Shown one piece after another: positions 1 to 64,000 of a stretch of 64,000 bases of DNA; positions within the stretch are counted from its first letter, which is position 1, and each line of letters starts with the position of its first letter. The translations under genes and the position numbers were made by a program. Below the pieces are notes generated by a model. The model saw only the letters and a program-made list of their open reading frames with translations. It did no database searches and was not told the DNA's origin. Origin of the DNA: Anthostomella pinea (taxonomy: Eukaryota; Ascomycota; Sordariomycetes; Xylariales; Xylariaceae). The stretch spans positions 3,410,001 to 3,474,000 of the forward strand of contig CAUWAG010000020.1 in assembly GCA_963556695.1 (NCBI GenBank), given 5' to 3'.

Positions 1-921
1 CTTGAATTGATAATCTCGTGCGGATTGACCACATTTCTTACACTTTTGCATCGCCCAACTTGATTCCCGTATTGGGCACTACGAAGCACCAACCTGACGT
101 GCTGCAGTCCTGCTATTCCCATTCTGTCGGTAGGGAGTCCACATTGATGGTCGGCCGGCGCCATCGGAGCTCAACTCACTCTTACCTCAGCCCTCGCCAG
201 CCTTATTACTAATGCCGGCATGTGACTCGACCTGTCGTCTTTCGTCTGATCGTACTGGCATGTCGCGATACTTTCAGGGGATCATCCAAGACCCTGACAC
301 GCATCCCACCCACGCAGCCACGGTTACAGGTACTCTCTGCAGCTCTAGTCAGGTCCCGCCACGGCACCGCAGCCGTCAGAGTCTCAAACCCATGGTGCTT
401 GTATGCATTGGTGTAGCATCTTATTCCCGGCAATGCCGATGGATATGGAGCCATCTGACAGATAGCTCCTGGTAGCGCCGAATCACCCCGCAGACGGGAC
501 TGCAGCTTTGGCTCCCGAGGTCGGGAGTGTCGGGATTCATCAACGAGTTCGGCTGTCAAGGTCCAGGTCTAGACGACCGATCATGACATAATAATATGCA
601 TATTCTTCAATCCTGGTGTGTCGCTGGTGTCACATCCTTTTTCAGCCTTTTCAGCCTTTTCAGCCTTATGAGCCTTGGCTGCGCTTCTTATCTTATGCCT
701 CTGTGGACGATTATACGCCTTGAATTGCTGTATGAAGTGCGAGTTGACATATGAAACCGATGTCTTTGGATGCAGCCTCGAACCTACCAAACCAGAACGA
801 TGAGAGAATTCTCTCGTCCCTAAGTTGAGTCATCATACCGATACCTAAATGCGCGTCTGGGTTTTCATCTCCCCTTTCCAACCATCCGCCCAGGACCCGT
901 TCGCTCGCCCCGGTTCTCATC
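1..921. other. Intergenic, no gene seen
   Basis: No reading frame here shows a recognisable domain or convincing coding character. A short TTTTCAGCC-type tandem repeat (about 9-bp unit, three copies) lies at about 639-668. The last ~150 bases are the presumed promoter and 5' leader of the downstream reductase gene. Confidence 0.6.
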
Positions 922-3693
922 ATGCCTGACCTGCAGGCCAAAATGTACGAGTCTCCAGAGCACTCTGAAGACCATGCTCTCCAAGATGGTCATGATGAGC
1001 CACTCGACAGCCGGCGGATGCTTATTGCCTATGGCTCCGAGACCGGGAACAGCCAGAACTTGGCCGTGGACCTCGGACGCATCGCTGAGAGACTGCGCTT
1101 CAGAACAACGGTTACTGAGATGAATGATGTTGAGCTTGTAAGTAAAAAAGCACAGTTACTACAGTTACTATTTGGATCAGTCTCGAGTGCGAGTGCAATG
1201 CGTGTCCACCATTGAGGTGTCATTCAGTTCTGGCTGTCCTGCATCAACGTCCACTGCACTTGCACCTGGTAGCCTCTTTCTTCACCCGGAAGTGCGGCTT
1301 CCTTCACTTACTTGGTCGCAGTGCTGCAGACCCTCCGGGTTGTTTTCCTTCAACCTTCAAATCAGCCACGCACACCCCCCAATGACCTAAGGCATGAACC
1401 CAAATTGTTGACATGGTACACAACTGCATTATAGGGCGCCTTATCTCGATATCCTCTCGTCATCTTCGTCATATCGACTACTGGTCAGGGCGACATACCT
1501 AGCAACGCAATCAAGTTCTGGAAGAGCTCGTTGCGCAAGCGACTGCCCCAAGGCTGTCTTGGTCACGTCAGGTTCACCACATTTGGCCTTGGTGACAGTT
1601 CATATGCCAAGTACGTACCTAGCTAACCTTTACACTGGGAGCTTGCATCACCGCTACCTCCCCATTGTCACCGATCACTGATCTTTCCCCTGTACCATCA
1701 CAGGTATAATTGGGCTGCCAGAAAACTCCACAAGCGACTCGAGCAACTCGGTGCCGTCGAGTTCTTCTCTCGCGGCGAGGCGGACGAACGTCACGACGAC
1801 GGGTAAGCAGCTCTTTTTCGCCCCTGGAGTCAGCTCTGCTGCGCTTGCACAGTCTTCACCCGTATGGGTTTCTTAACTGACTTTCATCACAGCATAGACG
1901 GAGCCTTTCTGGATTGGTCCAACAGTCTTAGGACTCATCTTCAAACAGAGCATCCTTTACCCGACGGTATTTCGCCCATACCGTCGGATGTACAGCTCAC
2001 TCCCAAGTTCACCATTGAACTTCTCCCAACTATGGAATGTCCTGATTTGACAATGTCTGACAACCACGATGCCAAGGTGGTGGGGAAACAGCCTGTTTCC
2101 ACCCCTCTACCGGGCCGCAACAAAGAATCCGGTCCCAAAGATGCAGGTCAGAGCCGGCAGGATCATCCGGAGCCGGTCCTCGACAGAACTGCAGCGCTGT
2201 TCAGTCACGTGGATAACCCTAATCACGACCTGCAATTCGAGCTGCAGATAGAACGGGCCTCCATTCACAGCAATTCCCAACTGGCGCGTCTTTCAGAAGG
2301 GACAGCCAACGCCATTCCAGGCGGCATAGATATTCTAGACCGACCGAACGTACTCAGAGACGACCCTATCAAATATTCTCTCGACGATGCAGGCAGTCGC
2401 ATTCAAGAACCACAGCCGCCCCTGGATCTTAATCCGATCCCCAACGCATGGCGTGCCATAATAGAGGACAATTCTCGCGTCACTCCCGACAACCACTGGC
2501 AAGATGTACGCTTACTAACCCTCAATGTCACTTCGAGAATGGTTTCCACCAAAAAAGGAGAGAAAGAAGAGTGCGTCGTCACCACGCCAGGCGATGTGGT
2601 TGTCATCTATCCCAAGAACTTCCCGAAGGATGTGCACGCGCTGATCGATCTCATGGGCTGGGGAGACGTTGCCGACAAGCCTTTCGAGCACCACACCGAG
2701 TATCCCGAGGTTAACTTTGGCCCTCCGAAGAATTGCCATCCCATGCCTTTAAGTACCTTGCGCCAGCTATTGCTGAACAACTACGACATAACCTCCATTC
2801 CAAAGCGTGTATTCTTCGAAGACATCGCTTTCTACACGGAGGACCCAACGCATCAAGAGCGACTGCGAGATTTCTCAAATCCTGCATTATCAGATGAGTT
2901 TTACGACTACACGTCTCGGCCACGACGATCCATACTGGAGGTTCTGCAGGATTTCCCAACAGTCCAAATTCCCTACCAGCATATTCCGTCTGTATTTCCT
3001 GTCATACGGGGTCGCGAATTCAGCATCGCGAGCGGTGGATTGCTTACTCTATCTGTTGATAAGCCAGACATGACGCAGATTCAGCTCCTAGTCGCCCTGA
3101 TCAAGTACAAAACGGTACTAAGGAAGACAAGACAAGGGCTGTGTTCTCGCTATTTGGCCTCGCTCGGCCGCGATACACCCATAAATATCACTATCAAGGA
3201 GCGTGACTGGCCAGAGGAACTGCTAGATAAGCGGAATCCACTTTTGGCAATAGGCACTGGCACTGGAGTCGCGCCTATACGTTCTATACTCTGGGATCGC
3301 TACGATGGAGGTTCGTGCGGAGAGGTCGTACTCTTCTACGGCGGTCGGAATCGCCATGCGGACTTCCATTTCAAGGAAGACTGGGAGTCACTCGAAATCC
3401 GAGTAATCACCGCCTTCTCCAGAGACCCACCGGAAGATCAACCAGAAGGGCATCAGAAAGGCCCGATCAAGAAGACGTACGTCCAGGACCAAATCCGGGA
3501 GCACTGGAAGCTTGTCTATACCATGCTCCGTAAAGGAGCTGGCGTCTTCGTGGCTGGCAGCTCGGGCAAGATGCCTGCGGCTGTTCGACAGGCTCTTCTC
3601 GACGTCATGGTTCGCGGGGCGGCGGTCAATATTGAAGAGGCCAAGAGGATCATCTCATCCCAAATTACATATTACGAGGATGTCTGGGGTTGA
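922..3693 (+). CDS. TAH18: NADPH-dependent diflavin oxidoreductase, Tah18/NDOR1 type
   Basis: Tah18 passes electrons from NADPH through FAD and FMN to Dre2 in cytosolic iron-sulfur cluster assembly. I model four exons: 922-1137, 1435-1610, 1704-1802 and 1893-3693, giving 763 residues with phases that close exactly. Exon 1 has the FMN-binding YGSETGNSQNLA. Exon 2 has VISTTGQGD and FTTFGLGDSSYAK. Exon 3 has YNWAARKLHKRLEQLGA. Exon 4 opens GIDGAFLDW and holds the FAD motif REFSIASG, the family signature GLCSRYLASL and NADPH-binding IGTGTGVAPIRS, FYGGRN and FVAGSSGKMP. The introns are bounded by GT-AG; the first is long (297 bp). An insert of roughly 145 low-complexity residues (about 210-355) separates the flavodoxin domain from the FAD domain, so the protein is longer than the usual ~600 residues. 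The start is the only ATG just before the flavodoxin motif. The family assignment is firm; the exact first-intron ends are inferred. Confidence 0.92.
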
Positions 3694-5434
3694 AGAACTC
3701 GTGGTCGTATAAGCAGCACAGTGGTTGCTTACACCAGGGGGTGGGCACTGGGATATCGATGGTGCCGGCTGATTCTGTGAGTGAACGTGTCAGCCACTTG
3801 AGGGTTTTTGTGCGGTCCTAGCAGGACTTAGATAGATAGACACGGTACCTACTCAAAGTTTCGGAACTATCTCTGCTACATTCGCGTTACCTTGTCTGCG
3901 CATGATCTAGGTCACTGCCCACAAGCGGCGGCCAAATAAATACAGTGGCAGAAGCAATGGCTTGTGACTTGGTACAGTGTATAATGCCAGATTATGTTCT
4001 TCGGACAAGATCTATGGCCTCGTCTTCTAAATCCCACGCTCGAATTTATTCTTCAAGTCACTCGTTCACTTCAGCAGCCTGCAGGGTGCACCAACGTTGC
4101 CTCAATACCTCAACTGAGATAGTATCCCCTAGGGCTCCTAGATTAGGGGCCTAGGTACGGATCTGAGCCCCCCAGGAGGGCCTGGATGAAGGGTGACAGT
4201 GGTTCATACAGATTATTTACATACTGGTCCTTACGGAAGACCAAAGCGACCAGCCTGTCCCTATGTTTCCCCCTTTGGTCCGCAAGTACACATGCAGCAC
4301 ATCGGAAGCCGGTGACGCAAAGCCTATCTATCAGCTGTGCCTTTTAGACACTGTTGCTGCGAAACGACTATCTGCTACCTGTATCCGGACGATGTGTGGC
4401 GGCTCCATGGATGTGGCCCTCCCCCTTCTTGGAACCCCCGCCCAGTCAGCTGGCCGGGATTGATCACTTTTGATCATGGGTTCTTCAGGTGAGCTAGCAA
4501 GGGCAACGACGTGCTCTTCTTTGAGAACATACATCCGACCATGACCCCCATCCCTTGCTGGTATTGGATTACTCGACAGTGGTAAGTTTTAAAGGGGCAG
4601 GATGAGCGGGATCTGACGGAAGTCACTCACTGTAGGAACACCGATCGTCACTAAGAGGGTAGAAGGTAGCGTGCTCCTCGATAGTGATGAGAAGTTCAGA
4701 CGGGGGCATTTCGGAAAGCCATTTACGAGATAGAGTTGCGAGAGAGAATTTGTTTGATAGGAAGGGGTAGTTGCTGCCCGCCGCAATGCACGGTACTTGG
4801 GGACAGCGGCCTCCAAGCCTACCTCTTCGCCAAGCGCCATAGCAGGATCAAACCTTGGGAGAAGTCAAAATATCCCGCCTGGAGATCGTGCAGTCGGTCC
4901 TGCCAGGAACTGACGAAACGTCCCGGGATAGGACGAGTCCGTGGTGGGCACATAGACTAATGAAGAGTTGTATGGGTATCAGGGCCTGTGAGGAGGTTCA
5001 GAGGAGGACGGACCGGACGCTGGAGGAATGAGGTTCGCGTCTACTTCTGACGGTGGATGATAGAGGGTAGCCGGGAAACCTGTGTCTGCCCCCTTCGCCC
5101 TGCTCTTCAGCACTCGGGGGTGAACTCTTCTTCACCGTATCCCTGATTAGGTATGCGATATGACGCGAACGTCTACCAGTACCACGCGTTTCCTAGGATC
5201 GTCTGGGCGGCGTTGTGTTGGTTACATAACCCCGCAACAAAAAGCAAACATGGTTGACATCGCGGCGTCGAATCGCCGACGTGCCATTGGCCAATGGACC
5301 GAGACATATCGAGCGCACGCTTCGAAATTCGAACGACGTCTGCTGTTGAACCGTGAGCAGAGTCTCGACTCATTGTCGTCAGATACCAAGCCATAATCCT
5401 AATATACTTCACTCAACTTCCTGCGACTCCAACA
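3694..5434. other. Intergenic, no gene seen
   Basis: About 1.7 kb without a convincing coding frame, repeat or RNA gene. It holds the 3' region of the reductase gene and the upstream region of the broken mitochondrial-type gene that follows. Confidence 0.6.
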
Positions 5435-6224
5435 ATGTTCAGCCGTATCTGGAGCCGCACCAGCCGGTCATCAACCAGGCTCCCGGCAGCTTGGAGAACC
5501 CCTGCAACGCGAAGCCCTCACGCGTTCTTCACCCCGCGTCTCGCGCCGTCGGCAGCAGCAAACGGGGGCGGTCGCTCAGGCTGGCGGGACGGAAGAACGA
5601 AGACGCTCCGCGCCAGCGCCGTCTACCCCGCCATCGTCGTGTCGCTCGGCGCCATCTTCTTCACCGACTACGCCTGGCCCATATACGCCGAAACGAAGGA
5701 CGAGACCGGGAAGCGCCGCATCGAGCGCGTCCTATGGGCTCTGCAGTCCTCCAAGACCGGCAGCCGCTATCGCGAGATGCTCTGGGGCACGGCCCAGGAG
5801 CTCCTGAGCGAATATTTCGGCGGCCTGGAGACGTAGGAGCTCCCGCCCGATTCGGGATCCTGGCTGCCGCGCGAACTCGAGGCGCGCGTGTTCTCGGTGC
5901 CGGACCCGGACGACAGGGCCCGCGGCGACAGGGTGTTCCAGCTCTACGTCGCCTGCTCGGATGTGGACTTCCCCGGTCTGCCGGACAGCGCTCGAGAGTG
6001 CCATGAGGAAAAGCATGGAGAGGGTGCCCACCCACCGCGCCGTGGGCTGCATCCTGTACGAGACAGGGTCGCTCGTTCTGTACTATGACGGCACGCGTTT
6101 CATGGTCATCAAATTGATGGAGCATTTCCTGATAGAAACATTGACGGGCATGAAAACCATGGCGGACGCAAAGCGCCAGCAACAGAATCCCCAGGGACGC
6201 AAACTGTTTCGGCTCTTCCAGTAG
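5435..6224 (+). pseudogene. Broken gene for a predicted mitochondrial membrane protein
   Basis: The frame from ATG 5435 gives a 133-residue product. It has an Arg/Ser-rich N-terminus like a mitochondrial presequence and one hydrophobic segment (ASAVYPAIVVSLGAIFFTDY, about residues 65-84). It stops at TAG 5834-5836. The same frame continues with clearly protein-like sequence (ELPPDSGSWLPRELEARVFS and on to FQLYVACSDVDFPGLP). It then has to shift frame near 5990 to continue as SMERVPTHRAVGCILYETGS and end at 6222-6224. No GT-AG intron with a branch site bridges the stop or the shift. I do not recognise the family. A sequencing error at two sites is the main alternative to a real pseudogene; a truncated but translated 133-residue protein is also possible. 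Confidence 0.55.
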
Positions 6225-6564
6225 GGCGGTCAGTTTGTGGGCTTTCGCACCTACGGCAGTGGGTTACCAGAGCCCGGTTTCTGGAGCAGAGCGGAAGTGT
6301 TTACTTGGGTTCTGTGTCGGTCGTCGATGAGGGTGCCTGCGGTGAGCTAGGAGGTGGATTTCCCGTTTTGGAGTCAGGAGTGAGCAAGGAAAGGCAAGGA
6401 AAGGCAAGGAATAGAAACATGTCGACAGCGATTGCTGTGTCCCAAGCAAACAGGAGTATCTAGCAAAATAAATCGCAATATAGACTACCTAAGTGGCCTG
6501 ATATACGTAAGAGCGGCTCTTCTGATACGATATTGCTGACAAGAGCCTGTTGACGAGGGAGACT

Positions 6565-6782
6565 TACACTCAGCCCTTATAAGTCTCCGTACGTGCCATG
6601 TTGATGATATTACAGATCACCCGTTACAATCTTTGAAATATTAGAATAAGCATACAAGAATAAGCAGCTCTAGGCTAATAAGCAACTTTTCATGTTTATT
6701 GCAGTGTGCTTATTCCGATTTGATGAATATACCGTGGTTTGATAGAAGGGTGGTGTACGGAGACTTATGAGGGTTCAGTGTA
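6565..6782. mobile_element. MITE copy A (TA-flanked, ~28-bp TIR)
   Basis: The 218-bp element begins TACACTCAGCCCT and ends AGGGTTCAGTGTA. The terminal inverted repeats are about 28 bp with three mismatches and share the core ATAAGTCTCCGTAC. Both ends carry TA, compatible with a TA target duplication as in Tc1/mariner-related elements. Inside are sub-terminal GGAATAAGCA/TGCTTATTCC-like inverted motifs and no coding capacity. Seven further copies occur in the window. Confidence 0.85.
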
Positions 6783-8747
6783 CCACCACACCCCATGGAA
6801 GCACCACACATAAGACATGAGAGATGAGGCTCCTCATCGTTCCCTTCTCCCCCATTTCTCGCCGTACGCTGAGAACGTGATATAGTCCAAAGCTGATGAG
6901 AGACTCCACCACATCTCTCTCTCTTTATCTCCTTCACTTGATGTCCGTGTCTGGATAATGTACCCAAATCACGAGACATGATAGAAGTCACTGCTAAGGC
7001 CTTCATCTCCAGATGCTGTGGAGTATCAGCAACTAATTAGTGGTCGTTTCCGTGGTCTTGATGCTCGACTCGTTCTGTGTGTACTCTTGGAAAAGGAGGC
7101 TCCCATCAAAGACGAGACTTTACTAGTTGATCTATCTATAAGCCGCCAGTCATTTGACTTGGTTATCTGTCGTAGAAGCCATAGCTTAGTGACTGTCGCG
7201 AACCTGGAGTTCGTAGCACTGGATGGCCCATCGAGATCAGGGGGCATACACCTGACTAGGAAAGGCTGACCAGTGCCGAGCCTAGCACAATTCCTGGTTG
7301 AACATGAGAACTAATACTGCTCGTAAGTTATTCATACAACAGGGACAGCTTTCCCACTTCCATTCGCCGCACTGGAAAGGTGCTATGTCCATAACAGATA
7401 TGCACATTCGCCTCGATGGCATCGGTGGAATCATAGGGTTTCAGTCTGCTGACAGCAAGAAAGCTACGCGTACTGTACTCGTAAGCATACGCAGCGCTGA
7501 CACACGCAACGCGATGCGGCGTTTCATGCAGTAAGAAAGGGCCCCCATGAACTCCTATCTTTGCAATCCGAAGGAGCGAGAGATGGCCACTGCGACCTGG
7601 TTCAGGAAACGCAACGTATGCGGCTGACACAAGTGGACAATACACACAACGACGATCAGGATATCTTTCTGGAATTTACTCCTGATGGATGGCGTGTGTA
7701 GTGTTTCAAGCAGAACAATGGAGGCGTTTACTGTCCCGAATATGGCAAGTGGTTGCCAGCAGTTCGTGGGTGGCGTCCTGGACGGTGACTCCACGAGGGA
7801 GACGTTGCAGCCACGTGCTCATCTAGGATCAGCTCGTTCAGCTCCGGCACGATCCCTAAGGACTCAGGCGAGGCAGCAGGATGCACCGGAGCCGTGCATG
7901 TTCCACTGCAGGTGTTCTGCTCTTTGAGGGCGGGATATGCAAGTCAGACGGACGCGGCCTGCATGGTAGTAAGGGAAAGGGGGTTGTGTGGATGGGTGGC
8001 TCTCGGAGATGGCCAATCTATCGACCACAATGCTGGTAATATGAAGGTTGTATGAAGGTTACATTCTGTCGGGGCAATTGCGTCGCGTGTCCATCGCCAA
8101 TCTGGAAGTCACCTCTCTTGGTGGTGGGAGAGGGGTTGGGCGCAACACGGCATCACCGGATCTTGAGATTCCCGCTGCAGGCTGATATAACGGCTTGAGT
8201 GGAAATAACCTATGACCCTCTTGAAAGTGAACCCATCGTATTGATCCCGGATTATCGGCCAGCAGGCAGACAGACGTACAGACAGATGAGCCTCGGGACG
8301 CACGCTTCTGCAACCCACCCCAGCATCCCACGCGACGTTATGCACCTACTGGCTGCAGAGTCTCATCAGTGTGACCCTCCAGCCGAGTAGGGACATATCA
8401 AGCGATAATTGTTGAGAGCAAAAATCCTGTTTTTGGGGTGTCTCTCTCTCTATCACGAGCGAAGCCTTATGCTAGTAGACCCCAGAAGCAGATTATGGGA
8501 TACCCGGCGCGGAAAACCCATGGGCTATATATCTCACGCGAGGCAACTCACAAGGCATGCCATGCAGACGGTTTGTCATTTGGCCGGCATGAACGACCTG
8601 AGCAGAGTCGGGACGAGCTTCCATTGGGTTGTCGCATTCTACGCAGCGCTAGATATGACCTGATGAGGTGGGTATGCTGCTGTTCGCTACACTTACCTAC
8701 AACGTATTGATGGTGCGGTACGGATGAGGTCTGCAAGCGAAGCTCTT
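6783..8747. other. Intergenic, no gene seen
   Basis: About 2 kb with only short open frames lacking recognisable motifs. I see no RNA gene or repeat family here. Confidence 0.55.
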
Positions 8748-9263
8748 CTACGCACATATGAACCTAAGCAAAGTCATCCGTGCAGGCGGTCGGATCTGCG
8801 AAGGTGCGGCGTCTAACAGCGCGAAGAAGAGCGGTGTCCGTAAAAGCTCGTTACGCGCGGCTGCGGTCAGAGAAGCGAAGTGTTCGCGATGCTCGAAGAG
8901 GGGAGGTTGGCCCACGAGTCTGAGGTCTGAGAGTACATAGGCGCGCGGTTGGATCGGAGGCAAGGATATCATCTAGATGATGCCCTCGTGAGTCGTGCGA
9001 AGAACGACAATTGTCCCTGGGTGAGGGTCGACGACAACAAATACCTGAAGAGGCGGTCTGCCCGTGCCGCCCGTCTGCGTCTTTGTTGAAGTTCGCGATA
9101 CGGCGCAGCTGAGATGCAGCGGAGCACCCAGCATCAGTCGGTGGGATGGATGCCACCATTGCCATGTGGCAGCGGTGTATGTATGGCCATATCCACCACC
9201 AGGGGCAGGGGAACTTATCAGTCTGCCTGGCAACCAATCTGCACGCCTTGGACGTCGATACAT
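8748..9263 (-). pseudogene. Possible gene relic with one in-frame TAG
   Basis: Reading the minus strand from ATG at 9263, the frame stays open for 96 codons, meets TAG at 8973-8975 and continues open for another 74 codons to 8748. The part around the stop reads like protein on both sides (VFVVVDPHPGTIVVLRTTHE before it; RAYVLSDLRLVGQPPLFEH after it). I recognise no family. The stop would be explained by CAG changing to TAG. It may instead be a chance open frame; confidence is low. Confidence 0.25.
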
Positions 9264-10190
9264 TTTTCCGTTGTATTTCCGAAACAGATATCAGGGGAGT
9301 CCAAAGGTTTTCACTGTGAGCCACATCGACCCAGGGTTATTGATTGCTGTCGTCATGCGACGAGATAAGACGCGAGAGAAAGAGATTTGACCCAGGGAGG
9401 CGAATGCCGTGATCACGGCAGTTCATTCCAGTCCTAGAATCGATGCACTGATAAGATCGCAAAACAAACGAGCGCGCCGGCGCGCGAGGCACAGCGCAGC
9501 AGGCCTGGCACGAACCAGCACCGAGTTTAAGCCCCAAATGCTTGGTAGGACTCGCCAGGGTCCCGAGTGCGTCGGGACCGACAGGGACGCGAAATTCGCA
9601 CGTTGTGAGAACCCGAGGCTGACTCCTGAGAGGTACTGACGGGGTTACATCGCAGTGCCGGGATGGCCCTCCTTCCATTGCTTCGTGCGTCCAATAGAGT
9701 TCTGAAGTTCGTCCTGAACAGTTCATCGCGCTGCAGGGATTTCAATGCCCTATCATCATCCTTGCTTGCATGTCGCGTGTAGACATGAGCTGCTGGCACT
9801 GCAACGTGCTGCTGCTGAGGTGAGCCTCATCAACGCCGGTATGCTTGTTTAGGAATGATGAGCTGGGACGCCTAGAGCTGATCGCGGCAATGTCACTATC
9901 GTCTGCCAGTTAGCCAGTTTGGAAACAATCTTCCTACACCATTCCCTTTTCCACGGCGTATTTTGTCGTATTTGTAGCCACTGATCGTTGATTAGATGCA
10001 CAGTAATATGTATGTAGGTAATTATACAAGAGCCCGCTCATTTATGACATGGCCCTCCTATCTCGCTATGGCTCTGGGTATCGTAACACGGCCCGCCCCT
10101 GTGTTCTATTAGGTGTTGTTACATTATATACAACCCTTTTTGGCCCCCTTTCCGTCTGATGCCGTAAGCCCTATAGGCTGCCCATTAATC
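9264..10190. other. Intergenic, no gene seen
   Basis: No convincing gene. The right-hand part is the 3' flank of the minus-strand cell-wall-like gene. Confidence 0.55.
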
Positions 10191-12314
10191 TCAAACCCAG
10201 AAGATCAGTGAGCCCAACAACGCCCCGCCTGTCGCTATGCATGAAATCATTAAACAGAATCCCCGGTCTGGCCTCGTGACTGGTCCGCTGTTCTCAGCGG
10301 ATCCCGTCGCAGTTGGGACCCTCATGGCTGCGTTGGTGCCCTGGCTTGCGCCGATGGTCGTTGTCGACGCGTAGGGCGCGCCAAGCGTAAGTGTCGATAT
10401 CGAGACCCCGTTGGGCCCAATGGTGATGGTCTCGCCGTCGATGACCGTCGTTGTCGCCGTGGTGCCGGCGCCGACGCTATATGTGACTCCCCCTATTACC
10501 ACGGCCGTTTTGCCGAGCTGCGTAATCGTCGCGCCGCCCACCATCTCGAACGTGGTGGCAATAGATGCTGCTGTAGGTCCCCCAAGAGTTTTGCCATGAA
10601 CAATCACACCCGACGGCCCGATCAAGATCGTGTCACCGTCGACAACTTCCGTAACCGTGCTCGGGTCCGCTCCGTATGTCGTTGTTGTGCCTTCAATGAC
10701 AACGACGTCAGACCCAATGGCCGTAATCAATTCGCCACCCAAGACACCTGTCTCAGTTGCGCCTGGGCCAGTGTTGACGTTGAGAGTTTGACTGGGGAAC
10801 GCAATTGCCCCTGCTCCAAGTACGATGGGTTGACCCTTGACAACCACTGACACTGGCGTGGGACCAACTTCATAGACTGTGCCGTCAATAGTAGCCACGG
10901 ATGATCCGTAGACGACTTCTATACCCTCGATCGTCGTTGTCGCTGGTACGGCGACGAGCACACCTCCTACATTAGGGGGTCGAGTGATGGTAGCACTAGC
11001 GCCGACTACTTTGGATGGATCGATGACAAAGGTATCGGTCCCTACAACCACAGTGGACGTCTTCTGCTCGGGATTATCGGTGAACGTTTGGTCGTTGAGT
11101 TGCACCTCGCCCGGGTCCACCACGACAGTCACTGGAGCCGAGTCGAGCTCACTTCCAAGGTCTTGAGCCGAAGCTGGAACCGAAATTGGAGCTGGAGCCG
11201 GAGTAGCAGCCGCTTTGTGGTCTTCGACCGACGACATCACCATCCCATACTCGGGCGTGGTGACAGCACTGTCTCCGGACACCGTTTTGTGATTATTCGA
11301 GTCCGAGGCTGGTGATCCGCCATAGTCGGGAAGCGTCAGGCTCGGAAACACCACGGCAGGGTTCTTGTCCGTCGTGACGTAGATTATTGTCGCGAAGTGT
11401 AGTGCGGGCACAGCCTGCGCCCCGGACGAACTCACAAGGTTGGGGGCATTATCAGTTGTCGTAAAAGTGGTTAAGCCGGTTGGGCTGGACTTGGGAGTGC
11501 ATGGTCCCGGTGTGTTGATGGTAGGAAATGGTGGTGTATAGTCGGATGGGTCTTCAGCCCAAGTCGTAGTTGAAGTGTACACGATAGAATATGATGTGAC
11601 TGTAATAGGCTGGCCAATGCTCGATGAGCACTCACTCGCACTAGTATTCGGATACACAGTAATGGACGTTGGTGATGGTATGGTGAAGGTGGTCACAGGA
11701 GGAGGAGGCGGCGCTGTAACATTCGTTGTAGAGTTCCATTTCGAGGGTATCGAAGCCGTGTTGAAGAAAGGTTTTGGTATGGTAGCGGATGGCAGCGCTG
11801 TGTGACTTGGATTTGAAATGTACAAAGAGCTAGTGATGGCTGGTGTAGTGCTGACCTCCGAGTTGCTGTTTGCTGGTGAAGGCAACTGTAACGTCGGTCT
11901 TGTTAAGGTAGTAATGCGCCCTAGGTCTGATATAGACACAAATGGGTCCGAGTCGGCATCCTCAGTATTGCTCGGGGCGGCAGACTCATATTCTGTCATT
12001 GACGTCCTCGTGGAATCTGGAACAGCGTATGATGAGCTCCCAATTGTCGAGTAGGCCAGCCCATCTGGGTCTAATGAAGACGTTGTAGTCTCGGGAAGAA
12101 TAGACTTCGCTTGGGAGGCGGAGATCAACGCGGTTGTCGTGTCGTTGCGGGACGGTATCCTTCTGTCGACTTGATCCGCACGAAATCCTGTGAAGTTGTC
12201 AGCATCTGCAGGCTGTACATAGCTACGGTGAATAAGCCACGTACCAGACCCAGCTGCCGCTACATGTCTCCAAAGCAAAGCAACACACCACAGCACGGAT
12301 GTGGTAGTCGGCAT
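10191..12314 (-). CDS. Ser/Thr-rich secreted, probably GPI-anchored cell-wall protein
   Basis: A single-exon frame of 707 residues. The start is the ATG at 12314 because the frame upstream of it has no other ATG and the next residues (MPTTTSVLWCVALLWRHVAA) form a signal peptide. A Ser/Thr/Pro-rich middle follows, typical of heavily O-glycosylated wall proteins. The C-terminal half has degenerate tandem repeats of about 50-60 residues built around V-DG-(D/E)TI-IGP-GV and similar strings (for example VIDGETITIGPNGVSISTLT). The last residues (CLMISCIATGGALLGSLIFWV) are hydrophobic after a Ser/Asn/Gly-containing stretch, as in a GPI-attachment signal. No enzyme domain is visible. It probably sits on the plasma membrane or in the wall, perhaps as an adhesin or structural protein; this role is inferred from composition only. 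Confidence 0.75.
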   Translation of the reverse strand: MPTTTSVLWCVALLWRHVAAAGSGTWLIHRSYVQPADADNFTGFRADQVDRRIPSRNDTTTALISASQAKSILPETTTSSLDPDGLAYSTIGSSSYAVPDSTRTSMTEYESAAPSNTEDADSDPFVSISDLGRITTLTRPTLQLPSPANSNSEVSTTPAITSSLYISNPSHTALPSATIPKPFFNTASIPSKWNSTTNVTAPPPPPVTTFTIPSPTSITVYPNTSASECSSSIGQPITVTSYSIVYTSTTTWAEDPSDYTPPFPTINTPGPCTPKSSPTGLTTFTTTDNAPNLVSSSGAQAVPALHFATIIYVTTDKNPAVVFPSLTLPDYGGSPASDSNNHKTVSGDSAVTTPEYGMVMSSVEDHKAAATPAPAPISVPASAQDLGSELDSAPVTVVVDPGEVQLNDQTFTDNPEQKTSTVVVGTDTFVIDPSKVVGASATITRPPNVGGVLVAVPATTTIEGIEVVYGSSVATIDGTVYEVGPTPVSVVVKGQPIVLGAGAIAFPSQTLNVNTGPGATETGVLGGELITAIGSDVVVIEGTTTTYGADPSTVTEVVDGDTILIGPSGVIVHGKTLGGPTAASIATTFEMVGGATITQLGKTAVVIGGVTYSVGAGTTATTTVIDGETITIGPNGVSISTLTLGAPYASTTTIGASQGTNAAMRVPTATGSAENSGPVTRPDRGFCLMISCIATGGALLGSLIFWV

Positions 12315-15300
12315 GGTGTTCTCGGCTCTGGTCACGCAAGGCCACGCCTACGGTTCACTCCAAAAGACTGTACCAAGACGACGGGTTCGCATTGGGGTGG
12401 AAATCGATATAAAGTCGTAAGAGATAACATCACGCAAGAAACACCGTAGGGCGTTGCAAAGGTCCGCACTTGTTGTCAACAAAACCGGCAATGAAGGGCG
12501 ACGATCAGAGAGTCAAGCTTCGGGAGGTGGAGTATAGCGGGATGTTGAAGGATAGAAATCCAGGAACAGCAAGGGAATCGCCGGATCGGCATGCGTCTGC
12601 AAGTACCGTAATAAGACGGATCCATTCTGCCATTATCGACACAGGGTCTTTGAGAGTCGCGGCTTGCGAAGAGTGTGTAGGTAAGCAGTGATCATCAGAC
12701 ACATCGACACCGCCTTGGGTCTTGATGGGCCGGCTCACGACTTACGAGTCACTTGGGCTGCCTGGTCGGCGGCAGGCCGACTCAAGACGCCAAATAAGAA
12801 ATATGCACGAGGGAGCAGGGAAGGGTTAAGACTAGCGTAGGCCAGGATAGTGTTCAAAGCCCGGTCAGTTGCCGAGGGATTACGGCGGCGGCATAGGAAA
12901 TATGCCCTCCAGTGATCTCAGGACTCAGGAGGAAGTGGCTCGGACGCTGATGCTCTGGTATATATCTTGATATGGCCTGTGTTGGATGAGGCCTGAAAGG
13001 GAACATATAGCGGGAGGTGTAGGTACAAGCCGCGCAGCAGAAACCATCATTGATGAAGAACATGGACAATATTTCAGTCAATTGGCAAGAGGTGAGCACT
13101 GAGCAGGTGCGAGAGTAACTACATGTAACAACAAGCACGAGCACTGTGTGGAGCGCACCGTCTAATCTCACTAAAGGTTGGGGTTGCAAGCCCCTCAGGT
13201 CGGTAATTTTGGACTCCCGATAGGGCTCACTACTATATTGCTTGGGCCACTTTGAGGTGCGAGCTTCCACTCAATTATCACGTTACGCAGAGCATTGACA
13301 CACAAACAAGGCAGATTCCATAATCAAATGGTGTCATTACAGCATTATTCCCTATCCAGGATTCCAGGCGGTGATGAATACCAGTTCCTAGAATGCCAAA
13401 GTCCTTGTTGTCCACTGGTATCACTGGCCGGTGATGCCACGCTTCTTATCGATACCGCCGTTGAGGGCAAACCGGAGCATTCAGACTAGAGTCCCAGCCA
13501 GCTGGTCTGGTAACGGCCGCTACCAGTACAGTAGGTACACATGGATGGTCTGCCCACAGTTGCGAGTTTCGGCAGTAGATGCCAAGATGCGAATACCTCC
13601 CCAGCCTTGGCCCACGACAAGACAGGAGTCATGTCTACGTCTCCATCGACCATCGACCATCGACGTCCGAAGATGTCCTGGAGGCTGGCATTGGACCCGG
13701 GGGCCCAGTTCTGGGGCCCTCACACTCTAATAAGCTGATGGAAGAATACTTCCGATTCATGCCCCCTCACCACGTTGGCGTGATGCGTGGACATCTCACA
13801 ATCCAGTCCTCGATGACACGTGGAAGCCGAGTACGATTTCACTCCATTATTCATTACTGGTTAGGTCAAGGGGAGCAGTCTCGAGTGAGAATAGAAATCA
13901 TCCGTGCAAAGCTTCAGCACATGGCTCGCAACCTGGCATGACGAGAACATCCTCTGCAGAGAAACATGCCTTCCCGTCGGCAAAAAGGCACAGAGCCGGC
14001 CGTCTCACTTATTTATCCAGAAACGTAGGACTTTCCTGTTGGCCAGACTGGGCTGACTGGGTATTGCTAGGGTCTGCATAATGAGGGCTGCCCACGTTTC
14101 TTCAGTCATCAATCGTCGACAGCGGGGCCATTAGCCAGCCATTGGGCAGGTGGTCACTCACCATGATTCCAATGTGCGCCTCGAGCTTGATGATCTTGTC
14201 ATCCTCACTTGCCTTTCCTCAACCATCACCAGTCATACCGGCCGAGACTGATGTGAAGGCACGGTCGTTGAGTGCCCCGTGCGTCCTCCACATCCAAAGT
14301 TCCAACACTATATCGTGGACCGCTATGCAAAGGTCCTTACATATCTTCCCGGCTGGTCCACTACACACTGACCAACGGTACCAGTCCCTTGAAGCTGGCG
14401 ACTTCTTTGTCGTACCAACGCACTGTACTTCGTCAGTACTGGACAGGGCCTGGAGAGTTTCGAAACTCTTTGCAGCTCAAGAGATCAAAAACCACATCAG
14501 ATGACGAGATTGAAATTTGACAGGATCGAAACCCGAATTTGATATGCACGGTGTTGTTATAAACCGGTGAAGTGCGGTGAAGAAGTTCGCTCTTGTTGGA
14601 ATCCACTCGCGCTGCCACTGCCAGGGTTGCTCATACCGTACTTCAAGCATCTGACCCTCTGTTGCCACGCTGTTATTCGCATGATGTGCCTGGAGACAGG
14701 ATGCGAGAGAGCATCTTTGGATGACGGTTGACTTAGAAGTGATCATAGCGAAGAATTACTACGTACACCGTACAGTGTTCAGGTGAAGGAGGTCCTTCGC
14801 CTAGGTATCCGATGCTCTGGTCCTGGCACTCCTGGCCAGAATCTCGCGTGAGCGCGATTGCAGATCCCTCCTAGGGTTGAGGATTCTTATTTCGCAGTAT
14901 GCCACTACACAGTACTTTTATGTAGTAGTGTGGCCCGTGTGAGTATTACCCCTGGCACCATCACCTGAGTGCCACTTTAGCTACAAGGTTCCCCTGTCAT
15001 GTACACACGTGGTACAGCCATGATACAGCCTGCCGGCCCTGCCCACGCCCCAGGAAAGCCTACGTAGCCCACACAGCATTCGATTGTTGACGACTGCGGC
15101 GCTGATAGCCGAAGCCTGCAGCTCGGCCCCGGACCCTCTGCTGGGTCGTTCGGCAATCCTCGACTCCCTGGCAGCCCTGGATGTCTCTCCTCCCTCTGCC
15201 GTACCTAGCTTTGCAGATTTCGTCTTGTCGACATTCTCCATGCAGTGCGCCTTCACCCGGACAAAGCTTCAGATGCGCCCGCCAGACCGTGACGAAACGC

Positions 15301-15456
15301 CTGTGAAGCTATTCCACCGGGCGCGTCGACTTTGAATTCGGGAATAACTGGATATCGTCCATGTTCACCAACTGGCGAAACTCATGAAGGATCGAAAGGA
15401 CCTCTGTTAACCTCGCGCGCGCCTATACAACCGCTAGGTGGTGCGACGACCGGACA
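12315..15456. other. Intergenic, possible decayed sequence
   Basis: About 3.1 kb. Several open frames of 80-140 codons on both strands overlap each other and none has a recognised motif. Some short stretches look protein-like in changing frames (around 14150-14330), which may be old gene remains. I can support no gene here. Confidence 0.45.
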
Positions 15457-18284
15457 ATGTCGAGGACCCCCCTCGCATTCATCATCGGGACGCTTTTTGC
15501 GCCCGCTCTAGTTTGCGCCGAGGATATAACCGCTTTGTGGCTCGAGCCATCGTCGGACTGGCATGTCAAAACCTGCAACATATGAGACGAAGGGACAACG
15601 AGTTAATTATGATATAGGTACGGCATCGATGGCAATTGGTCTTCGACTGGACTCCTCGTGGGTGAGCCGGCCCAGAAAGTCGATGTCACAGTGAGCACGA
15701 GCCTCTCTGAGATATGGGTCGTAGAGACTGGAGGCTGTGGTGCATGTAAGTACCAACCAACCAAAGCCAACGTTAAACGTGTCTTGATCAGATTTCTGAC
15801 AGCATGGCTTCTAGCTTCTCTCTGCACCGAAGCCCGTGGAGGTGTCTACAACACCAGCGCATCGCATAGTTGGTCGTCTCAGGGTGCATGGCAGCTTGGT
15901 CTGAGCTATCTTGGGCTTGAGGGCAATGGAGACTACGCCAGGGAGACTGTCGCGGTATATGACAGCATACGACAGCGGCAAACTTCTTTCAACAAGCAAA
16001 TCGTGGCTGCCATAAATGACACCGACTACTACACCGGTTTCTTCGGGCTGGGGATCACACCAGGTAATTTTCAGGGTGTCATCGCCCAAAGTCCAATCGC
16101 TGTATTGGTTGAACAGGACGGCGTCATACCCAGCCACAGCTATGGTTATACAGCTGGAGCTTACTATGGTAACTGTCAGCAGCGAAGCGTACAGTGATGT
16201 CTCTAAGCTAACTGCGAATAGGCGGATCAAGTGGTATTCCGATGTCCCTGACATTGGGAGGCTATGACGCGAATCGCTTCGAAGCGCACGACACCAAGTT
16301 CAGCTTGAACGCATCAGCAAGCCAGCCCCAGACATTGATCAGGGCCATCACCGCGTCAGTATCCGATGCTGACAAGGCACCGACATCGTGGAACTCGACG
16401 TCGACCCCCCTGTCATTCTTCAACGAATCTGTAACAGCGCTGATCGACAGCTCGACACCCTATCTCTGGCTACCGTCAGTTATCTGCGACCGATTTGCTT
16501 CTACATTGAATCTTACCTGGAACGAGAGCTTCGGACTATACTTGTTCGAAGACAACGACAGCTTGGAACGCTACCAATCATCAGCCGATCTCTCGTTTAC
16601 CTTTACCCTGTCGAGCGCGGATAACCAGGATGACTTTGGTCAACCGCTCGACGTCCCGGGTGTCGTGAATATCACGATTTCTGGAAATGCATTCGTCCAA
16701 AATCTCCGCTACCCATTCATGAACCTTTTCCAATACGGTGATTCGGCCGTACCGTATTTCCCCTTAAAGAGAGCTGACAACGAAAGCCAAATCATCATTG
16801 GGAAGTCTTTCCTACAGGAAGCATACATCATCACGAATTACGAGACGGGCACATTCTCGCTTCATAAAGCCAAGTTCCCCGAAGACCCGCTGCGAGATAC
16901 ATCGATACAAACCATAGCATATGCCGCCAATTCTCAGTATCCTGGTCCAACTACCAAGCCTGGTGGGCAGCAGGGCCTGGCTCACGCTCAGCTGGTGGGA
17001 CTTGTCGTAGGTGTTTGCCTTATGGTAGTTGCGATTCTTGCCACAGCATGGTTCATGCGTCGGAGGAGAAGGAAGCAACCGGTAGCAGGAAAGGAAGACG
17101 ACGACCTCAAGGACAGGGTGTACGCACCCGAACCAGAAAGACCAAAGATCCCCGTTAGGAGGATGTTATCAAGGATGACGAAGAAGTGTTCTTGGAAAAA
17201 GACGAAGGCCAGCGGCGACAAAGTATACGAAGTCGGAGCGGACTGGCAACACGAGCGCTATGAGATGCCAGTCCAACCAGCGCCCGTTGAGCTAGATGCC
17301 ACCGATACGATGTCGAGCACTTGCGTCGCGGGTTTCGCGGCCAGCTTTGAAGAGCACAGGCGTACTTCTTACGAGCTAGTGAGGCAGCAGCTTGAAAGTC
17401 AGAGGCAAGGGCCGGTTCCTGAATACACACCCAATGTGGTAGATTTGTCGGACAAGACGTATCAGGATGTGAGCTGGGTGACACACTATCGCCCATCGGA
17501 TCATGCGGAACAACCATCATATCGCATGGTAGATATATCGCGTCATATGGAAGAACCAGTTCGTCGGTTGACTCATCCCGTGGAAGATCTATCTCTCCAT
17601 ATGGAAGGGCCCTCTCGCCGGATAGTGGACCCCTGCCGCCGCGCGGAAGACCCATCTCGTCACATGGACAATCCATTCCGTCACCGAGACCATCCGTCTC
17701 ACGCGTCGAGTCCGACACAAGAAGAGTACAGCAACGGAGTCCCTTCACCAATGACACCTCACAGCGGCTGGTCGACTTACACTCCAGATCTTCATTCTCC
17801 CATGGGTGGCTCTACTTCTACCCCCAGCATGACTTACACGGCTGAATCCCTGCCAAGTGTCGACCCAGTTACGATGCCTTGGTCTGCGTCACCTAACCCG
17901 TCTACCTCGTCGCACGAGGCGTCTCTAATCCCACCACTACCACAAACCGCCTATCAAAGGACGCCAATCGATCCATCACGGGTCATCTGTCTCGGGCCCT
18001 TACCAGACACTATTCATTCACGACACCACTCCTCGGTGGCCCGGGTTATGGGTCCCGATGGCTTTCAGTTTCCTATGCCAACCATTCCATCTGCCGAAGA
18101 GTCGAGACGCGAGTCCGCAATCGACACATTAGGAAGCAATTTCACCATCGATGAAGAAATTCGGGAGGCCGCTACTCGGGCTGCTCGGGCTGCAGCCCAC
18201 ACTCGCGGGCGGATGGATGGCTTCGATATTGTCCACGTACCCCAGCCAGCACAGAAGCGATACAGCTGGGAAGAGGACCGGTGA
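15457..18284 (+). CDS. Membrane-anchored aspartyl-protease-like protein with long cytoplasmic tail
   Basis: I model four exons: 15457-15551, 15618-15745, 15815-16168 and 16222-18284 (879 residues, phases close). Residues 1-20 are a signal peptide (MSRTPLAFIIGTLFAPALVC). The lumenal part follows the fungal pepsin-like pattern: LEPS-YGIDGNWSS, SLSEIWVVETGGC, GFFGLGITPGNF, IPSHSYGYTAGAYYG, MSLTLGGYDANRF and ALIDSSTPYLWLP. The first catalytic Asp-Thr-Gly is missing (sequence VSTSLSE), and the second site reads DSST near residue 269, so it is probably not an active protease. A membrane segment lies at about 450-471, followed by Arg-rich RRRRRK and a tail of about 408 residues. The tail has degenerate repeats (RHMEEPVRRLTHPVEDLSLH and similar). 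The first intron uses a poor donor (GTCGGA) and is inferred from phase and family pattern. It may act as a surface sensor or receptor; that is speculation. Confidence 0.75.
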
Positions 18285-19508
18285 CCTTTTGCCCCTTGCC
18301 CTTTCGGGAAGCCCGAGATCCCACATGGACTCTGACAACATGAGTTGCCATTCATAATCTACGGTTTTTCTGCGATTTCATATCGTATTGCTTGACGCAT
18401 ACATACCCTTTCATTTATTGTATCTTTTCGATCTCACACATACCAGCGCCGGCGTTCAGGAACCTGATTACTTGGGACTTCGACTATCACGGAGTGATGA
18501 TTTCCGTCAGGACTGTCATGCATAAGGATTACGCGCCTAGGACCTGGATAAGAGTCATTGATCGAATATCATATTATCACGGCGGTGACGGACGATAGCC
18601 AGCAGAGTCTGGCCGAAGGAGATCTGGCCAATACGCCAAGAAGGGCACCATGCTTCATCGTCATGGTAGATATCCGAGAGCATCGACCAGCGATGATGCC
18701 GTGGCCGAAACATGAACGATGGCAGACGCGACGTTGGTCACGCATCTAAACATAATGAATATCAAATAATACACATAAAAAATCATGAAGAACTTTGCTA
18801 TCAGACTGTGGCCTCTGTGAAGTATGAGTGTAAGCATTGATTTGTTCGGCCATACATGGCCTTCGGTTTTGCTGTTGGCTGACTCCATTAAGTGGAAAGG
18901 TGACACCGGGAGTCAAGGTTATCTCATACATGGAAGCATACACCGACTAATAAAGGGGAAGGGAGTCATCCGTAAGGGGTCTTTACTTAAACCGGAGACT
19001 GCCCTGCGTCATGTCCTACTGCTTGCCCCTATGCCTGAGTCTGTTCTCCCTTGATTTCGTGGGAAGTGTCAGCAAGTGCCTGTACGTATGTATCCACAGC
19101 CTCTCATGTTAAAGAGTGGTGTTGTGAATGTGCATTGTGGAAGGGTGTCCGTTATCCCGTGGATGGATTCCCATCTCGGGGAATCGTCGGGTCTTAGTCG
19201 GAGGTAAGGTGACTGTGGCTGGCAGGCCGGAGATTCGCATGGATGACAGCTGGAGGGAGCAGCCCGACGCCCGAGCACTAGCAAAGCAAATTACGTGAGG
19301 AAAACCGCGACGGATTCCCAATCTCCATCTTTTCTCCTCTTGCCTCCTCACTCTCTCCGACTTGAATGACGCTGACAGCACAGCATCGCACGCCTCCTAA
19401 CGCGCCTCTACACTCCCTCCAGCTCATCAAGCATCACCGTTGTCGACTGTGCCACCTGATATAGCACAGTCAGTTCACCTACCCTCTACATTCACTCTAC
19501 ACTACTTT
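18285..19508. other. Intergenic, no gene seen
   Basis: About 1.2 kb between two plus-strand genes. The left part is AT-rich 3' flank. The right part, from about 19300, is pyrimidine-rich in the manner of a fungal promoter and 5' leader. No RNA gene or repeat seen. Confidence 0.6.
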
Positions 19509-22500
19509 ATGCAGCAAGAGCTTCCCGAGACTTCAACACAGACTCAACAGCGAAGCACCTCTCAGTCCCCAAACCCTTCCAACCAACATGGCTTCCAGCA
19601 GCATGATGCGAACGGCTCAACCCATGGCTCTCTACAGCAACAGCGAACTCGCAGCATGTCACCGCAGTCTAACCCACGCGACGGCGGCTTCGGCGCCCTT
19701 GCTGAAGGCGTCAGTGCCGATTCCCTCGAAGAACGACTGCGCGGACTGAACGTCCAGGCCCAGTCCGATGCTGGATGGTCCAAAACCTTGGGCGAACGAA
19801 TATCCGCATACGAGAATGCATTGACACCATCTGTCCCTAAACAAGCTCTAGGCTTCAAGGTCGTCAAACGCGCTGATACCGAGTTCGACCGCGTTCACAT
19901 AACCGACTTCCCCAATGGTACGTGATCTTCCCTCGCCAACTAGTTCAGGCGTACGGAGATTCTGACCTTGTAACAGAGATTCTCACGCATATCCTATCCC
20001 ACTTGCACCCCGACTCGCACGCGTCCGTAGCTCTCGTATCGAAGCAGTTCTATACCTTGGTCACGACGCCCCATGCTTGGCGCATGGCATTCCAGCGTTT
20101 CTTTCCTGGCCAGGATGCTCTCGCGGCCTCTGATAAAAACCAATGCGCAACCTGGGGTCAGGATGATTCGGACATTGTTCGCTCGGAAATTCGATATTTC
20201 ACTCGTCTCACTCCGCATGCATCCTGGCGCAGTGAGTATCTTCTAAGAACTCGACTCCTTCGTAGCCTCTCTAGAGGCAAGCCGGGATCAAGTTCAGGAG
20301 GTATTGGATCCTCCTCGCGAAATAGCCAGTCGGGCAAGAAGGGAAGCGCGGTGTTGACCTATAATACCAAGCTGCCATCGATGGTGACCCATGTTCACGC
20401 TACCTTCAGGACCAACGGAAAGAAGCCACCTCGCGTGGTACATGGCGCAGCAGACGTGGGAGTCGGCAGCACCAGTGACCCTACAAGCGGGAAAGTCGAG
20501 AAATGGGGATTAGACGACCCGTTCGCGTTCGCTCAGCTGGACGAGGTCATGCCGCAGCTTCTGCCTTATGGTGTTGGCGAGGGCCCCGCAGCTGTTCCAA
20601 ATGTGATGGACGTTAGTCAACCATATGGACTTGTGGGCGGCGAAGGGTTCCCTGGCGGTCGTGTTTTCTACCGTGCGACCGGCGAATACAGGGGCAAGTA
20701 TCTGGGCGAAGAGGCGGGCCTCATTGAAGCTCATCCTGATATCCCGAAGATTCCCGAGCTTTCGGAGGGAATCTGCTCTGTATGGGTTGCGAAGTCATCC
20801 TCTGTTCCCTCCATGACCCAGTCGGTGGTCGGAATCATGGCTGGATCTTCCCTGGGGGTTGTTACCGCATACGCGCTGGGTTACGACCCGTCTGGTCCAC
20901 GATATACGGCAGGCGAAATAAGTGCTCGCTGGGTGCTTAGTCCAGGCGTACCCATCATCGCACTTAAGGTCGATGATAACTACAGTCAAAAGAGGAAGTC
21001 ACTGAACCGAGTATGGGCCGTTGCCTTGAATGCTCTAGGTGAAGTCTTCTACTTGACTAAGCCCCCTACTCCTCTCGCCACAAAGTCAAAAGCCGATGAC
21101 AGCACCAAGCTCGCTTGGTACGCGGGCCGCACGACATATTGGTATCTCGTGGAAGCCACCAGACGCCAAGCACGTCCAGATGAGTCCGGAAGGAATGCCG
21201 TTCGGGGTGCGTATTCGCCCAGGTCTCCTTCGACTGACATGGACCTGAAGAAAGATCAGATGGTGGCAGAAGCTCGGGAGATCGAGAGATTTCTTCACTA
21301 TAGGCCTTCGCACTTCCGCAAGGTCTGTTATGGCTGGGACATGCGTCGAAGGCTTGAAGTCGACTTTGCCGCCGACGATGAGCATCACGCTGGCGAAAGT
21401 ATCTTTGTTGTCGACTGCGCCCTAGAGGAGGACCAGGTTTCTGCTCTGAGACGATTCACGCGAACTGTCTCTAGTGATAGCCAGCCGGGTGCTACTCCGT
21501 TTCACGCTTCGGAGATTCCAGCAGAAGTAACCTCTGCCCCATCTATCTTTGGTGGAGGCAGTGCTAGGTCATCTTCTCCAAACTCCTCTGGCTCCCCCTT
21601 ACTCAAAAGGGTGTTGTCTGCATCAGGCAAGCGTTCTTCACCAGCTGAATCCAACGCTGTTAAGCCTGGAATGGACGATTGGCTTGAGACCGCTTGTCTT
21701 TCCAAAGAGCTCGGCACGGTGAAGATTACTGCAAGCAGTGTCGACACTTCGCTTCTAGCTCTGGTCACATCTTTTGAAGACCCTTTGAAAGATGCTGCTG
21801 GCTCCTCCACGAGCATCCCCGCCACGCCAACAGGACAAGCACGCTCAGACATTCCGGGTCGGCGAGCAAGACTCCTTGGATTGGGCACCGATACAGGCAA
21901 GGTGTTGCTTTGGAACATGCGAGAGAAACACACTGGCGACGGCATTCAACCAATTCGCATCATCCAGACCGAGTCCCCTGAGATTTCATGTTTGGCGCTT
22001 TCGGCTCTGTACTTGGTACATGGTGGCAGTGATGGGCTTGTCCAAGCCTGGGATCCCCTCGCTTCGACTCTGGATCCAATCCGAACTCTGAACTCACGTT
22101 CACCAGGCCGAATGCCTCGCCATCTGCTAGCGGTCAATCCAACCCTGCGCAATTCGAATCTGTCCGCTGTGGGGGCTATCTATCTAGATCCTGACCCCAC
22201 GGTACTACATGGAGTCGTAGCTTTTGGCACATTCGTGCGTTACTGGGCATATAGCTCTTCAAACCAAGCCGCTGGCCGTAAGCGTAGACTGCGACACTCT
22301 GATATGCAGGGTCGTGCCAGCGGCCGACGACACGGTGGTGGCGTCAAGGGCTACATTGCTGCCGAAGCCGAAGAGCTACGTACCGAGCAGCAGCACAAGG
22401 CCAGAGAACAGGCCCGCCTACGGTCTCGCTTTGGCGTTGGACTTGGTGACCTGACTGAAGAGGAAGCTCTTCGTTATGCCGAGATCGTATCGCAGGAAGC

Positions 22501-23050
22501 TTTCATGGCGGACGAACAGCGGCGCCTAAGTGCTAGTGATACGGGCTCCGCTGCTGACTTTGACACAACCTCTACGACCGGTAGCATGGATACCGTCACG
22601 CCCGAACCGAGTGTGACTGGTGGTTTCAGCCCGCCTACTGCTAATACTAGTGCTCCAGTCGATACTACCGACGAGAGTGACTATGAGCTTCAGATTCAAG
22701 CGGCAATCCGGCTGTCTCTGCTTGAAGGTGTCAATGATATGGGTCGATCACCCAGGGGCAATAGTTCCGCAGAATACGATGTCCCAATCACATTCAAGGA
22801 GAAGAGGGGCAAGAGATCCTCATCTAGCTCACCTTCTCCAAGTCATACGCCCATGGTCAAACGAGCTGATTCGTCAAGCGCAGCTGTGGTCTCTCCTGTT
22901 GCGGATGATGATTTGGAGTTGGCTATACAGCTCAGTCTCGCGGAAGAGGAGAGCAGGAATTCGATCATGGCTAGTTTGGAGACTCAGGATGATGAGTTCC
23001 CGCCACTTGAGGGTGAGGGATTTGGGAAGGGCAAAGGAAAGGCCGTTTGA
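19509..23050 (+). CDS. F-box / beta-propeller protein with C-terminal UIM motifs (Ufo1/Pof10-like)
   Basis: Two exons, 19509-19917 and 19977-23050, encode 1160 residues. The 59-bp intron starts GTACGT and ends ACAG. The start is the first ATG of the open frame (MQQELPETSTQ). Residues 137-181 are an F-box (EILTHILSHLHPDSHASVAL then SKQFYTLVTTPHAWRMAF). The middle (about 290-800) has WD-like blades, for example LGTDTGKVLLWNMRE and LVHGGSDGLVQAWDP. Two ubiquitin-interacting motifs lie near the C-terminus, at about 1038-1054 (YELQIQAAIRLSLLEG) and 1115-1130 (DLELAIQLSLAEEESRNS). F-box, propeller and UIMs together are the arrangement of yeast Ufo1, a substrate receptor of SCF ubiquitin ligases. 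The role as an SCF adaptor is inferred from domains; the substrate is unknown. Confidence 0.88.
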
Positions 23051-24312
23051 GTGAGAACTTGTTAAGAGAAAGGGGAAAGAGATGGGCTACGGGTTCGATT
23101 CTTGAGAATCGCGCTTTTGTTTCTTTTCTGCCCACAGCAAGCCATGGGTTTAATGAGTTCGTCTTTGAGAGTCAATTTATGTTTGCTGTTACCCCTGATA
23201 GATCCGCACGCGCGTGAAGAGAAGATCATACCAAACACCCAAGTTTTAATAACGCTGGAACAGGCACACTGGAGTGAATAATCTAGAATATTTAAGCCGT
23301 ATCCAATGCTTCGTCCACAAGGCCTATTGTCCCAGATCAGCGTCGCTCAAGCCAATGCTCGTGTCGCCTTGGAGGCTTCGCCGGAGGATGGCCCTGCGAT
23401 CGAGCATCTGACCTATACGGTGGCTAGGTCGGTGATGCAGAGCGTGTAACCAGACCATGATGTATGTGGGTTGTTGTTTGTCAAGGTTGAGATCCTGAGG
23501 TGGGGGATCTCTGATAGGAGCTCAAACCGAGATGCCAGGAAGGAACATACAGCGATCTGGTGGTTATGCCAGCTAAATATACTTCTGGCAGGCGCCTTCA
23601 ATTAGTATTTCACCAGCTCCGGAACGGCACCTGTGGGAAGGTGCAGCGCGCAGTGGGAATCTGTTGTATCAGAATCTCTGGCAACCGCCTGGAGATCTGT
23701 TCTCCAGCATCGTTACAACCACCAATTGATTCACACCCTTCGCCATCGTTTCCCAACCGGCCGGTATTGCTGATCTCCCCGCGAAGACTGGTGCTTCTAC
23801 TAGTCAGCCGGTCTGCCAGCCGTGCTGCCTGTCTCTGCGATGAAGGCCTGATGGATCTTCGTCTTGCTACTCGCTGCCGTCAATGCCCAGTGTATCTGCC
23901 TCGCCAGTCTCTTCGCAGAGGTCAACTGACTGACTGCCGAGTCGCTACTACTAGAAGACCCACCTGAGATGAGATGGTGGTCCTCCTGAGTGAATCCTAG
24001 CGATGGTGCTCTGGCCACCCGCCCATACTACCTGACCTCATGGCAAGCCGGGGAGGACACGTGGCTGTACTTGAGCGACGAAGCCGATCCGGGGCAATTG
24101 GCATTCCGATCCCATATGGGAAGCAGCACTCGATCTCGCGCCAGGCCGTGGGGAATGCATGCTCTGGTTCCTGATGCCTACCTTGGTGGGTATGCGTCGT
24201 CTCATAGCCCGATGCAAGTCAGTATGCGCCGCCCGAGCAAATTTACCAGCCCCACAGAACGGTTTTTGGGATATATTGATTGATACCAGCATCAACCAAT
24301 AACCAATCATCA
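23051..24312. other. Intergenic, no gene seen
   Basis: No convincing coding frame. It contains the 3' flank of the F-box gene and the 5' flank of a tRNA gene. Confidence 0.6.
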
Positions 24313-24411
24313 GGTCTGATGGTCTAGTGGTATGATTCTCGCTTAGGGTTCGCCCTAATGCAAAAGGCGCCAGCTTGCGAGAGGCCCCGGGTTCAAATCC
24401 CGGTCAGACCC
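24313..24411 (+). tRNA. tRNA-Pro(AGG) with intron
   Basis: The acceptor stem GGTCTGA pairs with TCAGACC. The anticodon stem CTCGC (24338-24342) pairs with GCGAG (24377-24381), the loop reads TTAGGG with anticodon AGG, and the T arm is CCGGG-TTCAAAT-CCCGG. A 27-nt intron (24349-24375) follows position 37, as is normal for nuclear tRNA introns. The mature length is 72 nt. A TTTT run just downstream (24416-24419) is a plausible Pol III terminator. It is the reference for judging the tRNA-Pro(CGG) gene at 45.6 kb. Confidence 0.95.
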
Positions 24412-25086
24412 TCCCTTTTGCTCACACCCCATTCATTCGCTGGCGTTTTCCTTTTCCACCTCAAGGTGTTTTGTTTGTCATTATATGTATGTATGGTCTT
24501 TAGCACGCTTGCTCTCTCATCTTTATGCCCCTGACCTTTTTTGCTTGATCCTTTCTTGCGCACGAAGACATAGGATAGATAGAGTGAATTGTAGTTGCAT
24601 ACATCCATAATCTTGTCATGTTCTTCCCCATACTGCTGCTCATTGCTAGAAAACTATCTCGTGTCTCTGCTCTGTTCATCAACAGAGGAACGTGATAGCA
24701 GCTTGGATGCTGCTTGTTGCTTGCTGCCAAGCTAGTCGGAAGAGAGCAGTTGCGCGTCCCAGCGGTTAGTTGCCACGCGGTTAGGAGATATCTGCGTCTT
24801 CTCTCCTGGGATAAGTAGGTTGGCAGGTAGCAGATCAAGTAGAATAACTCATGCATGATAGACTTGTTCACGCCTAATGTTGAGCACAAGGTTATCGCCG
24901 GCAAGCCACACTATACTGCCTTATTCAAGAGGGATTGTTCCTTCGCTTCATGCACATGGAACCGTTTCTTTCACCGGGTCAGAGCCTCGATGGAGGAATT
25001 AAAGAAAAAACGTGATCAGTCACAATCGCCCAAGTCACAGCAAATATGAGTTAACATGTAATGTAGTAGTATTCACATACGCATAC
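24412..25086. other. Intergenic, no gene seen
   Basis: Contains the presumed Pol III terminator of the tRNA-Pro gene and the 3' flank of the minus-strand MFS gene. No coding frame with recognisable content. Confidence 0.6.
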
Positions 25087-27832
25087 TCAAAGCATATACC
25101 GAAACCCACCACTCCTACTCATCTCGTCACCCACCAACCCCCGCGCCTCCTCCTCATTCCCAGCTTCGTCCCCCACGCCAGCGCCAGCACCTCCCATCCC
25201 GTCTCGGGTATTATCAAGCCGCCGATTCAACCGCGCCAAATATCCCCTCAACGCCAACGCCAGCACCGCAACCCCCGCCATGGCGCCGCAACAAGCCCAC
25301 ATGCCGCGCTCAAAGAAGGGCGCGTCGCGGTCCGGATACAAGTGCGTGCCGAGCAAGGGCCCGCACTGCCCAACGACCTGCAGCAGGGCGAAACCGCCGC
25401 CCTGCCGGCCCTCGGACGGCTGGTTGTTGACGGACCAGGCGATGACGAGCACGACGACGCTGAAGAAGCCGGTCGCCGCCGGGTAGACGGCGAGGTAGCG
25501 CAGCATGGGCGGTACGGCGAGGGGCCGCGCAAGGGCGAGCACCGCGTAGCCGGCGGCCGAGACGAGGGCGTGCGCCGCGACGAAGAGGGCGCGCTGCTGC
25601 GTGCGGTCCGACAGGCGCGCCGTCAGCAGCACGATGCCGAAGGCGATGAGGTTGGGCGGCGCTGTGAGGGCTTCCGCCTCGACGGCGCTGTGGCCCATGT
25701 CCTCTGGTAGCAAATTAGAGTCAGTGATTACTCCTTTTCGACGAGAAATAAAGAGCCGGAATGCATCTCGGGGGCAAGGGCTGTTGACACAGGCTAAAGA
25801 GGAAATTCGCCCCTAAGACACGGCGAGAACGGGCAATAAAAGACTCGAAAATGTACATACGCAGGATGGTCGGAAAGAAGTTGGGCAGCGTCGAATAGGC
25901 CATGTTCGCCAGGAAGAACATGACCGCCGTGATCCAGGCTTTGGGGTCAAGGAGGGCGGCTAGGACGTCGCGGAGTTTGAGGCCTGATGAGGCGTTGCGA
26001 TCTGAGCTCGAGCGAGACTGCTTTTCTTCGTTGTTGGAGGTGGGAAGTTCGCCCTCGTGCTCATGACGCAGCCGCAGACGCGCGACCCGTCGCTCGCGCG
26101 CTGTCAGATAGTAGGCTGTATCGGGCGAATCTGGTATCACCCCCCAGGCAATGGTGGCAACGACCACGGAGGGAAAGCCCTCGCACAGAAACAAGAGGCG
26201 CCAGGGCGCTATGGGTCCGTTCTTGCCCAGCCATAGGATGAGCCAGGCCAGGAAGCCAGCGAAAGCGGTGGCGAGAGGTGCAGCTGAAGATGCTCCGTTA
26301 GTAAAGATCGCCAAAACAACTTGATACAAGGGGCATGGGCGGCAGAGCAGACATGGGAGACAGAGACCAACGAAATCTTCATTTCAGGGGTATATCAGTC
26401 AGGCCAAGGACAACCCAATTCGCAGTGAATGGTCACATTGAGTCCAGCCCCTGAAAAGGACGAGACTAGGGCCATCGCTACACCCAGCTTTCATAAATCT
26501 CCGTACGCGCATGTTGGCAAAATTCCAGACCACCAGTGAGATAGTCGGAAATACTGGAATAAGCGCCCTGGAACAAGCGTCAAGCATGGTCAATAGATAC
26601 CAAACTGCTTATTCCGGTGTGCTTAATCCGAATTGATGAATATACCGTTTTTTGCTGAGACGGGTAGTGTACGTTCAGTGTACATCCCTTGTTGCCAATG
26701 CCATCGCACCCATTCCACGCCCCCAAGACGACGCCAAACAAGAAGAAGATAAAAAGACATCACATACCACTAATAAACACCGCCGTCCGCAGTGCCAGCT
26801 CCCTCCGGCGGTAGAACCGCGCGAGATAGACCGGCACACCGGTGAAGCCGGCCTCGCCGATGCCGAGCAGCACGCGCAGGGCGATCAGCACGGGGTACGA
26901 GGTGGCGACGGCCTGCAGCGAGGCGCACACGCCCCACGACAGCACGAGGAGCGCCACGTAGACGTGCGGCGGTATTATCTTCCACAGCAGCGACATCCAC
27001 TCGAACGCGATGTAGGACAGGTAGAAGGCGCGCAGGGCCCACTCGAAGAAGTCCGGGCGCGGCGGGCGCGTCTGGAGGTCGGATTCCATGCCGGCTATGC
27101 GGGCGCTGCCTATGTCTGTTGCGTGGGGGCCAGAGGTGTTAGTGAGGGTTGCTTATTTTCTGTCGAGCGGGGGGGGATGCTGGGAGGCGAGGAGGAAAAG
27201 GAGGATGAGGCCGTCGTCTCCCAGCCTAACAAGCGACAGACAGCAAGATCCCACGGCGATGCAGCACAGAGGAGGACAAGACAAGCTCAAAACTCACTCG
27301 ACCGGTCCAGGAAGGACAGCAGATAGCAGAACCCAAGAAACACCACAAGCCGCCTGTCGAACTTCCGGCGCACAGTGCGGTCCTCGTCCGGCGTGTACAG
27401 CATGAAGCTGGCGACGGTGCTGCTTGTGCTGACCCTCCTCCTTTTTGCCCTACCACTACTGCTGCTCATGCCAGCATAACCTTCATTCCCATCCCCATAT
27501 CCTTCTTCGTCCTCATCCCCGTATATAGCACCGGTATACCGCCGTGCCGCCGCCCCGCGATCCTGCAGCTCGTAGGCCTCGCCCTCCTCATCGCCCTCAT
27601 CGCCCTCGAGTCCGAGACCGTATGCACCCATATCCGCGTGCCGCAGCCCGTCGTAGCTAGGACCATCCGAATCGCCGTCGCTATCGCAGCCGGGCGTGAA
27701 GTTCGCGCTGCTGCTCATGGGTGCAGACGAGTCGTGCTCCGGCGAGGACGGGGAGGAGGGGTCGTCGCGTAGTAATAAAGGAGCAGCAGCAGGCCCGGCT
27801 GCGGCGTCGGCTTCGGTATCAGCTCGTGCCAT
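25087..27832 (-). CDS. MFS transporter, anion:cation symporter (allantoate permease-like)
   Basis: Four exons on the minus strand, 27832-27298, 27115-26768, 26283-25861 and 25703-25087, encode 640 residues; every junction is GT-AG and the phases close. The family shows in SFLDRSNIGSARIAGM across the first junction, SYPVLIALRVLLGIGEAGF (TM4 region), RFYRRRELALRTAVFISG and APLATAFAGFLAWL, then CEGFPSVVVATIAW. TM7-TM12 follow after a central cytoplasmic loop. These match the DAL5-like ACS family, which moves organic anions or vitamins with protons across the plasma membrane; the substrate cannot be read. The N-terminal extension before TM1 (about 160 residues) is unusually long and acidic (GDEGDEEGEAYE, DEDEEGYGDGNEGY). 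Intron 2 (26284-26767, 484 bp) is long because it houses a MITE. Its acceptor keeps an ACTAAC branch motif near the 3' end. Confidence 0.88.
26479..26682. mobile_element. MITE copy B, inside an MFS intron
   Basis: A 204-bp copy of the MITE family, TA at both ends (starts TACACCCAGCTTTCATAAAT, ends CGTTCAGTGTA). The right inverted repeat lacks about 14 bp (the GGAGACTTATGAGG part), so it probably cannot move. It lies wholly in intron 2 of the MFS gene and leaves the splice sites and branch motif intact. Confidence 0.82.
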
Positions 27833-28779
27833 GACGATGGGCCCTGGCTATGGCTACCTCCTAGCAGCAGCTAGGATGCTTCAAAACTCCGGTGCGCCCG
27901 CATCAGGGTCCAGGGACCTGCCTATCTACCTACGCGCGAGACGTGGTGAGGTCATATAGGGAAAGGCTAGGTAAAGTATGTAGGTAGTCTACATCATTTA
28001 GAGTTCAAAGCGTCGAGAAAGTAAGAAAGCAAGAAAGCTTGGCTGGGCAGCTGGGGTTGGTGGCACCGCCGCGACCCGCCAGGACAAGCGACAGGGGTGC
28101 CGATCTTAGCCCCCAACTGACTTCAACCCCTGACTGCCCTGGCCCAACGTCTTTACATTGTGGTGATAGTAGAGGATCCTCGGACCAGGTGCCTTGCAGC
28201 TGTTCTGACATTGTTCTGATCGCACAACGTTGCGGGCGACTGTACTTGTTTTGTGCATTTTTGATATTTCTTTGGTCTATTCATGGTATTTGCATTTGGC
28301 CAAATGGCTCTAGAGGGCCGCTTCAGACCACCTTCAAACGTCCGGGCCACATCTCTTCACCGCATTCATCTTTGGCATGGGCGTAAGTCATAATGTACAG
28401 ATCCTCGTCCATTGGTGCCGCAGGCCCTCTAGAGACTGGACCTTCAACCAACACCACATCCCTATTCCCTCGGCCGTTACACCAATCCGGCTCGGCTTGT
28501 TCCGTCCAATCTCCCCCTCCCCTAGGTACAAGCAAAAGGCATTAGATAAGAAGCACTTGCACATCAGATCTGAAGCCAGCAAAAGGTGGGCTGAGATCCT
28601 GGCGATGTGAAGAAGGTAAATAACAAGAAAATATGAGGCAGCGCTCATGTAATCGCGTTTCCAAGCAGTGCGCTCGCCCTGTCTTCCATGTCGGATCGAC
28701 AGACGAGCGAGGCCGCCTGGAAGGGTATCGAAGTATAAATGTAATGAAAGGGATCGGACGTGCAGTCGTTCAAGTGCGC
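27833..28779. other. Intergenic, no gene seen
   Basis: Upstream region of the MFS gene and 3' flank of the mucin gene, both on the minus strand. No coding frame supported. Confidence 0.6.
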
Positions 28780-31700
28780 TCAGTTCCAGCCAAGAGAGTT
28801 CTCAGCCGCAACCGGCGCCGAGATTTGGGCCGTCCGCGCTGAGTTGTTGCCATTGCTCCTTCCACTGCCCTGGCTGTCTCGTGTGTTTGGCTCAACCCCT
28901 CCGTAGCCGGGGCTGCTCGTGAAGTCGCGGCTGAGCAGCGCACCACCCATCATAGCCGGGCTGCCAGTCTGTCGCATCTCACCCGACGCCATGACTGAGC
29001 TGCTTCGCTGGTGTCTCTGCTTCTTGCGCTTGTACCTGCGGGCAATGATGAACATGGCAGCACCATAAGCACCCGCCACACTGAGAGCACCAACAGCGAT
29101 ACCAGCCGTCGCTCCCTTCTGCGCGCCCGTTGTTTGGTCTCCCGAGCCTGAGCCGAAAGCGTTGTGGTTGGGTACATCCGAGCCACCGCCGCCGCTGCTA
29201 CCGCTGGTCGAGCTGCCATCCGGGTTCTGGTTAGGGTCCGGGAGGATGGAGATGGCTTCGTTGATCTGGCTGGTCAAGTTGTACACTATCGGCACCGGGT
29301 TCTGGTACAGAGGAGAGTTGGGTGTTCTGACGTCACCCGCCAAGGTCGTTATGTTGCCCTCAGGGAAGTAGATTATAGCTTGGGACGTGATATAACCGTA
29401 GGACGACATGGTGTCATATCGCACGATCTCGGTCATCAACATATCCTCAACCGCGATCCCAGTGGCGAACGAAAGCGCGCCAGGAAGATACATGAAAATC
29501 TGGGACGCGGCGTTACTGTAATCAAGCAGATGCTGGTAGTTTAGGCCGTAAAGGAAGGAGATCCGGATCGCCTGTTTCCCCGCGGGCGCAGCTGGTATCA
29601 CTGTGTATGGCGTTATGTTCTTGGGCAAAGTCGTAGGATAAACAGAGCCGGAGGTTGGGGCGCCACCAGTACTGAAGGTGCTCGTAGGAGATGGTTCTAC
29701 AATAAGTGATGTCGGCAACCACGACTCGGAATTTGTAATGGTCGCCGTAGCGGGCAGGCTAGTGAAGATTTCTTGCGAAGACGTGGTCGTCGGCGTCGGC
29801 GTAACGAGAACTTCGGTGGTGCTGGGTACTGACGATGTACTGGGTACTGACGACGTGCTTGTGGGCTCAACAGACGCACTCGTCGTGTCAGTCGAGTTTT
29901 GGGAAACAGTTGCGATTTCAGACGTTGTCGTGGGCAATGGTGTAATGGATCCAGACAAAGAAGTCGTATCAATCGTTGTAGATGATGGCGCAGTCAAGTT
30001 GGCCGTGATTGTATCGCTCACAGTTGGCAGTATTGAAGTAGGTGTAACTGAAGACGTGATGACGGGCACGCTCGAACTTGCAGTTTCCAATGGTGCTGTA
30101 GAGTTCGCCGGCACTTCCGTGGGACCTGTAGAGCTCGTCGGCGCTCCTGTTGGTGCCGTCGAGTTCGTCGGCACTTCGGTCGGTCCTGCAGAGCTCGTCG
30201 GCACTACGGTTGGTCCTGTAGAGCTCGTCGGCACTACGGTTGGTCCCGTCGAGTTCGTGGCCACTTCGGTTCCGGAAGGAATCACTGACGACGGAATCGA
30301 AGACGCAATGGAAGGAGTCAGTGACGCGGGCACACTGATAATCTCCGAGGGTGTAATGCTGGAATCGGTGCCATTGTCGATCGACGAAGCGGTCGGAATG
30401 ATGCCGGATGATGTCGTTGGGAGCAGCGACGTGATTGGGATCGAGAGCGACAGAATCGGGTCGGCCGTCGTAGCTGTACTTGCGCCGGTGGCAGTCGTAG
30501 GAGCCGTGCCTAGGAATGAGCTGGCGGTGGGGAGAAGCGTTGGCAAGATTCCAGTACCGTTGTCAGTCGCAGTCGCAGTCACAGATGCCGTAGCAGACCC
30601 AATGGCAGGCGCAGAATCCGTAGCAGACACTATTCCGGTAGCAGACTCCGTCGCAGACACGATTCCAGTCGCGGACTGCGTCACATCCGTGGCATTCGTG
30701 GTTGGTGCAGGGAGTAGGTCGGAGGTCACAGTTCCAACAACACTGGAGACTCCTCCAACGGCACTGGTGACTCCTCCAACAACACTGGAGACTCCTCCAA
30801 CAGCACTAGTGACTCCTCCAACAACACTGGTTAGGCCGCCGATTAAGCCACCATCGGAGCTTGACGATGACGGTACAACAACGGACGAAACAACGGACGA
30901 TTGAGTTACGACACCGGTTGGGGCCAGAAGAATACCTGAGGACGAGGTCAAAATTGTGGTCGGCGTGGCGGTGGTCGGCGTAGCGGTGGACAGCGTAGCG
31001 CTTTCTGTCTGAGCAGAGGTTTCAGTCGCGTTGTCGGCTGTCGACGTGGTATCGACCACATCTGTGGCACTCGTGGTTGGTGCCGGGAGTAGGGCGGACG
31101 TCAGAGTTCCAACGACACTGCTGACTCCTCCGAGATCGCTGGTTAGGCCGCCGATTAAGCCACCACCGGAGCTTGACGATGACGGTACGGTGGCTGCGGC
31201 GCTGTCAGCTGTAGTCGCGAGGCTGCCGGCAGAAGTCGTGATGCTGTCAGCCGTAGTAGCAGTGCTGTCGGGGGTAGTCGTGTTGGTGTCAGCCGTAGTC
31301 GCGACGCTTCCGGCGCTAGATGTGATGACATCCGTGTTCGATGTCGCTGTCGCAGCCGTGGAAGCAGTTGACGATGCCGCGGAAGCAGTCGGCGATGCCG
31401 AGTCCGTGCTGCTGCCTAGAGGAACGCTCAAGCTGAGAGTCGGCAACGCAATGAGCGGAGGGACTGATGTGCTCGTATCAACAGCGCCATCGGTCGTGGT
31501 TGCTGTGATCTCAGTCTCCGCCGTGTCAGTACTTGATGTTTCAGGCTCAGCTACCGCAGTCGAATTTGTAGTAGAAGCCGGCGAGCTCGAGAGGGCGTTG
31601 GTGTCGGCCGCGTCCGAGGACGAATCGCTAAGCCCCAAACTGCCCGTCAAACTGGAAAGGAGATCGGAAATATCAGCCCTCCTCGAGGATGACGAAGTGG

Positions 31701-31875
31701 CATCTGCAGATGTGCTCTCGAATGTCTGCGGCGCGGCGCTCGTTATCGTGCCGGTGCTATTGGTGTATTGTCTCTTGACCTGCCGTGGGAAGTAGATCTT
31801 GGGTCTTTCAGGTTCCGCCAGAGCCAGGCTGGAGGCGGCCACGATAGCGGCTACAAGAATCGAACGGGTATGCAT
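28780..31875 (-). CDS. MSB2: Signalling mucin, Msb2 family
   Basis: A single exon of 1031 residues. Residues 1-20 (MHTRSILVAAIVAASSLALA) are a signal peptide. About 700 Ser/Thr-rich residues follow, with short repeats such as GGVTSAVGGVSSVVGGVT and STGPTVVPTSSTGPTVVPT, typical of an O-glycosylated mucin region. A folded extracellular domain precedes the membrane (IRISFLYGLNYQHLL, SQIFMYLPGALSFATGI, GYITSQAIIYFPEGNI), matching the conserved region of ascomycete Msb2. One membrane segment (GIAVGALSVAGAYGAAMFII, about 920-940) leads to RRYKRKK and a cytoplasmic tail ending ISAPVAAENSLGWN, which agrees with my recollection of the Msb2 C-terminus. Msb2 acts at the plasma membrane upstream of Cdc42 and the filamentation/invasion MAPK pathway. 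Long open frames on the opposite strand are shadows caused by the codon bias of the repeats. Confidence 0.85.
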   Translation of the reverse strand: MHTRSILVAAIVAASSLALAEPERPKIYFPRQVKRQYTNSTGTITSAAPQTFESTSADATSSSSRRADISDLLSSLTGSLGLSDSSSDAADTNALSSSPASTTNSTAVAEPETSSTDTAETEITATTTDGAVDTSTSVPPLIALPTLSLSVPLGSSTDSASPTASAASSTASTAATATSNTDVITSSAGSVATTADTNTTTPDSTATTADSITTSAGSLATTADSAAATVPSSSSSGGGLIGGLTSDLGGVSSVVGTLTSALLPAPTTSATDVVDTTSTADNATETSAQTESATLSTATPTTATPTTILTSSSGILLAPTGVVTQSSVVSSVVVPSSSSSDGGLIGGLTSVVGGVTSAVGGVSSVVGGVTSAVGGVSSVVGTVTSDLLPAPTTNATDVTQSATGIVSATESATGIVSATDSAPAIGSATASVTATATDNGTGILPTLLPTASSFLGTAPTTATGASTATTADPILSLSIPITSLLPTTSSGIIPTASSIDNGTDSSITPSEIISVPASLTPSIASSIPSSVIPSGTEVATNSTGPTVVPTSSTGPTVVPTSSAGPTEVPTNSTAPTGAPTSSTGPTEVPANSTAPLETASSSVPVITSSVTPTSILPTVSDTITANLTAPSSTTIDTTSLSGSITPLPTTTSEIATVSQNSTDTTSASVEPTSTSSVPSTSSVPSTTEVLVTPTPTTTSSQEIFTSLPATATITNSESWLPTSLIVEPSPTSTFSTGGAPTSGSVYPTTLPKNITPYTVIPAAPAGKQAIRISFLYGLNYQHLLDYSNAASQIFMYLPGALSFATGIAVEDMLMTEIVRYDTMSSYGYITSQAIIYFPEGNITTLAGDVRTPNSPLYQNPVPIVYNLTSQINEAISILPDPNQNPDGSSTSGSSGGGGSDVPNHNAFGSGSGDQTTGAQKGATAGIAVGALSVAGAYGAAMFIIARRYKRKKQRHQRSSSVMASGEMRQTGSPAMMGGALLSRDFTSSPGYGGVEPNTRDSQGSGRSNGNNSARTAQISAPVAAENSLGWN

Positions 31876-34800
31876 GGTCCGTGATATTACTTCAGTCGTC
31901 CTGATCCTTCGAGGTGTTTTCGTTCGTCTCTATGCGGAGAGATCGAGGCAGTCCAAGAATCGTGGATGACGTGAGGAAGATGTGTCTGAAGATTGTCAGT
32001 CATGGTGGGTGGCAGCGTGGTATAGAGATTGCCGACCTACAGTGAGTGTCAGGAAGGTTGGGAACGAATGTACTTGACAATCTTGTCAACGAGTGGATGC
32101 TATTGCAGCGAAGGATACGTCAGTCATTGATTGATGTTGGTTGCCGGATAGAGTGCACATGAACAATGCACAGTAGATGGCCGTTAATTGGAGGTTGGTT
32201 CCAATTCCCTCGCCTGTGTTCCCTCGCAGTCCATGCGCCCGAGCGACTCACCTTGTGAACAAGCCAAATGATATACCTAGGAGGTTTGCGTGTTTTTAAA
32301 AGAGTGACTAGACGATATAATCGTCAACTGGCTATCAAGCCTCGAGTGAATATCGATGGTCGGCCTGGCGTGTTCGCGGTCGAAGAAATCTCAAGAATTC
32401 ATTTGCGTTGGTGGTTGGGTCCCTGGAATTGTCGCTGACATCGGGTCGAACGTCGAAGGTAACACGACGCAAGAGAAGCGAAGTCTTCAGTCAACGGAGG
32501 TAGTCACCGCCGAAGAATGGATTGTCGTCGAAAGGGGCTACCTCACGAGGTCGGCGATGGGGGGAAAGGAGGGACAATAGGTGAGGGTGGAGGTGGAGGT
32601 GGGAAGGCGGAAGAAGGTGAAGAGAAAAGGGAAACACGAACACAACACACTCACCCAGCACGCACGCACCTGCACGGCCAGGAAAGGAATGAAGGTGACA
32701 GACAGCGTCTGGGCCAGCGCCTGGGCCAGAAACAAGACGGCAGACGGGGGAGGAAACGGGCGAGAGGTGAAAGAGAGGAGACGGACCGGGGTCCCCAGCA
32801 ATATGGGCCGCTATCGACCGGGGGCCGTCTAGGGGTGCCACTGTTAGGTGCGGTACGGCAGTGTACCGCCGGCTGGTACACACTTGTACGGAGAAATGTA
32901 AGACGAGTATGTAGACTCTAAGTAGAGTACCTGTGCTCTTATTATAGTGCAGAGCGCGCGCCCGCCACACACCCACATTGTATCTACTGAACTGCGCGAG
33001 CCTGCTGCCAGCTGCCGCCTGGAGCCTCGTGGACGACCTGCCAAGTTCCAACTCCTTGGCCTATTTATGTCCCTCTTCCATTTGGCATTTGGATGGCGGA
33101 ATGCGCGATGAACAAAGAAACCGGAGCAGCGCTTGTTGGTGGTTGTCCTGGTTGATAACGAGTTGGCAGTTCATGGGAGACTCAAGTCAATGGAATGTCT
33201 GACTGACTGACTGACTGACTGAATGCCTCTGCCTTCCCCTCTCCCGTCTGCAGGTGTACACCTGGATGCATGCTGTACCACGCGCCGCGATGATACCTCG
33301 CGATGCAGACCTGATGCAGGCGTTTTCGTTGCTTCACCACGCCGCTCCGACTGCCCAAAGCGGGTAAGGCGCCAACGTGCAATTGACGCTAGCACCCGGT
33401 GATTGATGAAAGGGAGAGGCGGCGGGGAGAGCAAACGACATGGATCGAGGATGGTGCATTTAGCGACAATGAATGCCTCAGGGGAGGCCCCGGCATGGCT
33501 TGGACAAGTTGGACGCGCTCTAAGACGAGATACTTCAAGATAAGATACTTAAGATGTCAGCGCTGGAGGCTCCACCTGGGCATTATGCAGCAGTATGTCA
33601 GGTCTCGGGAGCTGACAGACCATGTCCTTCGAGTTATGGCGGGTAATTTAGATCTAGCTGCGCCATCTGCCCACCCTGGTCGCTGTGATCTCTCTTGGTT
33701 GGTTCGGCTGTCAGGGGCAGAGCGATCCGTTCTGATTGGGCCTACCGCAGTGCAGGTGCCCCATGTCTAATTCCCAACAGGCAATCTCCCAGCGTATGCA
33801 CAGCCTCCCTACCAGTACCTAGGTACACAGTAGAGCTTGTCGAAGGCATCGTGCCTCTCGACGCTGCGAGCTGCCGTCTTTGGCTCCACGCAGATGTCAG
33901 GCTTGTCAGGTGTTGGTCGGCATTGATGTGCAAGCAAGGGGGTGACAACGTTGTGGTCGCTTCGAACACATGGCACGGCACGGCATGCCATCATCGCGGC
34001 ATATCCCTCATCAGCAATGTTCTGTTTCGCCGTCAAACAAACACCGGAATGCCATCACTACAACTCCCAGTTTGATATGGAAGGGTTCACCTCTTGGCAT
34101 AACTGAGCTCGAGTCTCGAGACAGCCCTCAGTTCATTCATTATCCAGACTGAAACATAAATTTGTCAAGTCATTCATGGGTCGTAAAAGTCGGAGTCTCC
34201 TCCTTCGAATCCCACGGCAAATGTCAGCAACCGTGCAAACGAAGGGCATTCCTTTGGTGAGCAACAAATTCTGCAAGTCCAGACTATTGACGATCCTCCT
34301 GTTGGTAGGCGGCGTCGCATCAAAAAGTTCTAGCTGCATCTGCCGTTGGATCTGGGATGGCCTGGTCAGGAAGTGACTCGATTCCTCGAGCGCTGGATAC
34401 AACCATCTCCTGTAGGCTGTACGGTGACTACGGTCAGCACCTCATCAGTCACAGTTGGTAGTTGGTGCAGAGTGTCGGAGCTGCAACGTTGAGAGATGTT
34501 TCGGGAAGGCTGCATGTGGCATTCTACTCCCCCCTCGGCTTGTGTCTCGTCAAGAATGCACATTGAATCTGCACACACTTGCGCAACTTGGTTCCTTACC
34601 GAAGGTACACACACCGCCACCATTATTACTGTATTGATCCTGGCGGTGCGACCTCAGATCAACTGTCGGGCTCGTCGTCTCGTCGTCTTGTCAACCGAGG
34701 GAGGCGTCGCTGGCCTGGTTTAGTCTGCAGAGTGGACTGGAACTATGTAATGAGTATGATCCCATCTGTTCGGCTCTGATGATTTCATGAAACTCTCCCA

Positions 34801-36186
34801 GAAGCACGATACGAGCCGTCGCGGGGGGGAATAGGTAGCAGTGTCACGAAGACGGTCGGCCGCGACATGACATGACACGACACGACGCCAATGCATCCCC
34901 ATCACGATCCTACACAGGACATGGCTTACACGTCACAGGTCACAGGTCGCAAGTCACAAGTCACAGGACACAAGTCACAGTTGGATCCCTTGCGACATGT
35001 GGTAACTTCAAGGGTCATCCGTGTAACTGTCACTCTTCCTACAGTAGCGTCTCTTCTCCTTCTTCCCGCAATGACGATCTTGGTGCCCAGACCTCTCTCG
35101 AATTTCAGATTCGACTAGCAGTTCACACTTGGAAGTTCGGAGCATTCTCCAGTAATCGGTTCGTGATGATTTGCAACAAGTCCCAAGACTCGACATATCA
35201 TTCATCATCGAGAAGGACTGCCGCTGGCCCGAGATTGGGGGCGTGTTTCTACTACGTGACAAACCATTCGCGCCATTCGCGCCGTTCGCGCCATTCCCAG
35301 ACTGCCGGATACCCTCGGCCGGATAACGACTTCGGGGATGAAGCTTCTCCTGAAGCTTCCCCCTGACACGCTCGTTCCTGGCTAGAGAAGCCAAACTCAA
35401 ATTGCCTTTGCCCTAACAACAAACCGTCGGGCTTCGGGACCTGAGGCTAATGCAATGTGTAATTAAACATTTGAACAAGCCCGAGGTAACTGCAGGTACG
35501 TTCTTATTAGCTTTCGAGTCGCGTAGCGGGCGTCATTGCGAATATTTAACGTTGCCCTGAGCTCGCCCTGATGTAAAAGCTCACTACCGCACCGCACCCA
35601 AGCTTCCAAGCCGACCCGTGGTCTCAGATCTGACTGCAGATTCCTCTTCACGGCTTCAAATCTCCCTCTCGTATTGCCTCGCTGACATTGGCTGGTTTAT
35701 TCGACCAACGTCCCCCGCCGTCAGCTGTGTCGGAAGCCTCGCCTCGTCACTGCAGGCAGGTCATTACAGGTCATTTTAGCCAACACACACCTCTAGGCCA
35801 ACGTTGCCGGTTGCCAACATGTTGGTGTTGGTGATGGAGATGCGTCTGACTCGTCTGACTACATACATACATGGGGCCGTTATTATTAGAAATTGCCTAT
35901 TGAAGACGACGTGCTTACTTCCAGCGACCAACTTGGGTCTTGTTGGGGAGGATTGACTACCATTATTACTACATGCAGCGATCCTGTAGACAGTTCCCTA
36001 TTCCTGCACTGTTGCCAACAAAGCAGGCTGGCTACACGCTATTGCGGACCACGCCAGGCTCTCTGCCTGCGCTACATCCTTCCGTCAGCCGAAATCGCGA
36101 GAAGCTCACGCGAACTTGACTCCTACAGAGTGAAAAAGGTAGACTAGCAGACACGAAGGAGTAAGGAGTCGGCGACTCAGCATCGG
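31876..36186. other. Long intergenic region with short tandem repeats
   Basis: About 4.3 kb. The first ~1 kb is the upstream region of the mucin gene. I find no frame with recognisable protein content. Small tandem repeats occur: CTGA repeats at about 33199-33221, a 7-bp GTCACAG/GTCACAA array at 34932-34980 and an ATTCGCGCC array at about 35264-35297. Confidence 0.55.
34932..34980. repeat. 7-bp tandem array (GTCACAR)
   Basis: Seven consecutive imperfect copies of a 7-bp unit of the form GTCACAG or GTCACAA. It is visible by eye and has no evident function. Confidence 0.8.
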
Positions 36187-36401
36187 TACACTGAGCCCTC
36201 ATAAGTCTCCGTACGTGCATGTTGATAAGAATCCAGATCACCCGTAAGGAAGTTGAAATACTGGAATAGTCATACAGGAATAAGCAGTTGTTGCTCGATA
36301 TGCAACTCTCAAAGCTTATTCCATTGTGCTTATGCCGATTCGATAAAATGCCGTTATTTGCCGGACAGGTGGTGTACGGAGACTTGTGAGGGTTCAGTGT
36401 A
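36187..36401. mobile_element. MITE copy C
   Basis: A 215-bp copy with well-kept ends (starts TACACTGAGCCCTCATAAGT, ends AGGGTTCAGTGTA), TA at both ends and the internal GGAATAAGCA / GCTTATTCC motifs. Same orientation as copy A. Confidence 0.86.
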
Positions 36402-37992
36402 CCTTACTGAAGCGAGATCAGTCCGATGGCCTGAAGAGACGGCAAACCTGCAGGTCCCGACCACACCCCCCTCACGCGATCCAGCTGTCGTGCAAGTCTG
36501 GCATTTTCGCTGCCGGCAGCTGGGAGTGGGTGGCCTGTTTCTCCGACCAAGAATCCAAACGGCATTGGATAAACGACATCCACCCTTGTGCGCTTGTGAG
36601 GTTGTAAGTGGGAAGTGCCATGCCTCAGATTGATGAATTGGCAGGCGGGAGATATCCGGCCGGTGGTAGAGAACCTCCACAATTGTGACCTGCGATTCTG
36701 CCACGGGCAAGTATGAGACGAAAAAAAGATGAGATCCTATGTTTGAACATCTTGATGATACAAGAGTTGCCTGCCATGCCATATGATCTGATCATGAGTT
36801 GCTGTCACAGCCGGCCGGCTTCCGCAAGTCTCGTCTCACGAGGTAGGCGGATAGTTCCGCGAAGACGGGTGGCTGCCACAAATCGGACGGTCTTTTCGGC
36901 TGAAGTCGTGCTCGGTCAAGATAAGTCATCACAGCATGTGTGTTTTCTTCCCTGGCACGCATCGTACCGAGATCCCCTCGTCTCATCTACATACATACAT
37001 ACCTCACCCTGGATTTCCGTGGCGTCGATACGGCCGGACAAACGAAACCTTCAATTGCACACACACGAGACGAGTTGTCTTGAGCTTCGTCGCTGGTTCG
37101 CTGGTGGGGGCTGATGAACTGTCTCTCTGGGATCGTGAAACGGCCGGTTTCACACAAATTGAAGAACCGCCGGGCACCGGCAGCGAACAACCAAATCCCG
37201 ACAGATGCAGACCTGTTCTTCTAGAAGCCCTTTTTCGCTTCTTTGGCCGATTAGGTATGTCTGTAGCGAGCGAGCCGATCGGAAAGTTTGGAACAGGTGA
37301 ATGGACGCTGCACGTGTCTGGCCCGGTTGGCAGAAGGAGGTTGCGGCTCGGATTAATTGTCAACCATGTTTTTTACGTTCTTGGTAAGTAGTCAATGCGT
37401 TGCGCTGCGCTGCGGGTGATCAGCAGAAAACAAAGTATACGGCCGGCGATCAAACGCGACGGCCTACAGTCGTGCCCCTGAATAAATGTACCCTGCTGGC
37501 CATCAAGATACTTGCAAGCACACCGTTAGCAACACACTTCAGGGGTCTCGATAGCCTAATTTACAAGGTTACGCCAACAGATTGTTTACACCGTTTCTGT
37601 TTATCTATCGTAAGAGAGGTAATAGAGGTATATATATGGGAGGGAGTGAGTGTGAAGAAGTCGGTGTGGATTAAAAGAAGATCAGGGCCTGGCTGCGACG
37701 TTTTGGATGCCTGTTATGTATCGGCTCGGACGCCATTTAACATTTATTCAGGGATTATTGTGTAGTCATATGACGATGAGATCTGGGATGGTTAAAAGTT
37801 ATCAGCAGAGAGTTCTTCTTTATCTTGATGTTCATCTTCGGGGTTCTTGTTGAACCATGCTTCGTTTCGCCAAGGGCTGAGATTCTGGGGCCGAGGAGAG
37901 GAGATATCCCAAAACGTGGGAAGATGATATGATCATGATACTGGCTTCGGGTTCTGGCTTCCCGTTTCGAATGCTCAGACGTGCTGATAATT
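36402..37992. other. Intergenic, no gene seen
   Basis: About 1.6 kb. Open frames on both strands are short and overlap; none has a recognisable motif. Confidence 0.5.
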
Positions 37993-38056
37993 GATGAGGC
38001 AGTGCCCCTTTTGCGGAGGATGAGGCAGTGCCCCTTTTGCGGAGGATGAGGCAGTG
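37993..38056. repeat. 26-bp tandem repeat, about 2.5 copies
   Basis: The unit GATGAGGCAGTGCCCCTTTT plus GCGGAG is repeated exactly twice and followed by a partial third copy. The perfect identity suggests recent duplication. Confidence 0.85.
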
Positions 38057-38421
38057 AGAGCGGCAGTAAGTCCTAGCGTCCTACCACAGACTATCGCAGG
38101 GACGGCTCAGAGTTCGAGTATTCACGAGTATGGCGGTTTCTTCGTCAAGCCATGGAGGGGGATTGTGAGGTGGCTGGCTATACGGTTCGACTTCATCGCC
38201 TTCGTTCCACCCAGTCGGCGGGTCGCGCCGATGCGGAGAATAGACGTCGAGTTCAATTACAGGCAAGAAACAACGTCCTCGCTTCACACTCTTGATGTCC
38301 TGGTACTTGATGTGCGTTCATGGAATGTTAGATGATAACATAAGGCTCCTTCTCGTAGGCCACCTCTTCGCCTCCTGCTCTGCACCTCGCAACGCCCTCT
38401 CCATGCAACAGACCGTTAGCA

Positions 38422-38637
38422 TACACTGAATCTCCATGATCTCCGTACACCACTCGTTCACCAAGCGAAGGGCATATCTGTTGTAAACGGGATAATCACT
38501 CTGGAATAAGCACCAAAGATGACTTTGTCGATCGAAGCTACTTATCCCAGGGTGTTTATTCCATTTATATGAATTGCATTCATACAGTATCCGAGACTTG
38601 ACAGAGGCATGACAGAGACTCGTGAAGGGTGACTGTA
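38422..38637. mobile_element. MITE copy D
   Basis: A 216-bp diverged copy, starting TACACTGAATCTCCATGATC and ending AAGGGTGACTGTA, with internal GGAATAAGCA and TTTATTCC motifs. It resembles copy H in its interior. It lies directly beside the 3' end of the HET pseudogene. Confidence 0.72.
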
Positions 38638-38689
38638 GCACCCCCTGACCAGATTCCTCGTGGCCAGCTGCCGAGCAGCTTCACTTCGC

Positions 38690-40560
38690 TGGCTTCGACC
38701 TCCATGAGGTGCGTCGCGCTATCCGTCTCATGCCCATAGTACCAAGGCCATCTCCGGTGATTCCCTCGCCATCTGTATCAAGAGGGCCGAACTTCCCTTC
38801 CCCCATATTGGTTGAGAAGGGCCCGTCGCAGACCTTCCGCAGTATGAATGGTGCCCCGACCGCCGGATAGGACGGCCACCTGGTCCCCCTGCCTAGCTGA
38901 CGCATGCCGGCCATCATGGCGATGGCGAAGGCCTACCTCAGAATCTCTTCAGTATGGCAAGTAGGGTGTTATTCAGCACTGGGAACCATGTCCCTTTGGA
39001 ACTCTTCTCACACTCTGGCTCAGCTGCGCGCAGTGGCTGTCCAGCGCCGAGATCGTGACTTGTAGGTACGGTGTCGATGTGTACGCCCCCCCAATATCAG
39101 TAAATCATTATCAAACGTGCCGGGGAGCGACATATGGATGTCGCTGCTAGCTTTCCAGCCCGCGTTGCCGGCCGGTCCGCCGAAGGTTGTGCCGAATCGG
39201 ACACTGTGGTCGCTTGACGTCCATGCTGTCCATTCTGGAATCCACGATGGCCGACCGGCATCCCCCAGCAGGCCATGGTCCTTCCTGTCTGGTGTCGCTT
39301 GCCTCGGCTCCTGCTGGCAGCTTATCTGCTTCCGGGACCGTAGTATCAGTCCTCGAAAGCTGCTCAAGCAAGAACCTCGGCAGCATAGGTGGCGGCATCG
39401 TGCCATCGCGTATGATCCCTCTCGGAATACGGCAAGCAACTTTCTGCTCTTCGAGAGCTCGACGTCAAGTTCCTTACCCGCCACCTTCTTCCTCTTCCGG
39501 CTAATCACTCCAGAACGCCGCCGGCCAAGCATCACTCTCCGACGGTTCTCGCGCAAGGCTCAGCAGCGCGAACGTCGTCTCGTTGATTCACTGCCCAAAC
39601 CCCAGCGTCTCGGAAGGCAGCTCCAGCAGTGGATATACTGAACCCTCAGAAGCCTTCGCACACCCCTAATCGAAGTCTTCAATGTTGAGGAATGGCTTAA
39701 TATCGGTGAGATAGTCGCTTTTCAATAACCCTAAACCTTGGCATGATAAAATAAAACTGGTCATTCCATGGTGCTTGTTTTACTGCCTGTATCCTATCAG
39801 GAGGAGGACGCTCGAGGCGCGCGGACGGAGACTTATGGAGGGTGAGTACGGAAGCCCGGTGTTTGGGCAGAGAACATGCCTGAGATCTCTGGTAGGTCCC
39901 GACTCAACAGGATACGCATGTTGCGCGCCTCCAAGCAGCTGGCTGCTTGTTATGGCGAACGTACGGTCGTCACATACTGCCCGTAGTAGACCCGAGACTG
40001 TTGGGCAAAGGCAGGCTTCTTGGATAACCCGCACGCGACGAGCCCAGACTCAATACAGCAAGGCTTGATTTATCTTCGTCAAAGTTAGGGAGGCCCAAGG
40101 GCTTGATCTGAACTCTCTTCGACAGTGTTTGCTCGGCCTCGCAAGTGGCCGCGACTTCTTCGAGACCTTCTGGCTTCTCCCAGAGGCTGAGCGGCGAGCG
40201 CTACGTGCCTGTCTTGTCTGCTTCACCTAGCCAGATTACCCGCAAGTGTCGCCCTGCGGCAGACCGCGTCCATCAAACGGATCTAGATGGTCTTCTTGCC
40301 ATCGTTCTGCTGATCGATGCAAACGGTATCCGCCCAGACGACCGTAGGCTCGTCCTCACGTCGCATGTGTAGGGGAGCTTCCATAGGCTTATTTTCAGGT
40401 ACGTTTTACGCCCGTCAATGCAGATCTCCGGGTAGAGAATACGGTTACCCTGGCAATAGGAGAGGGCGACATAAGGAGACGGATTGTTGAATGTTGTCGA
40501 ACGCAGCGATGCCTGTAGTCTATCATGGGCGCCTCCCAACACCAAGTGAAGCAAGCAGAC
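38690..40560 (-). pseudogene. HET-domain (heterokaryon incompatibility) pseudogene, split by a MITE
   Basis: Reading the minus strand downward, three HET-domain hallmarks appear in order but in different frames. They are SPYVALSYCQGN (the usual ALSYCWG with Trp changed to Gln) near 40475, VVWADTVCIDQQNDGKKTI near 40290-40350, and RVIQEACLCPTVSGLL followed by DDRTFAITSSQLL at 39900-40034. MITE E then interrupts at 39634-39848. Beyond it come NETTFALLSLAREPSESDAW, GRPSWIPEWTAWTSSDHSV (the common HET-protein W-P-W block) near 39240 and GDQVAVLSGG near 38880. At least two in-frame TAG codons and several frame shifts separate these pieces. Intact HET proteins mediate vegetative incompatibility and cell death between unlike strains. 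The limits given are approximate; no functional product is possible without many corrections. Confidence 0.75.
39634..39848. mobile_element. MITE copy E, inserted in the HET pseudogene
   Basis: A 215-bp diverged copy. The left end reads TATACTGAACCCTCAGAAGC and the right end ACGGAGACTTATGGAGGGTG then AGTA. It separates two blocks of HET-protein sequence that lie on the same strand, so it entered the gene or its relic. Confidence 0.75.
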
Positions 40561-41158
40561 GGATGAAGAATCGTGGTCTCCAGGTGGTGGTACTCGCAGT
40601 GCGAGCTCGAGCTACCCGTTCACTTGGCCAGGTTGCTGGCAACGAGGTCATAGTCCGAGTCGCCCGGCTCAGCCTCCTGAGTCCTAATATCCTGTGGGCC
40701 GCCGGGACGGCCGCCATGGCCGGCCATCGCCACTCCGGAGGCATGCAATCACGATGTCCTGAGGACACATGGCCTGAAATCTCCATGACGTTGATGTGTG
40801 GCTCTTATCCGCGCCATAAACTCCCAATGGAAAAAACTATCGGTGAGTCAACCGCGAGTGTTCTACGTTCTTCTACTTCGGCTTTGAACATGCATCGCAC
40901 AAGTCAGCAAAGATGAACATCCTTCAGGGGTGGCACAGCAATGGATGTACTGGGCCGTGATTGTGTTGTAAGCGCCACGCTCTTCAGCTGAGCGACACTT
41001 ACCTCAGAAACCATCTTGGCGGAGGCAGCATTGAAAATGTTATCAGGCATAGCCCACAACGCTCGAGTGGCTCATCTTCTGTCCTGTTCTATACTTCATT
41101 CCTCGCGCCCACTGCTCAATTCCCGGGTTCATGAAGCATAGCGACCCCCTAAAACACG
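40561..41158. other. Possible N-terminal remains of the HET pseudogene
   Basis: Upstream (in minus-strand sense) of the first HET motif. Overlapping open frames on both strands show no clear motif. It may hold the original start of the HET gene, but I cannot place it. Confidence 0.35.
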
Positions 41159-42878
41159 ATGGCCAGCACTCCGCCAGAAGTCGCATGCATAGACATCGGA
41201 TCGAAGGACGGCATACAGTGCTATTCTCTAGACGACCTGAGCCCACCCGCCTGCAGAGCCGCGTTCCCGCCAGGAGGCCGAACGGGCATCTTGGACGAGG
41301 GGTGCCGCTCAAATAACCGCTGCACTACGACGGGAGGTCTGCTAGACAGCTGCTGCCAGAGTCAGAAATCGATATACACGTCCCATGCACAGGAAGGAGA
41401 CTACAGCAGAGACGGCTAGGGCCCGTGAGGAGGTTCGCCGCGTGTGTAAACGCCCCGTCCATCTCGCGATTGCTCACCGCTGAGCTCCTGCCCTCGAACA
41501 TCACCGACATCGTGGGCCAGTACGACCTCCTAGGGGCCTCCGAGGGCTCTCTGATGAGTGTTACGTCGGATGTCACGGACTGCCTGTCTTCGACCTGCAG
41601 GCACGCCAGGGGCTCCCACCGGTGCTACGATCAGCACTGCTCGCCGGTCAGACTCCTCGTCAATAACACCGTGCCGAATCTTACGGCGGTGGACGACTGC
41701 CTCGGCTGGCTCTGCAACAGCAGATATGATGCTTTGCCCTATGCTGACTCAGACGTCATTGGAGTTGGGGTTCGTCGACCCTCCGTTCTTACGTGGCTCT
41801 TACTGACGCCTTTGCAGGTATGGATTTCGTACATACTCCAATGCGTGTTCATCGCCGGCTTAGTATCCACCTTCCTGTTCACCGAGGTATAGTCCACGAG
41901 AAAGAAGCGCAAAGGACCTGCCGATAAAGACGAAGCTGGATCCGCGCAAAAGAGGCCCCTCGATGACCATACCGAGCCAAAGGGCACACTCAACGGGCGC
42001 GAGAACAGGAGCCTTCGGGTAGTGCTGCTGGAAGAGTTCCACAAAGCCCAATGCTGGTTCGCGGCAACGCTGATGGTCGTCTCCCTGACCTATGGCATCT
42101 ACGAAGCCAACCTGCTCCTGGTGTTCATGCTGACACCGATCTCCCTCAACGGCGTCCTGCCTATGGTGTTCGCCTATTTTCTCCTGGCTTTCTACGAGCC
42201 GGTATCGCTGGGCGTCACGGCCGTGACATCGATCGTCTATGCCCTTTCATCAGTTGTGTTCTGGAGTCTGTATGCACAGCATCGGGCCTCGGATGACCTC
42301 GGCGCACCCAATGTGTACGAGCAGTCCATGTTCAAGCTGTCGGACATACCTGCCTGTGGAGGCTATTCAGCACTGGCGGTGTGTCCGGACAGCTTCACCT
42401 TTCCACTGGGTACTCGGGAGATTGAGGCGGCAGGACATCGAATCCACGTCTTGACGCCACTCATCTGGTCGTTCACAACGGTCGTGTTCCTGATCCTTCT
42501 CGTCTACCAATTGTACGAATTTCCTCAGAGAAAAGAAGGCAGACCTGGCCAGAAGGTGGGGACTATACGCAACGAGTCGATCAGACAGAGGATCGGGCGG
42601 GGAAAGAGGCTATTCAGTTTGTTTGGTAGCTCGTTCACGATCTGGCATATCCTGGCCGTCCTGGCAACGGCTGCTTTCCTGGCTGGTCTGGGAATGCAGC
42701 TGTCTCTGTTATCGATCGCCAGTTCTCTGAAGATGATGCAGTGGTCCAACTGGTCGTTTGAACATATAGTAGCAGTCACGGTTGGGTTGCGCCGTTGGTA
42801 CAATGTTTCAACGTGATTTTGGAACGCAAATACGCAGGGAGGAGGATAAAAATGTACGCAGCAAGCCCACCGGCCTGA
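41159..42878 (+). pseudogene. Broken gene for a multi-pass membrane protein
   Basis: From ATG 41159 the sequence reads MASTPPEVACIDIGSKDGIQ and a Cys-rich stretch (SNNRCTTTGGLLDSCCQSQ). It stops at 41417-41419 and resumes after a frame change as RRFAACVNAPSISRLL and CLSSTCRHARGSHRCYDQHC. A short intron is likely at 41770-41817 (GT to TTTGCAG with an ACTGAC branch), joining GVG to VWISYILQCVF. TAG at 41890-41892 follows FLFTEV, yet the same frame continues for 300 codons with several membrane segments (WFAATLMVVSLTYGIY, VFAYFLLAFYEPVSLG, SFTTVVFLILLVYQLY). Near 42785 a one-base shift is needed to reach a better C-terminus (VAPLVQCFNVILERKYAG, stop 42876-42878). The layout, a Cys-rich extracellular part followed by membrane helices, resembles uncharacterised fungal membrane proteins. 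Three lesions argue for a pseudogene rather than read errors. Confidence 0.65.
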
Positions 42879-43041
42879 GCGGCCGTGGAATATCGGATGG
42901 TGGGTTCTCGCAAGGGGGCTCTAGACAGCAGCCTATCTGAAAACGAAAAGAAAAGACGCAGCACCGAGACTATTGATACATGCCGTATCAACGAAAAGTC
43001 TCGACCCGTTTGTTACTAACAACTGGTTCAGTAGTTCCATG

Positions 43042-43518
43042 TTACTCGGCCCTTGTAAGTCTGTGCGTGCTGTGTTAATAAGATTCTAGATCGCACGTAG
43101 GGAATTGGAAATCTAGAATAAGCATGTGCCTTTGTGATAGCGGAACCAGAACGGAGATCTATCACAAGTCTTGGTTGGGATGATCTGTATTCTGGTAGGT
43201 GCTTGGTTAAGTTCGGATGGGAAGGGATCCCATCCGAGAAGTATCTAAATACCTAAATTACAGTGGGTTGGCACCTGTCACCTGAGGTAGCCATCCCAGG
43301 TAACCTTATCGTAGAACGCCCTGGATGACAGGAGATCCGATAAGGTACTGGTGGCTGGATCCAGTGGCTGGGAACCACAAGCATATAGGAATAATCAGCT
43401 CCGGTTTGATACGCCACTTTTAAAGCTTAATCCAGGTGCTAATTCCAATTCAAGGAATATATACAGTATTGTTACTTGCTAGCGGGTGGTATACGGGGAC
43501 TTACAAAGGTTTATATTA
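43042..43518. mobile_element. MITE copy F, decayed and carrying a nested insertion
   Basis: The left end (TTACTCGGCCCTTGTAAGTC) and right end (ATACGGGGACTTACAAAGGT then TTATATTA) are recognisable but eroded. The interior follows copies A-C up to AATAAGCAT, is interrupted by about 253 bp, then resumes ATAGGAATAATCAGCTCC. The many C-to-T and G-to-A differences suit RIP or deamination. Confidence 0.72.
43126..43384. mobile_element. Nested ~253-bp insertion with AAGCAT duplication
   Basis: The block starts GTGCCTTTGTGATAGCGGAA and ends GGCTGGGAACCAC-AA. It is bracketed by AAGCAT on the left (43120-43125) and AAGCAT on the right (43379-43384), consistent with a 6-bp target duplication. It contains palindromes (CGGATGGGAAGGGATCCCAT then CCG) and CCTTATC/GATAAGG. 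No clear terminal repeats, coding frame or known family. Confidence 0.55.
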
Positions 43519-44780
43519 AGACGGGGCACTAGTTAAAAAAGTCACAGTTTATATATAGTTAACGGTCGGTTAATAACCAATTAAAATATCAGGCCAGGTT
43601 ACATAATACATTGCATGTTTAAATGGTTATAATAAAATTCGGGTTTAAATTATAACCTAGTTATATATATAACTAGTATTTAAAGTATAGTTGCGACGGT
43701 GTACAGCCGTATCCACCTGGATGGATAGATGCTTAGTCATCAGGTCACGTGTAGATTAGATAAAGAAGGACACCACCATATGTGCTGCAGCCATCCGGTG
43801 TACGCACATCTGGATTCCTTTCCTTCCTCACCTTGTTATTTTGGGAATACAACACCAGATTCCACCACAACGCCGCAGGCATCGTGACAATAGTTGCTTG
43901 AAATAAAACAAAGTAACAATAAAATACCGAACGTCGCCGTATTATATAATTACATAATACTATATAATTGTCAGACTACCGAAGGTTGACAAGCCGGGGG
44001 TGTTGAGCGGTAGCTGCAATCGTTGTTGTCATATTCAGGTCTGCCACATTGGGTGGCAGCTACAGCTATTTGAACACATCTGGTCATGCTGGAGTAGATG
44101 CTCCGGACCATCCTTGTCTGAGTTCGACCATCCTTTTCTGAGTCAGCGTACGAGTCAGGGTGCTAGTCATGGCAACCACCACGTGTCATGTGACTAGTCA
44201 GGTGACTAGTCAGCAGCACACCGCAGTGCAGCCCCCTGAATCCGACAATAATAGTATATATAAGTAGTAAGAATTATTTATATAACATTACGGCGGATCG
44301 AACTACGGGCTTACAGATACGAGATTTACGGTATATAGATTACTTGACTACTAGGCCATTTAATACTACGAGAAGATAAAAGCAAGCGTTGTAATGTTTC
44401 GTATTATATGGCAACGAGGCAGGCAGGATCTAATACGAGGCAGGTGGGAATCCTTAGTTACTGTGACGGAACGCTCACCATAACCACCATGCCACGGCTG
44501 TTCCTCCCAAAAGGATGTCGAATATCAAGCGTGGCAGCTTGACATTCAATGGTGGTACATGTACTCATGTCCGGGCTCCAGGACTCACCACATGGGCTAC
44601 CTGTACCAGACCATGACAGTTACAACTGCTATACAACTAGTAATTGCCGTATAACTAGCTATTAACTAGTAATTACCGTACAACTAGCTGTTAATTAGTA
44701 GTTGCCGTACAACTAGGAGTCTGACAGTAACTTCCATATTTTCGTAACCTACGGTAAGTGAGCGGGGACCTGGCCGTCAA
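43519..44780. other. AT-rich, TpA-rich decayed region
   Basis: Base composition changes sharply here: long runs of TA-rich sequence (TTATATATATAACTAGTATT, AATTAAAATATC) with no coding frame. This is the usual look of repeat-derived DNA after repeat-induced point mutation in filamentous ascomycetes. I cannot tell which element it came from. Confidence 0.55.
44638..44717. repeat. 29-bp tandem repeat, about 2.8 copies
   Basis: The unit TAGTAATTGCCGTATAACTA plus GCTATTAAC repeats at 44638, 44667 and (partial) 44696 with C/T and A/G changes between copies, as expected after RIP-like mutation. Confidence 0.75.
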
Positions 44781-45545
44781 CTAGAGATGTATACCTGGTT
44801 ATAGCAGAACAGTGTAGTAATTGGGTGGTATATGTGACCATGGATGTACAGCCGTCTAATAGGTGGCTGCTCAACCCATACCCCGCCCTAATGTAGTGTA
44901 TCGATAAAATCATCCCTGGCCCGCTTCGTCCCGCCCGGGGGCGCATGTGCTATAAAGCCGGGGACCGAACCCGCACGGTCAGTCATTGCACAGCGTGACG
45001 TCCCGTGACAATTTCATATGGGCAGGACAGTTCTGCAGTGAGTCTGGCCGAGGGTAAAATCATGTTGGCAAAGGATAGGACCAGGTTGAGAGCGGGGTCG
45101 AATTTGCGCAGAGTAGGAACTGCCTGCAGATGGTGGGGCCGCCGGGGTCACGATAGCCGGAGAGCGGTCCGGGCGACATGCCTGGCCTCCCGGCCTCTCG
45201 GGTTTTGTGCGTGCACTCGATCCCCTTAATTCACTGCTAGTAAAGGATTCGTGACTGTATCCTGTAAAAGAGAGGCAAGCGCGTAGATGCATCCTAGACG
45301 AATGGAGGCACCGTATCTCCATTATGCGAACACGCTTCCCTCATGCGAACCTTAGGCATCAGGCCACCCACGTCCAGACCTCCATGTAGGTAGGTACCTG
45401 CGGGGAAAAAAAAAAGGGGGTTAAATCAATCCACAGAGGTAAACATTGGCAATGCCAGCCAGGGCAGGCGTAGTGAGAGAGGGAAACAGTCTGGTTGCTA
45501 AGGCGTTAGAAATTCGGAGCAGCAAAATGCAAAAAGAGTAGAAGC
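44781..45545. other. Intergenic, no gene seen
   Basis: No supported coding frame. It includes a run of ten A then five G near 45405-45420. A stretch of five A on this strand (45531-45535) provides a T5 Pol III terminator for the minus-strand tRNA that follows. Confidence 0.6.
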
Positions 45546-45697
45546 GGGCTCAGCCGGGATTTGAACCCGGGACCTGGATTAAGTTAGTTACAGCGCACTC
45601 GGGGATTGAGAGTGGCAGAAAATACCTGTCACAAATTCGCTTGTGTAGCGAAAGGGAGAAACCCGAAGCGACAATCATACGACTAGACCACTGAGCC
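45546..45697 (-). tRNA. tRNA-Pro(CGG) with the normal intron plus a second intron-like insertion
   Basis: On the minus strand the acceptor GGCTCAG pairs with CTGAGCC. The anticodon stem GTCGC pairs with GTGAC (one G-T), the loop reads TTCGGG with anticodon CGG, and the T arm is CCGGG-TTCAAAT-CCCGG. A 28-nt intron (45634-45661) follows position 37, as in tRNA-Pro(AGG). The gene is nevertheless 152 bp long: after stem base 43 and AG of the variable loop, 52 nt intervene (45574-45625) before GTC completes AGGTC. Removing both inserts leaves 72 nt, arm for arm the same length as tRNA-Pro(AGG) at 24.3 kb. TTTTT lies about 15 nt past the 3' end. The A and B boxes are intact. It may be a functional gene that needs an extra splicing step, or a recently inactivated one. 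Confidence 0.85.
45574..45625 (-). other. 52-nt GT-AG intron-like insertion in the variable loop of a tRNA gene
   Basis: On the minus strand it begins GTATTTTCTG and ends TAACTAACTTAATCCAG. It is flanked as CAG|GT...CAG|GT, contains CTAAC with its A about 10 nt before the terminal AG, and has the length of a small fungal spliceosomal intron. The donor GTATTT is weaker than GTATGT/GTAAGT. It includes TTTT, which could weakly terminate Pol III. A duplication or insertion unrelated to splicing is the alternative. Confidence 0.65.
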
Positions 45698-47055
45698 AGA
45701 TTGCTGGTTGTTGAGAATTTGCTCGGTATGACATCATATACCTGCTGGGCGGTCGCACTAAGTACCGATCAATCGTTAGCACTGAAGCCCCATCCTGAGT
45801 CGCAACTCTGCGAGGTATGCCCACACCTCTACCACCAGCACGCAAAGTTTAGCAACACAGCTTGTAGCCAACAGGCAGAAGACTGGCACAAATATCCCAT
45901 AGGCCGTCTGTGGTCTAATTCATTAAACTTTATTAATCAGAAGAAGCGTACATATGGCTTGCCAATACCTGTAGATGACCAGACTGCTTCATCTCACGTG
46001 GCCGGACCGTGGGTCTGCACCTGCAAGCTGGACTCTACCGCCCATCTACGGAGGACATAGAGAGGCAGCTGTGAGAAAATCCCCAATGCCACTGCTACCT
46101 CGACCATATTATAATTGCCAGGGAAACATGGTTATCCGCAGCCGCCGTGAGAAGCTAATTCAGAGATATGTGCGTCTCGAGGGCTGGGGACGATACTGCC
46201 TCCACTTCCCTCTCTATGCGCGACATGGTTACGGAGCGAGTACTCTGCACGACCGCCGGCTACTTTGATCACGATCGGTGGTCGTCCGAGCGGTCGTACC
46301 TCGGGCCCGGTGGTCATCGCACCTGCCAACTTGATCAACGCACTTGCCAACTTGAATCCCGGACAACGGACTTGGAGGCGGAGAGTCGACAGGAGGCCAC
46401 AGGCTCGAACATAATGTCAGGTTGGTCAAGTCGATGTTGGAGCACATGCAATCTAACATAAGCTACTCATAGTAGGATTCCACACGGTCGCGAATGCTCT
46501 GCGATTGCCCAACCTTCTTCTCAACTGCTGAACACCCAGCACCGGACGGGGTCCGGAGCTCTGAACTACATCTCTAGCCAGTAGGCACCGACCGACTGCG
46601 CCTTCTCGATGACGAGTGCGGCCGGAAGATGGCGCGAAAACCGCCGCTGCTATCGCGTCATTGTTTCGGCCGCCGGCCCTTACTTGACATGTCCTTTTGC
46701 TTTCCACATGCGACCGGCTTGTGTTTAGCCGTCACGATCTAGTACGTGGACGCGAAAGGCGGCATCGTGGGCAAGCGGGCGGTATCGCGACGGCAGCATG
46801 CAAGGTACCTTATTTCGAAGCGAAGAGGTCGTAGCTAGGGGTAGCTTACGTTCTTCGTCTCTACGAGCCTCGTCTGACTGGCTGCCCGTGGTCCGGAAGC
46901 CTATACCTACCCGACCAGACTCACTCACTACGTGCGAGAGGGAGCTGACGCTGCCGTGGCTTGCCACGACGATACACACGCTTCCAGACTTCAACCTGAA
47001 GAAGACAGTACTGAAACGACGTCAGCAAAAGTCGTGCCTAGAGAGAAGGTGGATG
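45698..47055. other. Intergenic, no gene seen
   Basis: About 1.4 kb between the tRNA-Pro(CGG) gene and a MITE. The open frames (up to about 120 codons) overlap on both strands and have no recognised motif. Confidence 0.5.
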
Positions 47056-47273
47056 TACACTAAACCCTCATAAGTCTCCGTACACCACCCTCTACCAATC
47101 CAGGGTATATTTATCAAATCGGAATAAGCACACTGGAGTAAGCAGTGCAAGTGACGTATTAAACTAGAGCTGCTTATTCCTGTATGATTGTTCTAGTATT
47201 TTAATTCTTTACGGATGATGCGGAACCTTATCAACATCAATTCGGGTACGGAGACTTATGAGGGGTGAGTGTA
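47056..47273. mobile_element. MITE copy G (inverted)
   Basis: A 218-bp copy with excellent ends (TACACTAAACCCTCATAAGT ... ACTTATGAGGGGTGAGTGTA), TA at both ends. The interior runs opposite to copies A-C: CACCACCCTCTACC first, then ATCAAATCGGAATAAGCACA. Confidence 0.86.
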
Positions 47274-47553
47274 ACGGGTATCCCGTGGATTATAGGTACG
47301 GCCGAGACGTAAAGGACTGGGTTGGGCGTACAGGCACTATGACGAATTGCAAGTCGAATCGATTCGCTGCGCTGAGGCTAATACTACGATGGCTCAGCCA
47401 TGCACGGATTGTGTCCGCCTCTGTTCATCGTGGAGGTTAGAGTTGGGCGGTTACGATTCGGAGTACCTGGTGTTTCGCGTGTCCTTGACATTGATCGTTT
47501 AGTATATCATGACGGTGTCTATTACGACACAAGTATTCCCGCTCGCGGAAAGG

Positions 47554-47768
47554 TACACTGAACTGCCAAAAGTCTCCGTACACTTCTATTACAGCATGCG
47601 ACGGGTATATCCACTATAAATGGTATAAGCACTCTGGAATAAGCACTCGAGCTGGTTTTTTGGATCAAAGCTGCTTATTCTAGTGTGTTTATTCCATTGA
47701 TATAAATAGCGTTAATAACCAAGACTTGAATGAGGCCTCCCGGACGGAGACTTTAGAGGCTGATTGTA
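47554..47768. mobile_element. MITE copy H
   Basis: A 215-bp copy, starting TACACTGAACTGCCAAAAGT and ending TTTAGAGGCTGATTGTA, with the inner motifs TCTGGAATAAGCAC and GTGTTTATTCC. It lies about 280 bp from copy G. The interior is closest to copy D. Confidence 0.8.
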
Positions 47769-48673
47769 ATGTACCTCACTGAGCCTAATAAGACTCGAAA
47801 GTTCCCAGCGCGTGGAGATCCGGCGGGATAGACACCGAGCCGCCAATCTATGTCCGTGCAGGAGGTCACTGTCTTTCCTCTAATAAAAAGGCAGGCTCCC
47901 TCCCTTCCTTACTGTTGTCTGTACATTCCCAAGTGCCGAGCCGACCAATTGATAGTTGGCAGGATCTGAGTACGATGTGTATACAAAGATCGTGCGACGG
48001 GAGTATCATGCAACAGAGTGCTCGCTTGTATGCCATAGGCGAGAGAGGGGGGGGGCTCGCTCTGTATCATCTGTTTCCCGCGCAAGTTCGAGTCTATTCT
48101 GTAGCACGAACAGAACTCCGGTATTCTGGCGATTTGTCAGTCATTTTGAAAACGAGGGTAATGATGCCCAGCAGGAAGAACCGCTGACATGTTCCATGGG
48201 CTGTATTTCGTGGCTCACGAAGTGCTTCGAAGATACAAATGGCCAAAATGCGGCACCTGAGCAAGTCGGGACAACCTCGCATAGGACAAACACACGCTGC
48301 GCCGACGGCCTCGCCAAAAGCTGCTGTGGAACAGAGATTCGGCAGGTAGCCTCAATTGGTGGACCAGTGCGCGACCTGGGAGGCACAAGCAAGTCAAAAA
48401 GCAACATTCTTCTCGGCGGTATTTGAAGCACAGAACCTCTGTCGGGATAATGGAGCCAGGCTTGTGGAATATGTTGCATCTAGAAACGCCGGATCGGTAG
48501 CACGGTGTCACGGAAGCAGAGTACAAGCGAGGATATGCAGTAGGTGGATGAACGATTTTCTGATCCGTGCCTCCCTACACGCCGGCCGGCCTAACTAATC
48601 CTGTGTGCAGGAAATTCGACGTAGCGAAGAATGACCGTCATGCTTCATCCCCGCCAGGATTGGATCCCTTATC
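47769..48673. other. Intergenic, no gene supported
   Basis: A 156-codon plus-strand frame (47956-48426) and overlapping minus-strand frames occur, without recognisable motifs. The right end is the 3' flank of the FKBP gene. Confidence 0.5.
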
Positions 48674-49450
48674 CTACTGGGCCTTCTTGAGGTGAACGTC
48701 GCTTTAAGACGAAGAATTAGTAATGATTTCGTCGTGTGTAGGTTGGAAGGTACTTACAAGATCAGGTCAGCGTTGGGGGGAATGTGACCAGTGAAGCCGC
48801 TATCAGAGTCAGTGAACCATTCGCATATGTTATTTGACATCGGTGGATAGTGAAGACATTGAACCGAGGTCGGGATCAGGTCACACTCGTTGAAGGGAGA
48901 GTCGTTTCAAATTGTCTGATCGAGGTACTGAACAGGTGAGCTTACCGAGGGCCGTAGCCGTAGTCACTGGTAATTCATGTCAGTCCATTGTCAAGGCGCG
49001 ATCTTGGAAGTCATGCCATACCTGGTGATGTCCAGAGTAGCCTTCTCACCAACCTTCATCTGAGTGACACCCTCATCCCAGCCTGTAAGTGGTCAGCCAT
49101 TGCGCAAAAACGACCTGCAACAGAGGGCCGCAATACCCTTGATGACCTGGCCGACACCAATCTGGGTAACGAAGTCGCCGCGACCAACCGAAGAGTCGAA
49201 CCTGCGAGGTTGGATGGATGGTTAGCTGACCATGATCAAGAGCGTTTGACGTCACCACACCACACAGCCGGAATGCCTGGCCGTGACGGTGGGATGGAGG
49301 ATGGAGGGGTAGCTCGGGTACTTACTGGGTGCCCTTGTTGTTAGGCTTGCTGGTGTCCTTGAGCCAGCCGGTGTACTCGATGGTGACGGTCTGGTGGGGC
49401 TGGGCCTGGGGCCCGTTGCCCTCTTCGGTGGTAGTCTTTGTGACGGCCAT
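48674..49450 (-). CDS. FPR1: FKBP12-type peptidyl-prolyl isomerase
   Basis: Six small exons on the minus strand: 49450-49326, 49201-49137, 49082-49022, 48966-48946, 48799-48758 and 48701-48674. They encode 113 residues, the usual FKBP12 size. Phases close and every intron is GT-AG. The protein shows TVTIEYTGWLKD, FDSSVGRGDFVTQIGVGQVI, KGWDEGVTQMKVGEKATLDI, SDYGYGPRGFTGHIPPNADL and IFDVHLKKAQ, which cover the whole FKBP fold and most of the FK506-binding pocket (Tyr, Phe-Asp, Val-Ile, Trp, Tyr, Phe residues in place). It catalyses cis-trans isomerisation of peptidyl-prolyl bonds in the cytosol and is the receptor of FK506 and rapamycin. Exon 4 is only 21 nt. The start is the only ATG in frame upstream of the domain. 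It is a clear, intact housekeeping gene. Confidence 0.95.
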
Positions 49451-50237
49451 GATGAACGGATTGTTGTTTGGTAAGCAAGGAACAAGGATATTGGTGAGAG
49501 TGGTGGTGAGAGAAGAGGTAGTTGTAGAAGTCTTGGGAGGAGTCGAAATGTTAAGGACCGGAGCTGTTCTGTGGTGGGATGTTTAGCGTCTTTATGCCTT
49601 TATGCAGAGGGGCAGTATCACCGAGGGGCTGAGGGGGCGGAGCAGCAGGGCAGCAGGGCAGGAAGGGGCAGGCCTTACTCACTGTAGCTAGGCCTGTATG
49701 GTGTGATGTCAGCCTGGAAGTCTCCTGGTGCGCCCGCGGACAAAGGGCGAGGAATCCGAGGTGGATAGATAATGAGGGACGAGGTATTCATTCACGTGGG
49801 GAGAAATACGACATCTCATTCCTTGACGAGGCACGTATGTAATAAGTAGTACTGCAGTGAGATGCATCCATCCAGGTACCAGATCTACGAATTCCAAAGC
49901 ACGGACCTACACAGGAAGTCCGTGTATGCTAGGTACCCCTTTGTATCACAGGCAGGTATACCCTACTGATATTTACACATATGCAGAGATGCATGTGACC
50001 AGATAGCCTGGAAGGAGAATCTTCCAGGCATGCGTCCCTACCCTTCCTTGCAAGGAGGGCGATGACGAGATCCGGGAGGCGTAAACACGGCAACAATGTT
50101 GAAGATCTGATTATGTGGGTTTATCCGTGGGGGCCGGGGGCCGGGGGGAAGCTGAACCGATCGTCACTAATAACGTTACATGTAACACTCTAGGTAGATT
50201 ATCCTGCAGCCAGATTCCCTACATCCAGGAGTGAGAC
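49451..50237. other. FKBP promoter region and G-rich tract
   Basis: Upstream of the FKBP gene, with no coding frame supported. At about 50116-50148 the plus strand has runs GGG, GGGGG, GGGGG and GGGGGG separated by short loops, a possible G-quadruplex. Confidence 0.55.
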
Positions 50238-51239
50238 ATGGAGTTGAGGCTGCATGTCTGCCGTTTGTTCACACACGCAAGCCTGTACAAGCCCTACACC
50301 CAGATCGATACTATCTCGCTGCAAGGAACCGGGCAGATCTGGCCGCTTCCCTTGGGTCGTTCCGGGGCCCGACTGCCAGGCAGTCACATCACGCCATCGT
50401 CATCCTTTAACGTTCCCCTTTCCCCTCAGTTGGCCGAACTGGGGATGCTAGCTTTCTCGGTGACATGCCTCTCAGGATTTCTGTCAAGTGGCATCTTTGC
50501 ATACCAACCTCATCACGGGACATCACGGGACAGCAGGTCGACACTGATGTGTCCGGACTGGTCGCCCTGCAGCTCATGGACTTGTGCCATTGGCTCGATG
50601 GGATGCAGAGTCTCATGCCGCCCGACCCATCTGGCATACCTATGCAATCAAGATCACCGCTGCCTCTGCGAGATTGCTGCATATACGATAGTGATCAGTC
50701 TCGTTTGTACCCCCGCGGCCGGATATCAGAATCTGACAAACTTCGTCAAACCGGCTAGGAAACCCTGGAGATCTGACCACGGAAACCTGCAGTGCCGCCA
50801 AGAGATTCTGCACGTCCAAGGTTGCAATACGACTTATTATCACAAGCAGCCCTGGATCGTATGCGTCTCGGGTAAAGCTGCCCTTGACCGCCTCCATGAT
50901 GCCGGGTCTGAGCAGCGGGTAACCTCCCGTTTGAGTTCGGTCCCGCACATCCCAAGTCCCAACGGCGGGGCGACCAAAGAACAGTCTGCAGTGGTAGATG
51001 CACGGGATGGAAATCTGTCATATCTCATCTGCTTGACGTCCTGCAGTCCCCTGGCGTCAACGACACTGGTTATTGGACTACAGTACGCCTGCAACCTACC
51101 TGCACAGAAGCAAGCCTTGTCAAGGCTTCTTTGCTTTTCCGACTGCTGCGCCCAACAAGCAAACCGGCAAAGCCGCATCCGAAGTAGTGCGCCAAACCAA
51201 CGTTGTGTTTGCTTGGAATGGCCAGAGGATACTGCATAA
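50238..51239 (+). CDS. Hypothetical open frame of 333 codons, unrecognised
   Basis: An ATG-initiated frame of 333 codons without an intron. A frame this long is unlikely by chance at this base composition, which is the main reason to list it. The translation is rich in Cys, Ser and His (for example CAIGSMGCRVSCRPTHLAYL) and shows no signal peptide, membrane segment or domain that I recognise. Overlapping frames of 70-130 codons exist on both strands, so the coding strand is not secure. It could be a species-specific gene, a relic or noise. Confidence 0.3.
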   Translation: MELRLHVCRLFTHASLYKPYTQIDTISLQGTGQIWPLPLGRSGARLPGSHITPSSSFNVPLSPQLAELGMLAFSVTCLSGFLSSGIFAYQPHHGTSRDSRSTLMCPDWSPCSSWTCAIGSMGCRVSCRPTHLAYLCNQDHRCLCEIAAYTIVISLVCTPAAGYQNLTNFVKPARKPWRSDHGNLQCRQEILHVQGCNTTYYHKQPWIVCVSGKAALDRLHDAGSEQRVTSRLSSVPHIPSPNGGATKEQSAVVDARDGNLSYLICLTSCSPLASTTLVIGLQYACNLPAQKQALSRLLCFSDCCAQQANRQSRIRSSAPNQRCVCLEWPEDTA

Positions 51240-52658
51240 CGCATAACATCCCGACAACCGTTTCAGTACCTATAACGCTGGGAGAGAAGGACGATGACGT
51301 CCCTCGGATTGTTCGGCAGAATTCATACCCCGAGCGAGGCTCCCCAGGTGACCGCCGAAGCGTTTCTCACCGACCCCCGGCCGAGAGGATGAGCGTTGGC
51401 AGGGCGAGGCAACCATCATGGACCTTGGCCTTGCATACGCGTCACCTGCAAGGACCACCCGGAGAATAAGGCTCGACCTGCCAGCCCCCGATTGCGTGCC
51501 TCCCGATCTTGTCCGGTTCATGACGAGTGACGGATCACATCTACCTTGTTCGACGCGGAAAGCCGGTATGGTCACTAGTACGGTGCACGTTGGGCCATTG
51601 GCAGAACATGCCAAGTATGTATGTCCTAAACTACCCCTTCCACTTCGAGCCGGAGGAGTCTGAACAACGTCCACCTGTGTTGGGGGCACGAACCGAACGT
51701 TTCAGAAGGTGAGGTGTCTATAACGTCTAATCATGGGAACGAAGCACGAGGTGCGCTGTAAGACGACGCTCGAGATACGCTAAGTGATCGCTTCTTTAAA
51801 CATGAACCATCTCCTTCCTCCACACTCCTAGCCGCATCCAGCATGCCAGTGAGCAAGGGGCGTGCCATAGATCATCTACAGCGTGGCTACCCTTGATGAC
51901 ATGTTCTATCACTCTGTGTTGTTGATCGTGTCCAAAGATGATGACCTTCTTGGCGATGGCCTGGCCTCAGACTGTGAGTATGGTCCAGGCAGCTCCGCAT
52001 TGGCGAAGATCCAACCCTTTACTGTTCGTGGAAGCTCATCAAGGTGTTGACCTACTTCGTGACAAGAGCCCCACGGATGAGGTCATGGGACGGGGTTCAG
52101 GCAACAGTCTGGCCTTAGCGGGATGAGATGATCCTATATCGGCACAACTTAGTCGACTTGAACAGCAAAGAGCATCATCGGATAGCAGCACCATATCTTG
52201 TGACGATGTCCCCGTTCCTTCGGGAGCATCATGTGGGCACAACGGCCGTGAGGGCGGTACTGCAGGCGGCTTCTACGCTGCCCTGGTGGGCTTCATGTGG
52301 AGGTTTCGTGCGTGCAGGCCAATTTTACGCACGTCGCCTCATTTGTACTCGTGCTGATTGATACAGGTCCTTTGCAGAGTCGTGAGTCGCAGGCGACGGG
52401 CGGTTGGGAAAACTCACAACAAGACCTGTCGCTATTGCTGAGGCCAGTGCTAGTGTCATCTTGATCGATATCGACATAGTGAAGTGGCGGAGAGCGCGGA
52501 GAGCGCAGAGAAAGACGACCATGGAATATAACAGGATGGACCCCGAGGTAATCATACTTCCCTGACAATGATAGATTCGTCGTGAAATAGGAGAGCGCTG
52601 ATGATGAATGCGGCGGCATCAAGCTTGAAGGCTATGCTGTCTGGAAGAGACGACGAGT
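51240..52658. other. Intergenic; one possible small membrane-protein relic
   Basis: Mostly without supported genes. On the minus strand at about 52320-52620 two short protein-like stretches occur in different frames: FKLDAAAFIISALLF, then MITSGSILLYSMVVFLCALR with a second hydrophobic stretch (MTLALASAIATGLVV). They may be remains of a small multi-pass membrane protein, but I cannot build a gene. Confidence 0.35.
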
Positions 52659-53343
52659 ATGGAGTCGAAAGCAGACTCGAAACCCAGAAGCGATCCTTTA
52701 CATGATACCCTCGCTTCGGCAGGCCTAGAGCACATCCACGAGAACGGAAGGTCGTCTTCTCATTCTAGGTCGAAGACGAGCTGTCCTGGAAACACTGTTG
52801 AAGATGATCTCTCAGAGAGTCAGCCAGGGGTGCCAGCAGAGGAGCCGTATCTTAGGAGGAAGTGGGAGAAAATCAGGAGCCCTCTATGGGCCGGTAGCGC
52901 AGTCGAAGGCGACGCTACGATGAACGACGTCGCAGATAATGTCCATCTACGGGGCGCCGTCATTCCTACCCCTGGGGACTACAACCAGGTAGTGTTCGAA
53001 GGCACATGCTCATGTCGGCCGAGGTACTTGCCAGGGAAAAGGCCGCCAACAGCTATGCGATGAAGTACGAACCGAAGATGGCCGTCTCCTCGATATACGC
53101 AGACGACGTTATTCAGACCTTGCTGATGTGGGAGGGCAATGAGCGAAAATGCCTGTGCCTTTCCTCTTCTCGGGGGATGAGATTAAGGCTGCCGGCCTGA
53201 TGAGGCTTGTGCACCTTTTGCGATGTAGCAGAAACCGTTCGACCAAGTGGCAATTCAAGAAGTTGCTGCTCGTTCGGCCAACTTGCGACGCCCTCGAAGT
53301 TGTCTCTTCGGAAGATGGCCGTCAGGCTGCTTCTCATATGTGA
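52659..53343 (+). pseudogene. Possible gene relic spread over three frames
   Basis: Protein-like sequence changes frame twice. It starts in the frame of ATG 52659 (MESKADSKPRSDPLHD...), moves to AEVLAREKAANSYAMKYEPK and MAVSSIYADDVIQTLLMWEG at about 53009-53130, then to FLFSGDEIKAAGLMRLVHLL at 53149-53343. No family is recognised and no intron explains the shifts. It could be two unrelated small genes or chance. Confidence 0.25.
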
Positions 53344-54200
53344 ATCGACGTCGGGACGAGCACTTGTCCAGTACTACCTTCAGTCAATGTTTCCCATATT
53401 AAGAATCAGGTGAGGAACTGGGGTTTCCGATGGTTCAGAGAGTTCGCACGAACGCGACCGATTTGGTTCAGCCACGAATCTACCAAAGGATGGCAGCCAG
53501 AGCTCCATCACCGCCTGGATGCCTCCAGGACCGAAAACTACGCCTACCTACACCGGAACGATCTCGCCCTCGAGTGCGCCCCTCGGCCGGCTGGGCTGCT
53601 CATATCAACAGCGGCATCCTAGCGGCCTGGGTCCAAGGGAATGGCGGGTATTATCCCCATGTTACTCGCAACCTACCGTATCGTATTCCCACAGGTCAAC
53701 GCAGCAGTTCGCGTACCAGAGGCCCCGCCACTCGCAGTGTGCACCTTGACAGCACCGGCACAAGCGCCCTCAAGCTATTGGCTGGCAGGGCTATCGTCGA
53801 CATCAAACCCAGCGATACCTTATCCTTGGCGGAGGATGGTTTGGCAACGGGGGCACATTTCGCTCGACATGACAGCCGGAACGGTGCTTGGGGCGGTTCG
53901 TATGGCATGCGAGCGGCTCAAATGGGAGCCACGGGCAGGGCGAGGCTCATTAATAAGGGGAGGACGGTCGTGTTCTTAACGAAGGTGGTCTTGATGGCAG
54001 GCGAGCAACCTGAATTATAACCGGCCGATACTTACTGCATGCATATTGGTACCGAGCCAGAATTCACATTGTATTATGTGGTCGGACCAAAAAGAAAGAC
54101 TCCCATAATTTTTATGCAAAAGTTGAATAAATATGCAAAAGCTTCGAACCTGCGCGGGCGAACCCACCAGATTTAAATGCAGCACAAGCAAAAGATAAAT
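53344..54200. other. Overlapping long frames, nothing assigned
   Basis: Frames of 112 and 196 codons overlap on the plus strand (53641-53979 and 53430-54020). Neither has a recognised motif and they cannot both be coding. I assign no gene. Confidence 0.4.
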
Positions 54201-54282
54201 CGACTACCGCCTGATTCGAACAGACGCCTCCGAAGAGAATAGATTTCTAGTCTATCGCATTAGACCACTCTGCCAGGTAGCC
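54201..54282 (-). tRNA. tRNA-Ser(AGA), no intron
   Basis: On the minus strand the acceptor GGCTACC pairs with GGTAGTC (one G-T). The anticodon stem ATAGA/TCTAT encloses loop CTAGAAA with anticodon AGA. A long variable arm CTC-TTCG-GAG is the class II hallmark of tRNA-Ser, and the T arm is GTCTG-TTCGAAT-CAGGC. The length is 82 nt. TTTT follows within about 10 nt. It looks functional. Confidence 0.92.
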
Positions 54283-54403
54283 TGCTGAACCTTGCTTATT
54301 GTTGAGTAACCTTTCTACGTAGGGGCCTATAGATCACATGCTACAGCCCCACGAATAATGTCTGCCTTCCGCCGGTGTACCTACAATGAGATTTGGGGCT
54401 TTA

Positions 54404-54466
54404 CGTCTCTAGGAGTCGAACCGCCAGTGATCATCTGGCTTGGTCCATTAAACTGGTGGCTTAGAC
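54404..54466 (-). pseudogene. Degraded tRNA-like sequence
   Basis: The minus strand has a good B-box (GGTTCGACTCC), a five-pair stem GCCAG/CTGGC enclosing the 7-nt loop ATGATCA, and a partial acceptor match (GTCT.../...AGAC). The T stem does not pair, the variable loop is absent and the total length is about 63 nt. It is a tRNA relic or tRNA-derived fragment, about 120 bp from tRNA-Ser. Confidence 0.3.
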
Positions 54467-54761
54467 TTCAGCGAACGGGAGTAAATTGGGTATGAGGCTG
54501 TTGTAGCTGATTTCTCGACATGCTCCCAGCCACAGTAGTTGGGGTAACGGCGGTGTGTCAAGGCCCCATGCACTATATGCCGAAATAATCCAAAGCAGGC
54601 ATGATTTGTTGCAGGTGCATCTTCAAATAACTAGCGGATGACCAAGACTTGTGTATTTATCAATCTATCCCAACCCTCCTTAATGTCTGTCTATCTCTTC
54701 TCTTACATCACCATCTACTGCATTATCGAGAAGCCTTCTTGTTCTATGCTTGCAGACGCTC

Positions 54762-57700
54762 CTATGAATTCGCGCCAAGGATCTTCTCCAGGTCCTCAAA
54801 CTCCCCACTATGTCGCATCATATCGTAGAACTGTCCCTTGGCATCGTACAGTTCTTTCGGACTGCCAACCCTGCACGCATCGTTAGCAAAGCGAACTATG
54901 TAGTCACAGAGGCGTGGTCAGATAACTTACTCCAGAACCGTCCCGGCGCTCATCACCACGACGCGATCATAATCAATGATCGTCTTCAGGCGATGAGCAA
55001 TGGTGACCAAAGTTCTATCCCTGCCATGCTCGTTCAGCTCTTTCCTCAGCACCTCCTGGATGCCCCGGTCAGTTTCGTAGTCCATGCTCGCCGTCGCTTC
55101 GTCCAGCAGCAGCAGCATGCTCTTCCTGACGAGTGCTCTGCAAAGCGAGAGGACCTGTCGCTGGCCGTGGGAGAAGTTCTCGCCCTTGGCCTTCACGCTC
55201 GTCGCCAGGTTGATGCCCAGGTCGGTCGGCGCGTCAGCGGAGTCAGAGGCGCCGTTGCCGTTTGGCTGACCGTGTCCGTCCTGCGCTTGTCCGTCGTTGC
55301 GGTGGAATTGGAAGGATGCGATCCCGCTGCAGTACTCCAAGGCCTTCTCGATCGTCTCCTTTGGAATTTCGTCTGTCGGATCCAGGTTGGATGCCACGTC
55401 CCCGTTGAACAGCACCGCTTCTTGAGGGATGATGGTGAGGGCTTCTCGAAGATTCCTGCGGGGGAAGCTCGTGATGTCTATGCCGTCAAAAAGGATCTGG
55501 CCTGAGACGATGTTGGTGAAACGAAGCAGCGACAAGACCAGCTGTGAGCGACACGCGTTAGTGGTGTCTTTTGATGAGACAATCTCTCAAGGACCAGACA
55601 AATCCAAGGGTTGACCCAAGACAGGTTCGCAGTACAATTTCACCAGGGATTACACCAGGCAACATGGAAGAAATCTGTCGACTGTAGAAAGGGCCAGTAA
55701 CATACCGTGCTCTTTCCCGATCCCGTCCGCCCGACCACAGCGACTCTCTCGCCGGCAGCAAACTTGAGATTGATGTTCTTCAAGATCTCCGGGCCTTCCA
55801 AGTCGTACTTGATGGTGACATTTCGAAACTCGACCTCGCCATTCCGAGGCCAATTTTTAGGCATGATAGTCTCTGGGCTATCAGAGTAGGCGCCAGCATC
55901 CTTGTACTCATCCGTTTTTTCTTCCGGTTCTACGGCGGCGTACTCTCGAACTCGGTGGAACTGGTCTGTGTCAGCAACCTTTGAAGGCCACCTCTAGGAT
56001 GGGATTGGGACATACACTTTGCAATTCGACTTCGAGTTCGTTCATGGCTCGGACAAGTAAGATGATGATCTGGTTGAGAGTCTAGATGGTTCGTTAGCTT
56101 GTCAAGGTCGAGCCTGGACGGATTCAACATACCGTTGCGTTGGTCAGTGAGAACCCGACAACACCAGCTGCCACGACACCTGCTTGCGACACAGCTATCG
56201 CGCCCGCCGCGACCGTCACAAACGTCGTCATCATGTCGATTTTCAGTGCCACCCAGCGGTTGCAGTTGAACTGCGCTTCGGAAGCCTGCTCGTAGACCCG
56301 CAGCTTCTGCGCAAGCTGATTGCCAAACACCTGCGGCATGCCGGTCCGGGCCCGGATGACAGGAAGCCCAGCAAGACTATCTGCGAACTGAGCGAACAGT
56401 GGCGACTGAGACGATGAGACCAGCCGCTTGACGGCTACAGCTGTACGAGTATACATCTCTCCTGCAATAATGCCAAAGGTACAGCAAGCCGCAGCAGGGA
56501 CCATGAAGATAGGAAGAACAGAACCAACGGCTACGATTTGGAAACATAACCTGGTGAAGGCCTCGATACTCATACGGAGCATGCCCGCCAATGAAGTATC
56601 GATCGAGCTCATATCGCGCGAGAAGCGGTTGACAATCCGGCCAACTGGCGTCGCCTTGTACCACGAGAGGGGCACGCTCATCACGGCTTTCATGAACGTG
56701 GTGTGTAGAGTGCGTGCTGCGAACCAGCCTCCACTCTCATAGGCAATGTACGTCAGGCCGCCGAAGACGGTATCCGCAAGGCTCCATACCGCGTATATGC
56801 CTAGGTAGAACCCGATATCGTACGCGTCGTCCTTTCCGTAGGCGTCAACCCAGACGGCGATCCAGAGACCGGTCCCAACGAAGGAGGCGGTGCTGAGAGT
56901 ACTCATGACGATTGCGAGCAGGGCATGGAAAGGACTGCCAAATAGTCGCATGTATGAGAAGACTAGGAACAAGCCATCAGCGTCTCGATCCCCAGGACAA
57001 TGAGAGAACATGGGAATAAAACATAATAGGCTACTCACATTGGAGACGGGCTGTCTGCCCGGTCTTGAGAGCTTCTTGCGTCACTTCGTCGCGGCGTTTA
57101 GCTTCAGTAACCTTGACTTGCTTATTAGAGGACGTTCCATTGGCCTGTGTCCCGTTGGTCTCTGCGGCGTTTGTGGCAGTGACTTCGGCGGTCGTATCAA
57201 CACTGCCTTCATCCACCTGGATCTGGTCCAGTGTCACAGATTTCTGGGTGACACCTAGGTTCTGCTGGATGCCCTTGATGGTTCCATTCTCCAATGCTAT
57301 CGACAGATCCGCCTGTGGAGCAATCCATGGTAGCTGAGTGACGAGCACGACGGTCCTCCCTTTCAGCAGATCGCCACAGAAAGCTTCTTCCCAGAGTAAT
57401 GCGGACGTCTTGGCATCGAGTGCTGAGAAGATATCGTCGAGCAGAATGACGGGAGCCTTGGAGTAGAGAGCTCGAGCGAGAGCTACTCGAGATTTCTGGC
57501 CGCCGGACAATGAAGCACCGTTCTCGCCGACTTCAGTCTCATCTCGTTCGGCGAACTCGTTAAAGTCTATCGGCAGCCCGCAAGCATTGATGACTCGGTC
57601 GTACCGAACTTGCTCGAAAGTACTGTTGAAAAGGATGTTTTCGCGGATCGTCTCGTTCTGTAGCCATGGGCTTTGGGACGCGTACGCGATATCCTCCGGA

Positions 57701-59787
57701 CACGTGATAGAGCCTGCCTCGACGAGAGTCTCGCTAAGTATCGCCATCAGCAAAGTTGACTTTCCACTGCCGCTTTGACCTGTTACCACATTCAAGCCAC
57801 CCTCCACAAAGTCGATAGAGACGTCCTTCAGCGCAAAGGTAGCCTTTTCGTGACGTCTGAAGGTGGCATTCTTAATCTGAAGAGGGCCGACTGGATGAGG
57901 TTTCAAGGGCGTGACATTGTTGAAATAGCGATCAAGGCGTTTGATAGATACACCAGCTGCTGTAATATTTCGCGACATGCCAGATGCCATGGATAGGTTT
58001 CGGCGCAGCGTTCGGATCAGCGTGATCGATGTAAAGGCAATATCTGCGGTCAACTGTTGTTTGCGTACAAGCACATGCAGTGTAAAAATTAGCAACAGTG
58101 ACAGGGTTGGGATGGACTCCGTTAGCTGTCCCAGCGCGACGAATCTAGAGTCGGAATGATCAGTTTGACAGCCACGTGTGGTGATAGTCGCTCGTACTCA
58201 CAGCATGTTCAAACTCCAAATCTTCTTCTGTTCACCATGTCGAATTTCATCCACTTTCCGGATGATAGCATCCTCCCAGGCGAAATACTTGATTGCTCGG
58301 ATCGAAGCCAAGTATTCTGATATGACTGAGATTCGGGAGTCCTGGATCTTCTTCATCTCGCGCTGGATCCCAACCATACTCCGAGCGATTAATAGGGGTA
58401 GGGGTGACAGAACCACCATGGTGGCAATCCCGACAAGAGCTGGCCAGTCTAGCAGCCTGTAAAGCCCGATCAGGGCGACAACGGTTCCGACAGGTATCCC
58501 AAAGAATACTAAAATGACGTCTCTGCCGTTGGTGACCGCATCGACATCAGCGCTCATGAGGTTTGCGAGTCGACCTGTCGAGGTGGTGGTCTGCTGCTTC
58601 TTGGCGTTGTCACTATCCTTACCTGCCGTCGCAATCTCAGCAAAAACTTCGTCGTCCAACTCCATAGAGCTCATGGCTTTGTAGTAGAGCTCTTGCGTCA
58701 ACGCAGCTTTGACTCGCACGACCAAGCGGGTGGAGATGAAGATGTATTGCTGAAATGATACGGATCGGCCGACGGGACCGACGAACAATAGTATCAGCCA
58801 AACCCAGGGCCGGTAACTGGATCGTTCAGGATTCGTGAGAAACCCCAGTAGCTTATAAATGGCGAAAGGGGCTATGAGGTCCACCACGAAATTAAAGACA
58901 GCCCAGCAAGTCATACCGAATAACTCCCCTGGCAAGAAGCGTAGCAATGTCCATAGCGTAGACTTGGACTTCTTACGAGCCTCAAGTATTCGGGAGAGGA
59001 GGAAGAGCGGCTCATCATACCACGGAAGTCTGGGAAGCTCTTCAGTCGTCATCTGGCGACGTAGCCCCTTCAAGATCAGTGGAGTGAGCCAGTCGTAGGT
59101 AATGTAGTATTCCAGCCAGCTGCAGGTCTCCTCAGGTGAGGGTTCTCGAGTGGGTATCAGCCCCGACAACTCAAGATCCAGTGACGGCGGAATCCATTCT
59201 CTTCGCGTGCTTAGAGACACGAAAACAGCAGCAGCTAAGACGGCTATGCTACATATCATCATCGGATTCAAGCTTGCCTCATGATCGGCGTCGATGGAAG
59301 GCAGCAGCTCTCCCGCCGCAATGACGAGCAGCGAACCAGCGAGAACAAAGTTCACGTGGTGTAAGGCGACATGTCGCCATTTGATATCATTCGCCAGCCG
59401 CGATAGCCCCAACAGGAAAGCATAGGTCAAAGCAGCGACATTGGTCCATTTGCCTCCTTGCTGCACGGCGGCCACGATCATGAAGGCCAGCGAGGTGGCG
59501 CGCAGGAGCTGGCTGCATAGCTCGATTGCCAACGAGATGGTCGAGGCACTGCTCTTAGGCCGATTGGTTTCGGAGTATGAGCGGTGAAGCAGGTGTCTGA
59601 TGACGAAGAGGACTGATATGACGACGATTGACAGTTGCAGGTAGCCGGCTTTCGTGAAGTGAGATAGGTTGTCGATCCATTGGAGATCATCACTGCTGGA
59701 CATGTCAGACGGCTGGCTCAGTAATGACTGTAACAGCCTCGTATCGGCGGGCAACTCACCTGTTCTCGGTGTGGATGTCGTCGGCAT
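54762..59787 (-). CDS. ABC transporter, subfamily C (MRP/Ycf1 type)
   Basis: Seven exons on the minus strand: 59787-58202, 58144-57039, 56962-56133, 56081-56018, 55965-55706, 55541-54931 and 54870-54762. They encode 1521 residues; phases close and all introns are GT-AG. The order is an N-terminal membrane domain typical of ABCC, membrane domain 1, nucleotide-binding domain 1, membrane domain 2, nucleotide-binding domain 2. NBD1 has Walker A GQSGSGKST (about 651-659), signature LSGGQ (about 742) and Walker B VILLDD with Asp in place of the catalytic Glu, as usual in ABCC. NBD2 has Walker A GRTGSGKST (about 1274-1282), signature FSHGQRQ and Walker B MLLLLDEA with the catalytic Glu. Such pumps export conjugates, drugs or secondary metabolites at the plasma membrane or vacuole; the substrate cannot be read. 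The start is ATG 59787; a GTGAGT ten codons in suggests a possible alternative 5' splice, but no acceptor in phase was found. Confidence 0.92.
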
Positions 59788-60733
59788 GCTGTGAGTAATT
59801 AGGGGTATGGAATGTAGGATCCCAGTGGCTTCCTGTCAGAATGAACTGGTCCATGATGTCTCATTCCATTGCTTACGAGCAGTATGTTGCTGTCGGTGTG
59901 TGACGGCGAGTGAAGAGAACCAAAGGCTCGGTGATTGTTAAGCCGGTGGTTGTGTCCCCAGCCACAGGTACCCAGGCAGCCCAGGGTGTCAGGCAGCTAG
60001 GTCGGCGATAAGAAGATCGTCAAAGTTGCGAGCCGACCGGCTCGACCAAGGACTCAGGACTCAGGACTCAGGACCCTGCCAATGCGGCCGGAAGTGGGAA
60101 CCTAACGTTCAACGGTTCAAGCCTCTGGAAGCTCATGCATAGCGATTAGGCTAACGCTGCGGCATATTGTCATATATCACATTTATACGAATTGCTTACC
60201 TTGGGTACTTACTCTCCATTCGGCGCGTCTACCTTAGGGATGCTCGATATGTGCGACGTGTGTGTCGGTGTGCGAGATGTTCTGAGCAGAGGCCTTTTTG
60301 TTTGTTTCATAGGTCCGACATCATTGTATCATCTACAAGTAAGGTCTGAGCCTTTCTGATGTTATCTGAGCTTTACTTGTGACAGTTGTGGGTGTAATAC
60401 CGTATTGGCTAGAAGATGGAAGAGAGTAGGGAAGGTCCGTCTATAGGCATAACTCGGTTAGGGGCATATATGGCCACGCGACTTCGCACCCCCGCGGTCC
60501 GCGGACTGCGACCCTGAATCTGGGAACCCGATCCAGAATCTCCCTAAATACTGAATAAAGGTACCACCTGCACCTAATAATAATACACCCTCTCACTGCT
60601 CAGCCGGTCACGACTTTGAGTCTTTGACACCTGACTACCGCACCAGTGACCACTCCCAGATCTCGACTCCTCGCAAAAGCCACTTTGGCATCGAGGCAAG
60701 AGTTATGAGCGGCTCAATCGTTCCCAGAAGCTG
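59788..60733. other. Divergent intergenic region, two promoters
   Basis: Lies between the ABC transporter (minus) and the RBR ligase (plus), so it holds both promoters. A 7-bp GACTCAG tandem repeat sits at about 60051-60074, and the palindrome CCGCGGTCCGCGG lies near 60494. No coding frame supported. Confidence 0.6.
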
Positions 60734-62779
60734 ATGCCAGCGCTCTTCCCTCTTCTTCCCTCCTTGTTGCTTCTTTCAAAGCTACCGAGCATGTTCCTCT
60801 CCAGCTTGTTGGGAAGCTCCTCGGGGCGAAAGGGCTCATATCAGTCCAACAAATCATCCAAGTCGTCGAAACGAGCACAGGAGACATCCCCATCGCCCTC
60901 GACCTCACCATCTCGCAGTCACGATGCCCCCTGCTACGATTACCTCTCGGACGAGTCCCACCTCCGCCCTGCTGAGCAGCCCTCCGAACATCTACTCGAC
61001 CTCAACAAAAGCCTAGAAACCCTTGCCACACTGTTCCCCGACATCCAGATTGAGGTTTTCAGAGAGATGCTCTCGACATTCTCGGAGGAATCTCAGCTAT
61101 TTGTTGTCACCGACATGCTGCTGAAGAATGCTGGTACATTTGTGAAGGGACGGCGCAGGACTGCCGACGAGTCCGCCGACGAAAAAACGGAAATATCGCG
61201 GGCCGAGGCTTTCAGGTCGCCAGAGTACAAGGCAGCAGTGAGGTTTCTGGCATTACAGGAATTCAAGGGTCTCTCCAAGTCCGCTATCGACGCTGTTCTC
61301 TCCGAGTCGAACTACTGGTACCTTGGCGCTCGACCGACTCTCGTCGAATTGTCCTCGAGGTCGTGGAAATTTGCGATTTCGTCGCTATTGTTCCGTCGGA
61401 AACCCGTCACTTCCGCCGAAGCAGAGGTACATCCTTTGATCGTCTGGAGAGCGTCTGATGATGGACCGGCAATACCATCGCTGAAATCGACTGGCAGTGC
61501 GGAATTGGACAAGGAACTGTTCCAAGAGCTGATAATGCCTCTCATACAGCGCGAGAAAGCTTCAAAGGAGCAAAGCGACAGAGAGTTTGCGTTGTCCCTC
61601 TACACCGAAGAGGCTGAAGCTTGCGGGGCCACATACGAGTGCGCTTGTTGTTTCACGGATTCGGTCTTCGAGGAGTTCACCACCTGCAGTACTGAGGGGC
61701 ATATGGTCTGCTTTCGCTGCGTCCGACACTCCATCACGGAGGCAGTATTCGGCCAAGGTTGGCAACGCAGCATCAACAAGGATACAGGCACGCTCCGGTG
61801 TCTCGCTGTTTCGTCTGACGAATGTACTGGTTGCATATCTTCAGACGACATTCAACAGGCTATGCGCGAAGAGAAGCAAGGGGCTGAGGTCTTACACAAG
61901 TTTGACCAGCGCCTGGCAGACCACGATCTCATCTCGAGTGGGCTGTCACTTGTCCGATGCCCGTTCTGCAATTATGCAGAAGTCGATGAGCTATACATGC
62001 CAGCCGGGATGACGAGGCCAAAGCTCCGGATGAGTAACCTTCCTAACGCCATCCTAATCATCATCTGTCTCCTCTTCTTTCCCTTTTCTCTTCCCATCCT
62101 GCTTGCTGGGCTCATCTGCCTTCTCCCTTGCTTGAGTCGCGCCTTCAGGGACTACGTGTCCCAGCAAGCCAAGGCGGCTTTCAGTCGATACCAGCGTCGC
62201 CGTCGCGGCTTGAAGTTCATATGCCAAAACCCCATATGTGCGCGCCCGTCTTGTTTGTCCTGCTCGAAGGCATGGATAGATATCCATGTCTGTCACGAGT
62301 CAAGTCTGGTTGCGCTGCGCACGCAGGTCGAGCAGGCGATGTCTATGGCGGTCAAGCGCGTATGTCCGCGCTGCAACACATCATTCATCAAAAACTCCGG
62401 ATGCAACAAGCTGTCCTGTCCCTGCGGGTACAAGATGTGCTATTGCTGCCGTAAGGATATCGGCAAGGACGGATACCAACACTTCTGTCCACACTTCCGC
62501 GTCGAGGGTGATGGAAGCCCGTGCAAGGAATGCAACAAGTGCAATCTTTGGGAGCAAGAGAACACCGACGTGACCCTACGGAGAGCGAAGGAGGAAGTAG
62601 AGCGAAAGTGGAGAGATACTGAGCGGCGTGAGCTCTCTGACGCAGAGAAAGCGTACCTCGAGGATGACGCAGGCCACCTAAACGTTAAGGAAGGAGTTCT
62701 TGGCCGAGTATTTCCGACTGCCGGACCACCGAGCGTTGAGGAAATTTTTGATCTTATCATTGAGACGTTGTTCGTGTGA
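60734..62779 (+). CDS. RBR-type E3 ubiquitin ligase, RNF216/TRIAD3-like, with CUE-like domain
   Basis: A single exon of 681 residues. Residues about 88-134 (LETLATLFPDIQIEVFREML, then VVTDMLLKNAG) look like a CUE ubiquitin-binding domain. RING1 covers about 297-365 (CACCFTDSVFEEFTTCSTEG, CFRCVRHSI). The IBR begins at about 408 (RCPFCNYAEVDE) and is interrupted by a strongly hydrophobic stretch at about 436-466 (AILIIICLLFFPFSLPILLA and on). RING2 runs from about 543 (CPRCNTSFIKNSGCNKLSCP then CGYKMCYCC), with the catalytic Cys expected at residue 557 in SGCNKL. A final Cys/His cluster (FCPHFRVEGDGSPCKECNKC) follows. RBR ligases take ubiquitin from an E2 onto this Cys and then pass it to a substrate. 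The hydrophobic stretch could anchor it in a membrane; this is inference. Met20 is an alternative start. Confidence 0.88.
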   Translation: MPALFPLLPSLLLLSKLPSMFLSSLLGSSSGRKGSYQSNKSSKSSKRAQETSPSPSTSPSRSHDAPCYDYLSDESHLRPAEQPSEHLLDLNKSLETLATLFPDIQIEVFREMLSTFSEESQLFVVTDMLLKNAGTFVKGRRRTADESADEKTEISRAEAFRSPEYKAAVRFLALQEFKGLSKSAIDAVLSESNYWYLGARPTLVELSSRSWKFAISSLLFRRKPVTSAEAEVHPLIVWRASDDGPAIPSLKSTGSAELDKELFQELIMPLIQREKASKEQSDREFALSLYTEEAEACGATYECACCFTDSVFEEFTTCSTEGHMVCFRCVRHSITEAVFGQGWQRSINKDTGTLRCLAVSSDECTGCISSDDIQQAMREEKQGAEVLHKFDQRLADHDLISSGLSLVRCPFCNYAEVDELYMPAGMTRPKLRMSNLPNAILIIICLLFFPFSLPILLAGLICLLPCLSRAFRDYVSQQAKAAFSRYQRRRRGLKFICQNPICARPSCLSCSKAWIDIHVCHESSLVALRTQVEQAMSMAVKRVCPRCNTSFIKNSGCNKLSCPCGYKMCYCCRKDIGKDGYQHFCPHFRVEGDGSPCKECNKCNLWEQENTDVTLRRAKEEVERKWRDTERRELSDAEKAYLEDDAGHLNVKEGVLGRVFPTAGPPSVEEIFDLIIETLFV

Positions 62780-63345
62780 ACGCACGAGACGAACAGGAGT
62801 TCAGGATTGAAGTTTCGGGTCTGCTCGATTATGTGTACATTGCGGTCCGATAGATGCGAGGTCGATATGGGTATTGCATACAGCACGGCGTATGGTTAGG
62901 GGCAAAAGGGTTTCATGGGTACAGGCGTGCATAGTACGATACGTTTCATACCCATAGGCAGCATCATACATGCAACCATTATATGAGGCTGCGGCCCATA
63001 TCAATAACAGCCGAATTTTCGAACGAATCAGTGGGACGACGATGTTTGCGCATGGCAATGTCATATCTGCCCCATATTAGGCCCAGTAAGCTAATTAAAA
63101 TCATACCTACTTTGCCGGCCAACCCTCAGACAGTACGGCGTTGGGAAAGAGGCTTGTTGAACCTCATCGCCGTGAAAATGTCACGTGGTGGAGATGGCGT
63201 GAAGGTGGATCGCTCACATATCCAGTCCTAATTTTATTAGTCAGGGCAGTCCAAAGCAACGCTAACTTCACATAACCTCAGAGTCCTGAAAAGGACCTCC
63301 CAGAATCCGCACCATCGTGTAGAGCTCCGACCCTACGAAGTAATT
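62780..63345. other. Intergenic, no gene seen
   Basis: 3' flank of the RBR gene and presumed promoter of the F-box gene. No repeat or RNA gene seen. Confidence 0.6.
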
Positions 63346-64000
63346 ATGCCGCATCTTCCGAATGAGATCTTGCTGTGCATCTTCTCATTTCTCCGGCCCA
63401 ATCTGCGGCGCAAAGTATTCTTCGACAACTGCGAACAGGTCGCGCTTGATGATGAGCGAAGTCGACAGCTCACACTATCGTCCATCTGCCGGGCTTCCAA
63501 GTTATTCAGGCGGTTGGCGTTACCAGAGCTCTACCACACCATACCCAAGACATCGGCAGGACTTCTACGGAGCTTGAGCAGAGATGTGTACCTGTGTGAC
63601 CTGGTCAAAGCCATAGATCTGACACCCTTCGTTTCCGAGAATGCTCTGCGCGAGGCCTTCGAGATCGCCCGTCCTCGCCTGCGTCTTCCCGCTGAATTTG
63701 GGCACCGACTCCTGCAGGACATCGACACGGCTGTGGGCGAGACGAACCTGACCGGGGAGTCAGTGCTGCTCGTCCTCCTACTCCCCAACCTCGAAGCGGT
63801 TGAAATCCGCCGCGGGACTGAGATGCTGGGAGAAATTTTCAGCGGGCTACTGGGACAGAGTCGCGTGCCACCTCTACGCCTGCTGCGCCTGCGCCACTGG
63901 GACACGAATAATTTTATGAGGATAAAAGACTTCCAGCAGCTGCTGCTTCCAACTGACGAGACACTCCAGGGTTGCGCACTGGGCTGGGAAATCGGCCCGC
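63346..64000 (+). CDS. F-box protein, 5' part (cut by window edge)
   Basis: From ATG 63346 the frame is open for 218 codons to the window edge. It begins MPHLPNEILLCIFSFLRPNL, a typical F-box start (LPNEILLxIFSFL), followed by LTLSSICRASKLFRRLALPE LYHTIP, the second half of the F-box and the usual linker in fungal F-box proteins. The rest, LLVLLLPNLEAVEIRRGTE and PPLRLLRLRHWD, has the spacing of leucine-rich or LRR-like fungal F-box proteins. It is probably an SCF substrate receptor of the expanded fungal F-box family. The C-terminus is outside the window, so length and target are unknown. Confidence 0.8.
   Translation, partial: MPHLPNEILLCIFSFLRPNLRRKVFFDNCEQVALDDERSRQLTLSSICRASKLFRRLALPELYHTIPKTSAGLLRSLSRDVYLCDLVKAIDLTPFVSENALREAFEIARPRLRLPAEFGHRLLQDIDTAVGETNLTGESVLLVLLLPNLEAVEIRRGTEMLGEIFSGLLGQSRVPPLRLLRLRHWDTNNFMRIKDFQQLLLPTDETLQGCALGWEIGP

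Follow-up and report, generated by a model that had tools for sequence, protein, structure and literature searches.

Putative spliceosomal GT-AG introns in nuclear tRNA genes of the ascomycete Anthostomella pinea

Introduction

In the textbook view, the introns of nuclear tRNA genes are a separate class that is cut by a protein endonuclease. Spliceosomal introns are found in other structural RNA genes of fungi. The U6 snRNA genes of Schizosaccharomyces pombe and other fungi carry mRNA-type introns, and Canzler and colleagues reportedly described spliceosomal introns in fungal U6 snRNA genes in 2016. Ascomycete rRNA genes contain spliceosomal introns as well. The branch site of fungal introns has the motif CTRAY and lies near the intron 3' end. 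U6 snRNA is a product of RNA polymerase III (Pol III), as stated for yeast in a passage of PMC5372738, and an mRNA intron in the 18S rDNA of deuteromycetes is named in a title cited in PMC11782384.

According to passages of a review of tRNA introns (PMC4090602), ectopic tRNA introns occur in Cyanidioschyzon merolae and algal nucleomorphs and are supposedly rare in eukaryotes. Passages of a review of permuted tRNA genes (PMC3978253) agree on such non-canonical introns. In the part consulted of the tRNAscan-SE 2.0 paper (PMC8450103), the search for non-canonical introns is described for archaea. The text of PMC4090602, as consulted, makes no mention of 'spliceosom', and a limited literature search of titles and abstract openings found no description of spliceosomal introns in tRNA genes. 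Here we describe a tRNA-Pro(CGG) gene with a GT-AG insertion in a 64,000-nt stretch of Anthostomella pinea DNA (the window), together with similar genes in the same genome (53.7 Mb in 16 contigs).

Results

Structure of the window tRNA-Pro(CGG) gene

The gene and its surroundings are made up as follows (window coordinates).

45546..45697, minus strand: tRNA-Pro(CGG) gene, 152 bp, two introns; Rfam RF00005 matches with 31.1 bits and exactly these borders
45662..45697, minus strand: exon 1, positions 1-37, with anticodon CGG
45634..45661, minus strand: canonical 28-nt intron after position 37, of the tRNA-endonuclease kind
45626..45633, minus strand: exon 2, position 38 to the start of the variable loop
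45574..45625, minus strand: 52-nt intron of spliceosomal type in the variable loop, GTATTT...CTAAC...CAG; the paralogue L002 has a GT-AG insertion at the same site
45583..45587, minus strand: putative branch site CTAAC, branch A 10 nt before the intron end
45546..45573, minus strand: exon 3, with the remaining variable loop, the T arm with the B box and the acceptor 3' strand
45531..45535, minus strand: Pol III terminator-like T5, after a 10-nt gap behind the gene
45733..45740, minus strand: TATA-like sequence, 43 nt upstream of the gene

Taking both introns out leaves a 72-nt tRNA with anticodon CGG and standard pairs at 7/7 positions of the acceptor stem, 5/5 of the anticodon stem, 5/5 of the T stem and 3/4 of the D stem. 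The tRNA-Pro(AGG) gene of the window (24313-24411, plus strand; 99 nt) also comes to 72 nt without its canonical 27-nt intron. The canonical intron site of the window gene is the one used in four AGG, one UGG and the other CGG tRNA-Pro genes. The 52-nt intron has CAG|GT at both borders, and its 5' splice site, GTATTT, is a less than ideal fit to GTRNGT. A GT start, an AG end and CTRAY near the end occur together in 39 of the 127,860 54-mers of the window. The initial annotation had proposed this locus and strand, the 28-nt intron, the 52-nt insertion with its GT and AG ends, the CAG|GT borders, the CTAAC, and a restored 72-nt tRNA like tRNA-Pro(AGG). The sequence bears out each of these points. 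With introns allowed, ARAGORN miscalled the gene as Ser(cga).

Three other features were recorded at or near the locus. The 5-nt direct repeat CAGGT stands at the borders of the 52-nt intron, and the paralogue is without it. When the unspliced precursor is folded in silico, the anticodon loop pairs with CCCGAG of the 52-nt intron. An ordinary tRNA-Ser(AGA) gene is also present in the window (54201-54282, minus strand).

A second tRNA-Pro(CGG) gene has the same arrangement

A DNA search of the genome with the whole window gene had a single other match, a second tRNA-Pro(CGG) gene at C2:2846265-2846434 (L002). This gene was thus found by similarity to the whole window gene and not by intron motifs. 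Its canonical intron measures 26 nt, and its variable loop is interrupted by a 54-nt insertion, GTGAGT...CTAAT...AAG. Because the only other CGG copy found shows the same arrangement, the window insertion is not a product of chance. A tRNA-Pro pattern with up to 3 mismatches listed seven genes (four AGG, one UGG and two CGG). The two CGG genes have the insertion, and the five others only the canonical intron. Normal CGG copies elsewhere, which had been considered initially as a sign of a pseudogene, are therefore missing among these seven genes. The idea of a mobile, introner-like family was not supported either, since the genome-wide search with the window gene, by a method that skips simple repeats, matched the gene itself and its paralogue and gave no near-identical copies.

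We compared the two CGG genes part by part. Their exons are identical at 70 of 72 positions, and the two differences make up one compensatory pair (28-42 in standard numbering; T-A vs. G-C). In the core of the extra intron, without the signals, the likeness is that of shuffled sequences (288/500 shuffles as high). Taken whole, the extra intron of one gene resembles that of the other somewhat more than shuffles do (5/500 as high), and the same holds for the canonical intron (13/500). The 100-nt flanks are 54% and 50% identical. Since the exons differ in a compensatory manner while introns and flanks have diverged, a pseudogene or an assembly error is hardly likely. We infer that selection has preserved the spliced products of the two genes, along with their splice signals, and that the remaining intron sequence has drifted.

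GT-AG insertions in tRNA genes for valine, histidine, lysine and alanine

Surveying the genome by motif patterns gave at least nine tRNA genes with GT...CTAAY...AG insertions, a lower bound: two Pro, three of four Val, two of three His, one Lys and one Ala. The nine insertions lie at five sites, in five tRNA species and on six contigs. A pattern of CTAAY, AG and a nearby B box (23 matches, against 22 for the reversed control) included both CGG genes. The same pattern reached three tRNA-Val(AAC) genes (L044, L045 and L057), by way of CTAAC in the anticodon loop and not in an intron. These genes have D-loop insertions of 54, 55 and 54 nt, and GT-AG removal gives an identical D arm in all three. 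With up to 3 mismatches allowed, the Val 3' half matched four genes, namely these three and one that has no such intron. In collections that hold no fungal genomes, the exact Val 3' stretch had 0 matches in viral_contigs and 0 in genome_contigs, and the Val intron junction had 0 in genome_contigs. The Val 5' stretch matched 9 viral contigs, one of which (L083) looked tRNA-like by eye and was without such an intron.

A wider spacing (36 matches vs. 49 in the control) added two tRNA-His(GTG) genes and one tRNA-Lys(UUU) gene. The GT-AG intron lies in the anticodon stem of the His genes, between positions 29 and 30, and in the anticodon loop of the Lys gene, between 32 and 33; all three also have the canonical intron. 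The His 3' half was found at four places: the two interrupted genes, a third His gene and L048. The third His gene contains the canonical intron only, and the predicted spliced junction is present in it letter for letter. L048 (C6:1505406) has a His-type T arm and matching ends; no His anticodon arm was seen by eye, and ARAGORN found no tRNA. Intron-free Lys(UUU), sought in the genome with one exact pattern, had 0 matches. The widest spacing, with 41-71 nt between CTAAY and the B box, had 24 matches vs. 50 in the control. It gave at least one new case, a tRNA-Ala(UGC) gene that has, besides a canonical intron, one of 58 nt in the D-loop, GTAAGT...CTAAC...CAG. A canonical intron is thus present in six of the nine interrupted genes.

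When CTGAY replaced CTAAY in the pattern near the B box (67 matches vs. 106 in the control), no new tRNA with a non-canonical intron was recognised by eye; the matches took in several canonical tRNA-Pro introns, and some resemble tRNA-Arg. Several candidates were rejected. The place at C2:7891286 is an ordinary tRNA whose 5' flank contains CTAAC, ARAGORN called no tRNA at C5:466955 (L076), and L073 and L074 turned out to be normal tRNAs whose intron is canonical.

Because none of these pattern counts clearly exceeds its reversed control (23 vs. 22, 36 vs. 49, 67 vs. 106 and 24 vs. 50), membership rests on the surrounding tRNA sequence. When the Pro, Val and His families were listed by exon sequence (7, 4 and 3 genes), 7 of the 14 genes had a non-canonical insertion, with GT, AG and CTAAY in 7/7. 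The two His genes, the Lys gene and the Ala gene were found through CTAAY and AG, so the independent features for them are GT, the exact borders and the restored cloverleaf.

We also noted mitochondrial-looking tRNA clusters with equal scores on C2, C9, C13, C15, C16 and the small contig C1 (32.6 kb). These repeated clusters could be either recent insertions of mitochondrial DNA or assembly errors.

Anatomy of the nine introns

The nine introns are 50-58 nt long, and all start with GT and end with AG. A CTAAY motif is found in 9/9; its branch A is separated from the intron end by 10-14 nt and from the intron start by 35-44 nt. The 5' ends are GTATTT, GTGAGT, GTGCGT, GTAAGA, GTATGA, GTAAGA, GTAAGA, GTCAGT and GTAAGT; the 3' end is CAG in all but one (AAG). 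GT, CTAAY and AG are kept across the diverged Pro, Val and His paralogues, and the intron cores are notably alike only within Val and within His. For comparison, the ABC-transporter gene of the window has 8 candidate mRNA introns of 51-100 nt, two of them overlapping, which are predictions picked by the same signals. Eleven canonical tRNA introns were examined. They are 14-37 nt long; none has the GT...AG ends (0/11), one ends with AG, and CTRAY occurs by chance in four.

Restored tRNAs and Pol III signals

The nine restored tRNAs, of 7 distinct sequences, have standard pairs at 5/5 positions in both the anticodon stem and the T stem. The restored Ala tRNA contains a U-U mismatch in the acceptor stem, and the Lys cloverleaf is a hand parse. 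The borders of the His introns cannot slide. We also made all deletions of 40-69 nt in eight genes, leaving out Ala, and had the products called by ARAGORN. Among the GT-AG deletions, 1/5 and 1/6 in the two His genes gave a tRNA, in each case His(gtg) and the predicted deletion. In the window gene, 1/12 gave Pro(cgg), again the predicted one. The right tRNA came from two GT-AG deletions of the second Pro copy and from two to four per Val gene, and ARAGORN named none of the Lys products as Lys. Pro(cgg) also comes from 571 of 2625 deletions of any kind in the window gene, so it is chiefly for His that the trial carries weight.

A run of at least four T follows each of the nine genes after a gap of 1-10 nt; the background of TTTT in the window is 687 of 18,276 25-mers. 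Within 80 nt upstream, a TATA motif is found at -41 to -45 in five genes and at -59 in one, and is absent in three. In the three interrupted Val genes, the A box, part of the internal promoter, is split by the D-loop intron, and two of these genes have TATA at -41/-42. Upstream elements may compensate for the split Val A box.

The Rfam tRNA model matched the window gene, and at E values up to 0.1 it matched none of six other interrupted genes (three Val, two His and Lys). With introns allowed, ARAGORN called the two Pro genes and the His and Lys genes Ser, Arg, Leu or SeC and missed the three Val genes.

U6 snRNA genes of the same genome

Four U6-like places were found in the genome. The highest-scoring match (L067, 65.5 bits) has no intron. 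Another (L069, C16:2508026) scores 39.9 bits, under the family cut-off of 44, because a 49-nt stretch, GT...CTGAC...TAG, splits ACAGAG|AAGAUUAGC. Both sides of the split fit the U6 consensus (ACAGAG|AAGAUU), and without the stretch a simple alignment scores 100 instead of 64. Downstream in L069 a second intron, of 55 nt, is likely: the score rises from 100 to 108, with rank 6 of 4874 for the best GT-AG deletion. A third one further down is doubtful; the best GT-AG deletion there ranks 100 of 2378, with a border one base off. L067, L068 and L070 are U6-like with a core free of insertions, and L067 starts with about four tandem copies of a 20-nt unit.

Discussion

We conclude that the 52-nt stretch is very probably a spliceosomal GT-AG intron in a working nuclear tRNA-Pro(CGG) gene transcribed by Pol III, one of at least nine such genes. 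The support comes from sequence: the intron position, the splice signals, the restored cloverleaf, the conserved exons (measured for the Pro pair alone), the diverged introns, the His junction, the T runs and the U6 intron. Of the two readings in the initial annotation, a Pol III transcript spliced at GT-AG agrees with the sequence, as both CGG genes carry the insertion and the signals are kept. The other reading, a recent insertion that kills the gene, finds no support, given an insertion in 2/2 CGG genes and their conserved exons.

It is improbable that the insertions are ectopic tRNA introns, cut by the tRNA splicing endonuclease through a bulge-helix-bulge-like fold. Passages of PMC4090602 report ectopic tRNA introns for a eukaryote, the red alga Cyanidioschyzon, and a proposal of them for nucleomorphs, and the endonuclease must cut the canonical intron in 6/9 interrupted genes anyway. 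At another register with the same product, the window intron also reaches a bulge-helix-bulge score of 10, a value attained by 262 of 5000 shuffles. At the GT-AG register, however, the two Pro and three Val introns score 7, 7, 9, 10 and 9 against null modes of 8, 7, 9, 9 and 8, and so do not stand above shuffled sequences, in a weak test where the seven ordinary tRNA-Pro introns score 9-11. Moreover, the endonuclease does not require GT, CTAAY, AG or a length of 50-58 nt, and the canonical introns of this genome do not combine a GT start with an AG end (0/11).

Slightly less credible still is the explanation that the insertions destroyed the genes and that other copies supply the tRNA. Insertions in the D or T arm of eukaryotic tRNA genes are usually read as pseudogenes, according to passages of PMC4090602; intron-free Val(AAC) and His(GTG) copies exist in the genome, and the Ala gene has its one acceptor mismatch. 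However, intron-free copies were found neither for Pro(CGG), among the seven tRNA-Pro genes, nor for Lys(UUU), by one exact pattern. The conserved and compensatory Pro exons next to diverged introns, the T runs behind 9/9 genes and the GT, CTAAY and AG retained in diverged Pro, Val and His paralogues also speak against gene loss. Finally, an assembly or sequencing artefact is next to inconceivable, given nine different insertion sequences on six contigs, all with intron anatomy.

If the GT-AG stretches are spliceosomal introns, transcription by Pol III would rely on the internal A and B boxes and end at the T run. The GT-AG intron would be excised by the spliceosome, and the ordinary intron of the anticodon loop by tRNA endonuclease and ligase. 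For His and Lys, the spliceosome would act first and the endonuclease second, because the anticodon arm forms, and with it a suitable substrate for the endonuclease, only once the GT-AG intron is gone. Probably, these genes represent a whole class of nuclear tRNA genes interrupted by spliceosomal introns, with at least five gains as judged by position. Some tRNAs (all Pro(CGG) and possibly all Lys(UUU)) would then need both the spliceosome and the endonuclease, in a fixed order for His and Lys.

If true, spliceosomal introns in several tRNA genes would break the divide between the intron classes. The spliceosome would be able to handle short Pol III transcripts that have to take on the tRNA fold as well, and translation would depend directly on its activity, via tRNA supply. 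Common tools would miss or misname interrupted tRNA genes. Because an intron-free His sister with the identical junction exists in the same genome, such genes would be natural test cases for intron gain.

The introns described here resemble several known systems in part. Compared with the canonical tRNA introns after position 37, they differ in position, length, signals and presumably enzyme. Like C. merolae and the nucleomorphs, A. pinea has tRNA genes with more than one intron, at the D arm, the anticodon stem and other non-canonical sites. The algal introns are attributed to the tRNA endonuclease or to no known mechanism and measure 3-24 nt in Guillardia, whereas those of A. pinea are 50-58 nt long and show the signals of fungal mRNA introns, namely GT, a branch site and AG. 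They share with the ascomycete rRNA introns the occurrence of an mRNA-type intron in a fungal structural RNA, although the host there is rRNA and not tRNA. As in the fungal U6 genes, a short GT-AG intron lies in a Pol III gene. Unlike U6, the tRNA host must fold, needs RNase P, tRNase Z and often the tRNA endonuclease, and has its promoter inside the gene.
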